From: Oscillospiraceae bacterium
Lineage (GTDB): Bacteria > Bacillota > Clostridia > Oscillospirales > CAG-272
Assembly: GCA_015065215.1 (NCBI GenBank)
Contig: SVQT01000003.1
Coordinates: 1 to 64,000 of the forward strand
DNA length: 64,000 bases
Direction of reading: 5' to 3'
Shown piece after piece: positions 1 to 64,000 of the stretch. Under the pieces are notes generated by a model that was given only the letters and a program-made list of their open reading frames with translations, ran no database searches and had not been told where the DNA came from. How positions within the stretch are numbered: the stretch's first letter is position 1; the number at the start of each line of letters is the position of its first letter. A program made the translations under genes and the position numbers.

Positions 1-3000
1 CCAGCACGTGAAGATCCATTCCTGCTGCGGCGAATTCGTTCCCGAGGATCATACCGTTGGTGAGGCGGCAAACTGCCAGTCCGGCGCGATTTGCGAGCAT
101 TGCGAAGCCGAGTATACCGCCAAGGATATGACCGTCCATACCGAGGCGACCTTCCGTTACGAGGTCATTCCCGGCGAGGGTGGTGCGCTTTCCACCCAGC
201 ACAGAAAGATCCATACCTGCTGCGGCGAATTCGTTGCCGAGGTGCATACCGGCGGCGTGGCCAACTGCCAGTCCGGTGCAAGATGTGAATATTGCCAGGA
301 GGTTTACACCGGCTTGAATGCTACCAAGCATACAAGCACCGAGTACACCTACACATTCCTGCTGAACAGTGATAATACCACTACCCAGCATACCAAGAAC
401 TATCAGTGCTGCGGCGTGGTTGCCGCTACCGAGGACCATACTGTTGGCGAGGCGGCAAACTGCCAGTCCGGCGCGATTTGCGAGTATTGCGAAACCGAGT
501 ATACCGCCAAGGATATGACCAACCATACCGAGGCGACCTTCCGCTACGAGGCGATCGCCGGCGGGGCCGGCGCGCTTTCCACCCAGCACAAGAAGATCCA
601 TACCTGCTGCGGTGAATTCGTTCCCGAGGATCATACGGTTGGAGAGGCGGCAAACTGCCAGTCCGGCGCGATTTGCGAGTATTGCGAAGCCGAGTATACC
701 GCCAAGGATATGACCGTCCATACCGAGGCGACCTTCCGTTACGAGGTCATTCCCGGCGAGGGTGGTGCGCTTTCCACCCAGCACAAGAAGATCCATACCT
801 GCTGCGGTGAATTCGTTCCCGAGGGCCATACCGTTGGCGAGGCGGCAAACTGCCAGTCCGGCGCGATTTGCGAGCATTGCGAAGCCGAGTATACCGCCAA
901 GGATATGACCGTTCATACCGAGGCGACCTTCCGTTACGAGGTCATTCCCGGCGAGGGTGGCGCGTTTTCCACCCAGCACAAGAAGATCCATACCTGCTGC
1001 GGCGAATTTGTTCCCGAGGTGCATACCGGCGGCGTGGCCAACTGCCAGTCCGGTGCAAGATGTGAGTATTGCCAGGAGGTTTACACCGGCTTGAATGCTA
1101 CCAAGCATACAAGCACCGAGTACACCTACGCACCCTTGCTGAACAGTGATAATACTACGACCCAGCATACCAAGAACTATCAGTGCTGCGGCGTGGTTGC
1201 CGCTACCGAGAGCCATAGCGGCGGTATCGCAAACTGCTTAGAAAAGGCTGTCTGCACGAACTGTGGCACGGCATACGGCTCCAAGGACGAGACGGTGCAC
1301 AAGACGCCCGACGCGTTTGAGTATGCCATCACTGAGACCCAGCACACCAAGCTGTACGCTTGCTGTGACGCTCCTGCCGCCGAAACAGAGGATCATGACT
1401 TTGTAAACGGCAGCTGCTCTGTTTGCGATGCTGCTTGCGCGCATACCGACGGTCAATTTGCCTACACCGTTAACGCTGACGATGAAAACCAGCATGATAA
1501 GTTCTATCAGTGCTGCGGCCTGGTGGTAGAAACTGTTTCTCATGCCTTTGGCGAAGATTTGTATAATCAGGATTCTGCTCAGCATTGGTATCTTTGCGTT
1601 TGTGGCGCTACCAATGGCGCAGAGGATCATGCATGGGAGTTGAAGCCCGTCGCAAACGATCCTGACCATCATCATATGATCTGTACATGTGGCAACGTAC
1701 AGGCGGATAGCACAGCAGAGCACACCTTTGATGCATACGACAAAAACGGGACTTTCCACTGGAGCATTTGTGCTTGCGGCGAGAGCGCGCCTGATGCCCA
1801 GGATATTGCGCACGTATATGATCTTCATAAGCACGATGATGAGAACCACTGGTCTGAGTGTATCTGTGGTCAAATTGACGCTGGTAGCGTAGTTGCTCAC
1901 GTGCTGGTGAAGGATTGGGATGAAGGTAGCCACTGGGATAGCTGTGAGGACGCGAATTGCAACTATACCGCCAATGCGGAAGAGCACATTTACAGCAATC
2001 TTGCCGCGGGTAAGGATGCGCAGGGCCACTGGGATGAATGTGACTGCGGTGCCCCAAATCCGCTAAGCCTTGCCGAGCACGAATGGGAGGATGGCGCTTG
2101 CGAGATTTGTCAATATACTTGTGTTCACGGCACTGCCGATGATCATGAGTTCTGCGTGAACGCGGATGACAATAGCAAGCACGATGAAATCTGCATGCTG
2201 TGCCGTGAGGTACTCAATACCGTTGATCACGATTTTACCGGCGACGTCTATGTTTCTGACGGCGAGCATCACTGGATCGCTTGTGCGGATTGCTTGGTAA
2301 AAGAGGACCCCGAGGCCGGAGAGGCGCATGACACCACTTCTGAGGCAACCTGCAACAGTCAGGCTGTTTGCTCGGTTTGCGGTGAGTATGGCGACTTTGA
2401 TGGCGACAATCACGCCACCGAGGATGTCAAGTTTATGCCGATTCCCGGTGATCTTAAGCAGCATGCGCAACTGCACGCTTGTTGCGATGTGCTGATTCAA
2501 AAGATGGATCACACGTATGAAGACGGTGTTTGTACCACCGAGGGCTGTGAATATACATGCACCCATACCGGCGGTACCGCAACCTGCAAGGATAAGGCAG
2601 TTTGTACGGCGTGCGGAGAAGCGTACGGCGAGCTTGCTACCGAGCACAAGTATGACAATGCTTGTGATACCAAGTGCAACGTATGTGACGCCGAGAGAGA
2701 AATTACGCACAGCTATGGTGAATGGACTGTGACCAAGGAAGCAACCGAAACCGAGGCCGGCGAGAAGAAGCGCACCTGCTCGATCTGTGGGGCAACACAG
2801 ACTGAGGAAATTGCCGCTCTTGGCAAGCAAGGACTTGGCACCGGTGCGATCGTTGGCATTGTGGCAGGTTCTGTGGTTGTTGTTGGTGCTGGTGTCGGTA
2901 TCGGCGTAGCGGCCGCCAAACGTGGCGCAGCTGCCAAAAAAGCAGCAGCCGACCAAAAGCCCTGGCGCACCAAAAAGAACAAAAAATCCAAGTGGAAGAA

Positions 3001-3007
3001 AAAATAA
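1..3007 (+). CDS. Cys/His-rich tandem-repeat surface protein, 5'-truncated by window edge; C-terminal TM segment and basic tail
   Basis: Open frame reaches the window start (8..3007 begins at a GTG inside a repeat). Repeats of ~65 aa (KIHTCCGEFVPEDHTVGEAANCQSGAICEYCEAEYTAKD...). C-term GTGAIVGIVAGSVVVVGAGVGIGVAAAKRG then KKNKKSKWKKK. Confidence 0.8.
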   Translation, partial: QHVKIHSCCGEFVPEDHTVGEAANCQSGAICEHCEAEYTAKDMTVHTEATFRYEVIPGEGGALSTQHRKIHTCCGEFVAEVHTGGVANCQSGARCEYCQEVYTGLNATKHTSTEYTYTFLLNSDNTTTQHTKNYQCCGVVAATEDHTVGEAANCQSGAICEYCETEYTAKDMTNHTEATFRYEAIAGGAGALSTQHKKIHTCCGEFVPEDHTVGEAANCQSGAICEYCEAEYTAKDMTVHTEATFRYEVIPGEGGALSTQHKKIHTCCGEFVPEGHTVGEAANCQSGAICEHCEAEYTAKDMTVHTEATFRYEVIPGEGGAFSTQHKKIHTCCGEFVPEVHTGGVANCQSGARCEYCQEVYTGLNATKHTSTEYTYAPLLNSDNTTTQHTKNYQCCGVVAATESHSGGIANCLEKAVCTNCGTAYGSKDETVHKTPDAFEYAITETQHTKLYACCDAPAAETEDHDFVNGSCSVCDAACAHTDGQFAYTVNADDENQHDKFYQCCGLVVETVSHAFGEDLYNQDSAQHWYLCVCGATNGAEDHAWELKPVANDPDHHHMICTCGNVQADSTAEHTFDAYDKNGTFHWSICACGESAPDAQDIAHVYDLHKHDDENHWSECICGQIDAGSVVAHVLVKDWDEGSHWDSCEDANCNYTANAEEHIYSNLAAGKDAQGHWDECDCGAPNPLSLAEHEWEDGACEICQYTCVHGTADDHEFCVNADDNSKHDEICMLCREVLNTVDHDFTGDVYVSDGEHHWIACADCLVKEDPEAGEAHDTTSEATCNSQAVCSVCGEYGDFDGDNHATEDVKFMPIPGDLKQHAQLHACCDVLIQKMDHTYEDGVCTTEGCEYTCTHTGGTATCKDKAVCTACGEAYGELATEHKYDNACDTKCNVCDAEREITHSYGEWTVTKEATETEAGEKKRTCSICGATQTEEIAALGKQGLGTGAIVGIVAGSVVVVGAGVGIGVAAAKRGAAAKKAAADQKPWRTKKNKKSKWKKK
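8..1220 (+). repeat. Tandem repeats of ~190-200 bp with near-identical DNA inside the Cys/His protein
   Basis: Blocks such as 'gaggcggcaaactgccagtccggcgcgatttgcgag' recur at ~60, ~450, ~645 and ~840; 'gtgcataccggcggcgtggccaactgccagtccggtgcaagatgtga' occurs twice. Confidence 0.9.
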
Positions 3008-3024
3008 ACATTGACCACTGACAA

Positions 3025-3055
3025 AAACACCGCCAAGTTTCTTGGCGGTGTTTTT
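3025..3055 (+). terminator. Rho-independent terminator
   Basis: aaaaacaccgccaag ttt cttggcggtgttttt directly after the stop. Confidence 0.85.
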
Positions 3056-3089
3056 CTGTTGCGGCCTCATGGAACTTTTTGACTTTTAT

Positions 3090-3119
3090 GTATAGAACAG
3101 GAGCGCGAATGACATAATA
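3090..3119 (+). promoter_or_regulatory. Candidate sigma-G promoter for spoVAD-spoVAE
   Basis: GTATA (3090-3094), 18 nt, CATAATA (3113-3119); fits the published sigma-G pattern gHATR-N17/18-CATXHTA; ATG at 3152 with GGAGGGGG SD. Confidence 0.6.
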
Positions 3120-3151
3120 GGAAAAGAAAGATCCGCTTATGGAGGGGGAAA

Positions 3152-4171
3152 ATGAAAAAAGCATACATTTCGACCAATTGCGGTATTTTATCTGCCGCGT
3201 CTGTGGTGGGAAAATTGGAAAAACAGGGGCCGCTTGGCGCCTGCTTTGATTTGCACAGCGTTGATGATCGCTTCGGTCAAAAAACATGGGAAAAGGCAGA
3301 GGCGGAAATGCAAAGGTTGGCTCTGAATACCGCCCTTGCCAAAGGCGAGCTTTCGGATCGGGATCTGGATGCTATTTTTGCGGGTGACCTGCTCAATCAA
3401 TGCATTGGAGCGGCATATGGTCTTAAAGATTTCCAAACACCGTATTTTGGACTTTATGGGGCATGCTCAACTGTGGCGGAGGGGTTGATTTTGGCATCGT
3501 TACTGGTGAGCTCGGGGCAGATGGAATACGCGGCGGCTGTGGCCTCTTCTCATTACTGCGCCGCCGAGCGGCAATATCGGTCGCCCATAGAATATGGGGC
3601 GCAACGCGCGCCTACCGCACAGTGGACAGTGACAGGCGCCGGCGCTTTTATTGTGGGTGAAGCAGATCACGCCATGGCTTTTGTAAAGGGTGTGATACCC
3701 GGAACCGTTATCGAAAAGGGGGTGCGTGATTCCGCCAATATGGGGGCGGCAATGGCGCCCGCGGCAACACACACCCTCTTGCGTTTCTTTGAAGAAACCG
3801 GCACACGTCCCAGCGATTTTGATCTGATTGCTACCGGTGATCTTGGCTATGAGGGGGGCGATATTTTCTGCCAGCTGATGGCGCTGGAGGGGGTGGATAT
3901 TCGCCCGGTATACAATGATTGCGGTATGATGATCTATAGCCGTGATACGCAGGATACGCATGCGGGCGGCTCTGGGTGCGGGTGTTCGGCAACGGTACTG
4001 GCCTCCTACCTGTTGCCCAAGCTTGCCGCGGGTGAGCTGCATCGTGTTTTGCTAATGGGTACCGGAGCCATGATGAGTCCGCAATCCATTCAGCAGGGGG
4101 AAAGCATCCCCGCCGTGGCGCATTTGATCTGCCTTACTTCCGAGGAGGAAAAAGAATGGGAATTGTTTTAA
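3152..4171 (+). CDS. spoVAD: Stage V sporulation protein AD
   Basis: Thiolase-like fold protein with GACSTVAEGL, SSHYCAAERQYRSPIEYGAQR and TGDLGYEGG, characteristic of SpoVAD. Confidence 0.93.
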   Translation: MKKAYISTNCGILSAASVVGKLEKQGPLGACFDLHSVDDRFGQKTWEKAEAEMQRLALNTALAKGELSDRDLDAIFAGDLLNQCIGAAYGLKDFQTPYFGLYGACSTVAEGLILASLLVSSGQMEYAAAVASSHYCAAERQYRSPIEYGAQRAPTAQWTVTGAGAFIVGEADHAMAFVKGVIPGTVIEKGVRDSANMGAAMAPAATHTLLRFFEETGTRPSDFDLIATGDLGYEGGDIFCQLMALEGVDIRPVYNDCGMMIYSRDTQDTHAGGSGCGCSATVLASYLLPKLAAGELHRVLLMGTGAMMSPQSIQQGESIPAVAHLICLTSEEEKEWELF

Positions 4172-4527
4172 AATTGTTATGGGCGTTTTTGGTAGGTGGA
4201 CTTCTTTGCGTGGTGGCACAAATTCTGATTGATAAAACCAAGCTAACGCCTGCCCGTATTTTGGTGGGGTTTGTGGTGGCAGGTGTGATTTTGGGGGCGA
4301 TCGGTGTATACGGGCCCTTGTTGGAATTTGCCGGAGCGGGAGCTGGAACGCCGCTTTCAGGTTTTGGATATCTGATCGCCAAGGGCGTTCGTGAGGCTGT
4401 AGAGGAAAAGGGCCTGTTAGGGGCCTTTACCGGTCCTTTAACTGCGGCGGCGGCGGGCACCACCGCTGCACTTTGCTTTGGACTTTTAGCGGCAGTTATT
4501 TGTCGCATGGGCAAGCCGAAACGGTAA
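4156..4527 (+). CDS. spoVAE: Stage V sporulation protein AE
   Basis: Small TM protein (QILIDKTKLTPARILVGFVVAGVILGAIGVYGPLLEFAGAGAGTPLSGFGYLIAKG), overlaps the 3' end of spoVAD. Confidence 0.92.
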   Translation: MGIVLKLLWAFLVGGLLCVVAQILIDKTKLTPARILVGFVVAGVILGAIGVYGPLLEFAGAGAGTPLSGFGYLIAKGVREAVEEKGLLGAFTGPLTAAAAGTTAALCFGLLAAVICRMGKPKR

Positions 4528-4568
4528 AAAAAGGAGCATTGCACGCCAGCGTGTAATGCTCCTTTTTT
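4527..4568 (+). terminator. Rho-independent terminator
   Basis: aaaaaaggagcattgcacgc cagc gtgtaatgctcctttttt. Confidence 0.85.
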
Positions 4569-4577
4569 GAGTGGGGA

Positions 4578-5201
4578 TCAGGTATCGTAAAAGGCAGACT
4601 TGAATTCCTTGTGCAGTATCATCCATTCCGATTGGAAAAGCTTACCCATATATAGCAGCTGCTTAGCCTTTTCTCGATAAGTTTTTTTCTCATCCTCGAC
4701 CAATACGGCAAAGTTTAATTCGTCGTTTCCGCAAAACAGATGATAGGGCGCCAACAGATCAAAATGTGCGATTATATCATCACAAAATAACAAATATGTA
4801 TCATAATCCATTCGCAATTGTTTGTCTGTCCTTTGAAAAAGGCGGTACAGCAGGTAAACATTGTCAAAATCTTCTTCTGAAAGTTTTTGGCTTGCATCCA
4901 ACAAATTAACAATAGAACAGACGATTTCAAAACTGGAAAAATTGGCAAATTTATTGGGATCAGACATGATCTTGATCATTTTTCGAGAGAATTTGTTGAA
5001 TTGAGAAAGTGCTGTTGATCTGAATGATGAGCGATCACGGTAGTAGCGAATGAAAATACCTATGATGGAAAGTATGGCAATGATGATAAGACAGGTAATC
5101 CAGGTAGCCGGTGATTTTGCAATAAAGCCCCCGATCATAAAGCCTGTGACCAGCATGATAGTAAGATAAATCAATGTTGAAATCATGTCCTTTCTCCTCA
5201 C
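4578..5201 (-). CDS. Hypothetical membrane protein (two N-terminal TM helices)
   Basis: Hydrophobic N-term (LIYLTIMLVTGFMIGGFIA, WITCLIIIAILSIIGIFI); start overlaps the upstream HTH gene stop by 4 nt. Confidence 0.6.
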   Translation of the reverse strand: MRRKDMISTLIYLTIMLVTGFMIGGFIAKSPATWITCLIIIAILSIIGIFIRYYRDRSSFRSTALSQFNKFSRKMIKIMSDPNKFANFSSFEIVCSIVNLLDASQKLSEEDFDNVYLLYRLFQRTDKQLRMDYDTYLLFCDDIIAHFDLLAPYHLFCGNDELNFAVLVEDEKKTYREKAKQLLYMGKLFQSEWMILHKEFKSAFYDT

Positions 5202-5470
5202 ACAATCAATTTGTTTTTCGCCGTTGCCATTTTCGCCGTATCCAGATAATACCCCCTGTTGTTGACCTTGCAGATGGGATAGCCGAACTCCTGCAAATAT
5301 TTGATGTTTCTACCCACTGTTTTGCGATCGCAGAAAATATGTATATCATTGAGATAATGACAGATTGCCGTTTGACTGACCGGATAATCTGCGCTTGCAT
5401 AGACTTTGATCACGTTCAATACATATAAAATAATGGCTTTTTTTGCAATAAATCGTTCTGGCATAAGCAA
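5198..5470 (-). CDS. HTH protein resembling the N-terminal half of WYL/DeoR-type regulators
   Basis: 90 aa; HTH-like QTAICHYLNDIHIFCDRKTVGRNIKYLQEFGYPICKVNNRGYYL. Confidence 0.55.
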   Translation of the reverse strand: MLMPERFIAKKAIILYVLNVIKVYASADYPVSQTAICHYLNDIHIFCDRKTVGRNIKYLQEFGYPICKVNNRGYYLDTAKMATAKNKLIV

Positions 5471-5569
5471 TACCTCCGCATAGTCCCTCTATATATATTA
5501 TACCATTTTGGGGTGGTCAAAACTGACCCAACATGAGGCGAAAAGGCCGTGTTTACAATTTCTTTACAA

Positions 5570-5601
5570 AAAAAGCAGCCTTCGATCATGCGAAGGCTGC
5601 T
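5570..5601 (-). terminator. Terminator downstream of rubrerythrin
   Basis: gcagccttcg/cgaaggctgc hairpin with an A-run on + (U-run on - transcript). Confidence 0.75.
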
Positions 5602-5606
5602 TGGTG

Positions 5607-6191
5607 TCATGATTGCTGCTTTTCAAAATACCCTCTCGGATGGGCGCAAGTTGGGCAAAAGGAGGGTGGTTCGGTACCGGTGACCACATAGCCGCAATTC
5701 AGGCAGATCCATTTCGTCTCTTTATCATCATCTTTAAAAATCTGATCGTTTTGCAGTTGGGTCAGCGCCTTGCGGTAGTTTTCTTCATGTTGCATTTCTA
5801 TCGACGCGACCTTTTCAAACAGGTCGGCGATCGCATAAAACCCTTCCTCTTTGGCTTCTTTCGCAAATTCGGCATACATAGTCTCCCATTCAAAATGTTC
5901 GCCGCTGGCGGCGGTGTTCAGATTTTTGTCGGTGGTCTGATAGCCGCCAAGATACCGGAACCAGATCTCGGCATGCTCCATCTCGTTGGCGGCAGTTTCG
6001 GCAAATAGGCGGGAGATCGAAACATAGCCGTCGTTTTTGGCTTTTCGCTCAAACCACTTGTAGCGGAGATAGGCTTGCGCCTCACCGCTCATCGCTGTGT
6101 GCAGATTTTGTTCGGTCTTGCTACCTTTTAAGGTGGAAAGACTGATGCCTTCGTTGGTATAATTGGACATAAAAAACTCCTCTCTGTTCAA
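5607..6191 (-). CDS. Rubrerythrin family protein
   Basis: Ferritin-like ExxH (EMEHAEIW, EMQHEENY) plus C-terminal rubredoxin-type CLNCGYV...CPTCAHPRGYF. Confidence 0.93.
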   Translation of the reverse strand: MNREEFFMSNYTNEGISLSTLKGSKTEQNLHTAMSGEAQAYLRYKWFERKAKNDGYVSISRLFAETAANEMEHAEIWFRYLGGYQTTDKNLNTAASGEHFEWETMYAEFAKEAKEEGFYAIADLFEKVASIEMQHEENYRKALTQLQNDQIFKDDDKETKWICLNCGYVVTGTEPPSFCPTCAHPRGYFEKQQS

Positions 6192-6227
6192 AAGATTGCA
6201 GGAGGAGTTTTTCCCATTTTTGAAAAA

Positions 6228-6803
6228 TTATGCTTTTTTGAATTCATTTTCTAAGATAGCGCAACTGCCAATATCCCGATAGCTGCCTTTGACCAGCATG
6301 GCGTGGCGCTTGACCCCCTCAAATGTCATGCCCAATTTTTCCATCACGTGCCGGGAAGGGGTGTTTTCTATCATGAATCTTGCCTCAATTCGATGGAGCT
6401 TCAACGTGGAAAAGCCGAATGCCAATACAGCGTTTGCCGCTTCTGGCATCAACCCCTGCCCGTGATAGTCGGGATTGAGTACATAGCCGATTTCGGCGCT
6501 ATTGTGAGGATAGTCAAAGCGTACAAAGCCGCAGGTGCCGATCATTCGCTTCTCCTTTTTGTGGATCAATGCCCAATCATAAAACATTCCCACGCGGTAG
6601 CGTGTAGCAAGATATTCCAAATAGCGCTTGGTGTGCTTTATGTCTGGATGCGGGTTCCACAAAAGGTAGCGTGTTACCTCTGGTCGTTTGGCATAGTCAA
6701 ACATATCGGCCGCATCCGAAACACGCAACGCGCGCAGCAAAAGGCGTTCGGTTTCCAGAGAGGGAATATGTGAAAAAATGTCGTAGATCGTTTCCTTCTT
6801 CAT
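6228..6803 (-). CDS. GNAT N-acetyltransferase (RimJ/RimL type)
   Basis: ETERLLLRALRVSDAADMF, IGYVLNPDYHGQGLMPEAANAVLAFGF, NTPSRHVMEKLGMTFEG. Confidence 0.9.
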   Translation of the reverse strand: MKKETIYDIFSHIPSLETERLLLRALRVSDAADMFDYAKRPEVTRYLLWNPHPDIKHTKRYLEYLATRYRVGMFYDWALIHKKEKRMIGTCGFVRFDYPHNSAEIGYVLNPDYHGQGLMPEAANAVLAFGFSTLKLHRIEARFMIENTPSRHVMEKLGMTFEGVKRHAMLVKGSYRDIGSCAILENEFKKA

Positions 6804-6956
6804 GATAAATCCCTTTCTCGCAAGATTATTACCATTATATACTATTTATCAAAAAGACGCAAGGGAATTTTTGAAAAACTCCATATTTCGCTTGTTTTTT
6901 TACTGCTTTTTGCTTATAATAAGAACAGATGGAAATTGTGCGAAAGGATGAGAAAA

Positions 6957-7319
6957 ATGGAAGAACTATTACAAGAGGTTCTTTATCCGGTTTTGCTTGG
7001 ATCGAACACTGCTTGCCACGCGACGGTGCGGCAGCTGCAAAAGCGGTTTGGCGTAGATTGCACTGTACTGACCGGCAAGCGCACATTAACCCTGCGGTTC
7101 ATGCCGGGGGTGCGCCTCATTGATGCGCCTGCCACCTTGACTGATGATATGTTATTGCAAATTTTAACAGATGTGGAAGCGGATATACAGTGCGCCATTC
7201 CGTTTTTGATTTTGTGCGACCCGTCATATGACGGCTTTGTAGAGCGGAACCGCACCGCTTTAGAGGCGCACTTTGTATTACGGCGGGCAAAAGATCTTGG
7301 TAGGATGAGGGAAGAATGA
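6957..7319 (+). CDS. Hypothetical protein translationally coupled to the downstream Mur-ligase-like gene
   Basis: Start ATG 6957 preferred over GTG 6936; stop overlaps next ATG. Confidence 0.55.
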   Translation: MEELLQEVLYPVLLGSNTACHATVRQLQKRFGVDCTVLTGKRTLTLRFMPGVRLIDAPATLTDDMLLQILTDVEADIQCAIPFLILCDPSYDGFVERNRTALEAHFVLRRAKDLGRMREE

Positions 7320-8776
7320 AATTAGCTGAACTGATTGATCAAATCCCATACCGTTTGGCGGGTAAACCAAAGTTTGCTTATTTAGAGCAAACGGTCCAAA
7401 CAGTCAGTACCGACTGCTTTCACGTGGATGGGTACAGTTTGTACGTTTGCACACGCACGGTGCTGGTAGACGGTCATGATATGGCGCTGGCCGCCTATGA
7501 GAAAGGATGCCGCCTCTTTCTTGCCCAGCGTAGCTTGCCCTTGGGTGAGGATGCCGCGGTGATGGTGGTGGAGGACACCACCGCGTTGCTTGCTGAGTTG
7601 GCCGCACGCTGCTATCGGCATCCCGCCCGCCAAATGATTGTATTTGGCATAACCGGCACTGCGGGTAAGAGCAGTGTGGTGGAGCTGACGGCATCGCTGT
7701 TACGTCGGAGCGGGCGCGCCGTTTCTACCGTGACAACCGATGGCGCCACTTGCGTCAAGTCGTTTCGCCCACATGGGAATATTGTGCCGGACGGCGCGGA
7801 ATTGCAACGTATTCTGCGCGAATTTGCGCAGGCGGGAACCGAGTTTGCTATTTTAGAGCTTTCTGCCTACATGCTGTCACAAAAATCGCATTTATCGATA
7901 CCGTTTACCGCTGTTTTGCTAACTAATGTGGATGAAAGCGGTGAAAAAGCAATGCGGTACGGTGGGGCGGAAGGCTATAAAGCGTTAAAGGCATCGCTGT
8001 TTGAAGGCGGTGCTCCTTTTTGGGTGCTGCCCGCAAATTTTGTCGATATGGATACCGGCGCTTGTTCGGGCAGGTGTCTGACCTTTGGAGAAGGCGGGGA
8101 CTATCAAGTGGAAAACGCGGAAGCCGTTACCCTGAAAAGCGGCTTTGGCACCAAGGCGGATTTGATTTTCGAAAACCGAGAAAAACAGAAGATTTCGATA
8201 CCCGTTCCCGGGGATTTCGCGCTTGAAAACGCATTGGCTGCGGCTGCGCTCGCTCGTGTTGCGGGACTTTCTGTGGAGGAGGTCGCCAAGGGGCTTTCAG
8301 ATCTTTCACCGCGGGGCCGATTGGAATGTATTGCTCGGTGGGAGGGGCGATACATCTATGCGGATACCGCCTATTCGGCAGAGCGTCTTGCCAAGGTTTT
8401 GCGGATCCTGCGTTCCCGCACCGAAGGGAAGCTGACGGTTTTGCTCGGTTCTGTGGGCGGTCGCACTCGATCCAGAAGGCGCCCGCTCGGGAAAGCCGCC
8501 ACCACCTATGCGGATTTGGCTTATTTTACCGCGGATGATCCGGATTTTGAGGATCCTGCCGTGATTTGCGCGCATATGGCACAGGATGCCGATCCTGATC
8601 GTTATGTGATTTTGCCCGATCGGCGCCATGCTATACAGCGTGCCGTGTTGGAAATGCGCCCAGGCGACACCTTGCTGTTGGCCGGCATCAGCGGAGAAGA
8701 TGTTCAGTTAATCGGTGGCAGAAAAGAACCTTTTATGACAAAAAAGCTGGTGGAGGAGGCCTTGGCCTTGCTTTGA
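7316..8776 (+). CDS. MurE-like Mur ligase family protein
   Basis: P-loop GITGTAGKSSV, domain order of MurE (GDFALENALAAAALA, SPRGRLE, DDPDFEDP). Confidence 0.85.
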   Translation: MKLAELIDQIPYRLAGKPKFAYLEQTVQTVSTDCFHVDGYSLYVCTRTVLVDGHDMALAAYEKGCRLFLAQRSLPLGEDAAVMVVEDTTALLAELAARCYRHPARQMIVFGITGTAGKSSVVELTASLLRRSGRAVSTVTTDGATCVKSFRPHGNIVPDGAELQRILREFAQAGTEFAILELSAYMLSQKSHLSIPFTAVLLTNVDESGEKAMRYGGAEGYKALKASLFEGGAPFWVLPANFVDMDTGACSGRCLTFGEGGDYQVENAEAVTLKSGFGTKADLIFENREKQKISIPVPGDFALENALAAAALARVAGLSVEEVAKGLSDLSPRGRLECIARWEGRYIYADTAYSAERLAKVLRILRSRTEGKLTVLLGSVGGRTRSRRRPLGKAATTYADLAYFTADDPDFEDPAVICAHMAQDADPDRYVILPDRRHAIQRAVLEMRPGDTLLLAGISGEDVQLIGGRKEPFMTKKLVEEALALL

Positions 8777-8904
8777 GCATCCGTGGGCGTTGCTGTTTTT
8801 TGTAATCTGCTGTCCACTCTTGACTTTTAGGTGAAAATTGTGTAAAATAGAGACATGTAAAATGCATCGTACAGTTGAAGAAAGCGATGAAAGGAGGGGG
8901 CGCT

Positions 8905-10722
8905 ATGGCACGTCGCAAAAAGATTGAATCAGAAGAAAATATAACGCCTGCCAAGGCAGAAACGACATCGGCCACGGAGGAAATCCAAGCCGAAAGCGAA
9001 GAACAGGCCTCAAAATCTGCCCCAACGAAAGACACAAAAAGAAAGAAGAAAGCGCAGGACGACCTGCCGCCGATAGATCAAAGCTTGCTGTTGATTCCTA
9101 TCGGGGATGAAGGTCAAAAAGAGCGCAAAATAGAGAAAAAGACGCCGAACGGTAGTGAAAAACCTGCGGCTCGCTCTAAAAATTTACCTACAATCAGTGG
9201 CACCCGGCAAGTACAGAAATCCACCGTTCCGTTGGATTTTCCTGCCATAGAAAAGAAAAATTTGGCCAAGACGTTGCTCTTGCTGCTGATCTTTGCCGCC
9301 GTGATTGTTGCCTCTGTTTTGATTTTTGTTTTTCGCCCCAGCGACTATGATGAGCGTACACATTCGGTCAATTTTTTCTATGCGCCTGAGCGCGAGGTAA
9401 CGGTGATTGCTGTGGACGGTCGTACCAGAGGGGAAGTTAGCGGAGAAGTTTCGCATTACGCCTATAACGGTAGCGGCAAGATCTGTGCCGCCATCGTTGG
9501 TGGCGATCTTTATGTCATTGAAGGGAAACAGATTGAAAAGGTGGCAGTTGGCGTGCAGGACTTCGTGCTTTCCGCCAACGGGAAGGTGCTTGCGTGGCGC
9601 AGTACAGAAAACGTCCTTTATTATGACACCTTAAAGGATAAAAATAGCCCTTCTCCCATTACAACGACCGCTACCGTCCCTCATTACGCGCTCTCACCCG
9701 ATGGCAAAGAGATGTTTTACACGTATGCCGCGACAGATACCGCGCTACTGTACGCCGGAATCTATTCCTGTACCGACAGCGCCCCTTATATACAGAGCCC
9801 GACAGGCATTTATCCGATAGCGGTTGCCAATAAGTGCAAGTATCTGTATTATACCGATGATAGCGGTGCCCTTTATATGATGATTGGCAAAACCGGCGAA
9901 AAGATTCCCTGTGGCAAGGAGCCAGAGCTTTCCAGCATTATTTTCAACCGGGACTATTCTCAGCTGATCTTTCGCAACGGTACCGAGACACGCATTTTCG
10001 CAAAGGGTGAGCAGATCCGTTTGCCGGGCATCAGCTCAACCGATCATTTGCTTTTTATGCCCAATCAGCGCGCGGCCATCCGCCCGTTGCGCGTGGGTGC
10101 GCAATATTTGGTAGACGACTTTTTTGATCAGTACTATTTGCTCTATACCGGTAGTGGTATCAAGCTTGTCTATCTGGAAAAAAAGAAAAGCCAGGCGATT
10201 ATCGGTGATGTTTCATACGTGGACGGTCCCGAAACCGTTACCGTTACCGATAAGGCGGTCTTTTTCCTCTCCACCTCAAAAGAAGAATCCACCTCTCGTA
10301 CCAAGTTGTTCCGTTGCCCGAACGGTAAAATTGCCGAGGAGCAATTGGCTTGGGATGTCACCGCTTTTTGCGCCAATGTAGACGGTAGCCGTATTCTTTA
10401 CACCGATGTGCAGGGGGCACTCTATTCTCGTAAAATTGGCTCTACTTCTCAGCGCCTTTGCGACAGTATTGTGATTGAGAGCCTTTGCGTGACCGCGCAG
10501 GACGCTTTCTATTTCTATCAATCCGAAGGCGTTTTGATGGTCAGTGATAACGGCGAAGCCCCCAGGTTGATCCAAGAGGACGTTGGTGAATTTTTTGTGG
10601 ACGCCCAAACGCTTTATTACGCGACCGGGCAGGATGAAAGCGGCGTTGGTACCGTTTATGCGGTACACCGCAATCGCCGAAAGGTGCGAGAGATCGCCCA
10701 GCACGTGATCGGTATGAGCTGA
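8905..10722 (+). CDS. Hypothetical single-pass membrane protein, large extracytoplasmic beta-propeller-like domain
   Basis: K/E-rich N-term, one TM (TLLLLLIFAAVIVASVLIFVF), repeated YYTDD/LYYD-like blades; ATG 8905 preferred given the GAAAGGAGGGG SD. Confidence 0.65.
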   Translation: MARRKKIESEENITPAKAETTSATEEIQAESEEQASKSAPTKDTKRKKKAQDDLPPIDQSLLLIPIGDEGQKERKIEKKTPNGSEKPAARSKNLPTISGTRQVQKSTVPLDFPAIEKKNLAKTLLLLLIFAAVIVASVLIFVFRPSDYDERTHSVNFFYAPEREVTVIAVDGRTRGEVSGEVSHYAYNGSGKICAAIVGGDLYVIEGKQIEKVAVGVQDFVLSANGKVLAWRSTENVLYYDTLKDKNSPSPITTTATVPHYALSPDGKEMFYTYAATDTALLYAGIYSCTDSAPYIQSPTGIYPIAVANKCKYLYYTDDSGALYMMIGKTGEKIPCGKEPELSSIIFNRDYSQLIFRNGTETRIFAKGEQIRLPGISSTDHLLFMPNQRAAIRPLRVGAQYLVDDFFDQYYLLYTGSGIKLVYLEKKKSQAIIGDVSYVDGPETVTVTDKAVFFLSTSKEESTSRTKLFRCPNGKIAEEQLAWDVTAFCANVDGSRILYTDVQGALYSRKIGSTSQRLCDSIVIESLCVTAQDAFYFYQSEGVLMVSDNGEAPRLIQEDVGEFFVDAQTLYYATGQDESGVGTVYAVHRNRRKVREIAQHVIGMS

Positions 10723-10804
10723 TCATGAGAAGCCTCAATGCTTATTGAAACGGCCTTTTGTATGCCAAAGGGCGCAATTTCTCGCGGGTAAGCTTAAAAA
10801 CACT

Positions 10805-10844
10805 TTTGCGGGACCTGGCGTTTATGAACGCCAGGTCCCGCAAA
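10805..10844 (+). terminator. Terminator-like hairpin
   Basis: Perfect 18-bp stem tttgcgggacctggcgtt/aacgccaggtcccgcaaa, 4-nt loop, then gtttta. Confidence 0.65.
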
Positions 10845-10947
10845 GTTTTAGAATGTATTTTGACACAGGATTCTTGGAGCCTTGAATTTCTAAATTTTTT
10901 TTGATCGTGTTGCGCTTCTATTGAGAATTCACGCTCAAAAATTCAAC

Positions 10948-10990
10948 GCAAAAAGCCACCCTCGCCAAAACGAGGGTGGCTTCGCTTTTT
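10948..10990 (-). terminator. Terminator for the ATPase gene
   Basis: aaaaagccaccctcg ccaaaa cgagggtggcttcgcttttt. Confidence 0.65.
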
Positions 10991-12188
10991 ACCATTCTTC
11001 CTTAAGCAGAAAATCTGCAATATGCACGATATCAATGCCGTTGTCGTTGCCGATGGCAAGTGGGTCCTTGCAGACCACGTATTTGTGATAGTGATCCTTG
11101 ATGTGCATCAGATTGTCGGTCTCGCGGGTGGACTCGGTGGGGAGCTGGGCGCACACCTGGATATAGATCTTTTCGTCGCGGCGGATGCCCACAAAATCGA
11201 TCTCCTTGGTGTCCTGCTTGCCGATATACACGTCGTATCCGCGGCGCTTCATTTCGAGATACACGATGTTCTCCAGCATGGCGGCGACCATTTTGGTGTT
11301 GAAGCCCATCTTGCTGTATTTGATGGAGATATCCGAGAGGTAATATTTCTCCTGCGTTTTCAGCACCGATTTGCCCTGCAGGTCATAGCGCTGGCAGGGG
11401 TAGATGATGAACGCCTCCGAGAGCCACTTGATATAGTTGTAAACTGATTCGATGGAGATGGCGCGGTTCTCACTTTTCAGGAACTTGACGATGGCGCCCG
11501 CCGAGAAGGTCTTGCCTACGTTCTCAATGATATACTTGACCACGCGGTCAAACAGATCCTTATTGCGGATCTTGTGGCGCTTGGAAATGTCGCGCGTGAT
11601 GACCGAGGCGTAGATGCCCTCGACCACCTGATATGCCGAGCGCGTGTCAAAGTTGCTGATGCCAACGATGGGGAAGCCACCGTATTGCAGATACTCGTCA
11701 AACATGGCGCGCGGGTCGGCATCCTGCTTACCCTTGAACTCCAAATACTCGCGGAAGGAAAGGGTATAGACCGAGATCGGCACGTAGCGGCCCGTGAGGT
11801 AAGTGGAGATCTCGCCCGACATCAGCTTGGAGTTGGAGCCGGTGACGTAAATGTCCACGTCGGAGCCCTCCAAGAGACTGTTCAAAACCTTTTCCCAGCC
11901 CGCGACCTCTTGCAGCTCATCGAGGAGAAGATAGCACCGCCCCTTGCCCTCAATGGCGCTTTTGAGATCATTGTACATCTGCTTGGCAGTGAGGCCGTCA
12001 TCGATCTCCATTTCGGTGTATTTGCGGAAAATGATGTTCTCCGCAGGGATGCCGCGCTTTTGCAGCTCCAGCTTCATCATTTCGAGAATCGTAGACTTGC
12101 CCGAGCGCCGCACGCCGGAAAGGATCTTCACCAGCGGCACGTCAATAAAAGGCGTGATCGCGTTGATATAATCGGGTCGCAAGATCAT
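10989..12188 (-). CDS. AAA ATPase with DUF4143-like C-terminus
   Basis: SGVRRSGKSTILEMM Walker A, CYLLLDELQEV Walker B, VYITGSNSKLMSGEISTYLTGRY; ATG 12188 has SD ggaggtgg and upstream TTGACT-N17-TATACT on - strand. Confidence 0.88.
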   Translation of the reverse strand: MILRPDYINAITPFIDVPLVKILSGVRRSGKSTILEMMKLELQKRGIPAENIIFRKYTEMEIDDGLTAKQMYNDLKSAIEGKGRCYLLLDELQEVAGWEKVLNSLLEGSDVDIYVTGSNSKLMSGEISTYLTGRYVPISVYTLSFREYLEFKGKQDADPRAMFDEYLQYGGFPIVGISNFDTRSAYQVVEGIYASVITRDISKRHKIRNKDLFDRVVKYIIENVGKTFSAGAIVKFLKSENRAISIESVYNYIKWLSEAFIIYPCQRYDLQGKSVLKTQEKYYLSDISIKYSKMGFNTKMVAAMLENIVYLEMKRRGYDVYIGKQDTKEIDFVGIRRDEKIYIQVCAQLPTESTRETDNLMHIKDHYHKYVVCKDPLAIGNDNGIDIVHIADFLLKEEW

Positions 12189-12273
12189 AAAACCACCTCC
12201 GTTCAAGCGTAGTATACCAAAAAACAATGTAAAAGTCAACACTTTTTCGGTTATACAAGTAAAAACTTTTTGT

Positions 12274-12408
12274 TTACAACGGTTTTTGCGGTAACACGAA
12301 GCGTTCGAAGCTGATAAGGAGGTCTTTATACATGCCTTCCACCTCGGTATGCAGATCGTCATAGCGGGAATGACAGAAAAAAGGATTTGTAGTCTTCTTG
12401 ATTTTCAT
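12274..12408 (-). CDS. Possible 44-aa small ORF
   Basis: MKIKKTTNPFFCHSRYDDLHTEVEGMYKDLLISFERFVLPQKPL*; below the ORF track length cutoff. Confidence 0.3.
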   Translation of the reverse strand: MKIKKTTNPFFCHSRYDDLHTEVEGMYKDLLISFERFVLPQKPL

Positions 12409-12432
12409 AAAATTTTGATTTTGAGGTATAAT
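12404..12432 (+). promoter_or_regulatory. Putative recombinase promoter
   Basis: TTCATA-N17-TATAAT upstream of SD aggagg and ATG 12458. Confidence 0.5.
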
Positions 12433-12457
12433 ACTGTAAAAAGATCAGGAGGTCAAT

Positions 12458-13297
12458 ATGAAAACGATTACGAACAGTGACATTACAAGATTTGAGCGAT
12501 ATTTGTGGGAGGAGGAGCGTTCTGCCGCTACGCTAGACAAGTACTTGCGCGACGTGAATATGTTTCATAAGTGGCTGAACGGGCGTAGTTTTGATAAAGA
12601 ATCGGTCTTGAAATACAAGGCGGAGCTGTTGGAAAATTATGCGGTGGCAAGTGTTAATTCCATGCTATCCTCGCTCAATAGCTTTTTCGCGTTTTTGGAA
12701 TGGCACGAGCTGCGTGTGAAAACCGTTAAAGTGCAGCGACAGATCTTTGCGTCACGCGATAAGGAGCTGACGAAAGCAGAATATGAACGCTTGCTTTTGG
12801 CGGCGAAGGAAAAAGGGAATGAACGTTTGTGGTTATTGATGCAGACGATCTGTTCAGCAGGTATCCGCGTGTCGGAACTGCGGCACATCACGGTGGAGGC
12901 AGTGTGGTGCGGGCGTGCGGAAATCACTTGTAAAGGCAAACGTAGAATGGTATTTTTGCCAAATCAGCTTTGTCAAATGCTAATGCGGTATATAAAGGCC
13001 GAAAAAATAAAAAGCGGCTCCGTTTTTATTACTAAAAACGGGAAGCCGCTGGATCGCTCAAACATTTGGTCGGATATGAAAAAGTTATGTAAGGCGGCAA
13101 ACGTGTCGAGAAACAAGGTGTTTCCTCATAATCTTCGTCATCTTTTTGCTCGCACTTATTACAGTTTGCAAAAGGACATCGTACGTCTTGCCGATATTCT
13201 CGGACACAGTAGCGTGAACACGACCCGTATCTACACGATGGAAAGCGGTGAAATTCACCGCCGCCAGATTCAAAAGCTCGGACTTTTGCGATGTTAA
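12458..13297 (+). CDS. Tyrosine recombinase / phage integrase family
   Basis: N-terminal SAM-like core-binding region; catalytic motifs SAGIRVSELRH, HNLRHLFA, LGHSSVNTTRIYT. Confidence 0.93.
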   Translation: MKTITNSDITRFERYLWEEERSAATLDKYLRDVNMFHKWLNGRSFDKESVLKYKAELLENYAVASVNSMLSSLNSFFAFLEWHELRVKTVKVQRQIFASRDKELTKAEYERLLLAAKEKGNERLWLLMQTICSAGIRVSELRHITVEAVWCGRAEITCKGKRRMVFLPNQLCQMLMRYIKAEKIKSGSVFITKNGKPLDRSNIWSDMKKLCKAANVSRNKVFPHNLRHLFARTYYSLQKDIVRLADILGHSSVNTTRIYTMESGEIHRRQIQKLGLLRC

Positions 13298-13321
13298 CAA
13301 CATAATTTTGATTATGTGGTT
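13296..13321 (+). repeat. Inverted repeat IR-L of putative invertible promoter
   Basis: aacaacataattttgattatgtggtt; reverse complement of IR-R with 25/26 identity; overlaps the recombinase stop codon. Confidence 0.9.
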
Positions 13322-13343
13322 AATAGGACAAATTTCATTACAT

Positions 13344-13372
13344 ATTATAGCACGCACGACAAAATTTGTCAA
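13344..13372 (-). promoter_or_regulatory. Consensus sigma-A-type promoter on the minus strand inside the inverted-repeat-bounded segment
   Basis: Minus strand TTGACA (13372-13367), 17-nt spacer ending TGC (extended -10), TATAAT (13349-13344). Confidence 0.88.
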
Positions 13373-13444
13373 CTATATTCTCTTGAAATTCACAATCCGG
13401 AGAAAAAATCAACACGGTGATAGATATTCATAATTGATTCTTTT

Positions 13445-13471
13445 GGCGTATCATTGGGTGTACGCCTTTTT
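13445..13471 (+). terminator. Putative rho-independent terminator inside the invertible segment
   Basis: GGCGTA tcattgggtg TACGCC TTTTT. Confidence 0.55.
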
Positions 13472-13484
13472 GAGCTTCTGCAAG

Positions 13485-13510
13485 AACCACATAATCAAAA
13501 TTATGTGGTT
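13485..13510 (-). repeat. Inverted repeat IR-R of putative invertible promoter
   Basis: aaccacataatcaaaattatgtggtt; also internally palindromic (caagaaccacataat caaa attatgtggttcttg, 13481-13514). Confidence 0.9.
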
Positions 13511-13527
13511 CTTGAAAGGAGCAGAAA

Positions 13528-16500
13528 ATGAAAAACACGAGTAAATTGACAGCAGTTCTTTTGTGTCTTATACTTTGCATGATCGGCGTTTTTGCGTTTT
13601 CTGCCTGTAGTCCCGAGCAAGTAGATTTCAGCTTGGGCTTTGAGGCAGAGGGCGAGAAATATGCTACGATTACAACATCAGGGACAGAAGCCATTACAAT
13701 GCCCGAGGATCCGTCGAAGGAGGGCTACACCTTTGACGGTTGGTTCTGGGACAAGGATACTTGGGCAAAGCCCTTTACGGCAAATTCTTTGTTGGATGCT
13801 CCGCTATCCAGTGATATGATGGTATATGCAAAGTTCACACCTGTGAATTATACCATTACATATCACGTGGACGCAGGGACACATGAAAATACCGCGGCAT
13901 ATACCGTTGAGGATGCCGTGGCGCTTTTGGATGCAACAAAAGAGGGATACACCTTCCTTGGTTGGTATTCGGACGATGAATTTACCGTCAAAGTGACCGA
14001 GATCCCCGAGGGAACAACGGGAGATATGTCGCTTTATGCGAAATTTGAAGTAACAGCATATGCCATTGCCTACGAGAACACCAAAGGTGCGGAAAACAGC
14101 AATCCCGCAACCTATACCATTGAGAGCGAGACGATTATCCTGGCCGCGCTGTCCAAGCCCGGCTATACCTTTGAGGGCTGGTTTATCGGCGACGATGAAG
14201 TCACCGAAATTGCCGCCGGCAGCACAGGGAATATTACGCTCACCGCCAAGTGGACGTTGAACGGTTATCCCATCACTTATCACAATATGACGGGTGCCAC
14301 CAACACGAATCCCGATGCTTACGACGTGGAGGATCAGCCCCTCACGATTATGGATGCAAGCAAAACGGGCTATCGTTTCCTTGGCTGGTTTACGGCCAAT
14401 GAGGGCGGCGAGCCGGTTACGGCTATTGCTGTTGGTACAACGGGCGAAGTCAATTTGTATGCCCGTTGGGAGCTGATCACCTATACCGCCACCTTTAAAG
14501 CGGACGGCCAAACTGTGCAGGAAGTACCGTTTACGGTAGAAACCGTGGGCATTACGGCTCCCGGTGTTCCCGGCAAGACGGGGTACAGCGGCGTATGGGA
14601 GAACTATACCCTGATTGCGGATAATATCACCGTGAACGCGGTATATATGCCCATTCCTTACACCGTCACCTACACCAATACCAAGGATGCGCCCAACGGC
14701 AACCCTGCCGAGTACAACATCGAAAGCGCAACGATCACGCTTGCGCCCATCGAAAAGGCGGGCTACGTCTTTGATGGCTGGCATCATAACGGCACCAAGG
14801 TGACCGAAATCGCCGCGGGCTCGCACGGCAATATCACATTAGAGGCAAGATGGTCGCTGATCTCCTACAACATCACTTACATGTTTGAGGATAGCATCGG
14901 CAAATATCCCGGCACGGAACGCAATCCTGCCACCTATACGGTAGAGGACAACATTACCTTCATCAGCCTTGTGAACCACGCCACGGGCTATACCTTTGAC
15001 GGTTGGTACACCGCAAAGAACGTGGGAGAGGGCGAGAAGGTCACCGGCATCACTGCCGGCACCACCGATCCTATCACCGTTTACGCGCATTGGACGTTGG
15101 ATACCTATACCGTTACTTATCATAACACCAAGGGTGCCACCAACACCAATGCCACCACCTTTAACGTGGAGACCGCAACCTTTGAGATCGTCAATCTCGC
15201 TCTTACCGGTTACACCTTTGACGGTTGGTATACGAACGAGGGCCTGACCGTTGCCGCAAACACCACCGTGGAGAAGGGCACCACCGAGAGCCTGCATTTC
15301 TACGCCAAGTGGACGCCTATCGCATACAGTATTGATTATGTGCTGTACAACGGTACCTATACGGGAGAGGGTAACCCCGACAGCTATACCATCGAGAATG
15401 GCTTTACCTTCGTCGAGCCCACCCTTGAAGGATACGTGTTCGGCGGTTGGTACACCGCGGCCGAGGGCGGCACCAAGGTTACCGGCATCGTCGAGGGCAC
15501 CACGGGTAACAAAACCTACTACGCCCGTTGGATCCACATCTCCACCATCACCTTCTACACCAACGGCGGTAGCGCTGTGACAAGCATGACCCACCCCGCC
15601 GGTACGGTTATTACCGCGCCTGTGGCACCCGCCAAGGACTATTACACCTTTGCGGGCTGGTACACCAATGCGGCGCTGACAGACGCCTTTACCTTTACCG
15701 TGATGCCCGAGGAGAATATCACACTCTACGCCAAGTGGACTCCCACGCCCTACACGATTACCTACGTGTTGAACGGCGGTGAAAATCATGCCGAAAACGT
15801 GACCACCTATACCGTGGAGGATTCTGTCGTCATCGGCGATGCCTTCAAGGTGGGCTATCGCTTCGTTGGCTGGTTCACCGACGCAGAGTTCACCTCCGCC
15901 GTGGTCACCGAGATAGCCGCAGGCAATCACGGCCCCATCACGCTGTACGCAAACTATGCCATCAATCAGTATACCGTCAGCTTTGAAAGCAACGGCGGTA
16001 CTACGATTTCGGACATCACCCAAAATTACGCCACCGAGGTGACTGCCCCCGCCGCTCCCGCCAAAAACGGCTACCGCTTTGTGGGCTGGTATAGCGACAG
16101 CACGCTGAAAAACGCTTACACCTTCACCACGATGCCGGCTGAGGATATTACGCTCTATGCCAAGTGGGAGCTTGCCACCTATAACATTACGTATCACCTG
16201 AACGGCGGTACGAACGCCGCGGCCAACAAGGATACCTACACCATTACCTCCACTCCCGTTGCACTGGCCAACCCCTCCAAGGCGGGCTACACCTTCGGCG
16301 GATGGTACAGCAACAGCAATTACAGCACCCCCGTTACCGAGATCGCCGCAGGTAGCTACGGTGACGTAGAGGTCTTTGCCAAGTGGGATGTCATCACCTA
16401 CACCGTGACCTATCACGCCCCCAACGGCACCATCCACACCAATATCGCCACCTATACCGTGGAGACTGCCACGCACACCCTCACCGATGCAAGCTTGAAA

Positions 16501-19500
16501 GGGCACACCTTCGGTGGCTGGTATACAAGCGACGGCTATACGACCGCGGTAACGACGATCGCAGGCGGCAAGCTTGACAATATCGATCTTTACGCCAAGT
16601 TCACCGCAAACACCTATAACGTCTGGATGGACGGCAACGAGGCCGCCAGCGTCACGGTCAGCTTTGACCTCAACGGTGCCGAGGGTAGCGTTACCCCCCA
16701 AACGGTAACAGAAAACACCACCTTGACCTACCCCATCGTACCCACCCGCGCAGGATTTGTGTTCGGCGGTTGGTATGAGAGCGCCACTTGCAGCGGCACC
16801 CCCTTTGATTTCTCCGCACAGCTCTATCATGATGTAACTCTTTACGCCAAGTGGGTCGCCCTGGAAAATGTCACCGCCATCACCGTAGGCAGTACGGCAA
16901 GCGTGACTCTGAACGGCTCCGCCGAGCTGAAATACATGTTCATTCCGCTTGTCAGCGGCAACGTGACCATCACCACCACGGGTAGCTATGATACCTACGG
17001 CGCTCTGTATAGCGCCAACGGCACGCTGCTGCGCCGTGACGACGACACCGGCAGCGGTGATAACTTCCAGATCGTTTATAACGTGACCGCAGGCGAGGCC
17101 TATTATATCGGCGTGCGCGGATACAGCTCCTCTGTCACCGGAACTGTAACTCTTTCGGTCAATGGCAGCACAACGGTTGCCGCAGGCGGCTTTGTGAGAA
17201 GCGCCAACCGCGTGGAGGTCACCTTTGGCAAGGGCTTCACCCTCACCGTGCCCGCCGCACGCGATGGCTATAAGTTCCTTGGCTGGATGGATGCAGACGG
17301 CGTGCTTTACACCGACGCAAGCGGCGCGAGCGTCAAGAACTGGGACAAGGATGCCCACACCACGCTTGTTTCCAAATGGGAGCGCACCGTCTATACCATC
17401 ACCTTCTACGATGCCGACGGCACCACCAAGCTCTTTAGTGCCGAGTACGCCTTTGGCGAGCGCATCGACATGGCGGGCCACACCCCCACCAAGGCGGGCA
17501 AGAGCTTTCTTGGCTGGAAGCTGTCTGCCTCGGATAGCACCTACTACAACGCCACCACCATGCCCGACGAGAACGTGGAGCTCTACGCCCACTGGACTAA
17601 CTTCGGCCTTGGCACGGTGAAATATGATACCGATAAGACCGCCATCAGTGTCAGTGACGTGATCAGCCCCGCGCTGTTCGGCGTGATCTGCCTGGATACC
17701 GACGGCAACCTGGCCACCGTAGAGCTGGACGGCGCCGTGGAGGGCAGCTTTACCGCAGGCGGCACCATCACCGTGTATTTCAAGATCACCGGCGGCAACG
17801 CCACCCCCAAGTCCCTTGTGATCGAGAACGTCAAGGTCTACGGCGCGCCCACGCTTACGGTAAATAATCAATCGAATTACGCCAATATCCCCAGCGGCCT
17901 CACCGCCGCCCACTTCGGCGCATCGGGCAAGGATAGCTTTGGCAACCCTGCCACCATCGTGGTGCGTATCGAGGGCGAATACAAGGCGGGAGACACCGTT
18001 ACCGTTATTATCGAATCGGTTGACCCCGCAGGCAACGTCACCGCCGCCACCGTGGAGAACGTGAAGCTCTACGGCGCGCCTATTATAAGCTATAATGAAG
18101 AAAAGACCGCCATCAGCACGGCAGACACGCTGAGCGCCGCCCTGTTTGGCGCCACCGCAACCGATAGCTTTGGCGAGCCCCTCACCGTCACCGCAAGCCG
18201 TTACAGCGGCACGATTGCGGCAGGGAATAGCGTGGTCATTCGCCTGACCGCCACCGACAGCAAGGGCAATACTACCACCGTGGACGTCACCTGTAAGGTC
18301 TATGGCGCACCCACGATTGGCAACGCCACCACCACCGATTTCAAGGTGAGCGATGCCATTACCCCCGAAGCAATGGGAATGACCGCACAAGACACCTATG
18401 GTGAGGCACTGCCTATCACCCTCACCGTCAAGGAGGGAACCCAGACCGCAGGCGCGACCGTGGTATTCACCGCCACCGTCACCGACGCGGCAGGGAACAC
18501 CGCCACAAGGGAGGTCACCGTCAAGATCTACGGTGCTCCCACTATTACCTATGACCGTGAGGCCATCAAGGCGGGTGAGGATGCCACCGCTGATGCAAGC
18601 GTGCTGAACGCCGTGGCCAAGGATAGCTTTGGCAAGAGCCTCACCGTAACCGTCACCCTCAAATCCGGCGATCCCAATGCCAAATGCACCTACGTGGTTT
18701 ATACCCTCACCGCCACCGACCACCTGGGCAATACCGCCAGCATCGACACGGCGGCATTGGGCGTGTATGACGCAAACGACATCACGCTGAACGTGTCGGC
18801 CACCGCCACCGATAAGATCAAGCTGACGAGTAAGGGCGAGGAGTTTGAACCCACCTCTCGCGACTCCTTCGGCAACCCCTGCATCCTGCGCATCCAGGCC
18901 GCCGAGGGCTTCACCCTTGCGGGCGGAAATACAGTGAGCCTCTACGTGGTGGCAACCGACCCCGCCGGCAACGAGAAGTATAGCCCCCTCATTGCCGAGA
19001 TCAAGGTCTACGCCACCCCCACCGTTACCCTCTCTCAGGACTACGTGGAGGAAAGCACCACCATCCGCCGTATCTTCACCGTCACCGACAGCTTCGGCGA
19101 GACCCTGTATCACAGCATCACCGTGGAGGGGGAACAGGTCAACGGAGAATTTATCACCGTTACTGTGACTGCTACCGATGCCGCCGGCAATACCGTGACG
19201 GTGACCTACCGCTTCCTGGTGGGACACCATCCTCATACCGAGGGCACCGAGTGGATTGTTGACGTGGCGCCCACTTGTACCGCCGAGGGCCTGCACCACA
19301 CGATATGCGTCGTTTGCGGTTGGGTGATGCCTGCGAAGAGTATACCCCCAATCGCACATAACTACGAGAGTGGCTGTTGCACTGAGTGTGGAGATAAGTA
19401 TATTGCCTACACTCGCGAAGATAACTATATTTATTTTGGCGAATATCCCCAGACGCTCAAGAAAAGTGATGTTAGCATCACAAGTATCACTGACAATCGC

Positions 19501-20211
19501 GGCTATTATTTGGGTAGTGACGGTTGTTATTATGCTAAGGTGGTAGCCGATCCATACGGTAGCTACTGCAAATTCTCCAACGGCAGCACGGTGATCGACG
19601 GAGCAGTATACTACTTCAAGGTGGAGGCTATCCGCTGGCGCATCCTTGACGAGGGCAACGGCACGGCGCTGATCCTGTGCGACAGCATCATTGCCAACCA
19701 TCGTTATGGCGACAGCTCCTGCAATTATGCCAATAGCGAGATCCGCGATTGGCTTAACAATCAGTTCTATGAGACCGCCTTCACTGAGTTGTTACAGAAG
19801 ATCATCCTTACCACTACGGTGGATAACAGCGAAGCAAGCACGGGCTATGTCCCCAACCCATATGCCTGCACCGACACCGAGGATAAGGTTTTTCTTCTCA
19901 GCTACAAGGAGGCCATTGACAGCGACTATGGCTTCTTATCGAGCGACAGCACTGACACTGTGCGTCGTATGCGAACCAGTGATTACAGCCGTGCCACGGG
20001 TGCATATATGTATCCGAACGCCGATTATTATGGCAACGGCATCTGGTGGCTTCGTTCGCTTGACTACAGTGGTTCCGGACGCGCACGCCATGTCAGCTAC
20101 GACGGCGATGTCGACGACGGTTACTCTTACGGCGTCAGTAGCCACTTCTATGTCGGCAAAATATACTATGGAATCGTCCCCGCTTTGCAAATTCAGCTTA
20201 TTCATGGGTGA
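13528..20211 (+). CDS. Giant repeat-rich lipoprotein: InlB-like B-repeats, PPC-like domain, Ig-like repeats, Cys/His module, DUF6273-like C-terminus
   Basis: 2227 aa; lipobox-like FAFSAC; >15 copies of GYTFDGWY...G.....LYAKW; repeated YGAPTI...DSFG.; C-term YIYFGEYPQ...WRIL...IRDWLNNQFYETAF...WWLRS...PALQIQL; SD gaaaggag. Confidence 0.92.
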   Translation: MKNTSKLTAVLLCLILCMIGVFAFSACSPEQVDFSLGFEAEGEKYATITTSGTEAITMPEDPSKEGYTFDGWFWDKDTWAKPFTANSLLDAPLSSDMMVYAKFTPVNYTITYHVDAGTHENTAAYTVEDAVALLDATKEGYTFLGWYSDDEFTVKVTEIPEGTTGDMSLYAKFEVTAYAIAYENTKGAENSNPATYTIESETIILAALSKPGYTFEGWFIGDDEVTEIAAGSTGNITLTAKWTLNGYPITYHNMTGATNTNPDAYDVEDQPLTIMDASKTGYRFLGWFTANEGGEPVTAIAVGTTGEVNLYARWELITYTATFKADGQTVQEVPFTVETVGITAPGVPGKTGYSGVWENYTLIADNITVNAVYMPIPYTVTYTNTKDAPNGNPAEYNIESATITLAPIEKAGYVFDGWHHNGTKVTEIAAGSHGNITLEARWSLISYNITYMFEDSIGKYPGTERNPATYTVEDNITFISLVNHATGYTFDGWYTAKNVGEGEKVTGITAGTTDPITVYAHWTLDTYTVTYHNTKGATNTNATTFNVETATFEIVNLALTGYTFDGWYTNEGLTVAANTTVEKGTTESLHFYAKWTPIAYSIDYVLYNGTYTGEGNPDSYTIENGFTFVEPTLEGYVFGGWYTAAEGGTKVTGIVEGTTGNKTYYARWIHISTITFYTNGGSAVTSMTHPAGTVITAPVAPAKDYYTFAGWYTNAALTDAFTFTVMPEENITLYAKWTPTPYTITYVLNGGENHAENVTTYTVEDSVVIGDAFKVGYRFVGWFTDAEFTSAVVTEIAAGNHGPITLYANYAINQYTVSFESNGGTTISDITQNYATEVTAPAAPAKNGYRFVGWYSDSTLKNAYTFTTMPAEDITLYAKWELATYNITYHLNGGTNAAANKDTYTITSTPVALANPSKAGYTFGGWYSNSNYSTPVTEIAAGSYGDVEVFAKWDVITYTVTYHAPNGTIHTNIATYTVETATHTLTDASLKGHTFGGWYTSDGYTTAVTTIAGGKLDNIDLYAKFTANTYNVWMDGNEAASVTVSFDLNGAEGSVTPQTVTENTTLTYPIVPTRAGFVFGGWYESATCSGTPFDFSAQLYHDVTLYAKWVALENVTAITVGSTASVTLNGSAELKYMFIPLVSGNVTITTTGSYDTYGALYSANGTLLRRDDDTGSGDNFQIVYNVTAGEAYYIGVRGYSSSVTGTVTLSVNGSTTVAAGGFVRSANRVEVTFGKGFTLTVPAARDGYKFLGWMDADGVLYTDASGASVKNWDKDAHTTLVSKWERTVYTITFYDADGTTKLFSAEYAFGERIDMAGHTPTKAGKSFLGWKLSASDSTYYNATTMPDENVELYAHWTNFGLGTVKYDTDKTAISVSDVISPALFGVICLDTDGNLATVELDGAVEGSFTAGGTITVYFKITGGNATPKSLVIENVKVYGAPTLTVNNQSNYANIPSGLTAAHFGASGKDSFGNPATIVVRIEGEYKAGDTVTVIIESVDPAGNVTAATVENVKLYGAPIISYNEEKTAISTADTLSAALFGATATDSFGEPLTVTASRYSGTIAAGNSVVIRLTATDSKGNTTTVDVTCKVYGAPTIGNATTTDFKVSDAITPEAMGMTAQDTYGEALPITLTVKEGTQTAGATVVFTATVTDAAGNTATREVTVKIYGAPTITYDREAIKAGEDATADASVLNAVAKDSFGKSLTVTVTLKSGDPNAKCTYVVYTLTATDHLGNTASIDTAALGVYDANDITLNVSATATDKIKLTSKGEEFEPTSRDSFGNPCILRIQAAEGFTLAGGNTVSLYVVATDPAGNEKYSPLIAEIKVYATPTVTLSQDYVEESTTIRRIFTVTDSFGETLYHSITVEGEQVNGEFITVTVTATDAAGNTVTVTYRFLVGHHPHTEGTEWIVDVAPTCTAEGLHHTICVVCGWVMPAKSIPPIAHNYESGCCTECGDKYIAYTREDNYIYFGEYPQTLKKSDVSITSITDNRGYYLGSDGCYYAKVVADPYGSYCKFSNGSTVIDGAVYYFKVEAIRWRILDEGNGTALILCDSIIANHRYGDSSCNYANSEIRDWLNNQFYETAFTELLQKIILTTTVDNSEASTGYVPNPYACTDTEDKVFLLSYKEAIDSDYGFLSSDSTDTVRRMRTSDYSRATGAYMYPNADYYGNGIWWLRSLDYSGSGRARHVSYDGDVDDGYSYGVSSHFYVGKIYYGIVPALQIQLIHG
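13660..16860 (+). repeat. ~18 InlB B-repeat (flg_new-like) coding repeats of ~200 bp
   Basis: Recurring codons for GYTFDGWYT...VTEIAAGTTGNITLYAKW at regular spacing. Confidence 0.85.
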
Positions 20212-20251
20212 TAGCCTAAATAAGAATATGCGAGACACAAATCAATATATC

Positions 20252-20278
20252 CCCAAGCGGAATCCTTCCGCTTGGGGC
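20252..20278. repeat. Hairpin between the giant gene and the acyltransferase gene
   Basis: ccccaagcggaa tcc ttccgcttgggg; no clear T-run, so termination uncertain. Confidence 0.5.
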
Positions 20279-20298
20279 ATAAGCGAAAAGAGGTTTTG

Positions 20299-22266
20299 AT
20301 GAAAAAAACGTTTTGTATAGATTGTAAGGAATATACATATAACGCAGATGAATATGAACGCTTGTACGAAGAACTTTTGAAGCGTATGGAATGGCTCTTT
20401 TCGCACGGCTATACTTTAGTTTCCATGGTTGCAGTCTTTTGGTCGATTACGCTTTCTGTTTTAGGTGCGTTTTTAAGCAGTGAACTTGCCTCCAACTCTC
20501 CTTTTACGTTTTTAATCCCTTTTTTGACCGTTCTTTTAGTAGGGGCACCGGCAATTTTTGTGTATCCTTTTTCTGTAAAATATCAAGATAATGTACGTAC
20601 GGTGGCAAGTCTTGGTGCATATTTTCGTGTTTTTTACGAATTGCCTTCCATATTAAAAAAGACTGGTTATGCGAAAAACAAAAACGGTGACATGGAACAC
20701 AAGGTTTTTGCTTGGGAGACTTTGCATTGCGATACGCATTATGAACGTACGGGTGGTTTTGGTGCAGAATATATCATTATTTCCTCTGCAGCGCTGGTGT
20801 TGTCATTGACTACCGGAATTGTCTCTATCATCGCATATAGTCAGTGTAGAATCTGGTTTATGCTTTTATTCCTTTTTTTCTGGGGAGGATTGGGTGTGGT
20901 TTCCTACAAGGTGTGGAAGAATTCCTGCACAAGAACAACGATAGATTACTATTTTGTTCGCTACCTTCACACCTATCTTGCAAAAGCAGTAAATCTTGAA
21001 TTGCTGACCTCGCAAGAATGTAAAATATACTTGAAATATACTAACACAGAGATTATGCAAGAGAAAGCAATGGATGGCGTAACAAAGGAATATAATTTTA
21101 GGATTTTACACATGATCTCTGTAATCGAAACTCTGTTACAAAATGAAGATTATACGGAAATCAAAAAGATGCTTTGTGGTTTGCGTTTTGACAAAAATGA
21201 TAAAGCATATTGCAAGCTTTTGACAATATCCAAACAATATTGTGCCGAGTATTCTAAACTTTGCGCTATTCCAAACGAGAGATTAACCGATAAAGAAAGA
21301 GAGCGCAAAGAAGAACTTTTAGATGTTTTGTTCCCAGGTCACGGCACACTTTACGGTATTGGCGCAGGCATTGAAGTTGTGATTGGTATGGTAGAATTAG
21401 GCGACAATTGCTACATCAATGCCAATGTTAAGTTTAACCCTGATGTTAAGGTGAAAACAGGTGATTATTTTATTTGTGCTCCTAACGTTACCTTCGGTAG
21501 TGATGAATCCTTTGATAAGGTAGGACAGATCGAAATTGGTGACGATGTATGGGTTTGTGCTGACGTAACCGTGCAAAAGGGGGTCAAAATTGGCAGTCGT
21601 TCTGTGATTGGACTGAGTTCCGTAGTTAAGACGGAATCCGCCTTGGGCGATGACAGCATTTATTCGGGTGCCCCTGCCGTAGTCGCTTCGGCCATTGAAA
21701 ATCGCGGCGTTGCAGCATGTAAAAGCGAATGTACAGAGCCATCTGATGACTATGAAAAGGCATTTGTTGCGCATTTGCGCAGCTTGGGCTTTGAAGGTGA
21801 TTTTTCACAGCTATTGTATTTACTTCGTGGCGAGAAATACAACGCCCAAGACCCGCTTGCGGCAGCAGTGACGGACTACACACATGCACTGTACGCTGAA
21901 TACGCTACAGCCGACAAAAAGCGAAGAGCCGAGCTGAAAAATATACTGTTTCCATTTAAGGGAGAAAATTGTACTATAGGTGAAAACGTGTTTGTGGAGT
22001 GCATCGGCAGTGTACGCTTGGGCGGTAGTGTAACGGTTGGTAATTGTGTTACTCTGATGGGTAGCATCGTTCTGGGCGACCGTTGCACCATTGAGGAAAA
22101 AGTTTCTTTGGTTGGCATCGGTCATGAGGTATATCATGAAAACAGGCACGTATGTGACGGATGTATGATCAACACCAGTCGCGTGATCCGGGTTGAGTCC
22201 GGTGTACACATTGGAAAGGGAAAAAAGCTGGCACCGAAAACGCCCATCGAGAAGGATCAAATCTAA
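20299..22266 (+). CDS. Membrane protein with two C-terminal left-handed beta-helix (hexapeptide) acyltransferase-like modules
   Basis: N-terminal TM helices, then two hexapeptide blocks (IEIGDDVWVCADVTVQKGVKIGSRSVIGLSSVV; VRLGGSVTVGNCVTLMGSIVLGDRCTIEEKV), each preceded by a KRRAELKNILFP-like segment. Confidence 0.75.
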   Translation: MKKTFCIDCKEYTYNADEYERLYEELLKRMEWLFSHGYTLVSMVAVFWSITLSVLGAFLSSELASNSPFTFLIPFLTVLLVGAPAIFVYPFSVKYQDNVRTVASLGAYFRVFYELPSILKKTGYAKNKNGDMEHKVFAWETLHCDTHYERTGGFGAEYIIISSAALVLSLTTGIVSIIAYSQCRIWFMLLFLFFWGGLGVVSYKVWKNSCTRTTIDYYFVRYLHTYLAKAVNLELLTSQECKIYLKYTNTEIMQEKAMDGVTKEYNFRILHMISVIETLLQNEDYTEIKKMLCGLRFDKNDKAYCKLLTISKQYCAEYSKLCAIPNERLTDKERERKEELLDVLFPGHGTLYGIGAGIEVVIGMVELGDNCYINANVKFNPDVKVKTGDYFICAPNVTFGSDESFDKVGQIEIGDDVWVCADVTVQKGVKIGSRSVIGLSSVVKTESALGDDSIYSGAPAVVASAIENRGVAACKSECTEPSDDYEKAFVAHLRSLGFEGDFSQLLYLLRGEKYNAQDPLAAAVTDYTHALYAEYATADKKRRAELKNILFPFKGENCTIGENVFVECIGSVRLGGSVTVGNCVTLMGSIVLGDRCTIEEKVSLVGIGHEVYHENRHVCDGCMINTSRVIRVESGVHIGKGKKLAPKTPIEKDQI

Positions 22267-22287
22267 CAAACAGAAAACATAGAAGAT

Positions 22288-22316
22288 CCCCGCGCCGAGC
22301 ACAGCTCGGCGCGGGG
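22288..22316 (+). terminator. Terminator
   Basis: ccccgcgccgagc aca gctcggcgcgggg, perfect 13-bp stem followed by attttctc. Confidence 0.75.
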
Positions 22317-22349
22317 ATTTTCTCGAATTTTCAGCATAAAAATTGCCAA

Positions 22350-22378
22350 ACATAAAGTTTTGTTTGTCGCACACAATA
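22350..22378 (+). promoter_or_regulatory. Weak candidate sigma-G promoter for the SASP gene
   Basis: ACATA-N17-CACAATA; one mismatch in each element to gHATR/CATXHTA. Confidence 0.3.
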
Positions 22379-22450
22379 TATTCGGAGCGTGAAAGCGCGC
22401 GCAACGGCGTGGGCAAAGTCGCTCTTGAAAAATAGATGAAAAAGCCCACG

Positions 22451-22506
22451 CTTCGCCGCGTGTTTACAGTTGATGTTAACCGATGGCGAACACGCGGGCG
22501 AAGGAG
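22451..22506 (+). promoter_or_regulatory. 5'UTR hairpin overlapping the SASP Shine-Dalgarno
   Basis: cttcgccgcgtgtt ... aacacgcgggcgaag, 14/15 paired with one bulge; SD aaggag at 22501-22506 begins in the 3' arm. Confidence 0.6.
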
Positions 22507-22513
22507 AAACAAA

Positions 22514-22693
22514 ATGGCAAACAAGCAGGCTAAGAAGGCTCTTGAGCAGTTCAAGATGGAAGCCGCTAACGAAGTAGGCGTAAACCTTCAGCAGGGTTAC
22601 AACGGCGATCTCACCGCTCGTCAGGCAGGTTCTATCGGTGGCCAGATGGTCAAGAAGATGATCGAGTCCTACGAGAACGGCATGACCAAGTAA
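22514..22693 (+). CDS. Small acid-soluble spore protein, alpha/beta type
   Basis: MANKQAKKALEQFKMEAANEVGVNLQQGYNGDLTARQAGSIGGQMVKKMIESYE; conserved GPR cleavage region FKMEAANEVGV. Confidence 0.95.
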   Translation: MANKQAKKALEQFKMEAANEVGVNLQQGYNGDLTARQAGSIGGQMVKKMIESYENGMTK

Positions 22694-22724
22694 TCAGGCG
22701 ACACTATTAATCTCTGACACAATA

Positions 22725-22760
22725 GGACCGCACTTTCATGGTGCGGTCCTGATCTTTTAA
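22725..22760 (+). terminator. Terminator of SASP gene
   Basis: aggaccgcac tttcatg gtgcggtcct gatctttt. Confidence 0.75.
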
Positions 22761-22867
22761 AAGAGCAGTTGGATTGGTTTGCTAAAGCTGTTGGAAGGGT
22801 TTTAGATATTTGCGGAAACAAAACAAGGGTTTCATGGAAAAAAATATATAAAAATTGGAAAATTGTA

Positions 22868-22896
22868 TTGACAAATTGGAAGCATGGCGGTATACT
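22868..22896 (+). promoter_or_regulatory. Sigma-A-type promoter
   Basis: TTGACA-N17-TATACT upstream of ATG 22954. Confidence 0.7.
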
Positions 22897-22953
22897 GAGA
22901 GTGGTGACATTTTTGTCGATTTTCACAACCCCAAAACGGAGGACGATCAAAAC

Positions 22954-23994
22954 ATGAAAAAAGCGCAACGCCTGGAAGCGGAAAAATTTTTGTTACAGCA
23001 AATTTCCGATGAAAATCCGGATTTTGTGGATGCGACGATGGAGGCCTTTTCGGTTTCGCGTTCCACGGTTTACAATTACATCAACACCTTACAAAAAAAC
23101 GGCGAGCTGGAGCGTGTGGGCGGCTCTATGCCATACCGTGTGTTGTATGAAACCACGCGCTTTACCGTAGATACCTCCCGTGAAAGCTCAGAGGATCGCA
23201 TGTTCAGCCGAGATATTGCGCCTTTGCTGGAGGATTTGCCGCTCAACGCGCAAAAGATCTGGCGCTATGCCTTTACCGCTATGATGAACAATGCTTTGGA
23301 GCATGCGCGCGCTTCGGCCATTGTTTGTGTTGTCAACCGCAACAGACTTTGCACGATCATTGGTATTTTGGACAACGGTATTGGCATCTTCCGTCGCATT
23401 CAGCAGGATCAAAAGGATCAAAACGGAGAAGTGCCTACCGCTGCCGAGGCCGCTTCGCTTTTGTATGCCGGCGGCTATAGCTCAGATCCCAAGGCACATG
23501 CCGGCGAAGGTATTTTCTTTACCTCTCGTTTGATGGATCATTTTGTCATTCGTTCAGACACACAGCTGTTTACCCCCAACGAGGCGGATGCCCACGATGA
23601 AAACGGCGGTGAGCGTTTCCGCGGCACGGCGGTACAAATGGCGCTGAATAATGATACGACCAGAGAGCTCGGTCAGGTGATGGCACGCTATTTGGACCCT
23701 GAAAACGGATTTGTCCGCACCGAGATTCCGGTGGCCCGTTTCCTGGGCGGCGATTTTCCGGTTTCCCGTTCTGAGGCAAGACGGCTTCTTTCTGTGCTGG
23801 ATGCTTTCCGTGAAGCGGAGCTTGATTTTTCTGGCATTGAGGAAGTGGGCCGAGATTTTGTGCATGAATTGGTTGCCTTGGTTTCCAACGAATATCCTTT
23901 GCTGCACTTGACCATTCGAAACGCCACTCCTCTTGTGGCGAGTACATTTCGCCGGGCAGGGCTTAGCAGTTGCGATTACATAACCGAAACATAA
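22954..23994 (+). CDS. HTH + GHKL-type ATPase + STAS-like (DUF4325-like) regulator
   Basis: HTH FSVSRSTVYNYINTLQKNGELERVGG; ATPase-like AMMNNALEHA, DNGIGIF, GEGIFFTSRL; C-term LDFSGIEEVGRDFVHELVALVSNEYP. Confidence 0.75.
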   Translation: MKKAQRLEAEKFLLQQISDENPDFVDATMEAFSVSRSTVYNYINTLQKNGELERVGGSMPYRVLYETTRFTVDTSRESSEDRMFSRDIAPLLEDLPLNAQKIWRYAFTAMMNNALEHARASAIVCVVNRNRLCTIIGILDNGIGIFRRIQQDQKDQNGEVPTAAEAASLLYAGGYSSDPKAHAGEGIFFTSRLMDHFVIRSDTQLFTPNEADAHDENGGERFRGTAVQMALNNDTTRELGQVMARYLDPENGFVRTEIPVARFLGGDFPVSRSEARRLLSVLDAFREAELDFSGIEEVGRDFVHELVALVSNEYPLLHLTIRNATPLVASTFRRAGLSSCDYITET

Positions 23995-24090
23995 TAAAAG
24001 CCGCTTTACCATCGTTTTTTTGATGGCAAAGCGGCTTGTTCGATCTTTTTCGTGTGCTTTTTGTTTGGCGCTCATGTGAGGCCTCTTCTC

Positions 24091-25056
24091 TTATACCAGT
24101 TGCGTTTCGGGGGCGAAGCCGATGTCAGAAAGAACCTGCCGCATACGCTGCGCCGAGCGTTGCAAAAGCACCTCTTCCGCATCCGAAAGGGGAATTTCCA
24201 ACACTTTGGTAACGCCGTTTTTACCCAGGACACAGGGCAGGCTCAAGGAGATACGCTGTAAGCCGTAAACGCCCTGTGCGGCCACCGAAACAGGGAGTAT
24301 TGCCGCTTCATCACGCAAAATAGCGGTGGCGATTCGGCGAACAGCCTCAGCGATCGCGTAATAAGTGGAGCCCTTCGCTTCAATGATGTGATAGGCCGCG
24401 TCCCGTGTTTGCTCAAAAAGACGTTGCAAATCCTGCTCGCCGCAGCGAGGACAGTCAGCGTTGCAAAAATGATCCAGGTCGATCCCTGAAATGTTTGCGC
24501 TGCTGTAAACGGGGAACTCGGTATCGCCATGCTCACCAATGATAAAGGCGTGTACATGGCGGGCGTCTACACCCAGCTGTTGCCCCAATAAGAATTTCAA
24601 TCTGGCGGTGTCCAGCACGGTGCCGGAGCCGATGACACGGCTGGCGGGGAAGCCGGAAAGCTGGCGAGCCACCTCGGTTAGAATATCCACCGGATTGGTG
24701 ACGACCAACAGGATGGCCTCGTAATTAAATTTGCAAATATCCCGCAAAACGGTATGAAAAATCCGCACATTTTTGCGAACCAGGTCCAATCTTGTTTCCC
24801 CCGGTGCTTGCGCGGCCCCCGCGGTAATGATGATCAGTGCCGCGTCCGCGAGGTCGGCATAGTCGCCGGCGTATATTTCGGTAGGAGAAAGGAAGGGGAC
24901 GGTGTGCCCCAGATCTGCCGCCTCGCCGATGGCGCGCTTTTGATTGATGTCAATGAGCAGAATTTCAGAAAACAGCGCGCTTTGCATCAGTGAGAAAGCG
25001 GTAGTTGCCCCTACATTGCCCGCCCCAACAATGGCGCATTTGCGTGGATTTAACAT
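24091..25056 (-). CDS. ldh: L-lactate dehydrogenase
   Basis: AIVGAGNVGATTAFSLM, VTNPVDILTEVARQLSGFPASRVIGSGTVLDTARLK, IIGEHGDTEFPVYSSANISG. Confidence 0.92.
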   Translation of the reverse strand: MLNPRKCAIVGAGNVGATTAFSLMQSALFSEILLIDINQKRAIGEAADLGHTVPFLSPTEIYAGDYADLADAALIIITAGAAQAPGETRLDLVRKNVRIFHTVLRDICKFNYEAILLVVTNPVDILTEVARQLSGFPASRVIGSGTVLDTARLKFLLGQQLGVDARHVHAFIIGEHGDTEFPVYSSANISGIDLDHFCNADCPRCGEQDLQRLFEQTRDAAYHIIEAKGSTYYAIAEAVRRIATAILRDEAAILPVSVAAQGVYGLQRISLSLPCVLGKNGVTKVLEIPLSDAEEVLLQRSAQRMRQVLSDIGFAPETQLV

Positions 25057-25219
25057 CTCAAGCTCCTTTTACGTTTTTATTTTAGTATGGATTTGCTTTA
25101 ATTGTATCATACCGAAAGTTGATTGAAAAACCGACAATTATTCGAAAAAGGGTTGCATTCTTTTTTATGTAATGGTAAAATAAGAATAAGAACTTTTGCA
25201 TTGGAAGGAGTTTTTTGAT

Positions 25220-26113
25220 ATGCAAAATTTAATGCGGACCTTAAAGGATGGCGTGGTTAAGAAAATCATTCTGGATACCGATGTGTATAACGAGATCGAC
25301 GATCTGTACGCCCTGGCCTATGCCATGCTCTCTCCCGAAAAAGTGGAGCTGCTTGCCATTACCGCTGCTCCGTATTTCAACAGTCGTTCTACTTCCCCCG
25401 CGGACGGTATGGAAAAAAGCTATCAGGAAGCGCTCCGTGTGCGTGGGTTGGTGGACAAGCACTCTGATATTCCGGTTTATCGTGGGGCGCCCCGTTATTT
25501 GCCCTCCAAGACCGAGGCAGTGGAATCCGAAGCGGTGGACGCCATCATCCGTTTGGTGAAGGAGAGCGAGGAACCCGTTTATATCGTGGCCATTGGCGCC
25601 ATTACCAACGTGGCCTCCGCCCTGATCAAGGCGCCTGAGATCGCGGACAAGGCAGTGGTGGTCTGGCTTGGCGGTCACGCACTGCATTGGAAGGACAATA
25701 AGGAATTTAATTTGTACCAAGATGTGCCCGGCGCACAGGTGCTGTTTGATTCCAAGATCCCGTTGGTGCAGATCCCCTGCAACGGTGTTTGTTCCGCCTT
25801 CCATACCACCATCCCTGAGCTTTCGTATTATTTGGAAGGGAAAAACGCGCTGTGCGATTATCTGTTGCAGTTCACCAAGGACTACATGAAGCCGGGTGCC
25901 AAGTGCTGGTCCAAAGTTATCTGGGATGTAACAGCGGTCGCGGCACTGGTTCGCCCCGATACGTTGGATATGGTTGAGATCCCACGCCCGATTATCACGG
26001 ATAATGCCAACTACGCCACCGATTGGGCACGCCCCCATTACCTTTATGTGCGCCACATCAAGCGCGACGCGCTGTATGCCGATCTGTTTGAAAAGCTGGC
26101 AAGCGCCAAATAA
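25220..26113 (+). CDS. Nucleoside hydrolase family protein
   Basis: DTDVYNEIDDLYALAYAM (DxDxxxxxDD variant), IGAITNVASAL, WLGGHALHWKDNKEFNLYQDVPGAQVLFDS. Confidence 0.87.
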   Translation: MQNLMRTLKDGVVKKIILDTDVYNEIDDLYALAYAMLSPEKVELLAITAAPYFNSRSTSPADGMEKSYQEALRVRGLVDKHSDIPVYRGAPRYLPSKTEAVESEAVDAIIRLVKESEEPVYIVAIGAITNVASALIKAPEIADKAVVVWLGGHALHWKDNKEFNLYQDVPGAQVLFDSKIPLVQIPCNGVCSAFHTTIPELSYYLEGKNALCDYLLQFTKDYMKPGAKCWSKVIWDVTAVAALVRPDTLDMVEIPRPIITDNANYATDWARPHYLYVRHIKRDALYADLFEKLASAK

Positions 26114-26134
26114 ACAGAGAAAAATAAAAATACA

Positions 26135-26172
26135 AAAAAGTCGCCGTATTTGTAAGAATACGGCGACTTTTT
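26135..26172 (+). terminator. Terminator
   Basis: aaaaagtcgccgtatt tgtaag aatacggcgacttttt. Confidence 0.85.
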
Positions 26173-26266
26173 GTTACTTTTGTTATAGTGAGTGGGAAAA
26201 TTCTCCTTGCGTGACCTCAAGTGAGATGATATACTGGACATACCGTACTGAAAGGGAGGACTTTCT

Positions 26267-28816
26267 ATGATCTATCAAGGTGATGCATTGCGCGAGATTT
26301 CATTTCCGCTTGGCGGTATCGGCAGTGGCTCGGTAGGGCTTGCCGGCAACGGCAGTCTGGTGGATTGGGAAATCTACAACAAGCCGAATAAGGGGAGCGT
26401 TAACGGCTACACCCATATCGCAATCCGTGCCAAGGTGGGGAACAAGATTTGTTGCAGAGTGCTACAGGGGGATCATATCAAGGATCTGACCGGCAGCTAT
26501 ACCGGCGCGCAAAAGGAGGTCTATGACGGCTTTGGCTTTGGTCCTGCCGCACGGACAATGGCAGGCTTTCCGCATTTTCGTCATTTGCGCTTTTGCGGAG
26601 AATTCCCAATAGCAGAGCTTTACTTTGAGGATCCGGATTTCCCATTGCCCGTCACGCTGACTGCCTTTAACCCTTTGATCCCGTTGGAAGCGGATAAATC
26701 CAGTCTTCCCGCTGCCTTTTTTGAGGTCAGCTTTCAAAACACCACAAAGGAGACGGTCGTGTTGGACACCGTCTTTTCCTTGCAAAACCCTTTTCCCCTG
26801 TCGCAAAACACCGTTTCAGTCAACGAGGGCGTGACTACGGTAACGCTGGCGCATGGCAATTGCGATCCCGGTGATGCGGCATACGGCGAACTGGCGCTTT
26901 CGGTAGAGAATGCGGATATGGTGCAGCCCTACTGGTATCGCGGCAGCTGGCAGGATGGCATCGTGACCTTCTGGAATGAGCTTTCCGGCGGCGGTGCGTT
27001 GCGGTCTCGCCAATACGAGGCCCCCTACAAGGGAGATCATTGCTCGCTGGGCAAGTCGCTTGTGTTGCAACCGGGTGAGCGGGGCAAGGTGCGCTTTTTG
27101 ATGAGCTGGTATTGCCCCAACAACCGTGTGCATTGGAACCCGCATCGGACTGCTTGGAATCAGCCGGGCGACGAAGAGCGCTTGCGCACTTGCTGGAAAA
27201 ATTATTACGCCGTGCTGTTTGATAGCGCATGCTCGGTGGGGCTCTACGGCCTGAAAAACTGGAAAACCCTTTATACGGGTACAGATTTGTACCGAAAAAC
27301 ACTATTTTCCTCCACTCTGGATCCTGCTGTGATAGACGCCGCCGCCTCGACCTTGTCGGTGCTAAAATCCTCCGCAATCTATCGCTTGGAAAACGGTGCC
27401 TTTTATGGATTTGAGGGTGTACACGAGCATGTTGGTTCCTGCGAGGGAACCTGCCAGCACGTATATAATTACGCTTATGCCCTGTGCTTCCTCTTCCCAA
27501 CGCTGGAGCGGTCGATTCGTGATCTGGAGTTTTGCCATAGCACGTGGGAGACGGGAGCTACCGAGTTTCGCCTTGCGCTCCCCTTGCGTGAGCCGCGCGA
27601 GCCAAAACGCTCCTGCCTGGACGGTCAGATGGGCTGCGTGATCAAAACCTACCGCGAGTGGAAGCTGTCAGGGGATGACGCCTGGCTCCGACGGGTATGG
27701 CCTACCGTAAAAAAGGTGCTGGAATACGCCTGGAGTGAGGAAAACAAGGATGCGTGGGATCGGGATAAGGACGGCGTGCTGGAGGGCAGACAGCATCACA
27801 CGCTGGACGTAGAACTGTACGGTCCTTCCTCTTGGCTGGAGGGCTTTTATCTGGCGGCGCTGAAGGCAGCCGCCGAAATGGCGACCTATCTTGGTGAGCG
27901 GGATAAGGCGGCGGAATATCTGGAAATCTTCGAAAAGGGAAAACGCTGGACGGCGGAAAATCTGTTCAACGGCAGCTATTTTGTGCAAAAGGTGGATGTG
28001 ACTGATCATACCCTGATTGAGCGATATGGCGGCGAACGGTATTGGAATAGCGAGTGCGGCGAGATCAAATATCAAATCGGAGAGGGCTGTGCTATCGACC
28101 AGCTTTTAGGGCAATGGCACGCCAATCTTTGCGGGCTTGGCGATTTGTTTGACCGTGAGCAGCGTCGCGTAGCGTTGCGGAATCTGTTTGCGAATAATTA
28201 TAAATCCAGCATGCGGGGCTTTACCAACCCGTGGCGCAATTTCTGCGTCAATGATGAGGCGGGCACGGTGATATGCTCCTATCCGGAGGGTGCGAAAAAG
28301 CCCACGATCCCGATTACCTACTGCGAGGAGACGATGCACGGCTTTGAATATGCCTTTGCGGGTCTTTTGATCAGCGAGGGACTGGTGGAGGAGGGACTTA
28401 TGGCGGTACGCGCTGTCCGCAACCGCTATCAAGGCTATAACCGAAATCCTTGGAATGAGATCGAATGCGGTAGCAACTACGCGCGTAGCATGGCGAGTTT
28501 TGCTTTACTGCCGATCTTTTCCGGCTTTCGGTTTGATCTGCCCCGCGGCAGGATCGGCTTTGCGCCTGTGGTGGCAAAAGAGGACTTTGCTTGCCTTTGG
28601 AGCGTGGGTACCGCTTGGGGTCAGGTGCGGATCACCAAGGCGCAAACGCGCATTACCGTGTTGGGCGGCGAAATGACGCTTTGCGCATTGGAGCTGCCGT
28701 ATTTAAAGACAGTGAGCGTATTGCGCGTTGATGGCCGCGAAATTGCCTATAAGCACAAAGACGGTATCGTTTATTTTGAAAAAATGACAGTTGCCAAAGA
28801 GATTGAGCTTTTTTGA
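26267..28816 (+). CDS. GH116-like glucosylceramidase/beta-glucosidase family protein
   Basis: REISFPLGGIGSGSVGLAGNGSLVDWEI, DKDGVLEGRQHHTLDVELYGPSSWLEGFYLAALKA. Confidence 0.85.
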   Translation: MIYQGDALREISFPLGGIGSGSVGLAGNGSLVDWEIYNKPNKGSVNGYTHIAIRAKVGNKICCRVLQGDHIKDLTGSYTGAQKEVYDGFGFGPAARTMAGFPHFRHLRFCGEFPIAELYFEDPDFPLPVTLTAFNPLIPLEADKSSLPAAFFEVSFQNTTKETVVLDTVFSLQNPFPLSQNTVSVNEGVTTVTLAHGNCDPGDAAYGELALSVENADMVQPYWYRGSWQDGIVTFWNELSGGGALRSRQYEAPYKGDHCSLGKSLVLQPGERGKVRFLMSWYCPNNRVHWNPHRTAWNQPGDEERLRTCWKNYYAVLFDSACSVGLYGLKNWKTLYTGTDLYRKTLFSSTLDPAVIDAAASTLSVLKSSAIYRLENGAFYGFEGVHEHVGSCEGTCQHVYNYAYALCFLFPTLERSIRDLEFCHSTWETGATEFRLALPLREPREPKRSCLDGQMGCVIKTYREWKLSGDDAWLRRVWPTVKKVLEYAWSEENKDAWDRDKDGVLEGRQHHTLDVELYGPSSWLEGFYLAALKAAAEMATYLGERDKAAEYLEIFEKGKRWTAENLFNGSYFVQKVDVTDHTLIERYGGERYWNSECGEIKYQIGEGCAIDQLLGQWHANLCGLGDLFDREQRRVALRNLFANNYKSSMRGFTNPWRNFCVNDEAGTVICSYPEGAKKPTIPITYCEETMHGFEYAFAGLLISEGLVEEGLMAVRAVRNRYQGYNRNPWNEIECGSNYARSMASFALLPIFSGFRFDLPRGRIGFAPVVAKEDFACLWSVGTAWGQVRITKAQTRITVLGGEMTLCALELPYLKTVSVLRVDGREIAYKHKDGIVYFEKMTVAKEIELF

Positions 28817-28897
28817 AAAAGGTGCTTTGGGCGGAAGTTGTTTCAGCTGGCATTCGCGGCAAAAGTCCATTTTTGCCTGCGGTGCCGCAAAAGAAGC

Positions 28898-29401
28898 TCA
28901 GGAATAGGTGAGCCGTTGGTCCATTGCCTGTAGAAAGGCGACTTGCTCCTCGTTTTCGGTGGCAAGTGCTTCAAACAGCAGCTTACTTTCTTCACTTTGA
29001 ACGGTCGCTGCCAGTTGGCGCAAAGCGGCCGCGGTGCGTTCTTTTTCCTGTGCGTGATCCCGCAGAAGCCGTCTCGCAAGAATAGGGGCGTGTGAATCGG
29101 CATCCTCCTGTAAGCGGTAAGCAGGTATGCGAAGATGGACATAAGGCAGCGGTGAATGGCCAAGATCCCGCTGCCATCTGCCCAATTGCAGAATTTGTTT
29201 TTGGTCGCTTTGCATAGCCTGCGATAGCAATCGTGCTACCGCAGGCAAGTTTTTTTCTAGCAAGATCTGTCCTTGCCCGCCGCTGGCAACGGCGCTTATC
29301 TTGCTTGCGATGACGCGGCTGACCGCTTTGGCAATATCCGCTTTTTCGGATACCGTTTTGGGGGGAATGGGACTTTTTTGACGGTTGCTTGATGCTTTCA
29401 T
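28898..29401 (-). CDS. Hypothetical helical protein
   Basis: Single open frame between convergent neighbours. Confidence 0.5.
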   Translation of the reverse strand: MKASSNRQKSPIPPKTVSEKADIAKAVSRVIASKISAVASGGQGQILLEKNLPAVARLLSQAMQSDQKQILQLGRWQRDLGHSPLPYVHLRIPAYRLQEDADSHAPILARRLLRDHAQEKERTAAALRQLAATVQSEESKLLFEALATENEEQVAFLQAMDQRLTYS

Positions 29402-29567
29402 TGCTTGCCTCCCCGGTGTTTTTTACCAGTTTATGTATTATGTATAAAAATTGTGCAAGTCGCCAATTTTTCTGTTTTTTAAAAAGAACGATTGCGTATT
29501 TGCAAGAGATCGTGTATAATATTTTCAATAAGCTTAGCTTATTGTAGCAAATTAGGAGGACTACACA

Positions 29568-32500
29568 ATGCTTGAAATACGTAACGTCGCTAAGGTGTAT
29601 CGTTCCAAAACCGGTGAGGAAGTGCGGGCGCTGGATAATGTCAGCATGACCTTTCCGGAATCAGGAATGGTGTTTATCTTAGGTAAATCGGGTAGCGGTA
29701 AATCCACATTGCTCAATGTGATGGGCGGTCTGGATAGCTATGACGAAGGCGAATTTATCATCAAAGGCAAATCCTCGAAGGATTTTGTCGGCTCTGATTT
29801 TGATGCCTACCGTAACACCTTTATCGGTTTTATCTTCCAGGAATATAACGTCCTTGATGATTTTACCGTGGGTGCCAATATTGGCCTTGCGTTGGAGTTG
29901 CAAGGCAAAAAAGCCACCGATGAGGCGATCAATGAAATTTTGGCGCAGGTGGATCTGCTCAATTACGCCAAGCGTAAGCCCAACGAGCTTTCCGGCGGCC
30001 AAAAGCAACGTGTGGCGATTGCCAGAGCCCTGGTCAAAGAGCCGGAGATCATCATGGCAGACGAGCCGACCGGCGCTTTGGACTCCAACACCGGTAAGCA
30101 GATCTTTGACACGCTCAAGCAGCTTTCTAAAGAGAAGTTGGTGTTGATCGTTTCGCACGACCGTGATTTTGCTGAGCGCTATGCGGACCGCATCATCGAG
30201 ATGGCAGACGGTAAGGTCATCGAGGATGTGACCAAGCATGAGCATCAGTCGGAGCGTGTGTCCGACGGTGTGCACCGTATTAATGATCACATTTTGCGGA
30301 TCGAGAAGGGCTATCGGCTGACCCCTACGGATCTGGAAATGATCAACGAGTATCTGGCCAAAAATGAGCATGACGTCTTGCTTTCCGGCGACGGCCATGT
30401 CAATGAGGAGCTACGCTCCGCGGCAGGCATTTCCAAGGACGGCGCCACCACCGTATTTGAGGGCACCAACCCTGAAAAGGACATCAAGGCCAAGAAGTAC
30501 GAGAAGGACGAGACCAAGTTCATCCGCTCCCGTTTGCCGATGAAGAATGCCGTAAAGATGGGCGCTTCGGGTCTGAAGCACAAGAAGTTCCGCCTCTTTA
30601 TGACCGTTCTTTTGTCCTTCCTCGCCTTTGCGATGTTCGGCCTTTCCAGCAGCCTTGCTGCCTACGAGAAGATCAGCGCCGCCACCGATTCCATCATCGA
30701 CTCCGAGATCCGCAGTGCGGCACTGACCCTGGGCGTGCGCCGTACCACCACCTGGGATGACGGGGATACCCACACCTCGTACGACGGTCACGGCTTGAAC
30801 GCAGACGACATCGCCTGGCTCAAGGAGCAGACCGGCCTTGCGTTCGTTCCGGTATTTACGGGCAAATCCTACAATGACAAGTGGAGCAGCGACAACGGCT
30901 TTGACGTAACCGAAATGCTTCTTGATTATTCAAGCAACACGGTCTACAACGGTAAGCTCGCGGGCTTTGTTGATGTCAATTCGATCACGCTGCCCACCGA
31001 GTACGACCTTGTGGGCAGGATCCCCACGAAGGCGGGCGAGATCGCCATTACCGAGTTCATGTACCGTCAATTCAAGCAATATGGCTTTAGCGGTGACGAC
31101 ACGGTACAGGCAGGTCAGCTGACCATGAACAATGACGGCTCCGCGAACGATATCATCGGCAAGACCTTTACGATCAACAAGATCGGCTACCAACATCTCG
31201 GCGAAGGAAACGCTTTCCGGTTTGAGATCGTTGGTGTCATTGATACGAAATTCAACTACGACCGTTATACAAATCTGATGCCTGTGGATCCGACCACCCA
31301 GCAGCATCAGCAGCAGGCGGGTGTGCAGCAGGATGCTTCACTTATCGACATCTTCCTGCAAAACGAGATCAAGTACGAGCGCGATTATGGCTTCCATGCC
31401 CTCGGCTTCGTCATGCAGGACGATATTGACGACATGACCGCTTATATGGCCAATAACAACTATGATGGCGGAAACCAAGAGTTTGGCCAACATATGAGCG
31501 GCAATGACGGCTATCTGAGATTTTATATTTACCAGCCCGCGGAGGGAATTAACGATCCCGAAAAAATCGCCTCTGTCGATCGTGTTGGAAAGAGCGACGC
31601 GCTGAGCCGTCTGGATCACGTGCTGTGGCTCGGTGAAACGAAGGATGCGCTTTCCGAAAACGAGATCCTGCTTCCCGTCAACATGCTGACGCAGCTTTTG
31701 CGATCCAGGGAATTTGCCGTGGATTACACCGATTTTGACGCGGCGATGCTATCCCACCCCAAGATCGATGCTTCCGCCTACAACACCCAAACCACCAATC
31801 GTATTTGGTCGGCGCAGCAAGCATACAACGGCACCAATGAGGAATTTTACGCCGACCTCGGCGTGCAAAACGCACTGCTTGCGCTTTACGGCATTGCCCG
31901 CCCCGCTAATATGAGCGCGGAGGGCGCAAAATATCTGGGTGAGCGGCTCTCCTATTCCTCTGTTTCTTATGAAGATGTTTTGAATACCATAGGCGCTATG
32001 CAGATCGCCAACGTGGTGGTGGAAAACAATTATCACGCGGCGGATGCGTACAGCCAGAGCTTTGTGAAGCGGTATCTTAGCAACTATTCGATGAGCAATC
32101 AGGAATGGGCCGACATGTCCAGTGACAGTGAGCGCCTGGAGCGTCTTGTCAGCGCGTTCCGTTATTGGGAGGTCCGCAATGAGCCGGATCGTTTTGGCAC
32201 CACGGGCGTATGGCTTTATGAAGCTTCGCTGACCGCTTATTTCAATCTGACCGGTCAAAGCATGCAGGACGTAGCGGCCCTTCTCGACGGCTATGTTTAT
32301 CAGCTGGATGAGATCAAGCACAGCTTGGGTGAGGATGAGAGCGAAAAGATTGCTGATTTCGAGAACATGAAGGCCGTTGGCTTCTATATCCTTGAGAAAA
32401 ATGACTATGGTGACATGGTGATCAGCACCACGGTTTATGACAGATATAAACAGTGGTACGATGAAAACTCCAAGGAAGCGATGTTGGATAGCAACGTTCC

Positions 32501-33062
32501 CACCTACACTGAGGATAGAGCAAAGCACACCCCGGGCATCTGGGCGTTTGCCGTGGCTCCCATTTCCGCCGACAATCACGATGCCATTCAAAGGCTGGTG
32601 GAGCTCTCCTATGCCGAGACCGAGGATAACAAGCCCGATCTGCTCTTTGAGATGCAAAATGCCGTTATGTATACCCTCGGTAACTTCAACGATATGATCG
32701 AGGTGCTGGCGCAGGTGTTTATCTGGGTGGGCCTTGGCCTTGCGGTGTTCTCGGCCTTCCTGCTGATGAACTTCATCTCTACCTCTATTTCCTACAAGAA
32801 GCGCGAGATCGGTATCCTGCGCGCGGTGGGCGCCCGTTCCTCCGACGTGTTTAAGATCTTCTTTAGCGAGGCCTTTGTGATCGCTCTGATCAACTTTGTG
32901 CTGGCGGTGGCAGCATCCCTGACCACGGTTATAATTCTCAACAACTATATGAGAAACTCCGGTATCAATATCACGCTGCTTCGCTTTGGCGCCGGCCAGG
33001 TACTGCTGATGCTGGGTATCAGTATTCTGGTGGCTGCTTTCCAGCTTCCTGCCGGTATATAA
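29568..33062 (+). CDS. ABC transporter, fused ATPase and FtsX/MacB-type permease (C-terminus apparently frameshifted)
   Basis: [53 protein letters not shown] and permease region [39 protein letters not shown]. Confidence 0.92.
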
Positions 33063-33165
33063 GATCGCCAGGAAGAAGCCGGTTGACGCGATCAAGGATC
33101 GCTAAGCAAAAAGCAAGATGTCGTTCGCGTGATGCTCTGGGCGGAGCATTCACGTGAACGGCGGT

Positions 33166-33198
33166 GAAAAAAGGACGGGGAAGAACCCGTCCTTTTTT
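33166..33198 (+). terminator. Terminator
   Basis: aaaaaaggacggg gaagaa cccgtcctttttt. Confidence 0.85.
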
Positions 33199-33210
33199 CT
33201 TGATACGCTT

Positions 33211-33432
33211 CTATAATTTCTTTATTTTCTCAATACAGCTCGGACAAAGGCACGGATCGGAGCTGCTATCTATATTCGCATAGCATAGCTTACAGCAACT
33301 TGATGAACGGCGGACAATGACCTTGTCTCCATCAAGGCAAACCTCAAGGGCGGTTTTCTCGTTAAGATCAAGCGCGCGCCGAAACGTTGTTGGTATGACA
33401 ATTCTGCCAAGCCTATCAATATGAATGCTTTT
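33211..33432 (-). pseudogene. AbrB/SpoVT-like ORF without a usual start codon; C-terminal Cys cluster
   Basis: KSIHIDRLGRIVIPTTFRRALDLNEKTALEVCLDGDKVIVRRSSSCCKLCYANIDSSSDPCLCPSCIEKIKKL*; in-frame TGA two codons upstream; absent from ORF track. Confidence 0.6.
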
Positions 33433-33552
33433 CGTATATCACCTACACATCAGTAACGCAAACGTTATATCATGTATAGGTCTATTTGCCAACCCGCTTT
33501 CTTGAGTATAATGACCTTAATTGGTACATTATATAATGCGGAGGTGGTATAT

Positions 33553-33756
33553 ATGAGATTAAGAATACTGGATATTCTCAAAGAAAAGGGGAAGACGAAG
33601 TATTGGCTTTATATGCAGCTTGGTCTTAGTTATCAGAATTTTAACAGATTGGTGAACGGTGAGACAAGCGCGATAAAATTTGAAAATCTCAAGGCCTTAT
33701 GTGACATACTGGAGTGTACGCCGAATGACCTGTTTGCGGAATACTGCGGAAAATAA
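33553..33756 (+). CDS. XRE-family HTH (Cro/C1-type) regulator
   Basis: MRLRILDILKEKGKTKYWLYMQLGLSYQNFNRLVNGETSAIKFENLKALCDILECTPNDLF. Confidence 0.88.
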   Translation: MRLRILDILKEKGKTKYWLYMQLGLSYQNFNRLVNGETSAIKFENLKALCDILECTPNDLFAEYCGK

Positions 33757-33828
33757 CATAGCTTTTGCACTGGCAAAAGCTTTTATGAAAAGCAAAAAGA
33801 GCAGATTGTCTGCTCTTTTTGTTTATCT

Positions 33829-34494
33829 TTACTTGACTGCTTCACGCAGCGTTTGAATGTTCTCCTCAAAGCTGCCGGTGGAGGCGTAGATGCTGGATGT
33901 GCCTGCCACAAAGATGTTGGCGCCGGCCTCACGCATCTTCTTGGCATTTTCAAAGCTCACGTTGCCGTCGCATTCGATCTCCACGTTGCCGTAGCCGTTC
34001 TCGTCCAGATATTTACGCAAGCGGCGGATCTTATCCAGCGTGGTGGGCACCAGCTTTTGCCCCGCAAAGCCGGGGTTGACGGTCATCACCAGAATGGCGT
34101 CAAGATCGGGGAGCACCTCCTCGATCACAGAGAGGGGCGTGCCGGGATTCAGAGCAAGCATCGGCTTGCCCCCGCGGGCGCGGATCATCGAGAGAGCGCG
34201 ATGCAGATGAATGGAGGCTTCGTAATGGACCGAAACGTAATCACCCTCACCGAAGGGGATCCAGTCCAGCTTGTTTTCGGGGCGGGTGACCATCATATGC
34301 ACGTCCAGCGGGATCTTGGTGGCCGCCTTCAGCTTTTTGATAAAGTCAACGCCAAGGGTATAGTTGGGTACGAATTCGCCGTCCATGATGTCGATGTGCA
34401 GATATTCGATGCCGTTTTTCTCTAATTTGTTCAGCTCGTCTCCAAGGTGAAGAAAATCAGCACACATAAGAGAGGGGGAGATCAAGGATTTCAT
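33829..34494 (-). CDS. rpe: Ribulose-phosphate 3-epimerase
   Basis: ISPSLMCADFLHLGDEL, HIDIMDGEFVPNYTLG, DVHMMVTRPE, MTVNPGFAGQKLVP. Confidence 0.95.
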   Translation of the reverse strand: MKSLISPSLMCADFLHLGDELNKLEKNGIEYLHIDIMDGEFVPNYTLGVDFIKKLKAATKIPLDVHMMVTRPENKLDWIPFGEGDYVSVHYEASIHLHRALSMIRARGGKPMLALNPGTPLSVIEEVLPDLDAILVMTVNPGFAGQKLVPTTLDKIRRLRKYLDENGYGNVEIECDGNVSFENAKKMREAGANIFVAGTSSIYASTGSFEENIQTLREAVK

Positions 34495-34581
34495 AGCGGA
34501 TACTCCTTTGTTTTTTGATGCTTCTATTTTATCACAGGTATGGAAAAAGGTCAAGATTTGGGAAAAATTTTCCAATCTTCT

Positions 34582-34611
34582 GTATAAAAAAGGCTGATTG
34601 GGGGAATTCTT
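34582..34611 (+). promoter_or_regulatory. Candidate sigma-F promoter for spoIIR
   Basis: GTATA-N15-GGGAATTCTT; one mismatch to the published GywTA-N15-GgnrAnAnTw. Confidence 0.6.
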
Positions 34612-34640
34612 TTGTCAAACCGAAAAAAGGAGAGCAAAAG

Positions 34641-35246
34641 ATGAGAAAAGCACTTGGATTTTTGATGGCGGGCATTTTGCTGATTGCCGCCTTTATGATA
34701 TTGCCCATTCATGGCGAGGCGGAACTTTATGATAAGGTGATTCGGTTGCATGTGTTGGCCAATTCGGATAGCGAAGAGGATCAGGCATTAAAACTAACCG
34801 TGCGGGACGCGGTACTGAAAAAAACCGAAGGACTACTGCAAAACGCCGCCTCCAGAGAGCAAGCCGAGGAGATTGTGCGCACGGCGCTTCCTCAAATCGA
34901 AGAGACCGCCAAGTCGGCATTGGCGGCGGTAGGCGCCCCCAACGACGTGACCGTTACCTTGAGTTATGAAAAGTATCCCACAAGAGAGTACGAGCAGTTG
35001 GCTTTCCCGGCGGGGGAGTATCTTTCCCTGCGTGTGATGATCGGGGAAGCGGCAGGGAAAAACTGGTGGTGCGTATTGTTTCCGCCGCTTTGTATGACCG
35101 CCGCCACCGCAAGGCAGGATACCGAGGCGGTCTGCCTCTCGACGGGGATTACAGGCGAGCAATACCGTATGATTGCCGATACCGAAAACACCAAGTACAA
35201 GCTCCGCTTCAAGATTTTAGAGGTAGCGGAAGGATTGTTCCAATAA
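34641..35246 (+). CDS. spoIIR: Stage II sporulation protein R
   Basis: VIRLHVLANSDSEEDQALKLTVRDAVL, NWWCVLFPPLC. Confidence 0.93.
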   Translation: MRKALGFLMAGILLIAAFMILPIHGEAELYDKVIRLHVLANSDSEEDQALKLTVRDAVLKKTEGLLQNAASREQAEEIVRTALPQIEETAKSALAAVGAPNDVTVTLSYEKYPTREYEQLAFPAGEYLSLRVMIGEAAGKNWWCVLFPPLCMTAATARQDTEAVCLSTGITGEQYRMIADTENTKYKLRFKILEVAEGLFQ

Positions 35247-35276
35247 AAAAAGGCACATATGTGCCTTTTTTTATTG
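35247..35276. terminator. Terminator (convergent genes)
   Basis: aaaaaaggcacatatgtgccttttttt. Confidence 0.75.
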
Positions 35277-35279
35277 CGC

Positions 35280-37238
35280 TCATACACCGATGATCTCGTA
35301 AATTTCCAGTAACCGTTCTTCCGCGGCGGTTTTGCGGGCATCAAGCTCGGCGGCTCTGGTGTAGTCGGTTGCGGCAGAACCGAACAGCTCGGCATCCAAA
35401 GTTTCAATCTCTTTTTCCAAGTCAGCGGCCTCCTTGGTCAAGCGTTCGCGGCGTGCCTTCTCTTTTCGCGCTTCTGCCTCGATTGCCTTACGGGCCAGAT
35501 ATTGCGCCTTGTTATCGCTGATGGGTGCCGCGTTTTGCATACCGTTTTGGGGGATATTACTGTCAAAAGTGGCTTCGCGGCGTTGCTTGAAGTCCAGATA
35601 TTCACTGTATCCTTTTCCTACATGGGTAATGGGATAGTCCAGGGCGTCTCCCTCAAAGGCATGTCCCGGTTGCAAGGCGAATATACGGGTTGCCAATTTG
35701 TCGATAAAGTAGCGATCGTGAGAAACGGCCAGAACAGTGCCTTCAAAAGCGGCGAGAGCGGTTTCCAGCGCCTCGCGGGAGTCGATGTCCAGGTGGTTGG
35801 TCGGTTCGTCAAGCACCAGTAAATTCATTTTGGAAAGAATGAGCTTGGCAAGCGTCAGCCTGGCCCGCTCGCCGCCGGAAAGTACGCTAACGGTACGGAA
35901 AACATCCTCTCCGATAAAGCGGAAAAGCGCCAGCGTGCTACGGATCTCGGTCTCGGTCAGGTGGGGATATGCGTTCCAGAGCTCGTCTAATACCGTATTT
36001 TCCTCGGTTAAGTTCTGGTTCTCCTGGTCGTAATAGCCAATCTCCACATTATAGCCGGATTCTATACGGCCGGCCATGGGAGCGAGCTTACCCAAAATGA
36101 GCTTGAGCAGGGTGGACTTGCCGCACCCGTTGGGGCCGACGATGAACATACGTTCCTTTTTCAGTAGCAAAAATCCAATGTCCTCAAACAGCTTCTTTTG
36201 CCCGAACGCCATGGAAAGGTGCTTGATATGCAACACCTCGTTGCCGCTGTCGTGCGCCTTGCTGAAGGAAAGTCGGATCGACTTGGGCGCCTCTTTGGGG
36301 CGCTCTATTTTTTCCATTTTGGCCAGCAGCTTCAGGCGGGATTCGGCGGCAATGATATTCCGTTCACGGTTCCAGGCCCGTTGCTGGGCGATATAGGCCT
36401 CTTGCCTGGCAATTTCTTTTTGTTGGTTTTGATAGTGCTTCTCGGCGATCTCCTTGTCAATGCGTCGCTGCTCGATGGAGGCCGTATAGTTCCCGTTATA
36501 GAGCTTGGCTCTGCCGTATTCCAAGGCCAAAGTTTTGTTGGTTACACGGTCTAAAAAATAACGGTCATGAGAAATGACCAATACGCATTTGCGATATTGA
36601 GCCAGGAAGTTTTCTAAAAAGAGCATGGTGTCAATATCCAAATGGTTGGTTGGCTCGTCCAAAAGCAGGATGTCCGGCTCGCGGGAGAGCTGTCGGGCAA
36701 GCGCCAAGCGTGTGCGTTGTCCCCCGGACAGGGTGGACAGGGGGCGGCGCATGGCCTCTTCCTCAAATCCCATTTTGAGAAGGATGGCGGCGCATCTGCC
36801 GCGAAACTCCAAGCCGCCGTCTCTGATAAAGCGATTGTTTTTTTCGTCATAAGAGCGGAGCAAGGCAAGGTATGCGGGGCTGTCGTGATCTTGCGCCATT
36901 TGCATTTTTTCTTCGATGGCGTGTAGCTCGCGTTCGGCGGCGAGAATTTCAGGAAAGGCACCGTACATTTGCTCCAAAGCGTTGTCGCCAAGCGTTTCGT
37001 CGATCATGAAGGCACTATCCTGGGTCAGAATACCGATGCTTTTATCTTTGGAAATAAAAATCTGCCCCTCGTCGGCTTCCAGCTCACCGATAATGGCTTT
37101 AAAAAGGGTGGATTTTCCGCAACCGTTTACGCCGATCAGGCCCATCTTGTCATTTTCGGCAAGCGAGAAGGAGATGCGGTCCAATATTTTTCTCGTGCCA
37201 AAAGAAAGGCTGAGATCAGCCACGCTGAGTACCGTCAT
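35280..37238 (-). CDS. ABC-F family ATP-binding protein
   Basis: Two NBDs (GVNGCGKSTLFK, GPNGCGKSTLLK), LSGGQRTRLALAR and LSGGERARLTLAK, no TM. Confidence 0.93.
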   Translation of the reverse strand: MTVLSVADLSLSFGTRKILDRISFSLAENDKMGLIGVNGCGKSTLFKAIIGELEADEGQIFISKDKSIGILTQDSAFMIDETLGDNALEQMYGAFPEILAAERELHAIEEKMQMAQDHDSPAYLALLRSYDEKNNRFIRDGGLEFRGRCAAILLKMGFEEEAMRRPLSTLSGGQRTRLALARQLSREPDILLLDEPTNHLDIDTMLFLENFLAQYRKCVLVISHDRYFLDRVTNKTLALEYGRAKLYNGNYTASIEQRRIDKEIAEKHYQNQQKEIARQEAYIAQQRAWNRERNIIAAESRLKLLAKMEKIERPKEAPKSIRLSFSKAHDSGNEVLHIKHLSMAFGQKKLFEDIGFLLLKKERMFIVGPNGCGKSTLLKLILGKLAPMAGRIESGYNVEIGYYDQENQNLTEENTVLDELWNAYPHLTETEIRSTLALFRFIGEDVFRTVSVLSGGERARLTLAKLILSKMNLLVLDEPTNHLDIDSREALETALAAFEGTVLAVSHDRYFIDKLATRIFALQPGHAFEGDALDYPITHVGKGYSEYLDFKQRREATFDSNIPQNGMQNAAPISDNKAQYLARKAIEAEARKEKARRERLTKEAADLEKEIETLDAELFGSAATDYTRAAELDARKTAAEERLLEIYEIIGV

Positions 37239-37342
37239 TCTTCTCACCTCCGTCATGATTTTGGTGGTTGACGACAAAATCGCCATACTATGATATTATA
37301 ACGGCAAGAGCCCTGATTTGTCAAGGGAAGGAGGTGAGATAT

Positions 37343-37612
37343 ATGTGTAAAATGTGCGGTTTTTTGTATTGCCTACCCACTTGCCCTGGGTATAGCGGCG
37401 AATGGGAGGGGAGCGGAGCGGTGCTGGCGCATTGCCTGCTTTGCGAAAAGGCCATTCATGCGGGGGAAATCGCTTTTTCAAAAGATGACACGGTGCTTTG
37501 CGCTGACTGCTTGGAGGGGATGGATTTGGATCAGCTTTTGTGTGTTGCTGAAATTGCAAACAGTGAGGAATTGCTTTGTGAGCATCTGGGTTGGGAGCGG
37601 CGGCGACTTTGA
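37343..37612 (+). CDS. Small Cys-rich, probably zinc-binding protein
   Basis: CKMCGFLYCLPTCPGYSGEWEGSG...HCLLCEKAIHAGE...CADCLEGM; SD ggaggtg. Confidence 0.6.
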   Translation: MCKMCGFLYCLPTCPGYSGEWEGSGAVLAHCLLCEKAIHAGEIAFSKDDTVLCADCLEGMDLDQLLCVAEIANSEELLCEHLGWERRRL

Positions 37613-37718
37613 AAAAGAGAAAATTTTTCTGATTGCTTTTTTTGCGATAAAACTATAGACAAGCTTGTTAATTGGTGCTATAATAACTCTCGGTTTATTT
37701 AATGTAGGGGGGATTGGG

Positions 37719-39119
37719 GTGTCTGATAAAAAACTTGATACCGTGCGTGAACCGGAAGGTGCCAAAGCGCATGCCGAAAATCCGGCCATAGAGCTTTCGC
37801 CGAGGTCGGTTGATTACAATTCCAAAGACCATAGGCGCTCACGCAAGGCTTATCTGATCGAATGCGCGTTTGAGTATTTTGTGGCGCTTTTGGTCAGTGA
37901 CGCGTTCCTTGTCAAGCTGTTACAGGATATTGGCATGGATGATGCTACCGTGGGCATCATGGCGTCGCTGATCTCACTTGCCTTTGTGTTTCAGCTTTTT
38001 TCGATCTTTGTGGTACAGCATATCAGCAATACCAAGGTGTTCGCCATCATTTTCCATTTTGCCAGTCAGATCTTTTTTATGGCGTTGTATTTCGTCCCCT
38101 TCTTGCCCGCGGTTGAAGGGAGCAACTACCGACATGTTTTGGCAGTTGCCTGTATCATGATCGCCTATTTTGGCAATTACCTTGTCACGTCGGTGATCTA
38201 CAAATGGGGCAACTCCTTTGTAGAGCCGCATCACCGCGGCCGCTACTGTGCAACCAAGGAAATGATTTCGCTGATCTCGGGCATGGCGGTCACGCTGATC
38301 ATCGGTTATGTCATGGATCACTTTGAGGCGGCAAATAATCTGCACGGCGGCTTTATCTTTGCCGCTTGCGGCATCTTTGTTTTCAGCATTTGCGACCTTG
38401 TCTGCCTGCTTTTGATCAAGAATGACAAGAAGCCCAAGGAGAAGATCAAAAAAGAGATCGTCCCTATGCGCGAGGTGATGCGTAACACCCTTGGCAACAA
38501 AAATTTTCTGTCCGTTCTGCTTCTTGCCGTACTTTGGGAGGTAGCAAAGGGCGTTTCCATCGGCTTTCTCGGCACGTATCGCCTCAACGCTCATGAGCTT
38601 GCTTTGACGGTGGGGGCGGTGCAGATTATCAACATGGTGGGTAATCTGGTGCGCTTCGGTCTTTCCAGACCCTTTGGCAAATTCTCGGATAAATACTCCT
38701 ATTCCAAGGGCATTGAGTTGGCTCTTGTGATGGCAACGGCCTCCTTTGTGGTTTATGCCTTTACGGCTCCCGGCAATCGGGTGTTCGTGTGGACGATGGT
38801 CATTCTGTTCTCGGTACTGTACCACGGCTGCCAGGCGGGCGTGGGACAGAATATGCACAGCATTCTTTACAACTACGTGGACAGCCGCTACTTCGTGCAG
38901 GCCTCTGCCATCAAGAGCAGCGTGGGCGGTCTTTGCAACTTCGGCTCCGCGCTACTGGCAAGCCGCTTCTTGCAGTACGTGCAGAGTAACGGTAACTCCC
39001 TGTTCGGTATGCACATTTACGGTCAGCAGGTGCTGGCGGTTTTCTCAATCGTTCTGACGCTGGCCGCCCTTGCCGTGGCGCACTTCGTGGTGTCTAAGCA
39101 GAAGAGAATGGTGCAGTAA
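37719..39119 (+). CDS. MFS-type transporter
   Basis: Multiple TM helices; GTG 37719 with upstream ggggggattgggg is plausible, ORF opens at 37665. Confidence 0.7.
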   Translation: MSDKKLDTVREPEGAKAHAENPAIELSPRSVDYNSKDHRRSRKAYLIECAFEYFVALLVSDAFLVKLLQDIGMDDATVGIMASLISLAFVFQLFSIFVVQHISNTKVFAIIFHFASQIFFMALYFVPFLPAVEGSNYRHVLAVACIMIAYFGNYLVTSVIYKWGNSFVEPHHRGRYCATKEMISLISGMAVTLIIGYVMDHFEAANNLHGGFIFAACGIFVFSICDLVCLLLIKNDKKPKEKIKKEIVPMREVMRNTLGNKNFLSVLLLAVLWEVAKGVSIGFLGTYRLNAHELALTVGAVQIINMVGNLVRFGLSRPFGKFSDKYSYSKGIELALVMATASFVVYAFTAPGNRVFVWTMVILFSVLYHGCQAGVGQNMHSILYNYVDSRYFVQASAIKSSVGGLCNFGSALLASRFLQYVQSNGNSLFGMHIYGQQVLAVFSIVLTLAALAVAHFVVSKQKRMVQ

Positions 39120-39167
39120 CGCTCACCCATTTTGCCGCAAAGCGGCGTGAAACACAGGAGGTCTGCT

Positions 39168-40448
39168 ATGAAAAAGAAGATGCTGGCGCGGCACCCCTTG
39201 GGCAATCCGCGCAGAAGATGGAAGCAGGAGCAATTCATTCTCTCCCTTGTCAATCCCGGCCCTATGGGATTGGACAAGGAGGGCCCCTTCCATTGCGCCA
39301 AGGCGCACCGTGCGGTGAAGGTCGCCGTGGACGCGGGCTTTGACCTGATGGAGATGTGTTGGACAAGCTACGACGTTGGCATGGAGATCCTGCGCACCGC
39401 CGAGGAGCTTGGCACCAAGGTGCTGTATCAGGACCTGAAGCGATTTGGCGGTATGGGGTTCAAGAAAACGCCGCTGAACGAGCATAACGACCTGCTCGGT
39501 GCCATGCGTGATACGGCACAGTACGGCTGCATTATGGGCTATTATATGTACGACGAGCCCTGCACGCCCGAGCAGAGAGCGACCGTGCGCAAAATGATCG
39601 AGGATGCCGAGCGGGAGCGCCCCGAGCTGCTGCCCTTTACGGTGACCACCGCATCGCAAAGCAATGAGTTGGCCGAGGAGGTGGATCCCGCACAGCTTTC
39701 CTTTGACCAGTACCCCTTTGGCGGCTGGGTGGGGGATGGTATGACCCCCGAGACGCAGATGGACGGCTGCAGCAAGTACTGGACAAATATGGAGGTGGCA
39801 CGGCTGGCTGCCGACAGGATCGGCGCGCCCTATTGGTTCGTCTATCAGGGACACGTGCTGCCTTACAACCCCTGCTTTGACGGATACACCTTTGCCGCCT
39901 CCCGCATGATGGCCAATACCGCGCTGCTTTACGGCGTAAAGGAGCTTTCCTGCTACATCGAGTGCAACGGCGTGCTGGATCCCGAAACGGGTGACAGGGG
40001 GCTTTATTTTGAGGAGCAAAGAGACCTGAACCGCCGCATTACCGCTCTCGGTAACACGCTGATGGCGCTGCATTGCGACCGTGTGATCCACGGCGGCAAT
40101 ATCACCCCCTACAAGGAGAGGGCGACCTTTGCCACCATGGAGGAAAGTGAGCTGCTGGTCGGCAATTTGCCTGATCGTATCTCGATCTCCGAGATGTCGG
40201 ATGATTACGGCAACCGCTATCTGATGGTGGCGAACCGTGATTACAGAGAGGTCACCTCCTACTTTTTGAAGATGAAGCAGGACAGCCGCGTCTATCGCGT
40301 CAGCGATGAGGACGGCGAGCAGCGATTGGTCTTTGACGATCCCGACAATAAGATCGTCGGCAGCCTGCTCCCCGGTCACATGGCGCTCTACCGCCTGCAG
40401 CCAAAGAGCGAGGAGCCCTTTGAGATCGGGTATTATCTGGAAAAATAA
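39168..40448 (+). CDS. Hypothetical TIM-barrel glycoside-hydrolase-like protein
   Basis: FCLM-like motifs not decisive; YDEPCTPEQ, FDQYPFGGWVGDG, ALGNTLMALHCDRV; SD aggagg. Confidence 0.5.
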   Translation: MKKKMLARHPLGNPRRRWKQEQFILSLVNPGPMGLDKEGPFHCAKAHRAVKVAVDAGFDLMEMCWTSYDVGMEILRTAEELGTKVLYQDLKRFGGMGFKKTPLNEHNDLLGAMRDTAQYGCIMGYYMYDEPCTPEQRATVRKMIEDAERERPELLPFTVTTASQSNELAEEVDPAQLSFDQYPFGGWVGDGMTPETQMDGCSKYWTNMEVARLAADRIGAPYWFVYQGHVLPYNPCFDGYTFAASRMMANTALLYGVKELSCYIECNGVLDPETGDRGLYFEEQRDLNRRITALGNTLMALHCDRVIHGGNITPYKERATFATMEESELLVGNLPDRISISEMSDDYGNRYLMVANRDYREVTSYFLKMKQDSRVYRVSDEDGEQRLVFDDPDNKIVGSLLPGHMALYRLQPKSEEPFEIGYYLEK

Positions 40449-40450
40449 CA

Positions 40451-40484
40451 AAAAAGGCGCTACCGATGGGGTAGCGCCTTTTTG
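40451..40484 (+). terminator. Terminator
   Basis: aaaaaaggcgctacc gatg gggtagcgccttttt. Confidence 0.85.
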
Positions 40485-40519
40485 ACTGTAGCCGCTTTGG
40501 TGCGCATAGCTCCGATCCC

Positions 40520-40650
40520 GCTTTTCTCTTTGCTTGTGTGAGGCACAAAGAGAAAAGCTATCAAAAGAGAAATGCCGTATAGGGGGCGCCGCCCCAAGCC
40601 CCGCAAGCTTTTGAAAAGGCTTGACCAAAACTTTTGGGGCATTTAGGGCG
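40520..40650. repeat. Palindromic intergenic element, possible dispersed repeat
   Basis: gcttttctctttg/caaagagaaaagc (13/13) followed by ggggcgccgcccc and aagcttttgaaaaggctt. Confidence 0.45.
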
Positions 40651-40687
40651 CTTGAGCAAAGATTTGGGGCGGAGATGAGAGGGGCGG

Positions 40688-42793
<2,106 letters not shown>

Positions 42794-44377
42794 TCAGCTG
42801 CGCTTCCAGGTGTAACTGTCGTAGGTGTCGGTAAGATAGGTGGCGTTGTCGGTGGGATTGCTTAAAACAGGCAATGAATCAGTCCTGCCCACAACAGAGA
42901 TTCTTTCCCATCCGTTCTGCACGGCAAAGGAAACGGAATTCAGTGCATCGCAACCGAAAAAGGCTAAATCCCCGATTTCTGTGACCTCGGCAGGAATGGT
43001 GATCTCGTTCAGGGCAGAGCAGCTGCCGAACGCACTGCTGCCGATGGTCAGCAGCCCCGCGGGCAAATGAATGTTGGTCAGCTTTTCACAGCCGTAAAAC
43101 GCATAGTCGGGCAGATGTATGGTATTGGTTAACGTAACGGTGCGCAGATTGTCCATTTGCAGAAAAGCGGGATGCTCCGCCAGAATATCGGTTAGCTCGC
43201 CGTCTGAATCGGTGGGCGAGGTGCCGACGAAGGGGATGCTCAAGCTTTGCAATGCGGTGCAGCCTTCCAGTACGCCGCGCTCGATAGACGTAACGTATTT
43301 GGGAATGGTGACGTGGGTCAGATCTCGATTAGAGCCAAAGGCGAATGTTTTGATCGTGCGCAGAGAGTTGGGGAGAGCGAGGGACTGCAAGTCACAGCCT
43401 GCAAAGGCCGCTCCACCAATGGTGACAAGTCCCTCGGAGAAGGATACCGATTGCAGGCTTGTGCAACCGATAAAGGCATTGGTGCCAATCTCGGTGATGC
43501 CTGCGGGAATGGTGATAGCAGAGAGATTCTTTCTGTAGCTGAAGGCGTAGTCGCCGATTTTTGTGACACCATTTGTGGGAATCTGATTGCCAACGCCCAG
43601 TACCAGTACCTGCGTGCGTTTGTCGATCAGCATCCCGTTTTGCAGCACGTAGTTTTCTCCTTCGGCTGACATGGTCAGTGTGGTCAGCTCCGTCAAAACC
43701 CCAAACGCCCCCTCGCCGATGGTTTCTATCGTGGAGGGCAGGTGCAGCGATTTCAACGTGGAGCAATTATAAAAGGCCCATTCTTCAATGGTGGTCAATC
43801 CCTCCGGCAGTGTGATAGAGGTGAAAAGATCGCTGTTTTTGAAAGCGTCTGCTTTGATAGTCGTCACGGGCAGCCCTTTGTAGGTGCTTTCCACAACGAT
43901 ATTCGCACGTGCCTCACCAATGCCGGAGACCGCATAGGACTGACCGTCGGCATTCAAAAAGAACTCCAGGCCGCTGGCGGCATCACCCTCTGTTGAGCCG
44001 CTTGTGTCGGGATTGTTTATTCCGCAAACGGTACAGTTGTTGCTTTCAAACACGTGGGCAGCGGGCGTGTCAGCTGCCACTGTACAGGAGCAGGTGTAAG
44101 AGCGCCAGTGACTTGCGGTATTGCTTTCCCACGTGAAAGGATGAGGCAGGGGAGAGACGGTCAGACTGAAAATATCGGTGATCTCGGCAGTGCCCTGGGC
44201 ATCCGAGAAATACTTTTCACAATCGCTACATTCCCAATAGGCCGCATGGCCTGCCTCGGCGCAGGTGGCGGCTTTGGCTTCGTGACTGGACAGCGTATGC
44301 GTGTGCTCCTTGTCACATGACCACAGCAGAGAAGCAAGAGAAAGCAGAAGAATAGCAAAGAAAAAATGTTTTTTCAT
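42794..44377 (-). CDS. BspA-like leucine-rich-repeat lipoprotein
   Basis: Lipobox LLWSC; LRR_5 repeats ITSITLPEGLTTIEEWAFYNCSTLKSLHLPSTIETIGEGAF. Confidence 0.92.
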   Translation of the reverse strand: MKKHFFFAILLLSLASLLWSCDKEHTHTLSSHEAKAATCAEAGHAAYWECSDCEKYFSDAQGTAEITDIFSLTVSPLPHPFTWESNTASHWRSYTCSCTVAADTPAAHVFESNNCTVCGINNPDTSGSTEGDAASGLEFFLNADGQSYAVSGIGEARANIVVESTYKGLPVTTIKADAFKNSDLFTSITLPEGLTTIEEWAFYNCSTLKSLHLPSTIETIGEGAFGVLTELTTLTMSAEGENYVLQNGMLIDKRTQVLVLGVGNQIPTNGVTKIGDYAFSYRKNLSAITIPAGITEIGTNAFIGCTSLQSVSFSEGLVTIGGAAFAGCDLQSLALPNSLRTIKTFAFGSNRDLTHVTIPKYVTSIERGVLEGCTALQSLSIPFVGTSPTDSDGELTDILAEHPAFLQMDNLRTVTLTNTIHLPDYAFYGCEKLTNIHLPAGLLTIGSSAFGSCSALNEITIPAEVTEIGDLAFFGCDALNSVSFAVQNGWERISVVGRTDSLPVLSNPTDNATYLTDTYDSYTWKRS

Positions 44378-44523
44378 GATGTCCTCCTTCTTAATGCTTA
44401 ATGTGGTACTTTTTAGTATATCATTCATAGTGAGAAAAGTCAAGAAAATGTGAATTTTTTTATTTCTCTATACAAATTTGCTGGAATATGATAAAATGGA
44501 AAAAGAAAATCACGGAGGCGCAT

Positions 44524-45030
44524 ATGAAAATATTGATTGCGTACGCAACCAAAAGCGGCACTGCAAAAGAGGCGGCAGAGCTGCTGGCTGCCGACCTGCA
44601 AAATCATACGGTTACAGTGGCCGATCTTGGAAAAAACGACCCCGTTGCGGGGGATTTTGACTATATTGTGCTTGGCGGACCGATTCGTGCCGGTAGGGCG
44701 CACAAGGCACTGCGCCAATATATCAAAAAACAGGAGAAAGCGCTTTGCGCGGTGCCGCACACGCTTTTTCTGTGCTGTGCCTATGCTGACCTTTTGATGG
44801 ATTATATGGAAATGACGTTTCCGGCGGCGGTGCGTGAGAGCGCCGATGACATGCTTTATTTTGGCGGTGTGCTGGATGTTTCAAAGCAAAAGGGCTTTGA
44901 GAAATGGATTGCCCGTATGATGCGCAATTCGATCATAGAAGACGAGGACGGTGAGCAGGTCTTGCCCTGCCTGATGCCTGAGCATATCCGTGTTTTGGCA
45001 GACAAACTGCGGCTGAAAAAAGAGAATTGA
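44524..45030 (+). CDS. Flavodoxin family protein
   Basis: MKILIAYATKSGTAKEAAELLAADL (FMN phosphate loop), YIVLGGPIRAG. Confidence 0.88.
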   Translation: MKILIAYATKSGTAKEAAELLAADLQNHTVTVADLGKNDPVAGDFDYIVLGGPIRAGRAHKALRQYIKKQEKALCAVPHTLFLCCAYADLLMDYMEMTFPAAVRESADDMLYFGGVLDVSKQKGFEKWIARMMRNSIIEDEDGEQVLPCLMPEHIRVLADKLRLKKEN

Positions 45031-45050
45031 GAAAACTTTTTAAAAGGGTG

Positions 45051-45079
45051 TTGACAAATCACTGTGCTTGTGGTATGAT
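45051..45079 (+). promoter_or_regulatory. tRNA promoter
   Basis: TTGACA-N17-TATGAT, ending 20 nt upstream of the tRNA. Confidence 0.8.
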
Positions 45080-45099
45080 ATACAGGTGCCCAAAAGCAT

Positions 45100-45175
45100 G
45101 CCCCTGTAGCTCAGACGGTAGAGCACTTGACTTTTAATCAAGGTGTCCGGAGTTCGAGTCTCCGCAGGAGCACCA
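45100..45175 (+). tRNA. tRNA-Lys (anticodon TTT)
   Basis: Cloverleaf readable: GCCCCTG / TAGCTCAGACGGTAGAGCA / CTTGA-CTTTTAA-TCAAG / CGGAGTTCGAGTCTCCG / CAGGAGC-A-CCA; C3:A70 mismatch in acceptor stem. Confidence 0.93.
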
Positions 45176-45229
45176 AGAAAAAGCCCCCCACACGTATCGT
45201 GTGGGGGGCTTTTTCTTGGTGCTCCTGCG
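45163..45229. repeat. 32-bp perfect inverted repeat (3-nt loop) including the tRNA-Lys 3' end and terminator
   Basis: cgcaggagcaccaagaaaaagccccccacacg tat cgtgtggggggctttttcttggtgctcctgcg. Confidence 0.95.
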
Positions 45230-45332
45230 TAAATTTTATATTTTTTGAGATTGCGGTTGCAATTCTTTTGTGACAATGTTATAATAAAACATATTGCAGT
45301 TACGCATGCGCGCGTGCGAAAAAGGAGAATGT

Positions 45333-46115
45333 ATGACAAGTTGGCCGCTTTGGGGCACCATCGTTAATACAGTAGCGGTGCTTTTTGGTGCTTTGCTTGG
45401 TCTTGCGATCAAGGTTGTGATTGAAAAAGCCGCTAAAAAGAAGAAGGCAGTGGGGGAGGACACGCTTCCCATGCCGCAGGAGAGCAAGCCTTCTCGCTTT
45501 GCGGAGCTGCCGAATGTCATGCAAAAGGGCCTTGGACTTTGCGTGCTTTTAATCGGTATACAAGGCGCTGTTGGCGAGAGCGAGATTTTGATTGTGATCC
45601 TGTCGATGGTATTGGGGATTATTGTGGGTCAGCTACTGGATCTGGATGGCCTGCTCAACCGCTTCGGCGACTTTATTCAGCGTAAAATGAAAGGCAAGGG
45701 CGGCAATATCGCCGAGGGCTTTGTGACCGCGACGATGCTGTTTTGTGTAGGCGCCATGACAGTGAATGGCGCGCTGGAGTGCGGTATACAGTTAAAGCAT
45801 GATACCTATTATGCCAAATCACTGATTGATATGGTGTCGGCAGTGGTGTTTGCTTCCTCTCTTGGTGTGGGTGTCTCTTTTTCCGCTGTTGGCGTTTTTG
45901 TGGTGCAGGGAACCCTTACGATGCTGGCGGTGTTGCTTGGCAATGTTATTCCAACGGCCATCACCTCTGTGATGATTGCGGTCGGCTCGCTGATTGTAAT
46001 TGCCATTGGCACCAACCTGATGGGGATAACCAAAATTAAGGTAATGAATTTTGTGCCGGCGATGTTCTTTCCCCTTGCCCTTTGCCCGTTGTTTGATCTG
46101 ATCCCTATGCTTTGA
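45333..46115 (+). CDS. DUF554-like membrane protein
   Basis: WGTIVNTVAVLFGALLGL, GLGLCVLLIGIQGA, FCVGAMTVNGALECG. Confidence 0.87.
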   Translation: MTSWPLWGTIVNTVAVLFGALLGLAIKVVIEKAAKKKKAVGEDTLPMPQESKPSRFAELPNVMQKGLGLCVLLIGIQGAVGESEILIVILSMVLGIIVGQLLDLDGLLNRFGDFIQRKMKGKGGNIAEGFVTATMLFCVGAMTVNGALECGIQLKHDTYYAKSLIDMVSAVVFASSLGVGVSFSAVGVFVVQGTLTMLAVLLGNVIPTAITSVMIAVGSLIVIAIGTNLMGITKIKVMNFVPAMFFPLALCPLFDLIPML

Positions 46116-46129
46116 TGAAAGGAGTTCAC

Positions 46130-49100
46130 ATGAGCGCGTTTGAGTTTTTTCATGCCCCCGCTACCCTTGCTTTTCGTGATCGTGATTTGATTTTGCAGGT
46201 GATGTTGCCCGATGAAGAAAGCAGTTTGGTCAATCTTTCGCTTTTGTATCGTGTAGAGGAAACAGCACAGGATCGTGAATTGCGTATGCTACCGATAGAC
46301 GGTATTGTGGTAGAGGATAGTTATTCTGCCTATGCGGTGACGATCCCTGCTGGGGAGCTACAAAAAGGTCAGGTTCTGACCTATCGGTTTGAGCGAGAGG
46401 GAGCCGCAAGCGAAACCTATCACATTCGCTTGCAGGATCCCCCTGTGTTTCCGCCCTTTATCGTCAGTGAGCTGTTTCCTTGGGGGGGCGGTCCGGTGCA
46501 GTGCATGGAGCTGTATAATCCCGGCACCGAGACGGTTGATCTATACGATTTTGAGCTGGTGTTCCTGGATAAGGAGGGGCAGATCGCTAAGCGCAATCCC
46601 TTGGCGGACGGCGCGGGAATCAACCTGCTGGCACCCGGCGGGATTGGCGTGCTCAATTTTGTGTCTTCCGGCGTGCGCAAGGAGCTGGAGGCGCGCGCGC
46701 AGGAGGAGAACCCCGTTTTTTCCTATCTGGCGGCGCAATACCCAGAAAGCTGTTCTGATCTGGCAGAGCGCGGTGTTCAGTGGATGCAGGTGGACCTTTC
46801 CTATCAAAACGAAAAAGAAGAATGGCACACCAAGGAGGGATGCTTTAGCATTTACCATTGGCTGGGTGAGCGGGAATACCGTGTGCTGCCCCGTGGCGGC
46901 ACCTTGTCCGATGCGGTTTACCGCATGTCGGTCAACCCTGACAAAAACCATTTGCACGTGCGCAAGTTCCGTTCCTCGCTCTGGACCGTGGATATTGCCG
47001 ACCCCTCGGTTGCCGTTTGCACCCATTCCCGTGTAATGCCTACCCCCGGCTTTGCCGATCCGTATCAGTATCTGCCGGCGCCCAACGCTGTTACAGTGCC
47101 CGCGATTTTGACATTGGAGCCGGAAGGGAGAGTGCATTTGGCAAGTGGCGATTGTAAGATAAAGTTTGCCGCTCTCGGTCCAGAGCTGGCTTTGCCTACT
47201 GTTTTCGTCAAGGTAGAGGGAGCGTATCGGCCCTATCCTGCCGCACTCAATAACAACGGCATCTTTGAGGCGGTCATCCCCGCCGATACGCTTGGCCGTA
47301 TGCCGGGCAAATTGGAATATTACATTCAAGTCAGCGGTGGCCTTTATACCGCGACGTACGGTACGGACAAGGCACCCTGCGTACAGCGTGTAACCGACAA
47401 CGCAGGCCCCGCTATTTTGCGCGCTTACCCGGCTGAGGGACAGTTTTTGGAAAAGGAGCACACCCCCGAGATTGCGTTGGATTACTATGACGTTTCCGGC
47501 GTTAATTTGCGCACCTCTATTCTTTGTGTAGACGGAAAAAATGTCAGCGCTCTTGCCGATTGGCAGGCAGACGGGGTGCGTTATCGCCCCGAAAAACCGC
47601 TTTCCAACGGTGCGCATACCTTTGAGGTTTCTTTGCGTGACACGCTGGGCAACCGTACCTACCGTAAGATCGCTTTTCACATTTGTGATGGCAGTAAAAT
47701 GGAGTGCTACCGTGGCGAGGTGCATTGCCACACGCTGGATTCAGATGGCCTGGGCTCTCCTGCCGACGCGCTGACCTATGCGCGTGACGAGGGCAAGGTG
47801 GATTATTTTGCCGTTACCGACCACTCGCACTATCTGACTTTGGATGAAATGCGTGCTCAGCGCAAGGTGGCAGACAGCTTTAATGTCAACGGCAAATACG
47901 CGACCATGCACGGCTTTGAAATGACCTGGAATTATACAAGCGGCTTTTGGGGGCACATGAATGTGCTGAACACCGATTGGATTACCCCGTATCATGAGAA
48001 TATCGACCTATATTCCTTTTATGATATGCTGGTCGCTGATCCGGATGCCATTGGCATGTTTAACCACCCCTGTGATGCGTGGGGCATTTTTGACGATTTT
48101 GACGGTTGGACCCCTGAGCGTGATGAAAAGATGTGTCTGGCCGAGATTCGGGGCAGCGGCTTTGACCGCGGCTATACCCTGATGCTCTCCAAGGGTTGGC
48201 ATGCTGCCCCCGTGGCCAACGAGGATAATCACGCCGCCAACTGGACCACTGCCACCACCACAACGGGTTACGTGCTTGCCCCCTCACTGACACGGGAAAA
48301 TGTGATGGAGGCTTTTCGCCGCCGCCGCACCTATACCACCTGCGATAATACCATGAAAATCCGTTATCGCGTGAACGGTGAATGGATGGGTAGCCGCTTA
48401 CAGGCACCCAAAAAGCTGACAGCGGATGTGGAAATTACCACAGAAAACGAAAACGGTATTGGGCTTTTGTCTATTGTGACCGAGGATAATATCGTGGTTG
48501 CCCGTATCGACGCGGGGCCTTTGCGCGAGTTCAATTGGCACGTAGAGATGGATCCCGACTTCGATTATTATTACTTGCGCGTCAATAACGGCAGCTTGTA
48601 TTCCGTGACTGCGCCTGTCTTTGTGGAGGGCAGGGATCTGCTACAGATCAGCCAGCTTTCTTACGGTATTTGCGCCGAGGACGCGGAAACGCCCCACGCA
48701 ATTGATGTGACCGTGGAAAATAAGAGCGGCAAGACGATGAAGGATGTAACAGTGCAGTATTATGTTACCCCCCTTGGCGGCTTTGAGCTACGCCATCTGG
48801 CCCCCTTTGCCTCGGTGCATATCGGTAAGCTGGAGGCGGAGGAGAGCCGCACCGTTTCCCGTTTCTTCCCCACAGTACCCGGCCGCCGGCGTGTGACGGC
48901 AGTTGTCAGCGGCTTTTGCGGCAAGGAGCGCTATGCCGATACCGCCTACCGCCTGATTACTCCTGTACGCATCAGCAAGCTGGTGCCTCAGACTGCCCCG
49001 ATCACTGTGGGCGGGGAGGAGATCAAAAATCCCTTCCGCTATGTGGAGCTGTATAATCCAATGCCTCATGCGGTGGATCTGAGCAAATATGTTTTGAAGC

Positions 49101-49690
49101 TTTGGCACGCCTCCGGTGTGGCGCCTTTGCCTGAGCGTTGCTTGGCGTTGGATGGCTACACCATTCCGGCGGGTGGCACGCTGACCGTTTGGGTAAAGCC
49201 AGCGGATGCCCCCTTGACAGCTGACGATTTCAATACCCGTTATGGCACTTCTCTCATACAGGATCAGGATCTGATCGTGACCGAAAACCGCATTCTGACT
49301 GCCAATGGCGGCGGTCACATGCTGGATCTTGTCTTTCAAAAAGAGATCGTTTCCCGCGTGAGCTTTGGCAAATACTGCGTGTTAGACAACGATATTGCTG
49401 AGAATACGCCTCTTGTGTACGGTGACTTTACCGCTATGACCATGCGCCAACGCAAGCTGACGCTGCCCGAGGAGGCAATAGTCCTGCCCGGCGCGGTGCA
49501 AAAAGAGCAGCTTCCCGCGATCAAGAGGGGTGGCCGCCGCCGTCGTGAAATCCGGGAGGCGGAAAAAGCAGCGACCAAGCGCAGTATCATCACACGCCTG
49601 ACAGAAGCGCCTTTGGTGCCCCTACAGGCAGCAAAGCTGATCGCTAGCGCCGTCTCGGCTGTGAAGCATATCTTTAGCTCTAAGGAATAA
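46130..49690 (+). CDS. CehA/McbA-like PHP metallohydrolase with lamin-tail-like domains
   Basis: YRGEVHCHTLDSDGLGSPADALTYARDEGKVDYFAVTDHSHYL; two LTD-like blocks (VQCMELYNPGTETVDLYDFEL; FRYVELYNPMPHAVDLSKYVL). Confidence 0.85.
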   Translation: MSAFEFFHAPATLAFRDRDLILQVMLPDEESSLVNLSLLYRVEETAQDRELRMLPIDGIVVEDSYSAYAVTIPAGELQKGQVLTYRFEREGAASETYHIRLQDPPVFPPFIVSELFPWGGGPVQCMELYNPGTETVDLYDFELVFLDKEGQIAKRNPLADGAGINLLAPGGIGVLNFVSSGVRKELEARAQEENPVFSYLAAQYPESCSDLAERGVQWMQVDLSYQNEKEEWHTKEGCFSIYHWLGEREYRVLPRGGTLSDAVYRMSVNPDKNHLHVRKFRSSLWTVDIADPSVAVCTHSRVMPTPGFADPYQYLPAPNAVTVPAILTLEPEGRVHLASGDCKIKFAALGPELALPTVFVKVEGAYRPYPAALNNNGIFEAVIPADTLGRMPGKLEYYIQVSGGLYTATYGTDKAPCVQRVTDNAGPAILRAYPAEGQFLEKEHTPEIALDYYDVSGVNLRTSILCVDGKNVSALADWQADGVRYRPEKPLSNGAHTFEVSLRDTLGNRTYRKIAFHICDGSKMECYRGEVHCHTLDSDGLGSPADALTYARDEGKVDYFAVTDHSHYLTLDEMRAQRKVADSFNVNGKYATMHGFEMTWNYTSGFWGHMNVLNTDWITPYHENIDLYSFYDMLVADPDAIGMFNHPCDAWGIFDDFDGWTPERDEKMCLAEIRGSGFDRGYTLMLSKGWHAAPVANEDNHAANWTTATTTTGYVLAPSLTRENVMEAFRRRRTYTTCDNTMKIRYRVNGEWMGSRLQAPKKLTADVEITTENENGIGLLSIVTEDNIVVARIDAGPLREFNWHVEMDPDFDYYYLRVNNGSLYSVTAPVFVEGRDLLQISQLSYGICAEDAETPHAIDVTVENKSGKTMKDVTVQYYVTPLGGFELRHLAPFASVHIGKLEAEESRTVSRFFPTVPGRRRVTAVVSGFCGKERYADTAYRLITPVRISKLVPQTAPITVGGEEIKNPFRYVELYNPMPHAVDLSKYVLKLWHASGVAPLPERCLALDGYTIPAGGTLTVWVKPADAPLTADDFNTRYGTSLIQDQDLIVTENRILTANGGGHMLDLVFQKEIVSRVSFGKYCVLDNDIAENTPLVYGDFTAMTMRQRKLTLPEEAIVLPGAVQKEQLPAIKRGGRRRREIREAEKAATKRSIITRLTEAPLVPLQAAKLIASAVSAVKHIFSSKE

Positions 49691-49692
49691 TC

Positions 49693-49728
49693 AAAAAAGC
49701 CCGTGTCCGGCCGGACACGGGCTTTTAC
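49693..49728. terminator. Terminator (convergent genes)
   Basis: aaaaaagcccgtgtccggccggacacgggctttta. Confidence 0.85.
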
Positions 49729-49752
49729 GTTTTATGAGGCTTTGTGCTATCC

Positions 49753-50616
49753 TTACAGTAGCACCGTCTGGGTGCCGTTTGCGGTGACATAGTGCGTTTT
49801 TACGCCTAAAATATCCATCCAGCGGCGGGTGAGTGCCACACCGTACATACGGATGCGCCCTCTTTTCTTTAGCTTTTCACGGTCTTGCAGCCAGCCGGGC
49901 AGCTCGGGCTCATTATAGAGCCAATCCCGGGCACACCACATACAGGCCTTAGGCATGATCTCGGCGTAAACGTGCATCTGCACGCATTCGTGACCGTGGT
50001 GAGCCATCTGCACGATGTCGGACTTTAAGAGATGGCGAGATTCGTCAAAGAGAATATCACCGCCGTCGGGGCCGAGGTCGCCCAAAAAGAGTACCGTTTT
50101 GCGTGGGGTGGTCAATTTAAAGACCATGGAGCTGTCGTTCATGGGGTTGGCGTAAAGTCCATCGTGCGTGGTGTAGAGAATGTCGATCTTTACCTCATCC
50201 ACCTGAATGCTCTCGCCCTGCTGCGCGATGTGCACGCGGTCGCCAAGGCAGGGAACAAGGCGGTTGAATTTGGGAATCTGCTCGTTCAGCTCGTTGCGCA
50301 TATAGGTGGGGTTGGGGGCCTCGTCCACATGCTTCATCCATTCATCGTAGTCGGGGAAGTGGTAGTAGAGCTTTTCCAGGTCGAAATCGGCCAGGCCGTT
50401 CTTTTCCATCTCGCTCATAATGCCCGTAATGTGATCGCAATGGGCGTGAGTTAAAAACCACGCGCTGATGTGTCTGCCGCCTACGTATTCCTTTAAGAGG
50501 GGCATATCCTCGGGTCTGCCACCGTCCACCACGATGCAGTTGTTCTGCTCGGTGAAGATGACAAAGGACATCATGTAAGGGCTGGTTTCGGTCAGCATGT
50601 AAAGGGTGGTCTGCAT
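49753..50616 (-). CDS. MBL-fold metallo-hydrolase
   Basis: WFLTHAHCDHITGI (HxHxDH), FLGDLGPDGGD. Confidence 0.85.
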   Translation of the reverse strand: MQTTLYMLTETSPYMMSFVIFTEQNNCIVVDGGRPEDMPLLKEYVGGRHISAWFLTHAHCDHITGIMSEMEKNGLADFDLEKLYYHFPDYDEWMKHVDEAPNPTYMRNELNEQIPKFNRLVPCLGDRVHIAQQGESIQVDEVKIDILYTTHDGLYANPMNDSSMVFKLTTPRKTVLFLGDLGPDGGDILFDESRHLLKSDIVQMAHHGHECVQMHVYAEIMPKACMWCARDWLYNEPELPGWLQDREKLKKRGRIRMYGVALTRRWMDILGVKTHYVTANGTQTVLL

Positions 50617-50680
50617 AAAAGCACCTCCGGCTCTTTTTTTTCATTATATCAAATCAAGCGGCACAAAACAAGTAAAAAAC

Positions 50681-50716
50681 GCAAAAAGGACGAGAAAATC
50701 TTCTCGTCCTTTTTGC
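50681..50716. terminator. Terminator-type perfect 16-bp hairpin
   Basis: gcaaaaaggacgagaa aatc ttctcgtcctttttgc. Confidence 0.8.
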
Positions 50717-50721
50717 ATTCG

Positions 50722-51450
50722 TTACTCCAAAATGTTCGAGGTGATCATGTCAACGCCGAGGGCGATGACACGCTCGGCATCCTCCGGCTTATCCACCGTC
50801 CAGCAGTTGACTTTGAAGTCATTTGCGTGGCAGGTATCCACGATTTCCTTGGTCAATACCTTGTGGTAGATGTCCAGATCCACGTTTTGATCCTTAAGCA
50901 TCTCCAGCCAGTTTTCGGGAACGGTTTTTCCGATCAAAAACTGCGCGGACTGGGTGGGATATTTGCGGCGCAGATAAACCAAATTGTCGTAGCAGAAGGA
51001 AATAAAGGTGGTGTGATCCAGATAATCCAGTCCCGCGATGATGTCACAGATCTCGTAAATATCCTGCTCCTCGAAGGCGTTCTTCAGCTCCAGCACCGCT
51101 TCCTTTTCATAGTACTTGCAAATGCCGATGTACTCCTCCAGCGAGGGGAGGACGAGGTCGGAGCGATCCTTTACGTGGGTGGCCTTGTTGCGCAGCACAA
51201 GCTTGCGCAGGGTATCAAAGGTAGATTTCTCCACCACTAGGTCGTCGATGGCTACGCGAGCGGTGGTGTCGTCATGAATGATGATATACTTGCCGTCAAG
51301 GGTCTTGTGAACGTCGGTCTCAATGCCAAAGTAGGAGCGGTTTCCGGCGGCAACAAAGGCGGCGTTGGTGTTTTCACGCTCCAGACCGCTACAGCCACGG
51401 TGCGCAATCATCAATGGCTTTTTTTCGGCGGTGATCTTGATCGTATTCAT
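50722..51450 (-). CDS. Glycerophosphodiester phosphodiesterase family protein
   Basis: MIAHRGCSGLERENTNAAF, GIETDVHKTLDGKYIIIHDDT, VNCWTVDKPEDAER. Confidence 0.93.
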   Translation of the reverse strand: MNTIKITAEKKPLMIAHRGCSGLERENTNAAFVAAGNRSYFGIETDVHKTLDGKYIIIHDDTTARVAIDDLVVEKSTFDTLRKLVLRNKATHVKDRSDLVLPSLEEYIGICKYYEKEAVLELKNAFEEQDIYEICDIIAGLDYLDHTTFISFCYDNLVYLRRKYPTQSAQFLIGKTVPENWLEMLKDQNVDLDIYHKVLTKEIVDTCHANDFKVNCWTVDKPEDAERVIALGVDMITSNILE

Positions 51451-51483
51451 ACTAAAACCTCACTTTTCTGATACCGTTAGCGG

Positions 51484-53139
51484 TTATTTTTTAGGGAAGC
51501 TATCCTTCAGACCGACCACGCGATTGAAGGTGTTCTCGTACTTGGAATCCTTGCAGTAGTAGCCGTCGCGAACGAATTGGAATTTGTCGCCCACCTTGGC
51601 ATCCGCCAATGCGATCTCGACCTTGGCGTTCTCTACCTTGGTCAGGGATTCGGGGTTGAGATAGTCGTTATAGGTCTTGCCCTCGGGCAGATCGCCGGGG
51701 TTCTCAATGGTCAGCAGGTTGTTGTAGAGCATCAAGGTCGCATCCTTGGCGTACTTGGCGGAGAGCCAATGGATGGTGCCTTTGATCTTGCGGCCGTCAG
51801 CGGGCATGCCGTTGCGCGTTTCCAGATCGGCGGTGCAGCGGATGCGCTCCACGTTGCCGTCCTGATCCTTCACGATCTCGTTGCAGCGCACGATATAGGC
51901 GCCCATCAGTCGCACCTCACCGTCCGGCTTCATGCGGAAGAACTTGGGAGGCGGCACCTCGGCAAAATCATCGGCGTCGATATAGATTTCACGGGTAAAG
52001 GGCATAGCGCGGGTGCCCATATCCGGGTTTTGCGGATGGTTGGGCAGGTCGAAGGTCTCCTCCTTGTTCGCGTCGTAGTTGGTGATCTCAACCAAAATAG
52101 GCTTCTTGATGGCAATGCGCCGGGGGGCGTTCTCGTTGAGCTCGTCGCGGATGCAGTGCTCCAGCATACCAATATCTACCAGGCTATCCGATTTGGCAAC
52201 ACCCGCCTCACGGACAAAGCGGAAGATCGAGGTGGGGGTGTAGCCGCGGCGGCGCAGGGCGCAGATGGTGGGCAGACGGGGGTCATCCCAACCGTCTACG
52301 GTGTGGCTTTCCACCAACGAGCGCAGATAGCGCTTGGACATGACCGTGTTGGTGATGTTGAGGCGTGCGAACTCACGCTGCTTGGGCGGCTTTTCAAAGC
52401 CGATATTATCAATGACCCACTCGTAAAGGGGACGATGATTTTCAAACTCCAACGAGCAAAGCGAGTGCGTAATACCTTCCAATGCGTCCTGAATGGGGTG
52501 CGCGTAGTCATAAAGGGGATAGATGCACCACTGATCGCCCTGACGGTGGTGGTGCGCGCGCACGATGCGGTAGATGGCAGGGTCACGCATATTGATATTG
52601 GGCGATGCCATATCAATCTTGGCACGTAGGGTCTTGGCGCCATCCGGGAACTCGCCGTCGCGCATCCGGGTAAACAGATCCAGATTTTCCTCTACGGTGC
52701 GGTTGCGGTAGGGGCTCTCGGTGCCCTTTTCGGTCAAGGTACCACGGGTGGCGCGCAATTCCTCGGCGGAAAGGTCGCAGACGTATGCCTTGCCGTCCTT
52801 GATCAGCTTGATGGCGAATTCATAGCACTTTTCAAAGTAATCAGAGCCGTAGAACACGCCGCCCGTGGGGGTGGCACCCAGCCAGCAAAGATCCTCATAG
52901 ATCGAGTCAACGTATTCGGTATCTTCTTTGGTGGGATTGGTGTCGTCATAGCGCAGATTGAAAAGTCCGCCATATTTCTTGGCCGCTTCCACATTGATCA
53001 TGATGGCCTTGGCGGAGCCGATGTGCAGATAGCCGTTGGGCTCGGGTGGGAAGCGGGTGTGAATTTTCAGGTTGGGATCACGGCGCAGGTCTTCGTCAAT
53101 AATATCGTGTATAAAATTGCTTGCAATGAGTTCTTCCAT
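51484..53139 (-). CDS. glnS: Glutamine--tRNA ligase
   Basis: TRFPPEPNGYLHIGSAKAIMIN, VMSKRYLR; C-term anticodon-binding beta-barrels. Confidence 0.95.
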   Translation of the reverse strand: MEELIASNFIHDIIDEDLRRDPNLKIHTRFPPEPNGYLHIGSAKAIMINVEAAKKYGGLFNLRYDDTNPTKEDTEYVDSIYEDLCWLGATPTGGVFYGSDYFEKCYEFAIKLIKDGKAYVCDLSAEELRATRGTLTEKGTESPYRNRTVEENLDLFTRMRDGEFPDGAKTLRAKIDMASPNINMRDPAIYRIVRAHHHRQGDQWCIYPLYDYAHPIQDALEGITHSLCSLEFENHRPLYEWVIDNIGFEKPPKQREFARLNITNTVMSKRYLRSLVESHTVDGWDDPRLPTICALRRRGYTPTSIFRFVREAGVAKSDSLVDIGMLEHCIRDELNENAPRRIAIKKPILVEITNYDANKEETFDLPNHPQNPDMGTRAMPFTREIYIDADDFAEVPPPKFFRMKPDGEVRLMGAYIVRCNEIVKDQDGNVERIRCTADLETRNGMPADGRKIKGTIHWLSAKYAKDATLMLYNNLLTIENPGDLPEGKTYNDYLNPESLTKVENAKVEIALADAKVGDKFQFVRDGYYCKDSKYENTFNRVVGLKDSFPKK

Positions 53140-53169
53140 AATTTTACCTTTTCTATATTCAAATTTTTA

Positions 53170-54819
53170 TCAAAGGGTTTCAAGCATGGCATTGATACGG
53201 GCGATGACACGGTCGGCGCCCAGCACCTGCATAACAGCGTACATATCGGGCGAGTTGAGGCGACCGGTTACCGCTACACGCAGGAACATGCTGACATCGG
53301 CAATGCTACCGGCAAAGGCACCGGGATTTTCACGGTAAGCCTTCATGTCCGAGGCAAAGCCGAGGCTGTCAGCAATTGCCTTGATTTTCTCAAACCAGAG
53401 GTTGCTATCGTCAGAGGGATCAAAGGTTGCCTTAAAGCGATCCAGCACTGCCTTGATGTCGGCTTTTTTAAATTGGGCGGGATAAGCGTCGGTCACAGCA
53501 AACCAATCGTCATAGAAGAAGTCCAGATAAGGCTTGACGTCTGCCCATACCGCAAAATCCTTACGGGGCTTTTTGCCGCCGCGGCCAATAGCCAAAATGG
53601 CTTTCGCGTAAGCGGGATCGGCCGTCAGGTGATCGAAGAGATCTTTGTCATAGTCTTTGGCAAAAGAGACGACTTCTTCATAAACACGCTCGGCACTCAT
53701 ACGGGATATGACATTTTTAGAAACGTCACGCAGCTTTGCCTCGTCAAAAAGCGATCCGGCGGGGTTCATCTTTTTGTGAGAGAACTTGAAGCTGTCAACC
53801 GGAGCGTCGGGGTTGGCACGGCGCCAGTCTTCAAAGTTGGAGTTCAGTACCGTCATGAGATATTCGTAAACCGACTGTACCGGGAAGCCTGCGGCGCGGT
53901 AATAGGTCAAGGCCAATTCGGGATCCTTTCGCTTGGAAAGCTTTCGCTTGCTATCTCCATCCATTTTCATCAAAGGGCCGATATGGAGATACTTGGGGGG
54001 CTTGAAGCCAAGTGAACGGAAGAGCTGTAGATGGAAGGGGAGGGTTGGCAACCATTCGTCCCCACGAACCACGTGGGTGGTGCGCATCAAGTGATCGTCT
54101 ACCGCATGGGCAAAGTGATAGGTGGGGATGCCGTCAGATTTCAGCAAAACATGGTCAATATCGTTCTCGGTCAGCTCCAAATTGCCTTTGATCAGATCGG
54201 TGAACTTGATTTTGTTTTCGATTGATCCGGTAGAGCGGAAACGGAGTACATAGGGCATGCCGTTGGCAATGGCCTCTTTGATCTCTTCAATCGAACGGTC
54301 ACGCCAGATTGCCCATTTGCCAAAATAGCCGAAATTGGCCTTCTCCGCCTCTTGCCTGGCGTGAATGTCGGCAAGCTCCTCCTCGGTGCAAAAGCAAGGA
54401 TAAGCCTGGCCCTGCAAAACCAGCTGTTTTGCGTAAACATGGTAGATTTCTACACGTTGGCGTTGACGGTAAGGACCGTAATGGCCAGCGTCGCCATCTA
54501 TGGTGGCACCCTCGTCAAAGTTGATGTCGTAGTGCTTTAGTCCCTCGATCAGCGTCTGAACGGCACCGGGCACTTCACGCTTGGCGTCGGTATCCTCTAC
54601 GCGAAGGAAGAGCAAACCACCGGATTGGTGGCACATGCGCTCGGAGGTCAGGCCCTGTACCAGATTGCCCAGATGGACAAAGCCGGTAGGACTGGGAGCC
54701 ATGCGGGAGACCACTGCGCCTTCCGGAAGATTGCGGACGGGGAAGCGGGCTTCCATATCCTCGGGGGTCAGCGTTACATGCGGAAATAGCAACTCGGCAA
54801 GTGCGTTCGTGTCTAACAT
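53170..54819 (-). CDS. gltX: Glutamate--tRNA ligase
   Basis: SRMAPSPTGFVHLGNL, KRKLSKRKDPE. Confidence 0.94.
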   Translation of the reverse strand: MLDTNALAELLFPHVTLTPEDMEARFPVRNLPEGAVVSRMAPSPTGFVHLGNLVQGLTSERMCHQSGGLLFLRVEDTDAKREVPGAVQTLIEGLKHYDINFDEGATIDGDAGHYGPYRQRQRVEIYHVYAKQLVLQGQAYPCFCTEEELADIHARQEAEKANFGYFGKWAIWRDRSIEEIKEAIANGMPYVLRFRSTGSIENKIKFTDLIKGNLELTENDIDHVLLKSDGIPTYHFAHAVDDHLMRTTHVVRGDEWLPTLPFHLQLFRSLGFKPPKYLHIGPLMKMDGDSKRKLSKRKDPELALTYYRAAGFPVQSVYEYLMTVLNSNFEDWRRANPDAPVDSFKFSHKKMNPAGSLFDEAKLRDVSKNVISRMSAERVYEEVVSFAKDYDKDLFDHLTADPAYAKAILAIGRGGKKPRKDFAVWADVKPYLDFFYDDWFAVTDAYPAQFKKADIKAVLDRFKATFDPSDDSNLWFEKIKAIADSLGFASDMKAYRENPGAFAGSIADVSMFLRVAVTGRLNSPDMYAVMQVLGADRVIARINAMLETL

Positions 54820-54837
54820 TTTGATACCTCGAATCGT

Positions 54838-55518
54838 TTAAAATAGGCGATCAAGCGCCATACCCAGCGTGGTGCTTGGTCCGTGTCCCGGGTAGATTTT
54901 CATCTCTTTGGGCAGCTGAGATAGTCCCCGCAAGGAGGCCAGCAGTGCCTGCTCATTTCCGCCGTAAAGATCGGTTCGTCCATACCCCGCGGCAAAGATG
55001 GTATCGCCGGTAAAGGCAATATCCGCCGTCAGTAGCACACAGGAGCCTTTGGAGTGACCGGGGGTGTGCCGTACTGTCAGTGTGATTGAGCCGAAGGTTA
55101 ATTTGTCGCCATCGGCAAAGGTATGATCGGCGGGCAGCCAGCTTTTTTGGTGATTGAAAAATAGGGCGTAAGCGTTTTTGTGGCAGTCGGTCAGCATTTC
55201 CGCGTCTGCCTCGTGCAGATGAAGCGGAACGCCAAAGCGGGTACGCAATTGATCAGCGGATAGAATGTGATCAAAGTGCCCGTGTGTGCAGAGAATGGCC
55301 TTTAATGTGGCACGGTGCTCTTGCAAAGCGGCCTCAACGGCAGGGGTGGGTGCCGAACAGTCAATGAGCAAGGCATCCGGCCCATTCAAGAGCAAATAGC
55401 AAGACGAAGAAAAACCACCCGGATAGAGATTGATGATTTTCGTTTCTCTCACCTCCGCGCTAATCAATACAAAGTAAGTATACCACATTCCCGCTGCTTT
55501 GTCTACCGTTTCCACCAA
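54838..55518 (-). CDS. MBL-fold hydrolase (glyoxalase II-like)
   Basis: ILCTHGHFDHILSADQL, VRHTPGHSKGSCVLL, FTGDTIFAAGYGRTDLYGG; true start may be downstream. Confidence 0.88.
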   Translation of the reverse strand: MVETVDKAAGMWYTYFVLISAEVRETKIINLYPGGFSSSCYLLLNGPDALLIDCSAPTPAVEAALQEHRATLKAILCTHGHFDHILSADQLRTRFGVPLHLHEADAEMLTDCHKNAYALFFNHQKSWLPADHTFADGDKLTFGSITLTVRHTPGHSKGSCVLLTADIAFTGDTIFAAGYGRTDLYGGNEQALLASLRGLSQLPKEMKIYPGHGPSTTLGMALDRLF

Positions 55519-55546
55519 ATATTATAATAAAAATGAAGGTATATCA

Positions 55547-55581
55547 AAAAATTCCTGCCGGCTTGCCGGCAGGAATTTTTG
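55547..55581 (-). terminator. Terminator
   Basis: aaaaattcctgccgg cttg ccggcaggaattttt. Confidence 0.8.
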
Positions 55582-55592
55582 GGAGTGGAATA

Positions 55593-57473
55593 TTACTCTT
55601 CCTCTTCTTCTTCCTCGATAACAACGAATTCGTCGCGGAGCGCAATGTTCCAATAGTTTTTCAACTTGACCTCAGTCAAAATTGAGCAGCAGTAGAAGGT
55701 GCTGTCCAGTTTGGAAATACCCTTTGCTTTTACGGTGGCATTTTGGTTATAAACGATCGGGATCACCGGCATCTCGTCCATCAGAATCGCTTCTGCCTCA
55801 TGCAATCGGTCGGCGCGAGCATTGAAATCTTCCGCGGCAAAGGCTTCTTCAATTTTGTTGTTGTAAGCCTCGCTGTCATAACCGATGATATGACCTTGCA
55901 GGTTGTAATCGGTATGGTTATATTTGTTGCCGGAGAAGGCCTTTGCGAACGGAGCCAGATAAGAGAAGGCATCGGGGGAGTAGGCGATCAAATCCAAGGC
56001 GATGGCCTCGACCACATGCTCGGTGGTTCCCTCGCTATCCTCGGTGGTGTAGATCAGATCGTCGATTGCGTCTTTATAGGGGTTGGAGAAAATGCCGGAA
56101 GGCTTTGCGACTTCGGGGGTGTCGGGATTGCTGTCATCGTCAACATAGTCGATGATTTCGAAAGGCGTCAGTATGTTCAGCGAAACGTTAAAGCCAAGCG
56201 ACGACCAAGCGGCTTTTACCAAATTTGCCATAGCGATATGATCTTCATCATAAGAAGCGACGGTGATCGAGAAGGAGTAGGAGCCGGGGGTCACGCCGGC
56301 AGTGGAAAGCAGTGTTTTGGCTTCATTGATGTTAGCGGTAGAAGCGATGTAGGATTCTGCCTTCGCGCGGAAGGTGGCCTTTTTGTCAGGTCTGTTACGC
56401 AAAGTGCAGGGCACCAAGCCGTCAGCGGCAATGGCATAAACCATTGCTTCAGCGATGGCAGAGCGGTCGATGGCAAGCGACAGCGCCTGTCTGACTTCTT
56501 TCTTGGCGAATAGCTTTTCGCCGTTGATCTCTGCGTTTTCGTTGAGATAATAAACATGCGTAGAAGCGGCATCGGTGACCTCAACCTCGTCCAGCGCGAA
56601 TTCGCCGCCCTGGCGCACCGCCAACGGGATACGGCCAAAGTAGTAAAGGGCGCCGGCCTCACTGCTGCCCAGCATAGCGAACTGCTCGGCAAGGTCAGTG
56701 GAGTAATCCACCACAATACGGTAGGGACGAACCCGCTTATCCAAGTCATCTTTGTTGCGGTCACGGTAGTAGTAGCTGTTACGCTCCAGGATGAACCCGT
56801 CTTTTTCGGTGTAGCTCATAGAACGAACCATGAAAGGACCGGTGGTAAAGATGGTTGTGCTTTTCTTGCCCCAGTCGGGATTGGCATCAATGATGTCGTC
56901 ACGCAGAGGGTAGAGAGCGGGACTGCAAAGAACCAATAGGAACTCATCCACGTCGATGGGGTGCTCAAAGGCGATCTCCAAGGTGGCATTATCAACAACG
57001 GTAACGCCCAGATGGCCTACCGAGTCATCCCCTGCCGCAATGGCACGGGCATTTTTGATGTCATACAGCATAGAGACAGCGGGGTGGGTAAAGTTAGGCG
57101 CCAGCAAACGAAGGAAAGCGTATTGCGCGTCGTTTGCGGTTACGGGAACACCGTCAGACCATTTGGTATCTTTTAAGGTCAGCTGTAGGATGTAATCGCC
57201 CTCTTCTTTGTCTTCGGTGTATTTGTATTTATCCACCAAACCCTTTTGGGGCTTGCCGTTTTCGTCGGCGTAGAAAAGGCCTTCAAACAAAAGGCTGACA
57301 AGCTGCAAGGTGGCCTCATTATCAAAGGCTTGCAAGGGATCCACGTCGTAAATTGGCTCGGTCAGATACATGCGGATATATGCGCCTTTATCCTCTTCGT
57401 TTTTGGCGCAACCGACCAGGCAGAGCAGAACGGTTGCCACGCAAAGGATCAGCGCTATCATTCGTTTCGTCAT
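55593..57473 (-). CDS. ABC transporter substrate-binding lipoprotein (peptide/SBP family 5)
   Basis: Lipobox LCLVGC; DTKWSDGVPVTANDAQYAFLRLL, KEVRQALSLAIDRSAIAE, acidic tail. Confidence 0.9.
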   Translation of the reverse strand: MTKRMIALILCVATVLLCLVGCAKNEEDKGAYIRMYLTEPIYDVDPLQAFDNEATLQLVSLLFEGLFYADENGKPQKGLVDKYKYTEDKEEGDYILQLTLKDTKWSDGVPVTANDAQYAFLRLLAPNFTHPAVSMLYDIKNARAIAAGDDSVGHLGVTVVDNATLEIAFEHPIDVDEFLLVLCSPALYPLRDDIIDANPDWGKKSTTIFTTGPFMVRSMSYTEKDGFILERNSYYYRDRNKDDLDKRVRPYRIVVDYSTDLAEQFAMLGSSEAGALYYFGRIPLAVRQGGEFALDEVEVTDAASTHVYYLNENAEINGEKLFAKKEVRQALSLAIDRSAIAEAMVYAIAADGLVPCTLRNRPDKKATFRAKAESYIASTANINEAKTLLSTAGVTPGSYSFSITVASYDEDHIAMANLVKAAWSSLGFNVSLNILTPFEIIDYVDDDSNPDTPEVAKPSGIFSNPYKDAIDDLIYTTEDSEGTTEHVVEAIALDLIAYSPDAFSYLAPFAKAFSGNKYNHTDYNLQGHIIGYDSEAYNNKIEEAFAAEDFNARADRLHEAEAILMDEMPVIPIVYNQNATVKAKGISKLDSTFYCCSILTEVKLKNYWNIALRDEFVVIEEEEEEE

Positions 57474-57641
57474 TTCGGTAATCCTCCTTGACTTGGTTGT
57501 TGAAAACACAGCATAATTTCAATGCCATTTTAACATTCCATATTATAACACAATCTGCGTTCGAATTCAAGCGTTCGGGCCAACAAAATAAAAAGGTTTG
57601 GACACTTGCACAATGTTTTGTGACAAAATTGGGCAGTTTAC

Positions 57642-57671
57642 ACATAGATGAGAGAAAAAAAGGGAATATAA
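57642..57671 (+). promoter_or_regulatory. Candidate sigma-F promoter for gpr
   Basis: ACATA-N15-GGGAATATAA; one mismatch per element to GywTA-N15-GgnrAnAnTw. Confidence 0.5.
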
Positions 57672-57702
57672 ATTTAAAACACACGTGAAGGGGAGGGCGT
57701 TT

Positions 57703-58605
57703 ATGGAAGAATTTGCGCGTAGCGATCTTGCCGCCGAGTGCGGCGGAGAGCGTGAGGGAGAGGGAATTCGGGTCAGAAAAAGCGAGAGCGGCGGCTGCCG
57801 CATTCTGCAAGTGCAGGTGCGCAGCAGTGAGGCGGCAAAACGGATCGGTAAGCCTGAAGGGTGCTATGTCACGCTGGATTGCGGTAACATCCGCATGTTA
57901 GAAGAGAATGAATTTGACCGCGTGCGGTGCGCCCTTTCAGTAGAGATCAGGGAGATGGCGGAGCGGATGTGCGGCAAACGGGTTGGCGGACAGTTTTCGG
58001 TTCTGGTAGCGGGTCTTGGTAACGCGGAAATCACTGCTGATGCCATTGGGCCTGAGACGGTACGCCGTATGGCGGTTACACGGCATTTGCGGCGCTTGGA
58101 TCACGCCCTGTTTTCCACGGTTGGGCTTTGTGAAATTTCGGCGCTTGTCCCCGGCGTTTTGGGACAAACCGGATTGGAAACGGTAGAGCTGGTGCGGGGG
58201 GCGGTGAAGGCGGCTTCGCCAGATTTGGTTGTGGCGGTGGACGCGCTTGCCTCTCGCTCAGTAGAGCGGTTGGCAACGACGGTGCAACTATCGGATACCG
58301 GCATTCACCCGGGCTCCGGCATCGGTAACAGCCGCAAGGCTCTGAATGCCGAAACGGTGGGTGTGCCGGTAATGGCGTTGGGTGTACCTACGGTTGTGGA
58401 TTCTTCTACCTTGGTATATGACGCGTTGCGTCGCGCAGGGTATGAGCCGCAGTATTTTTCGGGGGAGCTGCATCAAGCCTTAAAAGAGGGGAAGAATTTC
58501 TTTGTTTCCCCGAAAGAAATTGACCTGCTGGTCTCCTCGGTGGCGGTGCTGCTGGCGGGCGCATTGGAAAAGGCATTCACCGTTCGGGACGGCGAATTTT
58601 CCTAA
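57703..58605 (+). CDS. gpr: GPR germination endopeptidase
   Basis: RSDLAAECGG start, VAGLGNAEITADAIGPETV, ALVPGVLGQTGLETVE, VDALASRSVERLATTVQLSDTGIHPGSGIGN. Confidence 0.95.
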   Translation: MEEFARSDLAAECGGEREGEGIRVRKSESGGCRILQVQVRSSEAAKRIGKPEGCYVTLDCGNIRMLEENEFDRVRCALSVEIREMAERMCGKRVGGQFSVLVAGLGNAEITADAIGPETVRRMAVTRHLRRLDHALFSTVGLCEISALVPGVLGQTGLETVELVRGAVKAASPDLVVAVDALASRSVERLATTVQLSDTGIHPGSGIGNSRKALNAETVGVPVMALGVPTVVDSSTLVYDALRRAGYEPQYFSGELHQALKEGKNFFVSPKEIDLLVSSVAVLLAGALEKAFTVRDGEFS

Positions 58606-58690
58606 AAAGCTCCCTAACGGTATGAATTTTTGCGAAAAAGTATGATGCTCTATGATTGTTACGGGTACTTCCTGCTAAGGTGTATGCGCG

Positions 58691-58740
58691 CAAACAATAA
58701 CGGGCGCCGATGTAAAAACAGCGGCGCCCGTTATTGTTTG
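58691..58740. terminator. Perfect 19-bp hairpin between convergent genes
   Basis: caaacaataacgggcgccg (12-nt loop) cggcgcccgttattgtttg. Confidence 0.7.
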
Positions 58741-58913
58741 CCCTTGTCATTATCAAGACTGTTAAGAGCATATTCACAGCATTGAATGATGAGATTGTTC
58801 AATGATACTTGCTTTGCTTGAGCCAAAATCTCAAGTTGCTTCACAAGATCAACGGGCATACGAAAGGTTTTATTGATGTATTCCGTTTTTTTCACTTCAA
58901 ACAAATGGATCAC
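58731..58913 (-). CDS. Small ribbon-helix-helix-like protein
   Basis: EYINKTFRMPVDLVKQLEILAQAKQVSLNNLIIQCCEYAL; exact start unclear (non-ATG). Confidence 0.6.
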   Translation of the reverse strand: MIHLFEVKKTEYINKTFRMPVDLVKQLEILAQAKQVSLNNLIIQCCEYALNSLDNDKGKQ

Positions 58914-59005
58914 TCCTTGCGTTTTATTTGACTCTATTGTACACAATTTTCACAAGAATAAATACACTATATTTTTACACTTTAATAATATGGTGTAAAT
59001 TGCAA

Positions 59006-59034
59006 TTGACAACAAGACAAAGATGTGATAAAAT
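59006..59034 (+). promoter_or_regulatory. Strong sigma-A-type promoter
   Basis: TTGACA-N17-TAAAAT with extended TGA. Confidence 0.75.
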
Positions 59035-59063
59035 CAGCAAAAAAGCAAGGAAAGGAATGGATT

Positions 59064-59117
59064 ATGAAAGAGCCCAAGCTTGATAAACTGGGACGCGCGG
59101 TGATTCCTGTTACATAG
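59064..59117 (+). CDS. 17-aa ORF resembling an AbrB N-terminus
   Basis: MKEPKLDKLGRAVIPVT*; SD aaaggaatgg; terminator immediately downstream. Confidence 0.5.
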   Translation: MKEPKLDKLGRAVIPVT

Positions 59118-59118
59118 C

Positions 59119-59156
59119 AAAACCCCGTCAAACGGTGTGCGTTTGACGGGGTTTTG
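59119..59156. terminator. Terminator
   Basis: aaaaccccgtcaaac ggtgtgc gtttgacggggtttt. Confidence 0.85.
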
Positions 59157-59157
59157 C

Positions 59158-60339
59158 TTATGCTTCCTGTTGCAGGGTTTTGACAAATTTTTCAATGCGG
59201 GAAAGTGCCTCGGTAATGTGCTTGACCGAGTAGGCATAGGATATGCGGGCAAAGCCCTCACCGCCCTGACCGAACGCGGTGCCCGGCACAATGGCGCAAC
59301 GCTGCTCGTAAAGCAAGCGGTTGCAAAACTCATCGCTGGAAAGTCCGAATTTGCGAAGATCAGGGAAGATGTAGAAAGCGCCCTCCGGCTCAAAGGAATC
59401 AATGCCAATTTTTTTCAGGCCCTCATAGATGTAACGGCGGCGGCGGTTGTATTCTTCTACCATCATCTGAATATCCTCGTCGCCGTTGCGCAATGCTTCC
59501 ACAGCCGCTAACTGACTGGTGGTGGGCGCGCACATGATGGCGTATTGATGGATTTTCAGCATTTGCTCGGTAATAGGATCGGGCGCGGCAAGAAATCCCA
59601 GTCGCCAACCGGTCATGGCGTAGGCTTTTGAAAAGCCGTTGACCAAAATAGTCCGCTCCCACATACCATCCAGTGTGGCGATCGAGGTGTGATTTTGACC
59701 GTAGGTCATTTCCGCGTAGATTTCATCTGCCAGAATGACGATGTTGGTATCACGCACAAGGGCGGCGAGCTCTTCTAATTCCGATTTGGTGAGAATGGCG
59801 CCTGTGGGATTGTTGGGGAAAGGCAGTACCAGCATTTTGGTGCGGGGGGTCATGGCGGCCTTCAGTGCCTTGGGGGTTAATTTGAATTTTTCTTCAAACT
59901 TTGTTTCCACAATGACAGGGACACCGCCCATCATGCGCACAATGGGCTCGTAGCATACAAAAGAGGGGGTGGGAATGATCACCTCGTCCCCGGCCTCAAT
60001 CACGGCACGGATGGCCAGATCAATGGCCTCACTGCCACCTACCGTTACAATGGTCTGGCTTGGTTTATAGCGCAAAGAAAAGCGGCGCTCCAGATAACGG
60101 GAAATTTCTAACTGTAGCTCGGTAAAGCCGGCGTTGGGGGAATAGTAGGTCTTACCTTTTTGCAGGCTTTCGATCCCCGCTTCACGGATGTGCCAGGGGG
60201 TTACAAAATCGGGTTGGCCGACGGTAAGCCCCACCACATCCTTCATGCTTTCGTCGTTGAGCAGATCAAAGAACTTCCGAATGCCGGATTTTTTTAGATC
60301 CACAACTGTTTTTGAAAGAACAGAACTATAATCTATCAT
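59158..60339 (-). CDS. Class I/II aminotransferase (PLP)
   Basis: FPNNPTGAILTKSELEEL, ADEIYAEMTYG, GFSKAYAMTGWRLGF; start overlaps Lrp stop. Confidence 0.93.
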   Translation of the reverse strand: MIDYSSVLSKTVVDLKKSGIRKFFDLLNDESMKDVVGLTVGQPDFVTPWHIREAGIESLQKGKTYYSPNAGFTELQLEISRYLERRFSLRYKPSQTIVTVGGSEAIDLAIRAVIEAGDEVIIPTPSFVCYEPIVRMMGGVPVIVETKFEEKFKLTPKALKAAMTPRTKMLVLPFPNNPTGAILTKSELEELAALVRDTNIVILADEIYAEMTYGQNHTSIATLDGMWERTILVNGFSKAYAMTGWRLGFLAAPDPITEQMLKIHQYAIMCAPTTSQLAAVEALRNGDEDIQMMVEEYNRRRRYIYEGLKKIGIDSFEPEGAFYIFPDLRKFGLSSDEFCNRLLYEQRCAIVPGTAFGQGGEGFARISYAYSVKHITEALSRIEKFVKTLQQEA

Positions 60340-60833
60340 CAGTTGCAATTTCCTCTCTCATCTACGTCTACCACGCCGTAGATAACACCTTTGTCCTTGT
60401 ATTTGCGCAATACGAAGTGAGTGGCGGTGGAAATGACGTCCTCGATGGGTGCCAATTTCTGTGCCACGAAATAGGCGACCTCTTTCATCGTTTTGCCCTC
60501 GATCTGCACGGCAAGATCATAACCGCCGGACATGAGGTAAAGGCTTTGTACTTCGGGGTAACTGTAGATGCGCTCGGCAACGCGGTCAAAGCCACGGTCG
60601 CGCTGAGGGGTGATTTTGACCTCAATCAGAGCGCTGACATACTCGCGGTCGGTTTTGTCCCAGTCGATCATGGTTTTATAGCCCAAAATGATGCCATCCT
60701 GCTCATATTGCTTGATGAGCTTTTTGATGTCACCGACCTCCTTTTTGCACATAACGGCAAGCTGCTCGTGGGTCAGATTCGCGTTATCTTCCAATAGCTT
60801 CAAAATGGTATCCATTGCTTTTTCTCCGATCAT
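60339..60833 (-). CDS. Lrp/AsnC family regulator
   Basis: N-term HTH LTHEQLAVMCKKEVGDIKKLIKQYEQDGII; C-term RAM-like VQSLYLMSGGYDLAVQIEG. Confidence 0.87.
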   Translation of the reverse strand: MIGEKAMDTILKLLEDNANLTHEQLAVMCKKEVGDIKKLIKQYEQDGIILGYKTMIDWDKTDREYVSALIEVKITPQRDRGFDRVAERIYSYPEVQSLYLMSGGYDLAVQIEGKTMKEVAYFVAQKLAPIEDVISTATHFVLRKYKDKGVIYGVVDVDERGNCN

Positions 60834-62434
60834 TTCAATTTTTTTACGATATTATCGTAGGTAAGGCCGTATTTTTCGGCAATGTCGCGGGCGTAGCTCT
60901 TGCCGTCGGGCTTGGTTCGCGTGATGCAGAAGGAACGGCGGCCTTCCTCCTCAATGCCTGCTACCAGCGTGTCAATGGGGGCTCCCCCCGCCACTTGGGT
61001 GCGTGCGTTGATATTGTCGATTTCGGCGGCGAGCTCGTGCAAGTGGGTCGAGAAGATACAACGGCAGCCCACACGGGAAAGGCCGGAAAGCACTTCCGCC
61101 GCGATATAGGAGGCTTCATAGGAGCCGGTTGAGGAAAGCGACTCGTCCAGCAAAACCAGGCTCTGTTCTGAAATTTTATCAAAAATTTCGCCAAGGCGGG
61201 CACATTCTTCCCCGAGGCGGCCCTTGTCAATGGTGTCGTCGGCGCCGGTGGGAAAGTGGGTAAAGATGGCATCAACCGGGCTGAGCGTTACCTTTTCGGC
61301 TGGCACAAACAAGCCAAGCTGTGCCATGGCCTGGCAAAGTCCGCAGGCACAGGTAATGACTGATTTGCCGCCGCGATTGGGGCCGGTCAGCACATAAATG
61401 GTGGCGTTTTCATCGAAAACGAGATCGTTGGTGACAATGGGGTCGTTGATCTTTAAGGCCACCTCAGGATTATAAAGCCCCACGGCGCGGAAGGTTCGGT
61501 CTGCGGGGGGCAGGATCTCAGGGATCGAGATGGTGTTGCCCTTGATTTTTAGCGCGCGCATCAAATTGGTACCCTTGAGCAACAGCTCAAACTCAGGTAA
61601 CAGATGCAGCAGGAAATCGGTGTTTTCCAATACATACGTTTGCACGATCTTCTTCCAGGAACGGAGCGATTGACGGTAGACCTCGTTGATGGCAGAATTG
61701 AAAGCCAGCGAAAGTGCCGTTTTTTGATTTTCGCTTTGCTTTTTGCCAAAAGGCGTCAGGTCCGCGATACAAGTATATTGATCGTCCTTAAAATTCAGTC
61801 GCAGAATTTTGTGCAAGGTGTCACCGGGGCGGAAATATTCGGGGTTGATCGAAAGAACGCCCGCATCCTTGGGGCGCAGCTGCGCGTCAAGGTTGACGCC
61901 GACGGTTACGCTTCGGATTTCGCGCACGCGGTTGGTCAGCTCCTCCAGGCGCTGGTTGAGCTCGGCGTAATATTCGCTTTCCACCAATTCGGCGATGTAT
62001 CGGGAAAGTCTTGTAAAGGCGGAGCTGTCGTAGGTTTTGCCGCCAAGTCCCTCGTGCAGAATGTCGATGCTGGAAATATACAGCTCGATTTCGGTCATGC
62101 TGGAAAGATAATCGGTGGTGTCGCCGCTGTCGTTTTCCAGACGGCGGAGCTCCATGATGTCAAACAGTACAGGCATTAGCTTTCCAAGCGTTTTGCCGAT
62201 CTCTTCGTGGGCAAGCAGATCTGAAAAGACCTCTTGGCGATAGCGGATGACGGCAGGATCGGTGGTCAGATGCTCTGAGATTTTGGTATTTTTCAAGGGG
62301 AGGACAGTGGGCAGCCCCAGCTCCTCCAGAGTGAATTCGTCAACCAGAGGAACAGCCGTTCCCGCGTGGTGGGCACGTTTTGTTTCAGGTGTGGGGTAGA
62401 GCAGACTGAATTCGTTAAAGTTCGGTTGCGACAT
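60830..62434 (-). CDS. MutS-family ATPase (MutS-like, short)
   Basis: LTGPNRGGKSVITCACGLCQAMAQLG, LVLLDESLSSTGSYEASYIAAEVL, FSTHLHELA. Confidence 0.88.
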   Translation of the reverse strand: MSQPNFNEFSLLYPTPETKRAHHAGTAVPLVDEFTLEELGLPTVLPLKNTKISEHLTTDPAVIRYRQEVFSDLLAHEEIGKTLGKLMPVLFDIMELRRLENDSGDTTDYLSSMTEIELYISSIDILHEGLGGKTYDSSAFTRLSRYIAELVESEYYAELNQRLEELTNRVREIRSVTVGVNLDAQLRPKDAGVLSINPEYFRPGDTLHKILRLNFKDDQYTCIADLTPFGKKQSENQKTALSLAFNSAINEVYRQSLRSWKKIVQTYVLENTDFLLHLLPEFELLLKGTNLMRALKIKGNTISIPEILPPADRTFRAVGLYNPEVALKINDPIVTNDLVFDENATIYVLTGPNRGGKSVITCACGLCQAMAQLGLFVPAEKVTLSPVDAIFTHFPTGADDTIDKGRLGEECARLGEIFDKISEQSLVLLDESLSSTGSYEASYIAAEVLSGLSRVGCRCIFSTHLHELAAEIDNINARTQVAGGAPIDTLVAGIEEEGRRSFCITRTKPDGKSYARDIAEKYGLTYDNIVKKLK

Positions 62435-63287
62435 ATCGTTCTCCTTTCGGAATGGGCAGGGTAATCAGACCGTTTGCGGTAGGAAAGGCCAGCTCGGTGA
62501 AGCCGCAATCCAACAGCGACTCGGCGGCGGAGTTAAAATGTTGGGCGATGGCGTTGGGTGTATGGGCGTCTGAGCCCAGCGTGATCAGCCTGCCGCCGCA
62601 ACTGTGATAAAGAGCCAGGAGCTCTTTGGTTGGCATGGTAATGCCCCTTTTGCCGACGGTGGAGGTGTTCAGTTCCAGCGCGATGCCCTTTTGTATCATT
62701 TTTTGAAAAAGAGCGGTCAGCTCTGGGAAAAATGGCTTAAAATCAAGCGTTTTACCTACTTGCAGCACATAGCGGTGCATATAGGTCAGATGAGCGAGCA
62801 CATGTATGCCAGGAAAATCCAGCAGCTGCGCGCTCTCGTCTAAAACCCGGTGGAAAAGCGACGTGATCTCCGCGTCTGAGGCATCTGCCAGCTGTATGGC
62901 CGAAATTTCTGCGTCTTTGTGGCTCATATAGTAAAAATCCGGCGTATTGGCCAAATTGTGCAGTGAGCCGAGCACAATGTCGTAAGGGTAACGTGACAGT
63001 AACGCGGCGGCTTCTCGTGGATACTGCGTGGCTTGCCCAAGCTCTATGCCAAAGAGCAGCTGCAATCGGTTAGCATATTTCTTTTTGGCCGCTTCAATAG
63101 CCCGAAAAACAGCTTCTTTATCCAGTATGGCATAGATCCCCTCTATTTCGCCGTTGATGTCGCAGTGATCGGTGATCGCAAGAAGGCCGATCCCTTTGGC
63201 AATGGCACTTTCGCACATGGCGTCTACCGTTGCCGCGGGGGCCCCGTCAAAGGAAAACAGCGTATGGGTGTGAAGATCGGCGCGCAT
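62415..63287 (-). CDS. PHP-domain phosphatase (histidinol-phosphatase-like)
   Basis: MRADLHTHTLFSFDG, LAITDHCDINGEIEGIY, LVLGSLHNL-like, LITLGSDAHTPNAI. Confidence 0.88.
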   Translation of the reverse strand: MRADLHTHTLFSFDGAPAATVDAMCESAIAKGIGLLAITDHCDINGEIEGIYAILDKEAVFRAIEAAKKKYANRLQLLFGIELGQATQYPREAAALLSRYPYDIVLGSLHNLANTPDFYYMSHKDAEISAIQLADASDAEITSLFHRVLDESAQLLDFPGIHVLAHLTYMHRYVLQVGKTLDFKPFFPELTALFQKMIQKGIALELNTSTVGKRGITMPTKELLALYHSCGGRLITLGSDAHTPNAIAQHFNSAAESLLDCGFTELAFPTANGLITLPIPKGERYVATEL

Positions 63288-63456
63288 ATTGTTTTCCTCC
63301 TACAGATAATAGATAATTCATTATATCATAACGCAAGGAAAAAAGCAAATATTTTATTTCACATATTGCAAAATTGTTTTTATTTTCAAAATTGACTTGT
63401 CAAAAAAGGCGGATTGTGATAGAATGCAGATAGTAAATTTGAGGAGGATACTGCCA

Positions 63457-64000
63457 ATGCGAACCTTTATGGATCAGGATTTTTTGTTGCGCACCGAAAC
63501 AGCGCGGCATCTGTACCATGACTATGCTGCCAAGCAGCCGATTATCGATTATCACTGCCACCTCTCACCAAAGGAGATTGCGGAGGATAAGCGCTATAAC
63601 AATATCACCGAGGTGTGGCTTTACGGCGACCATTATAAGTGGCGCGCCATGCGTTCCTGCGGTGTTTCGGAAAAATTTATCACCGGCGAGGCCTCGGATT
63701 ATGAAAAATTTCGCGCCTACTGCGGCTGTATGCCAAAGCTGGCCGGCAATCCTCTTTACCACTGGAGCCATCTGGAGCTTCGCCGTTTCTTTGATTGCGA
63801 TCTGATTTTGAACGAGGAGAACTGTGATGCCATCTGGAAGATGACCGCCGAGAAACTGGCCGACAGCAAGATGAGCGCCCGTAACCTGATCGTTCATTCC
63901 GGGGTAGAGATGGTTGGTACCACCGACGATCCCGCCGACAGCCTGGAATACCACGCTCAATTGCAAAAAGAGGGCTTTGCTACTTTGGTTGCGCCGTCCT
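63457..64000 (+). CDS. uxaC: Glucuronate isomerase, truncated by window end
   Basis: MRTFMDQDFLLRTETARHLYHDYAAKQPIIDYHCHLSPKEIAEDKRYNNITEVWLYGDHYKWRAMRSCGV; no stop before window edge. Confidence 0.95.
   Translation, partial: MRTFMDQDFLLRTETARHLYHDYAAKQPIIDYHCHLSPKEIAEDKRYNNITEVWLYGDHYKWRAMRSCGVSEKFITGEASDYEKFRAYCGCMPKLAGNPLYHWSHLELRRFFDCDLILNEENCDAIWKMTAEKLADSKMSARNLIVHSGVEMVGTTDDPADSLEYHAQLQKEGFATLVAPS

Follow-up and report, generated by a model that had tools for sequence, protein, structure and literature searches.

A probable invertible-promoter switch between a tyrosine recombinase gene and a 2227-residue lipoprotein gene, with the same layout at related loci in Clostridia

Invertible promoters with recombinases encoded close by are well known, and in Escherichia coli the tyrosine recombinase gene fimE lies directly upstream of the invertible element fimS, on the same strand. 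The fimS element is 314 bp long and carries the promoter of a surface-structure gene; it also holds a terminator that affects the fimE mRNA, and it is OFF-biased when FimE acts (PMC9993118). The invertible DNA at cwpV of C. difficile contains no promoter, control being exerted by a terminator, and recV is located elsewhere in the genome (PMC2784873). Mpi of Bacteroides is a serine recombinase that acts on at least 13 scattered regions (PMC5903667). A survey of reads from the hCom2 community tied inverton group 139 (Clostridia in 32 of 33 cases) to a tyrosine 'invertase group 35', placed a tyrosine recombinase near almost all members of the group, and detected read-level flipping in culture in Intestinimonas and in Clostridium sp. 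D5, whose element measures 257 bp and has 26-nt repeats (PMC11892184).

Here we describe a locus in a 64-kb stretch of DNA (the whole of which we call the window) from a metagenome-assembled genome of 2.14 Mb in 85 contigs that is 84.6% complete. From its sequence, we consider it very probable that this locus is a recombinase-adjacent invertible-promoter switch, that is, a phase-variation cassette, for a large lipoprotein, captured in the OFF orientation. Its features are as follows.

12404..12432, plus strand: TTCATA-17-TATAAT, putatively assigned by a consensus scan (10/12) as the recombinase gene's own promoter.
12458..13297, plus strand: tyrosine recombinase of 279 aa with a Phage_integrase domain (Pfam PF00589, 2.7e-27).
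13296..13321, plus strand: left inverted repeat (IR-L) and candidate recombination site, spacer TTTG at 13307-13310, from its 25/26 complementarity to the right repeat and from the family consensus.
13344..13372, minus strand: predicted extended -10 promoter, TTGACA-17-TATAAT with TG, pointing away from the lipoprotein gene (OFF); 12/12 consensus match.
13445..13466, plus strand: putative terminator-like hairpin within the element, followed by a T run, from a hairpin scan and RNA folding.
13485..13510, minus strand: right inverted repeat (IR-R) and candidate recombination site, spacer CAAA (TTTG inverted) at 13496-13499, from its pairing with IR-L and from the family consensus.
13514-13521, plus strand: Shine-Dalgarno sequence of the lipoprotein gene, GAAAGGAG.
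13528..20211, plus strand: cargo gene for a 2227-aa lipoprotein with lipobox FSAC, 15 Listeria-Bacteroides (InlB-type) repeats and a C-terminal DUF6273, from domain searches.

The two arms are reverse complements at 25 of 26 positions, and we reproduced both this match and the coordinates given for it in the original prediction. They are separated by 163 nt and, arms included, make up an element of 215 bp. No other 26-nt pair in the 64-kb window has at least 25 matches at a spacing of 60-400 nt, and no such pair was seen when the full 64 kb was dinucleotide-shuffled 20 times. The recombinase stop codon (13295-13297) overlaps IR-L by its final two bases, and the two arms enclose an intergenic segment, as in promoter-type invertons. 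Each arm is itself a near-palindrome, ACATAAT-TTTG/CAAA-ATTATGT, with the TTTG/CAAA core that had been ascribed to it. A candidate third site at 12406-12427, 82% like IR-R and lying over the recombinase promoter, was considered as a means of autoregulation and dropped because the relatives have no counterpart there.

As judged from its residues, an intact site-specific recombinase is encoded close by: R137, K159/K161, H224, R227, H250 and Y259 are all present in a PDB alignment to XerA/XerD, and among solved structures the nearest are those of XerA- and XerD-type enzymes. The protein does not score as a housekeeping XerC or XerD, reaching 132.7 against a cut-off of 329.6 for XerD and 116.6 against 335 for XerC. 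It is encoded in one copy in the genome, where the other homologues are two distant ones. The lipoprotein frame is uninterrupted over its 2227 codons. A gene for a hexapeptide-repeat protein (20299-22266 of the window) starts 88 nt 3' of the lipoprotein gene and is perhaps co-transcribed with it; a GC-rich hairpin that lacks a T run lies between the two (~20251-20276).

The minus-strand hexamers inside the element are predicted to form a perfect extended -10 sigma-A promoter and, as had been claimed, they match the consensus at 12/12 positions (13372..13344), carry the TG motif and face away from the lipoprotein gene. After in-silico inversion of the segment between the cores, this promoter occupies 13434-13462 of the plus strand with a leader of ~59 nt ahead of the start codon (ATG at 13528), and from there it would, by its sequence, read into the gene. 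These values agree with the position and the ~60-nt leader that had been predicted for the inverted state, and the proposed Shine-Dalgarno sequence is found at 13514-13521. The hairpin at 13445-13466 (GGCGTA..TACGCC followed by T5) is absent from the original prediction; in the OFF state it would halt read-through from the recombinase gene into the lipoprotein gene. Masking of the Shine-Dalgarno sequence by an IR-R hairpin in an orientation-dependent manner was also considered, and folding gave no consistent difference.

We propose that the adjacent tyrosine recombinase would bind the two near-palindromic 26-nt sites and swap strands across their identical cores, flipping the ~190-bp segment. 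In the OFF orientation the strong promoter would fire backwards into the recombinase gene and the plus-strand terminator would stop read-through, so that the lipoprotein gene would be left without a promoter. After inversion (ON), the promoter would read into the lipoprotein gene through the ~59-nt leader. Presumably it is this recombinase that catalyses the flip, and in this organism, and the promoter and terminator are probably functional, such that the lipoprotein would be switched by them.

Of the 197 genomes searched, 71, the genome of the window among them, encode homologues of the recombinase at E <= 1e-30. We assembled 82 loci with their flanks, namely the window, 80 loci from species-representative genomes and one IMG/VR contig. 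At 74 of the 82 the order is recombinase, inverted repeat, promoter, inverted repeat and cargo gene, counting those loci at which an inverted-repeat pair begins no more than 90 nt from the recombinase stop; the segments within the 74 repeat pairs span 165-379 bp. Across the relatives the sites conform to the consensus ACCACATAAT-NNNN-ATTATGTGGT, with a central 4-bp spacer that varies widely among loci. Within a locus, the two arms carry an identical spacer in inverted orientation at 70/70 loci when the arms are picked by pairing, and at 61 of 63 when the sites are picked by their outer dyad alone (2.6 expected with shuffled partners), an identity that fits site-specific recombination because strand exchange between two sites needs it. 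A promoter with a 12/12 match is present in 23 of the 74 elements (0 in shuffles), and one with at least 11/12 in 48 of them (1.6 in shuffles).

Several loci depart from the simple layout. Genome G153 (loci L119, L121-L124, L126 and L127) has 12 recombinase matches, several of them with a variant site, GACATTAT..ATAATGTC, and in this genome four near-identical cassettes, all OFF, stand ahead of pilin-like genes (GFTLVELIVVIAIL). The idea that locus-specific spacers act as a barcode separating the cassettes of one genome was not supported, as these four cassettes share one spacer and the SIG626 loci likewise share one. A third copy of the site, with the same spacer, lies 33-74 bp past the second at L073, L074, L076 and L093, the last of these in the cultured Neglectibacter timonensis, and two alternative inversions would therefore be possible there. 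The single element at L083 contains several sites together with a pair of promoters that oppose each other, with an apparent duplication of the switch end.

In 29 of the 74 elements, against 0.05 expected, we found a central stem-loop, RCCAATG..CATTGGY as read in the OFF frame. Its loop length varies, its arms show paired changes between loci (ACTAATG..CATTAGT at L069, ACCGATG..CATCGGT at L052), and T-rich sequence often follows; the window element carries its GGCGTA..TACGCC hairpin in place of this motif. The stem-loop is best read as a putative intrinsic terminator that would shield the cargo from recombinase transcripts. We note that this mid-element hairpin, for example at L049, L053 and L112, is more conserved in sequence than a plain terminator requires. 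Together with the hairpin that the window element presents on the plus strand in the OFF orientation, the frequency of this stem-loop would be consistent with a switch of the cwpV kind, in which transcription comes from a promoter outside the element, for example by read-through from the recombinase gene, and inversion merely moves a terminator in and out of its path. We regard such an arrangement as improbable: most elements contain a consensus promoter that turns along with them, and the mid-element hairpin found in the relatives has a rough symmetry and would therefore often terminate in either orientation. A promoter layer and a terminator layer may coexist.

Comparison of related genomes, which had been suggested as a check, uncovered whole interiors that are inverted between close relatives. 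The interior at L037 (ON, with the promoter directed towards the cargo) is reversed between kept flanks relative to those at L038, L040 and L043 (OFF), with 78-83% identity over 174-183 nt of interior and recombinase genes that are 88-92% identical. Opposite interiors also distinguish L057 from L046, L050 and L114, and L098 from L103 and L100. Both orientations exist, then, among related species and paralogous loci. When labels are assigned by promoter matching, the assemblies comprise 63 OFF and 10 ON (44 and 8 when clear calls alone are counted), a surplus that suggests that OFF cells usually predominate, although this is a tally of assemblies rather than a measure taken within a population. 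The ON loci are dispersed on the recombinase tree, where as many as 8 ON labels imply no fewer than 7 changes, and orientation therefore shifts on a short evolutionary time scale. Contig breaks at the inverted repeats were considered as a signal of mixed orientation and discarded, breaks upstream of the recombinase gene looking equally common.

That the window assembly presents OFF alone, and that OFF prevails in the family tally, could also mean that a once-invertible element is now locked, with a silent gene and an inactive recombinase. This too strikes us as quite unlikely, given that the recombinase frame is open with every catalytic residue kept, that the arms still match at 25/26 with identical cores, and that the 2227-aa lipoprotein frame is intact, which is not expected of a permanently silent gene. 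Least credible by far is that no inversion ever takes place and the repeats serve simply as stem-loop terminators or as dyads bound by proteins: each arm is a near-palindrome that can fold as RNA, but relatives hold opposite orientations, the identity of the inverted spacers within loci despite their variation between loci is hard to explain without recombination, and the elements keep a constant position beside the recombinase gene. The layout at 74 of 82 loci, the inverted relatives and the spacer identity within loci instead uphold the reading of the original prediction, an invertible-promoter switch captured OFF.

Where that prediction was imprecise was in its precedents, RecV/cwpV and Mpi having been cited as recombinase-adjacent invertible promoters. 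RecV/cwpV resembles the window locus in its Clostridia host, its tyrosine recombinase and an inversion of ~200 bp ahead of a large surface-protein gene, but the cwpV DNA is promoterless and recV is distant (PMC2784873); at the window locus the element carries a predicted promoter and the recombinase gene is adjacent. Mpi likewise governs surface molecules by promoter inversion. It is, however, a serine recombinase with at least 13 scattered target regions (PMC5903667), whereas the window has a tyrosine recombinase and its genome, 84.6% complete, has one exact site pair in place of many scattered sites. The fimE-fimS-fimA arrangement shares with the window locus an upstream recombinase gene and an element holding a promoter (predicted at the window) and a terminator (putative there), its OFF bias matches that of the family's assemblies, and by this analogy of organization it is a better functional analogue than cwpV or Mpi. 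It differs in having two recombinases, and the window recombinase lacks close sequence kinship with them, its 24.5 bits falling far short of the 221-bit threshold of NCBIfam NF007370, the model of tyrosine-type DNA invertases (Fim recombinases). Inverton group 139 is probably the same family as the window cassette, a likening by host, recombinase neighbour and element size: both occur in Clostridia and have a tyrosine recombinase as neighbour, the arms are 26 nt long at the window as in Clostridium sp. D5, and the elements are similar in length (~255 bp in group 139, 215 bp in the window, 165-379 bp in its family). The element type is spread over many gut Clostridia yet largely undescribed.

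The annotated cargo consists mostly of surface proteins. In a set of 65 proteins encoded downstream, BspA-type leucine-rich repeats and cohesin domains were the most frequent (11 each), followed by Listeria-Bacteroides repeats (8) and collagen repeats (6); small numbers of TetR regulators, SPFH proteins and other types are also present. Cargo and recombinase evolve separately, as seen at L037 and L117, whose cargo proteins are 92% alike and whose recombinases are 72% alike, and the cassette can therefore be recruited ahead of different genes. L117 (35-10441), on the IMG/VR contig, carries the same cassette directly behind phage tail genes, with a cargo SPFH/zinc-ribbon protein that is 92% identical to that of L037; this switch may ride on a prophage. 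At L113 and L115 the gene behind the element resembles a second tyrosine recombinase, and one switch may there control another recombinase.

In the OFF orientation, unless a terminator intervenes, antisense transcription from the promoter would have to extend over the 3' part of the recombinase gene. Such transcription could damp recombinase production and keep the switch OFF, and in the ON orientation the brake would be released and the recombinase would drive the element back to OFF; feedback of this kind would account for the ~6:1 OFF bias of the assemblies. We offer only tentatively, as a rather doubtful extension, the view that the cassette is a portable module across many Clostridia with built-in feedback and cargo swapping, a general plug-in switch.

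The layout of one recombinase and an invertible promoter recurs across many uncultured gut Clostridia, mostly before surface or adhesion-type genes, and single assemblies therefore understate the repertoire that can be expressed. Testable predictions on the specificity and stability of the switch follow from the site rule, in which the arms are fixed and a locus-specific spacer is shared by both arms, and from the OFF bias.
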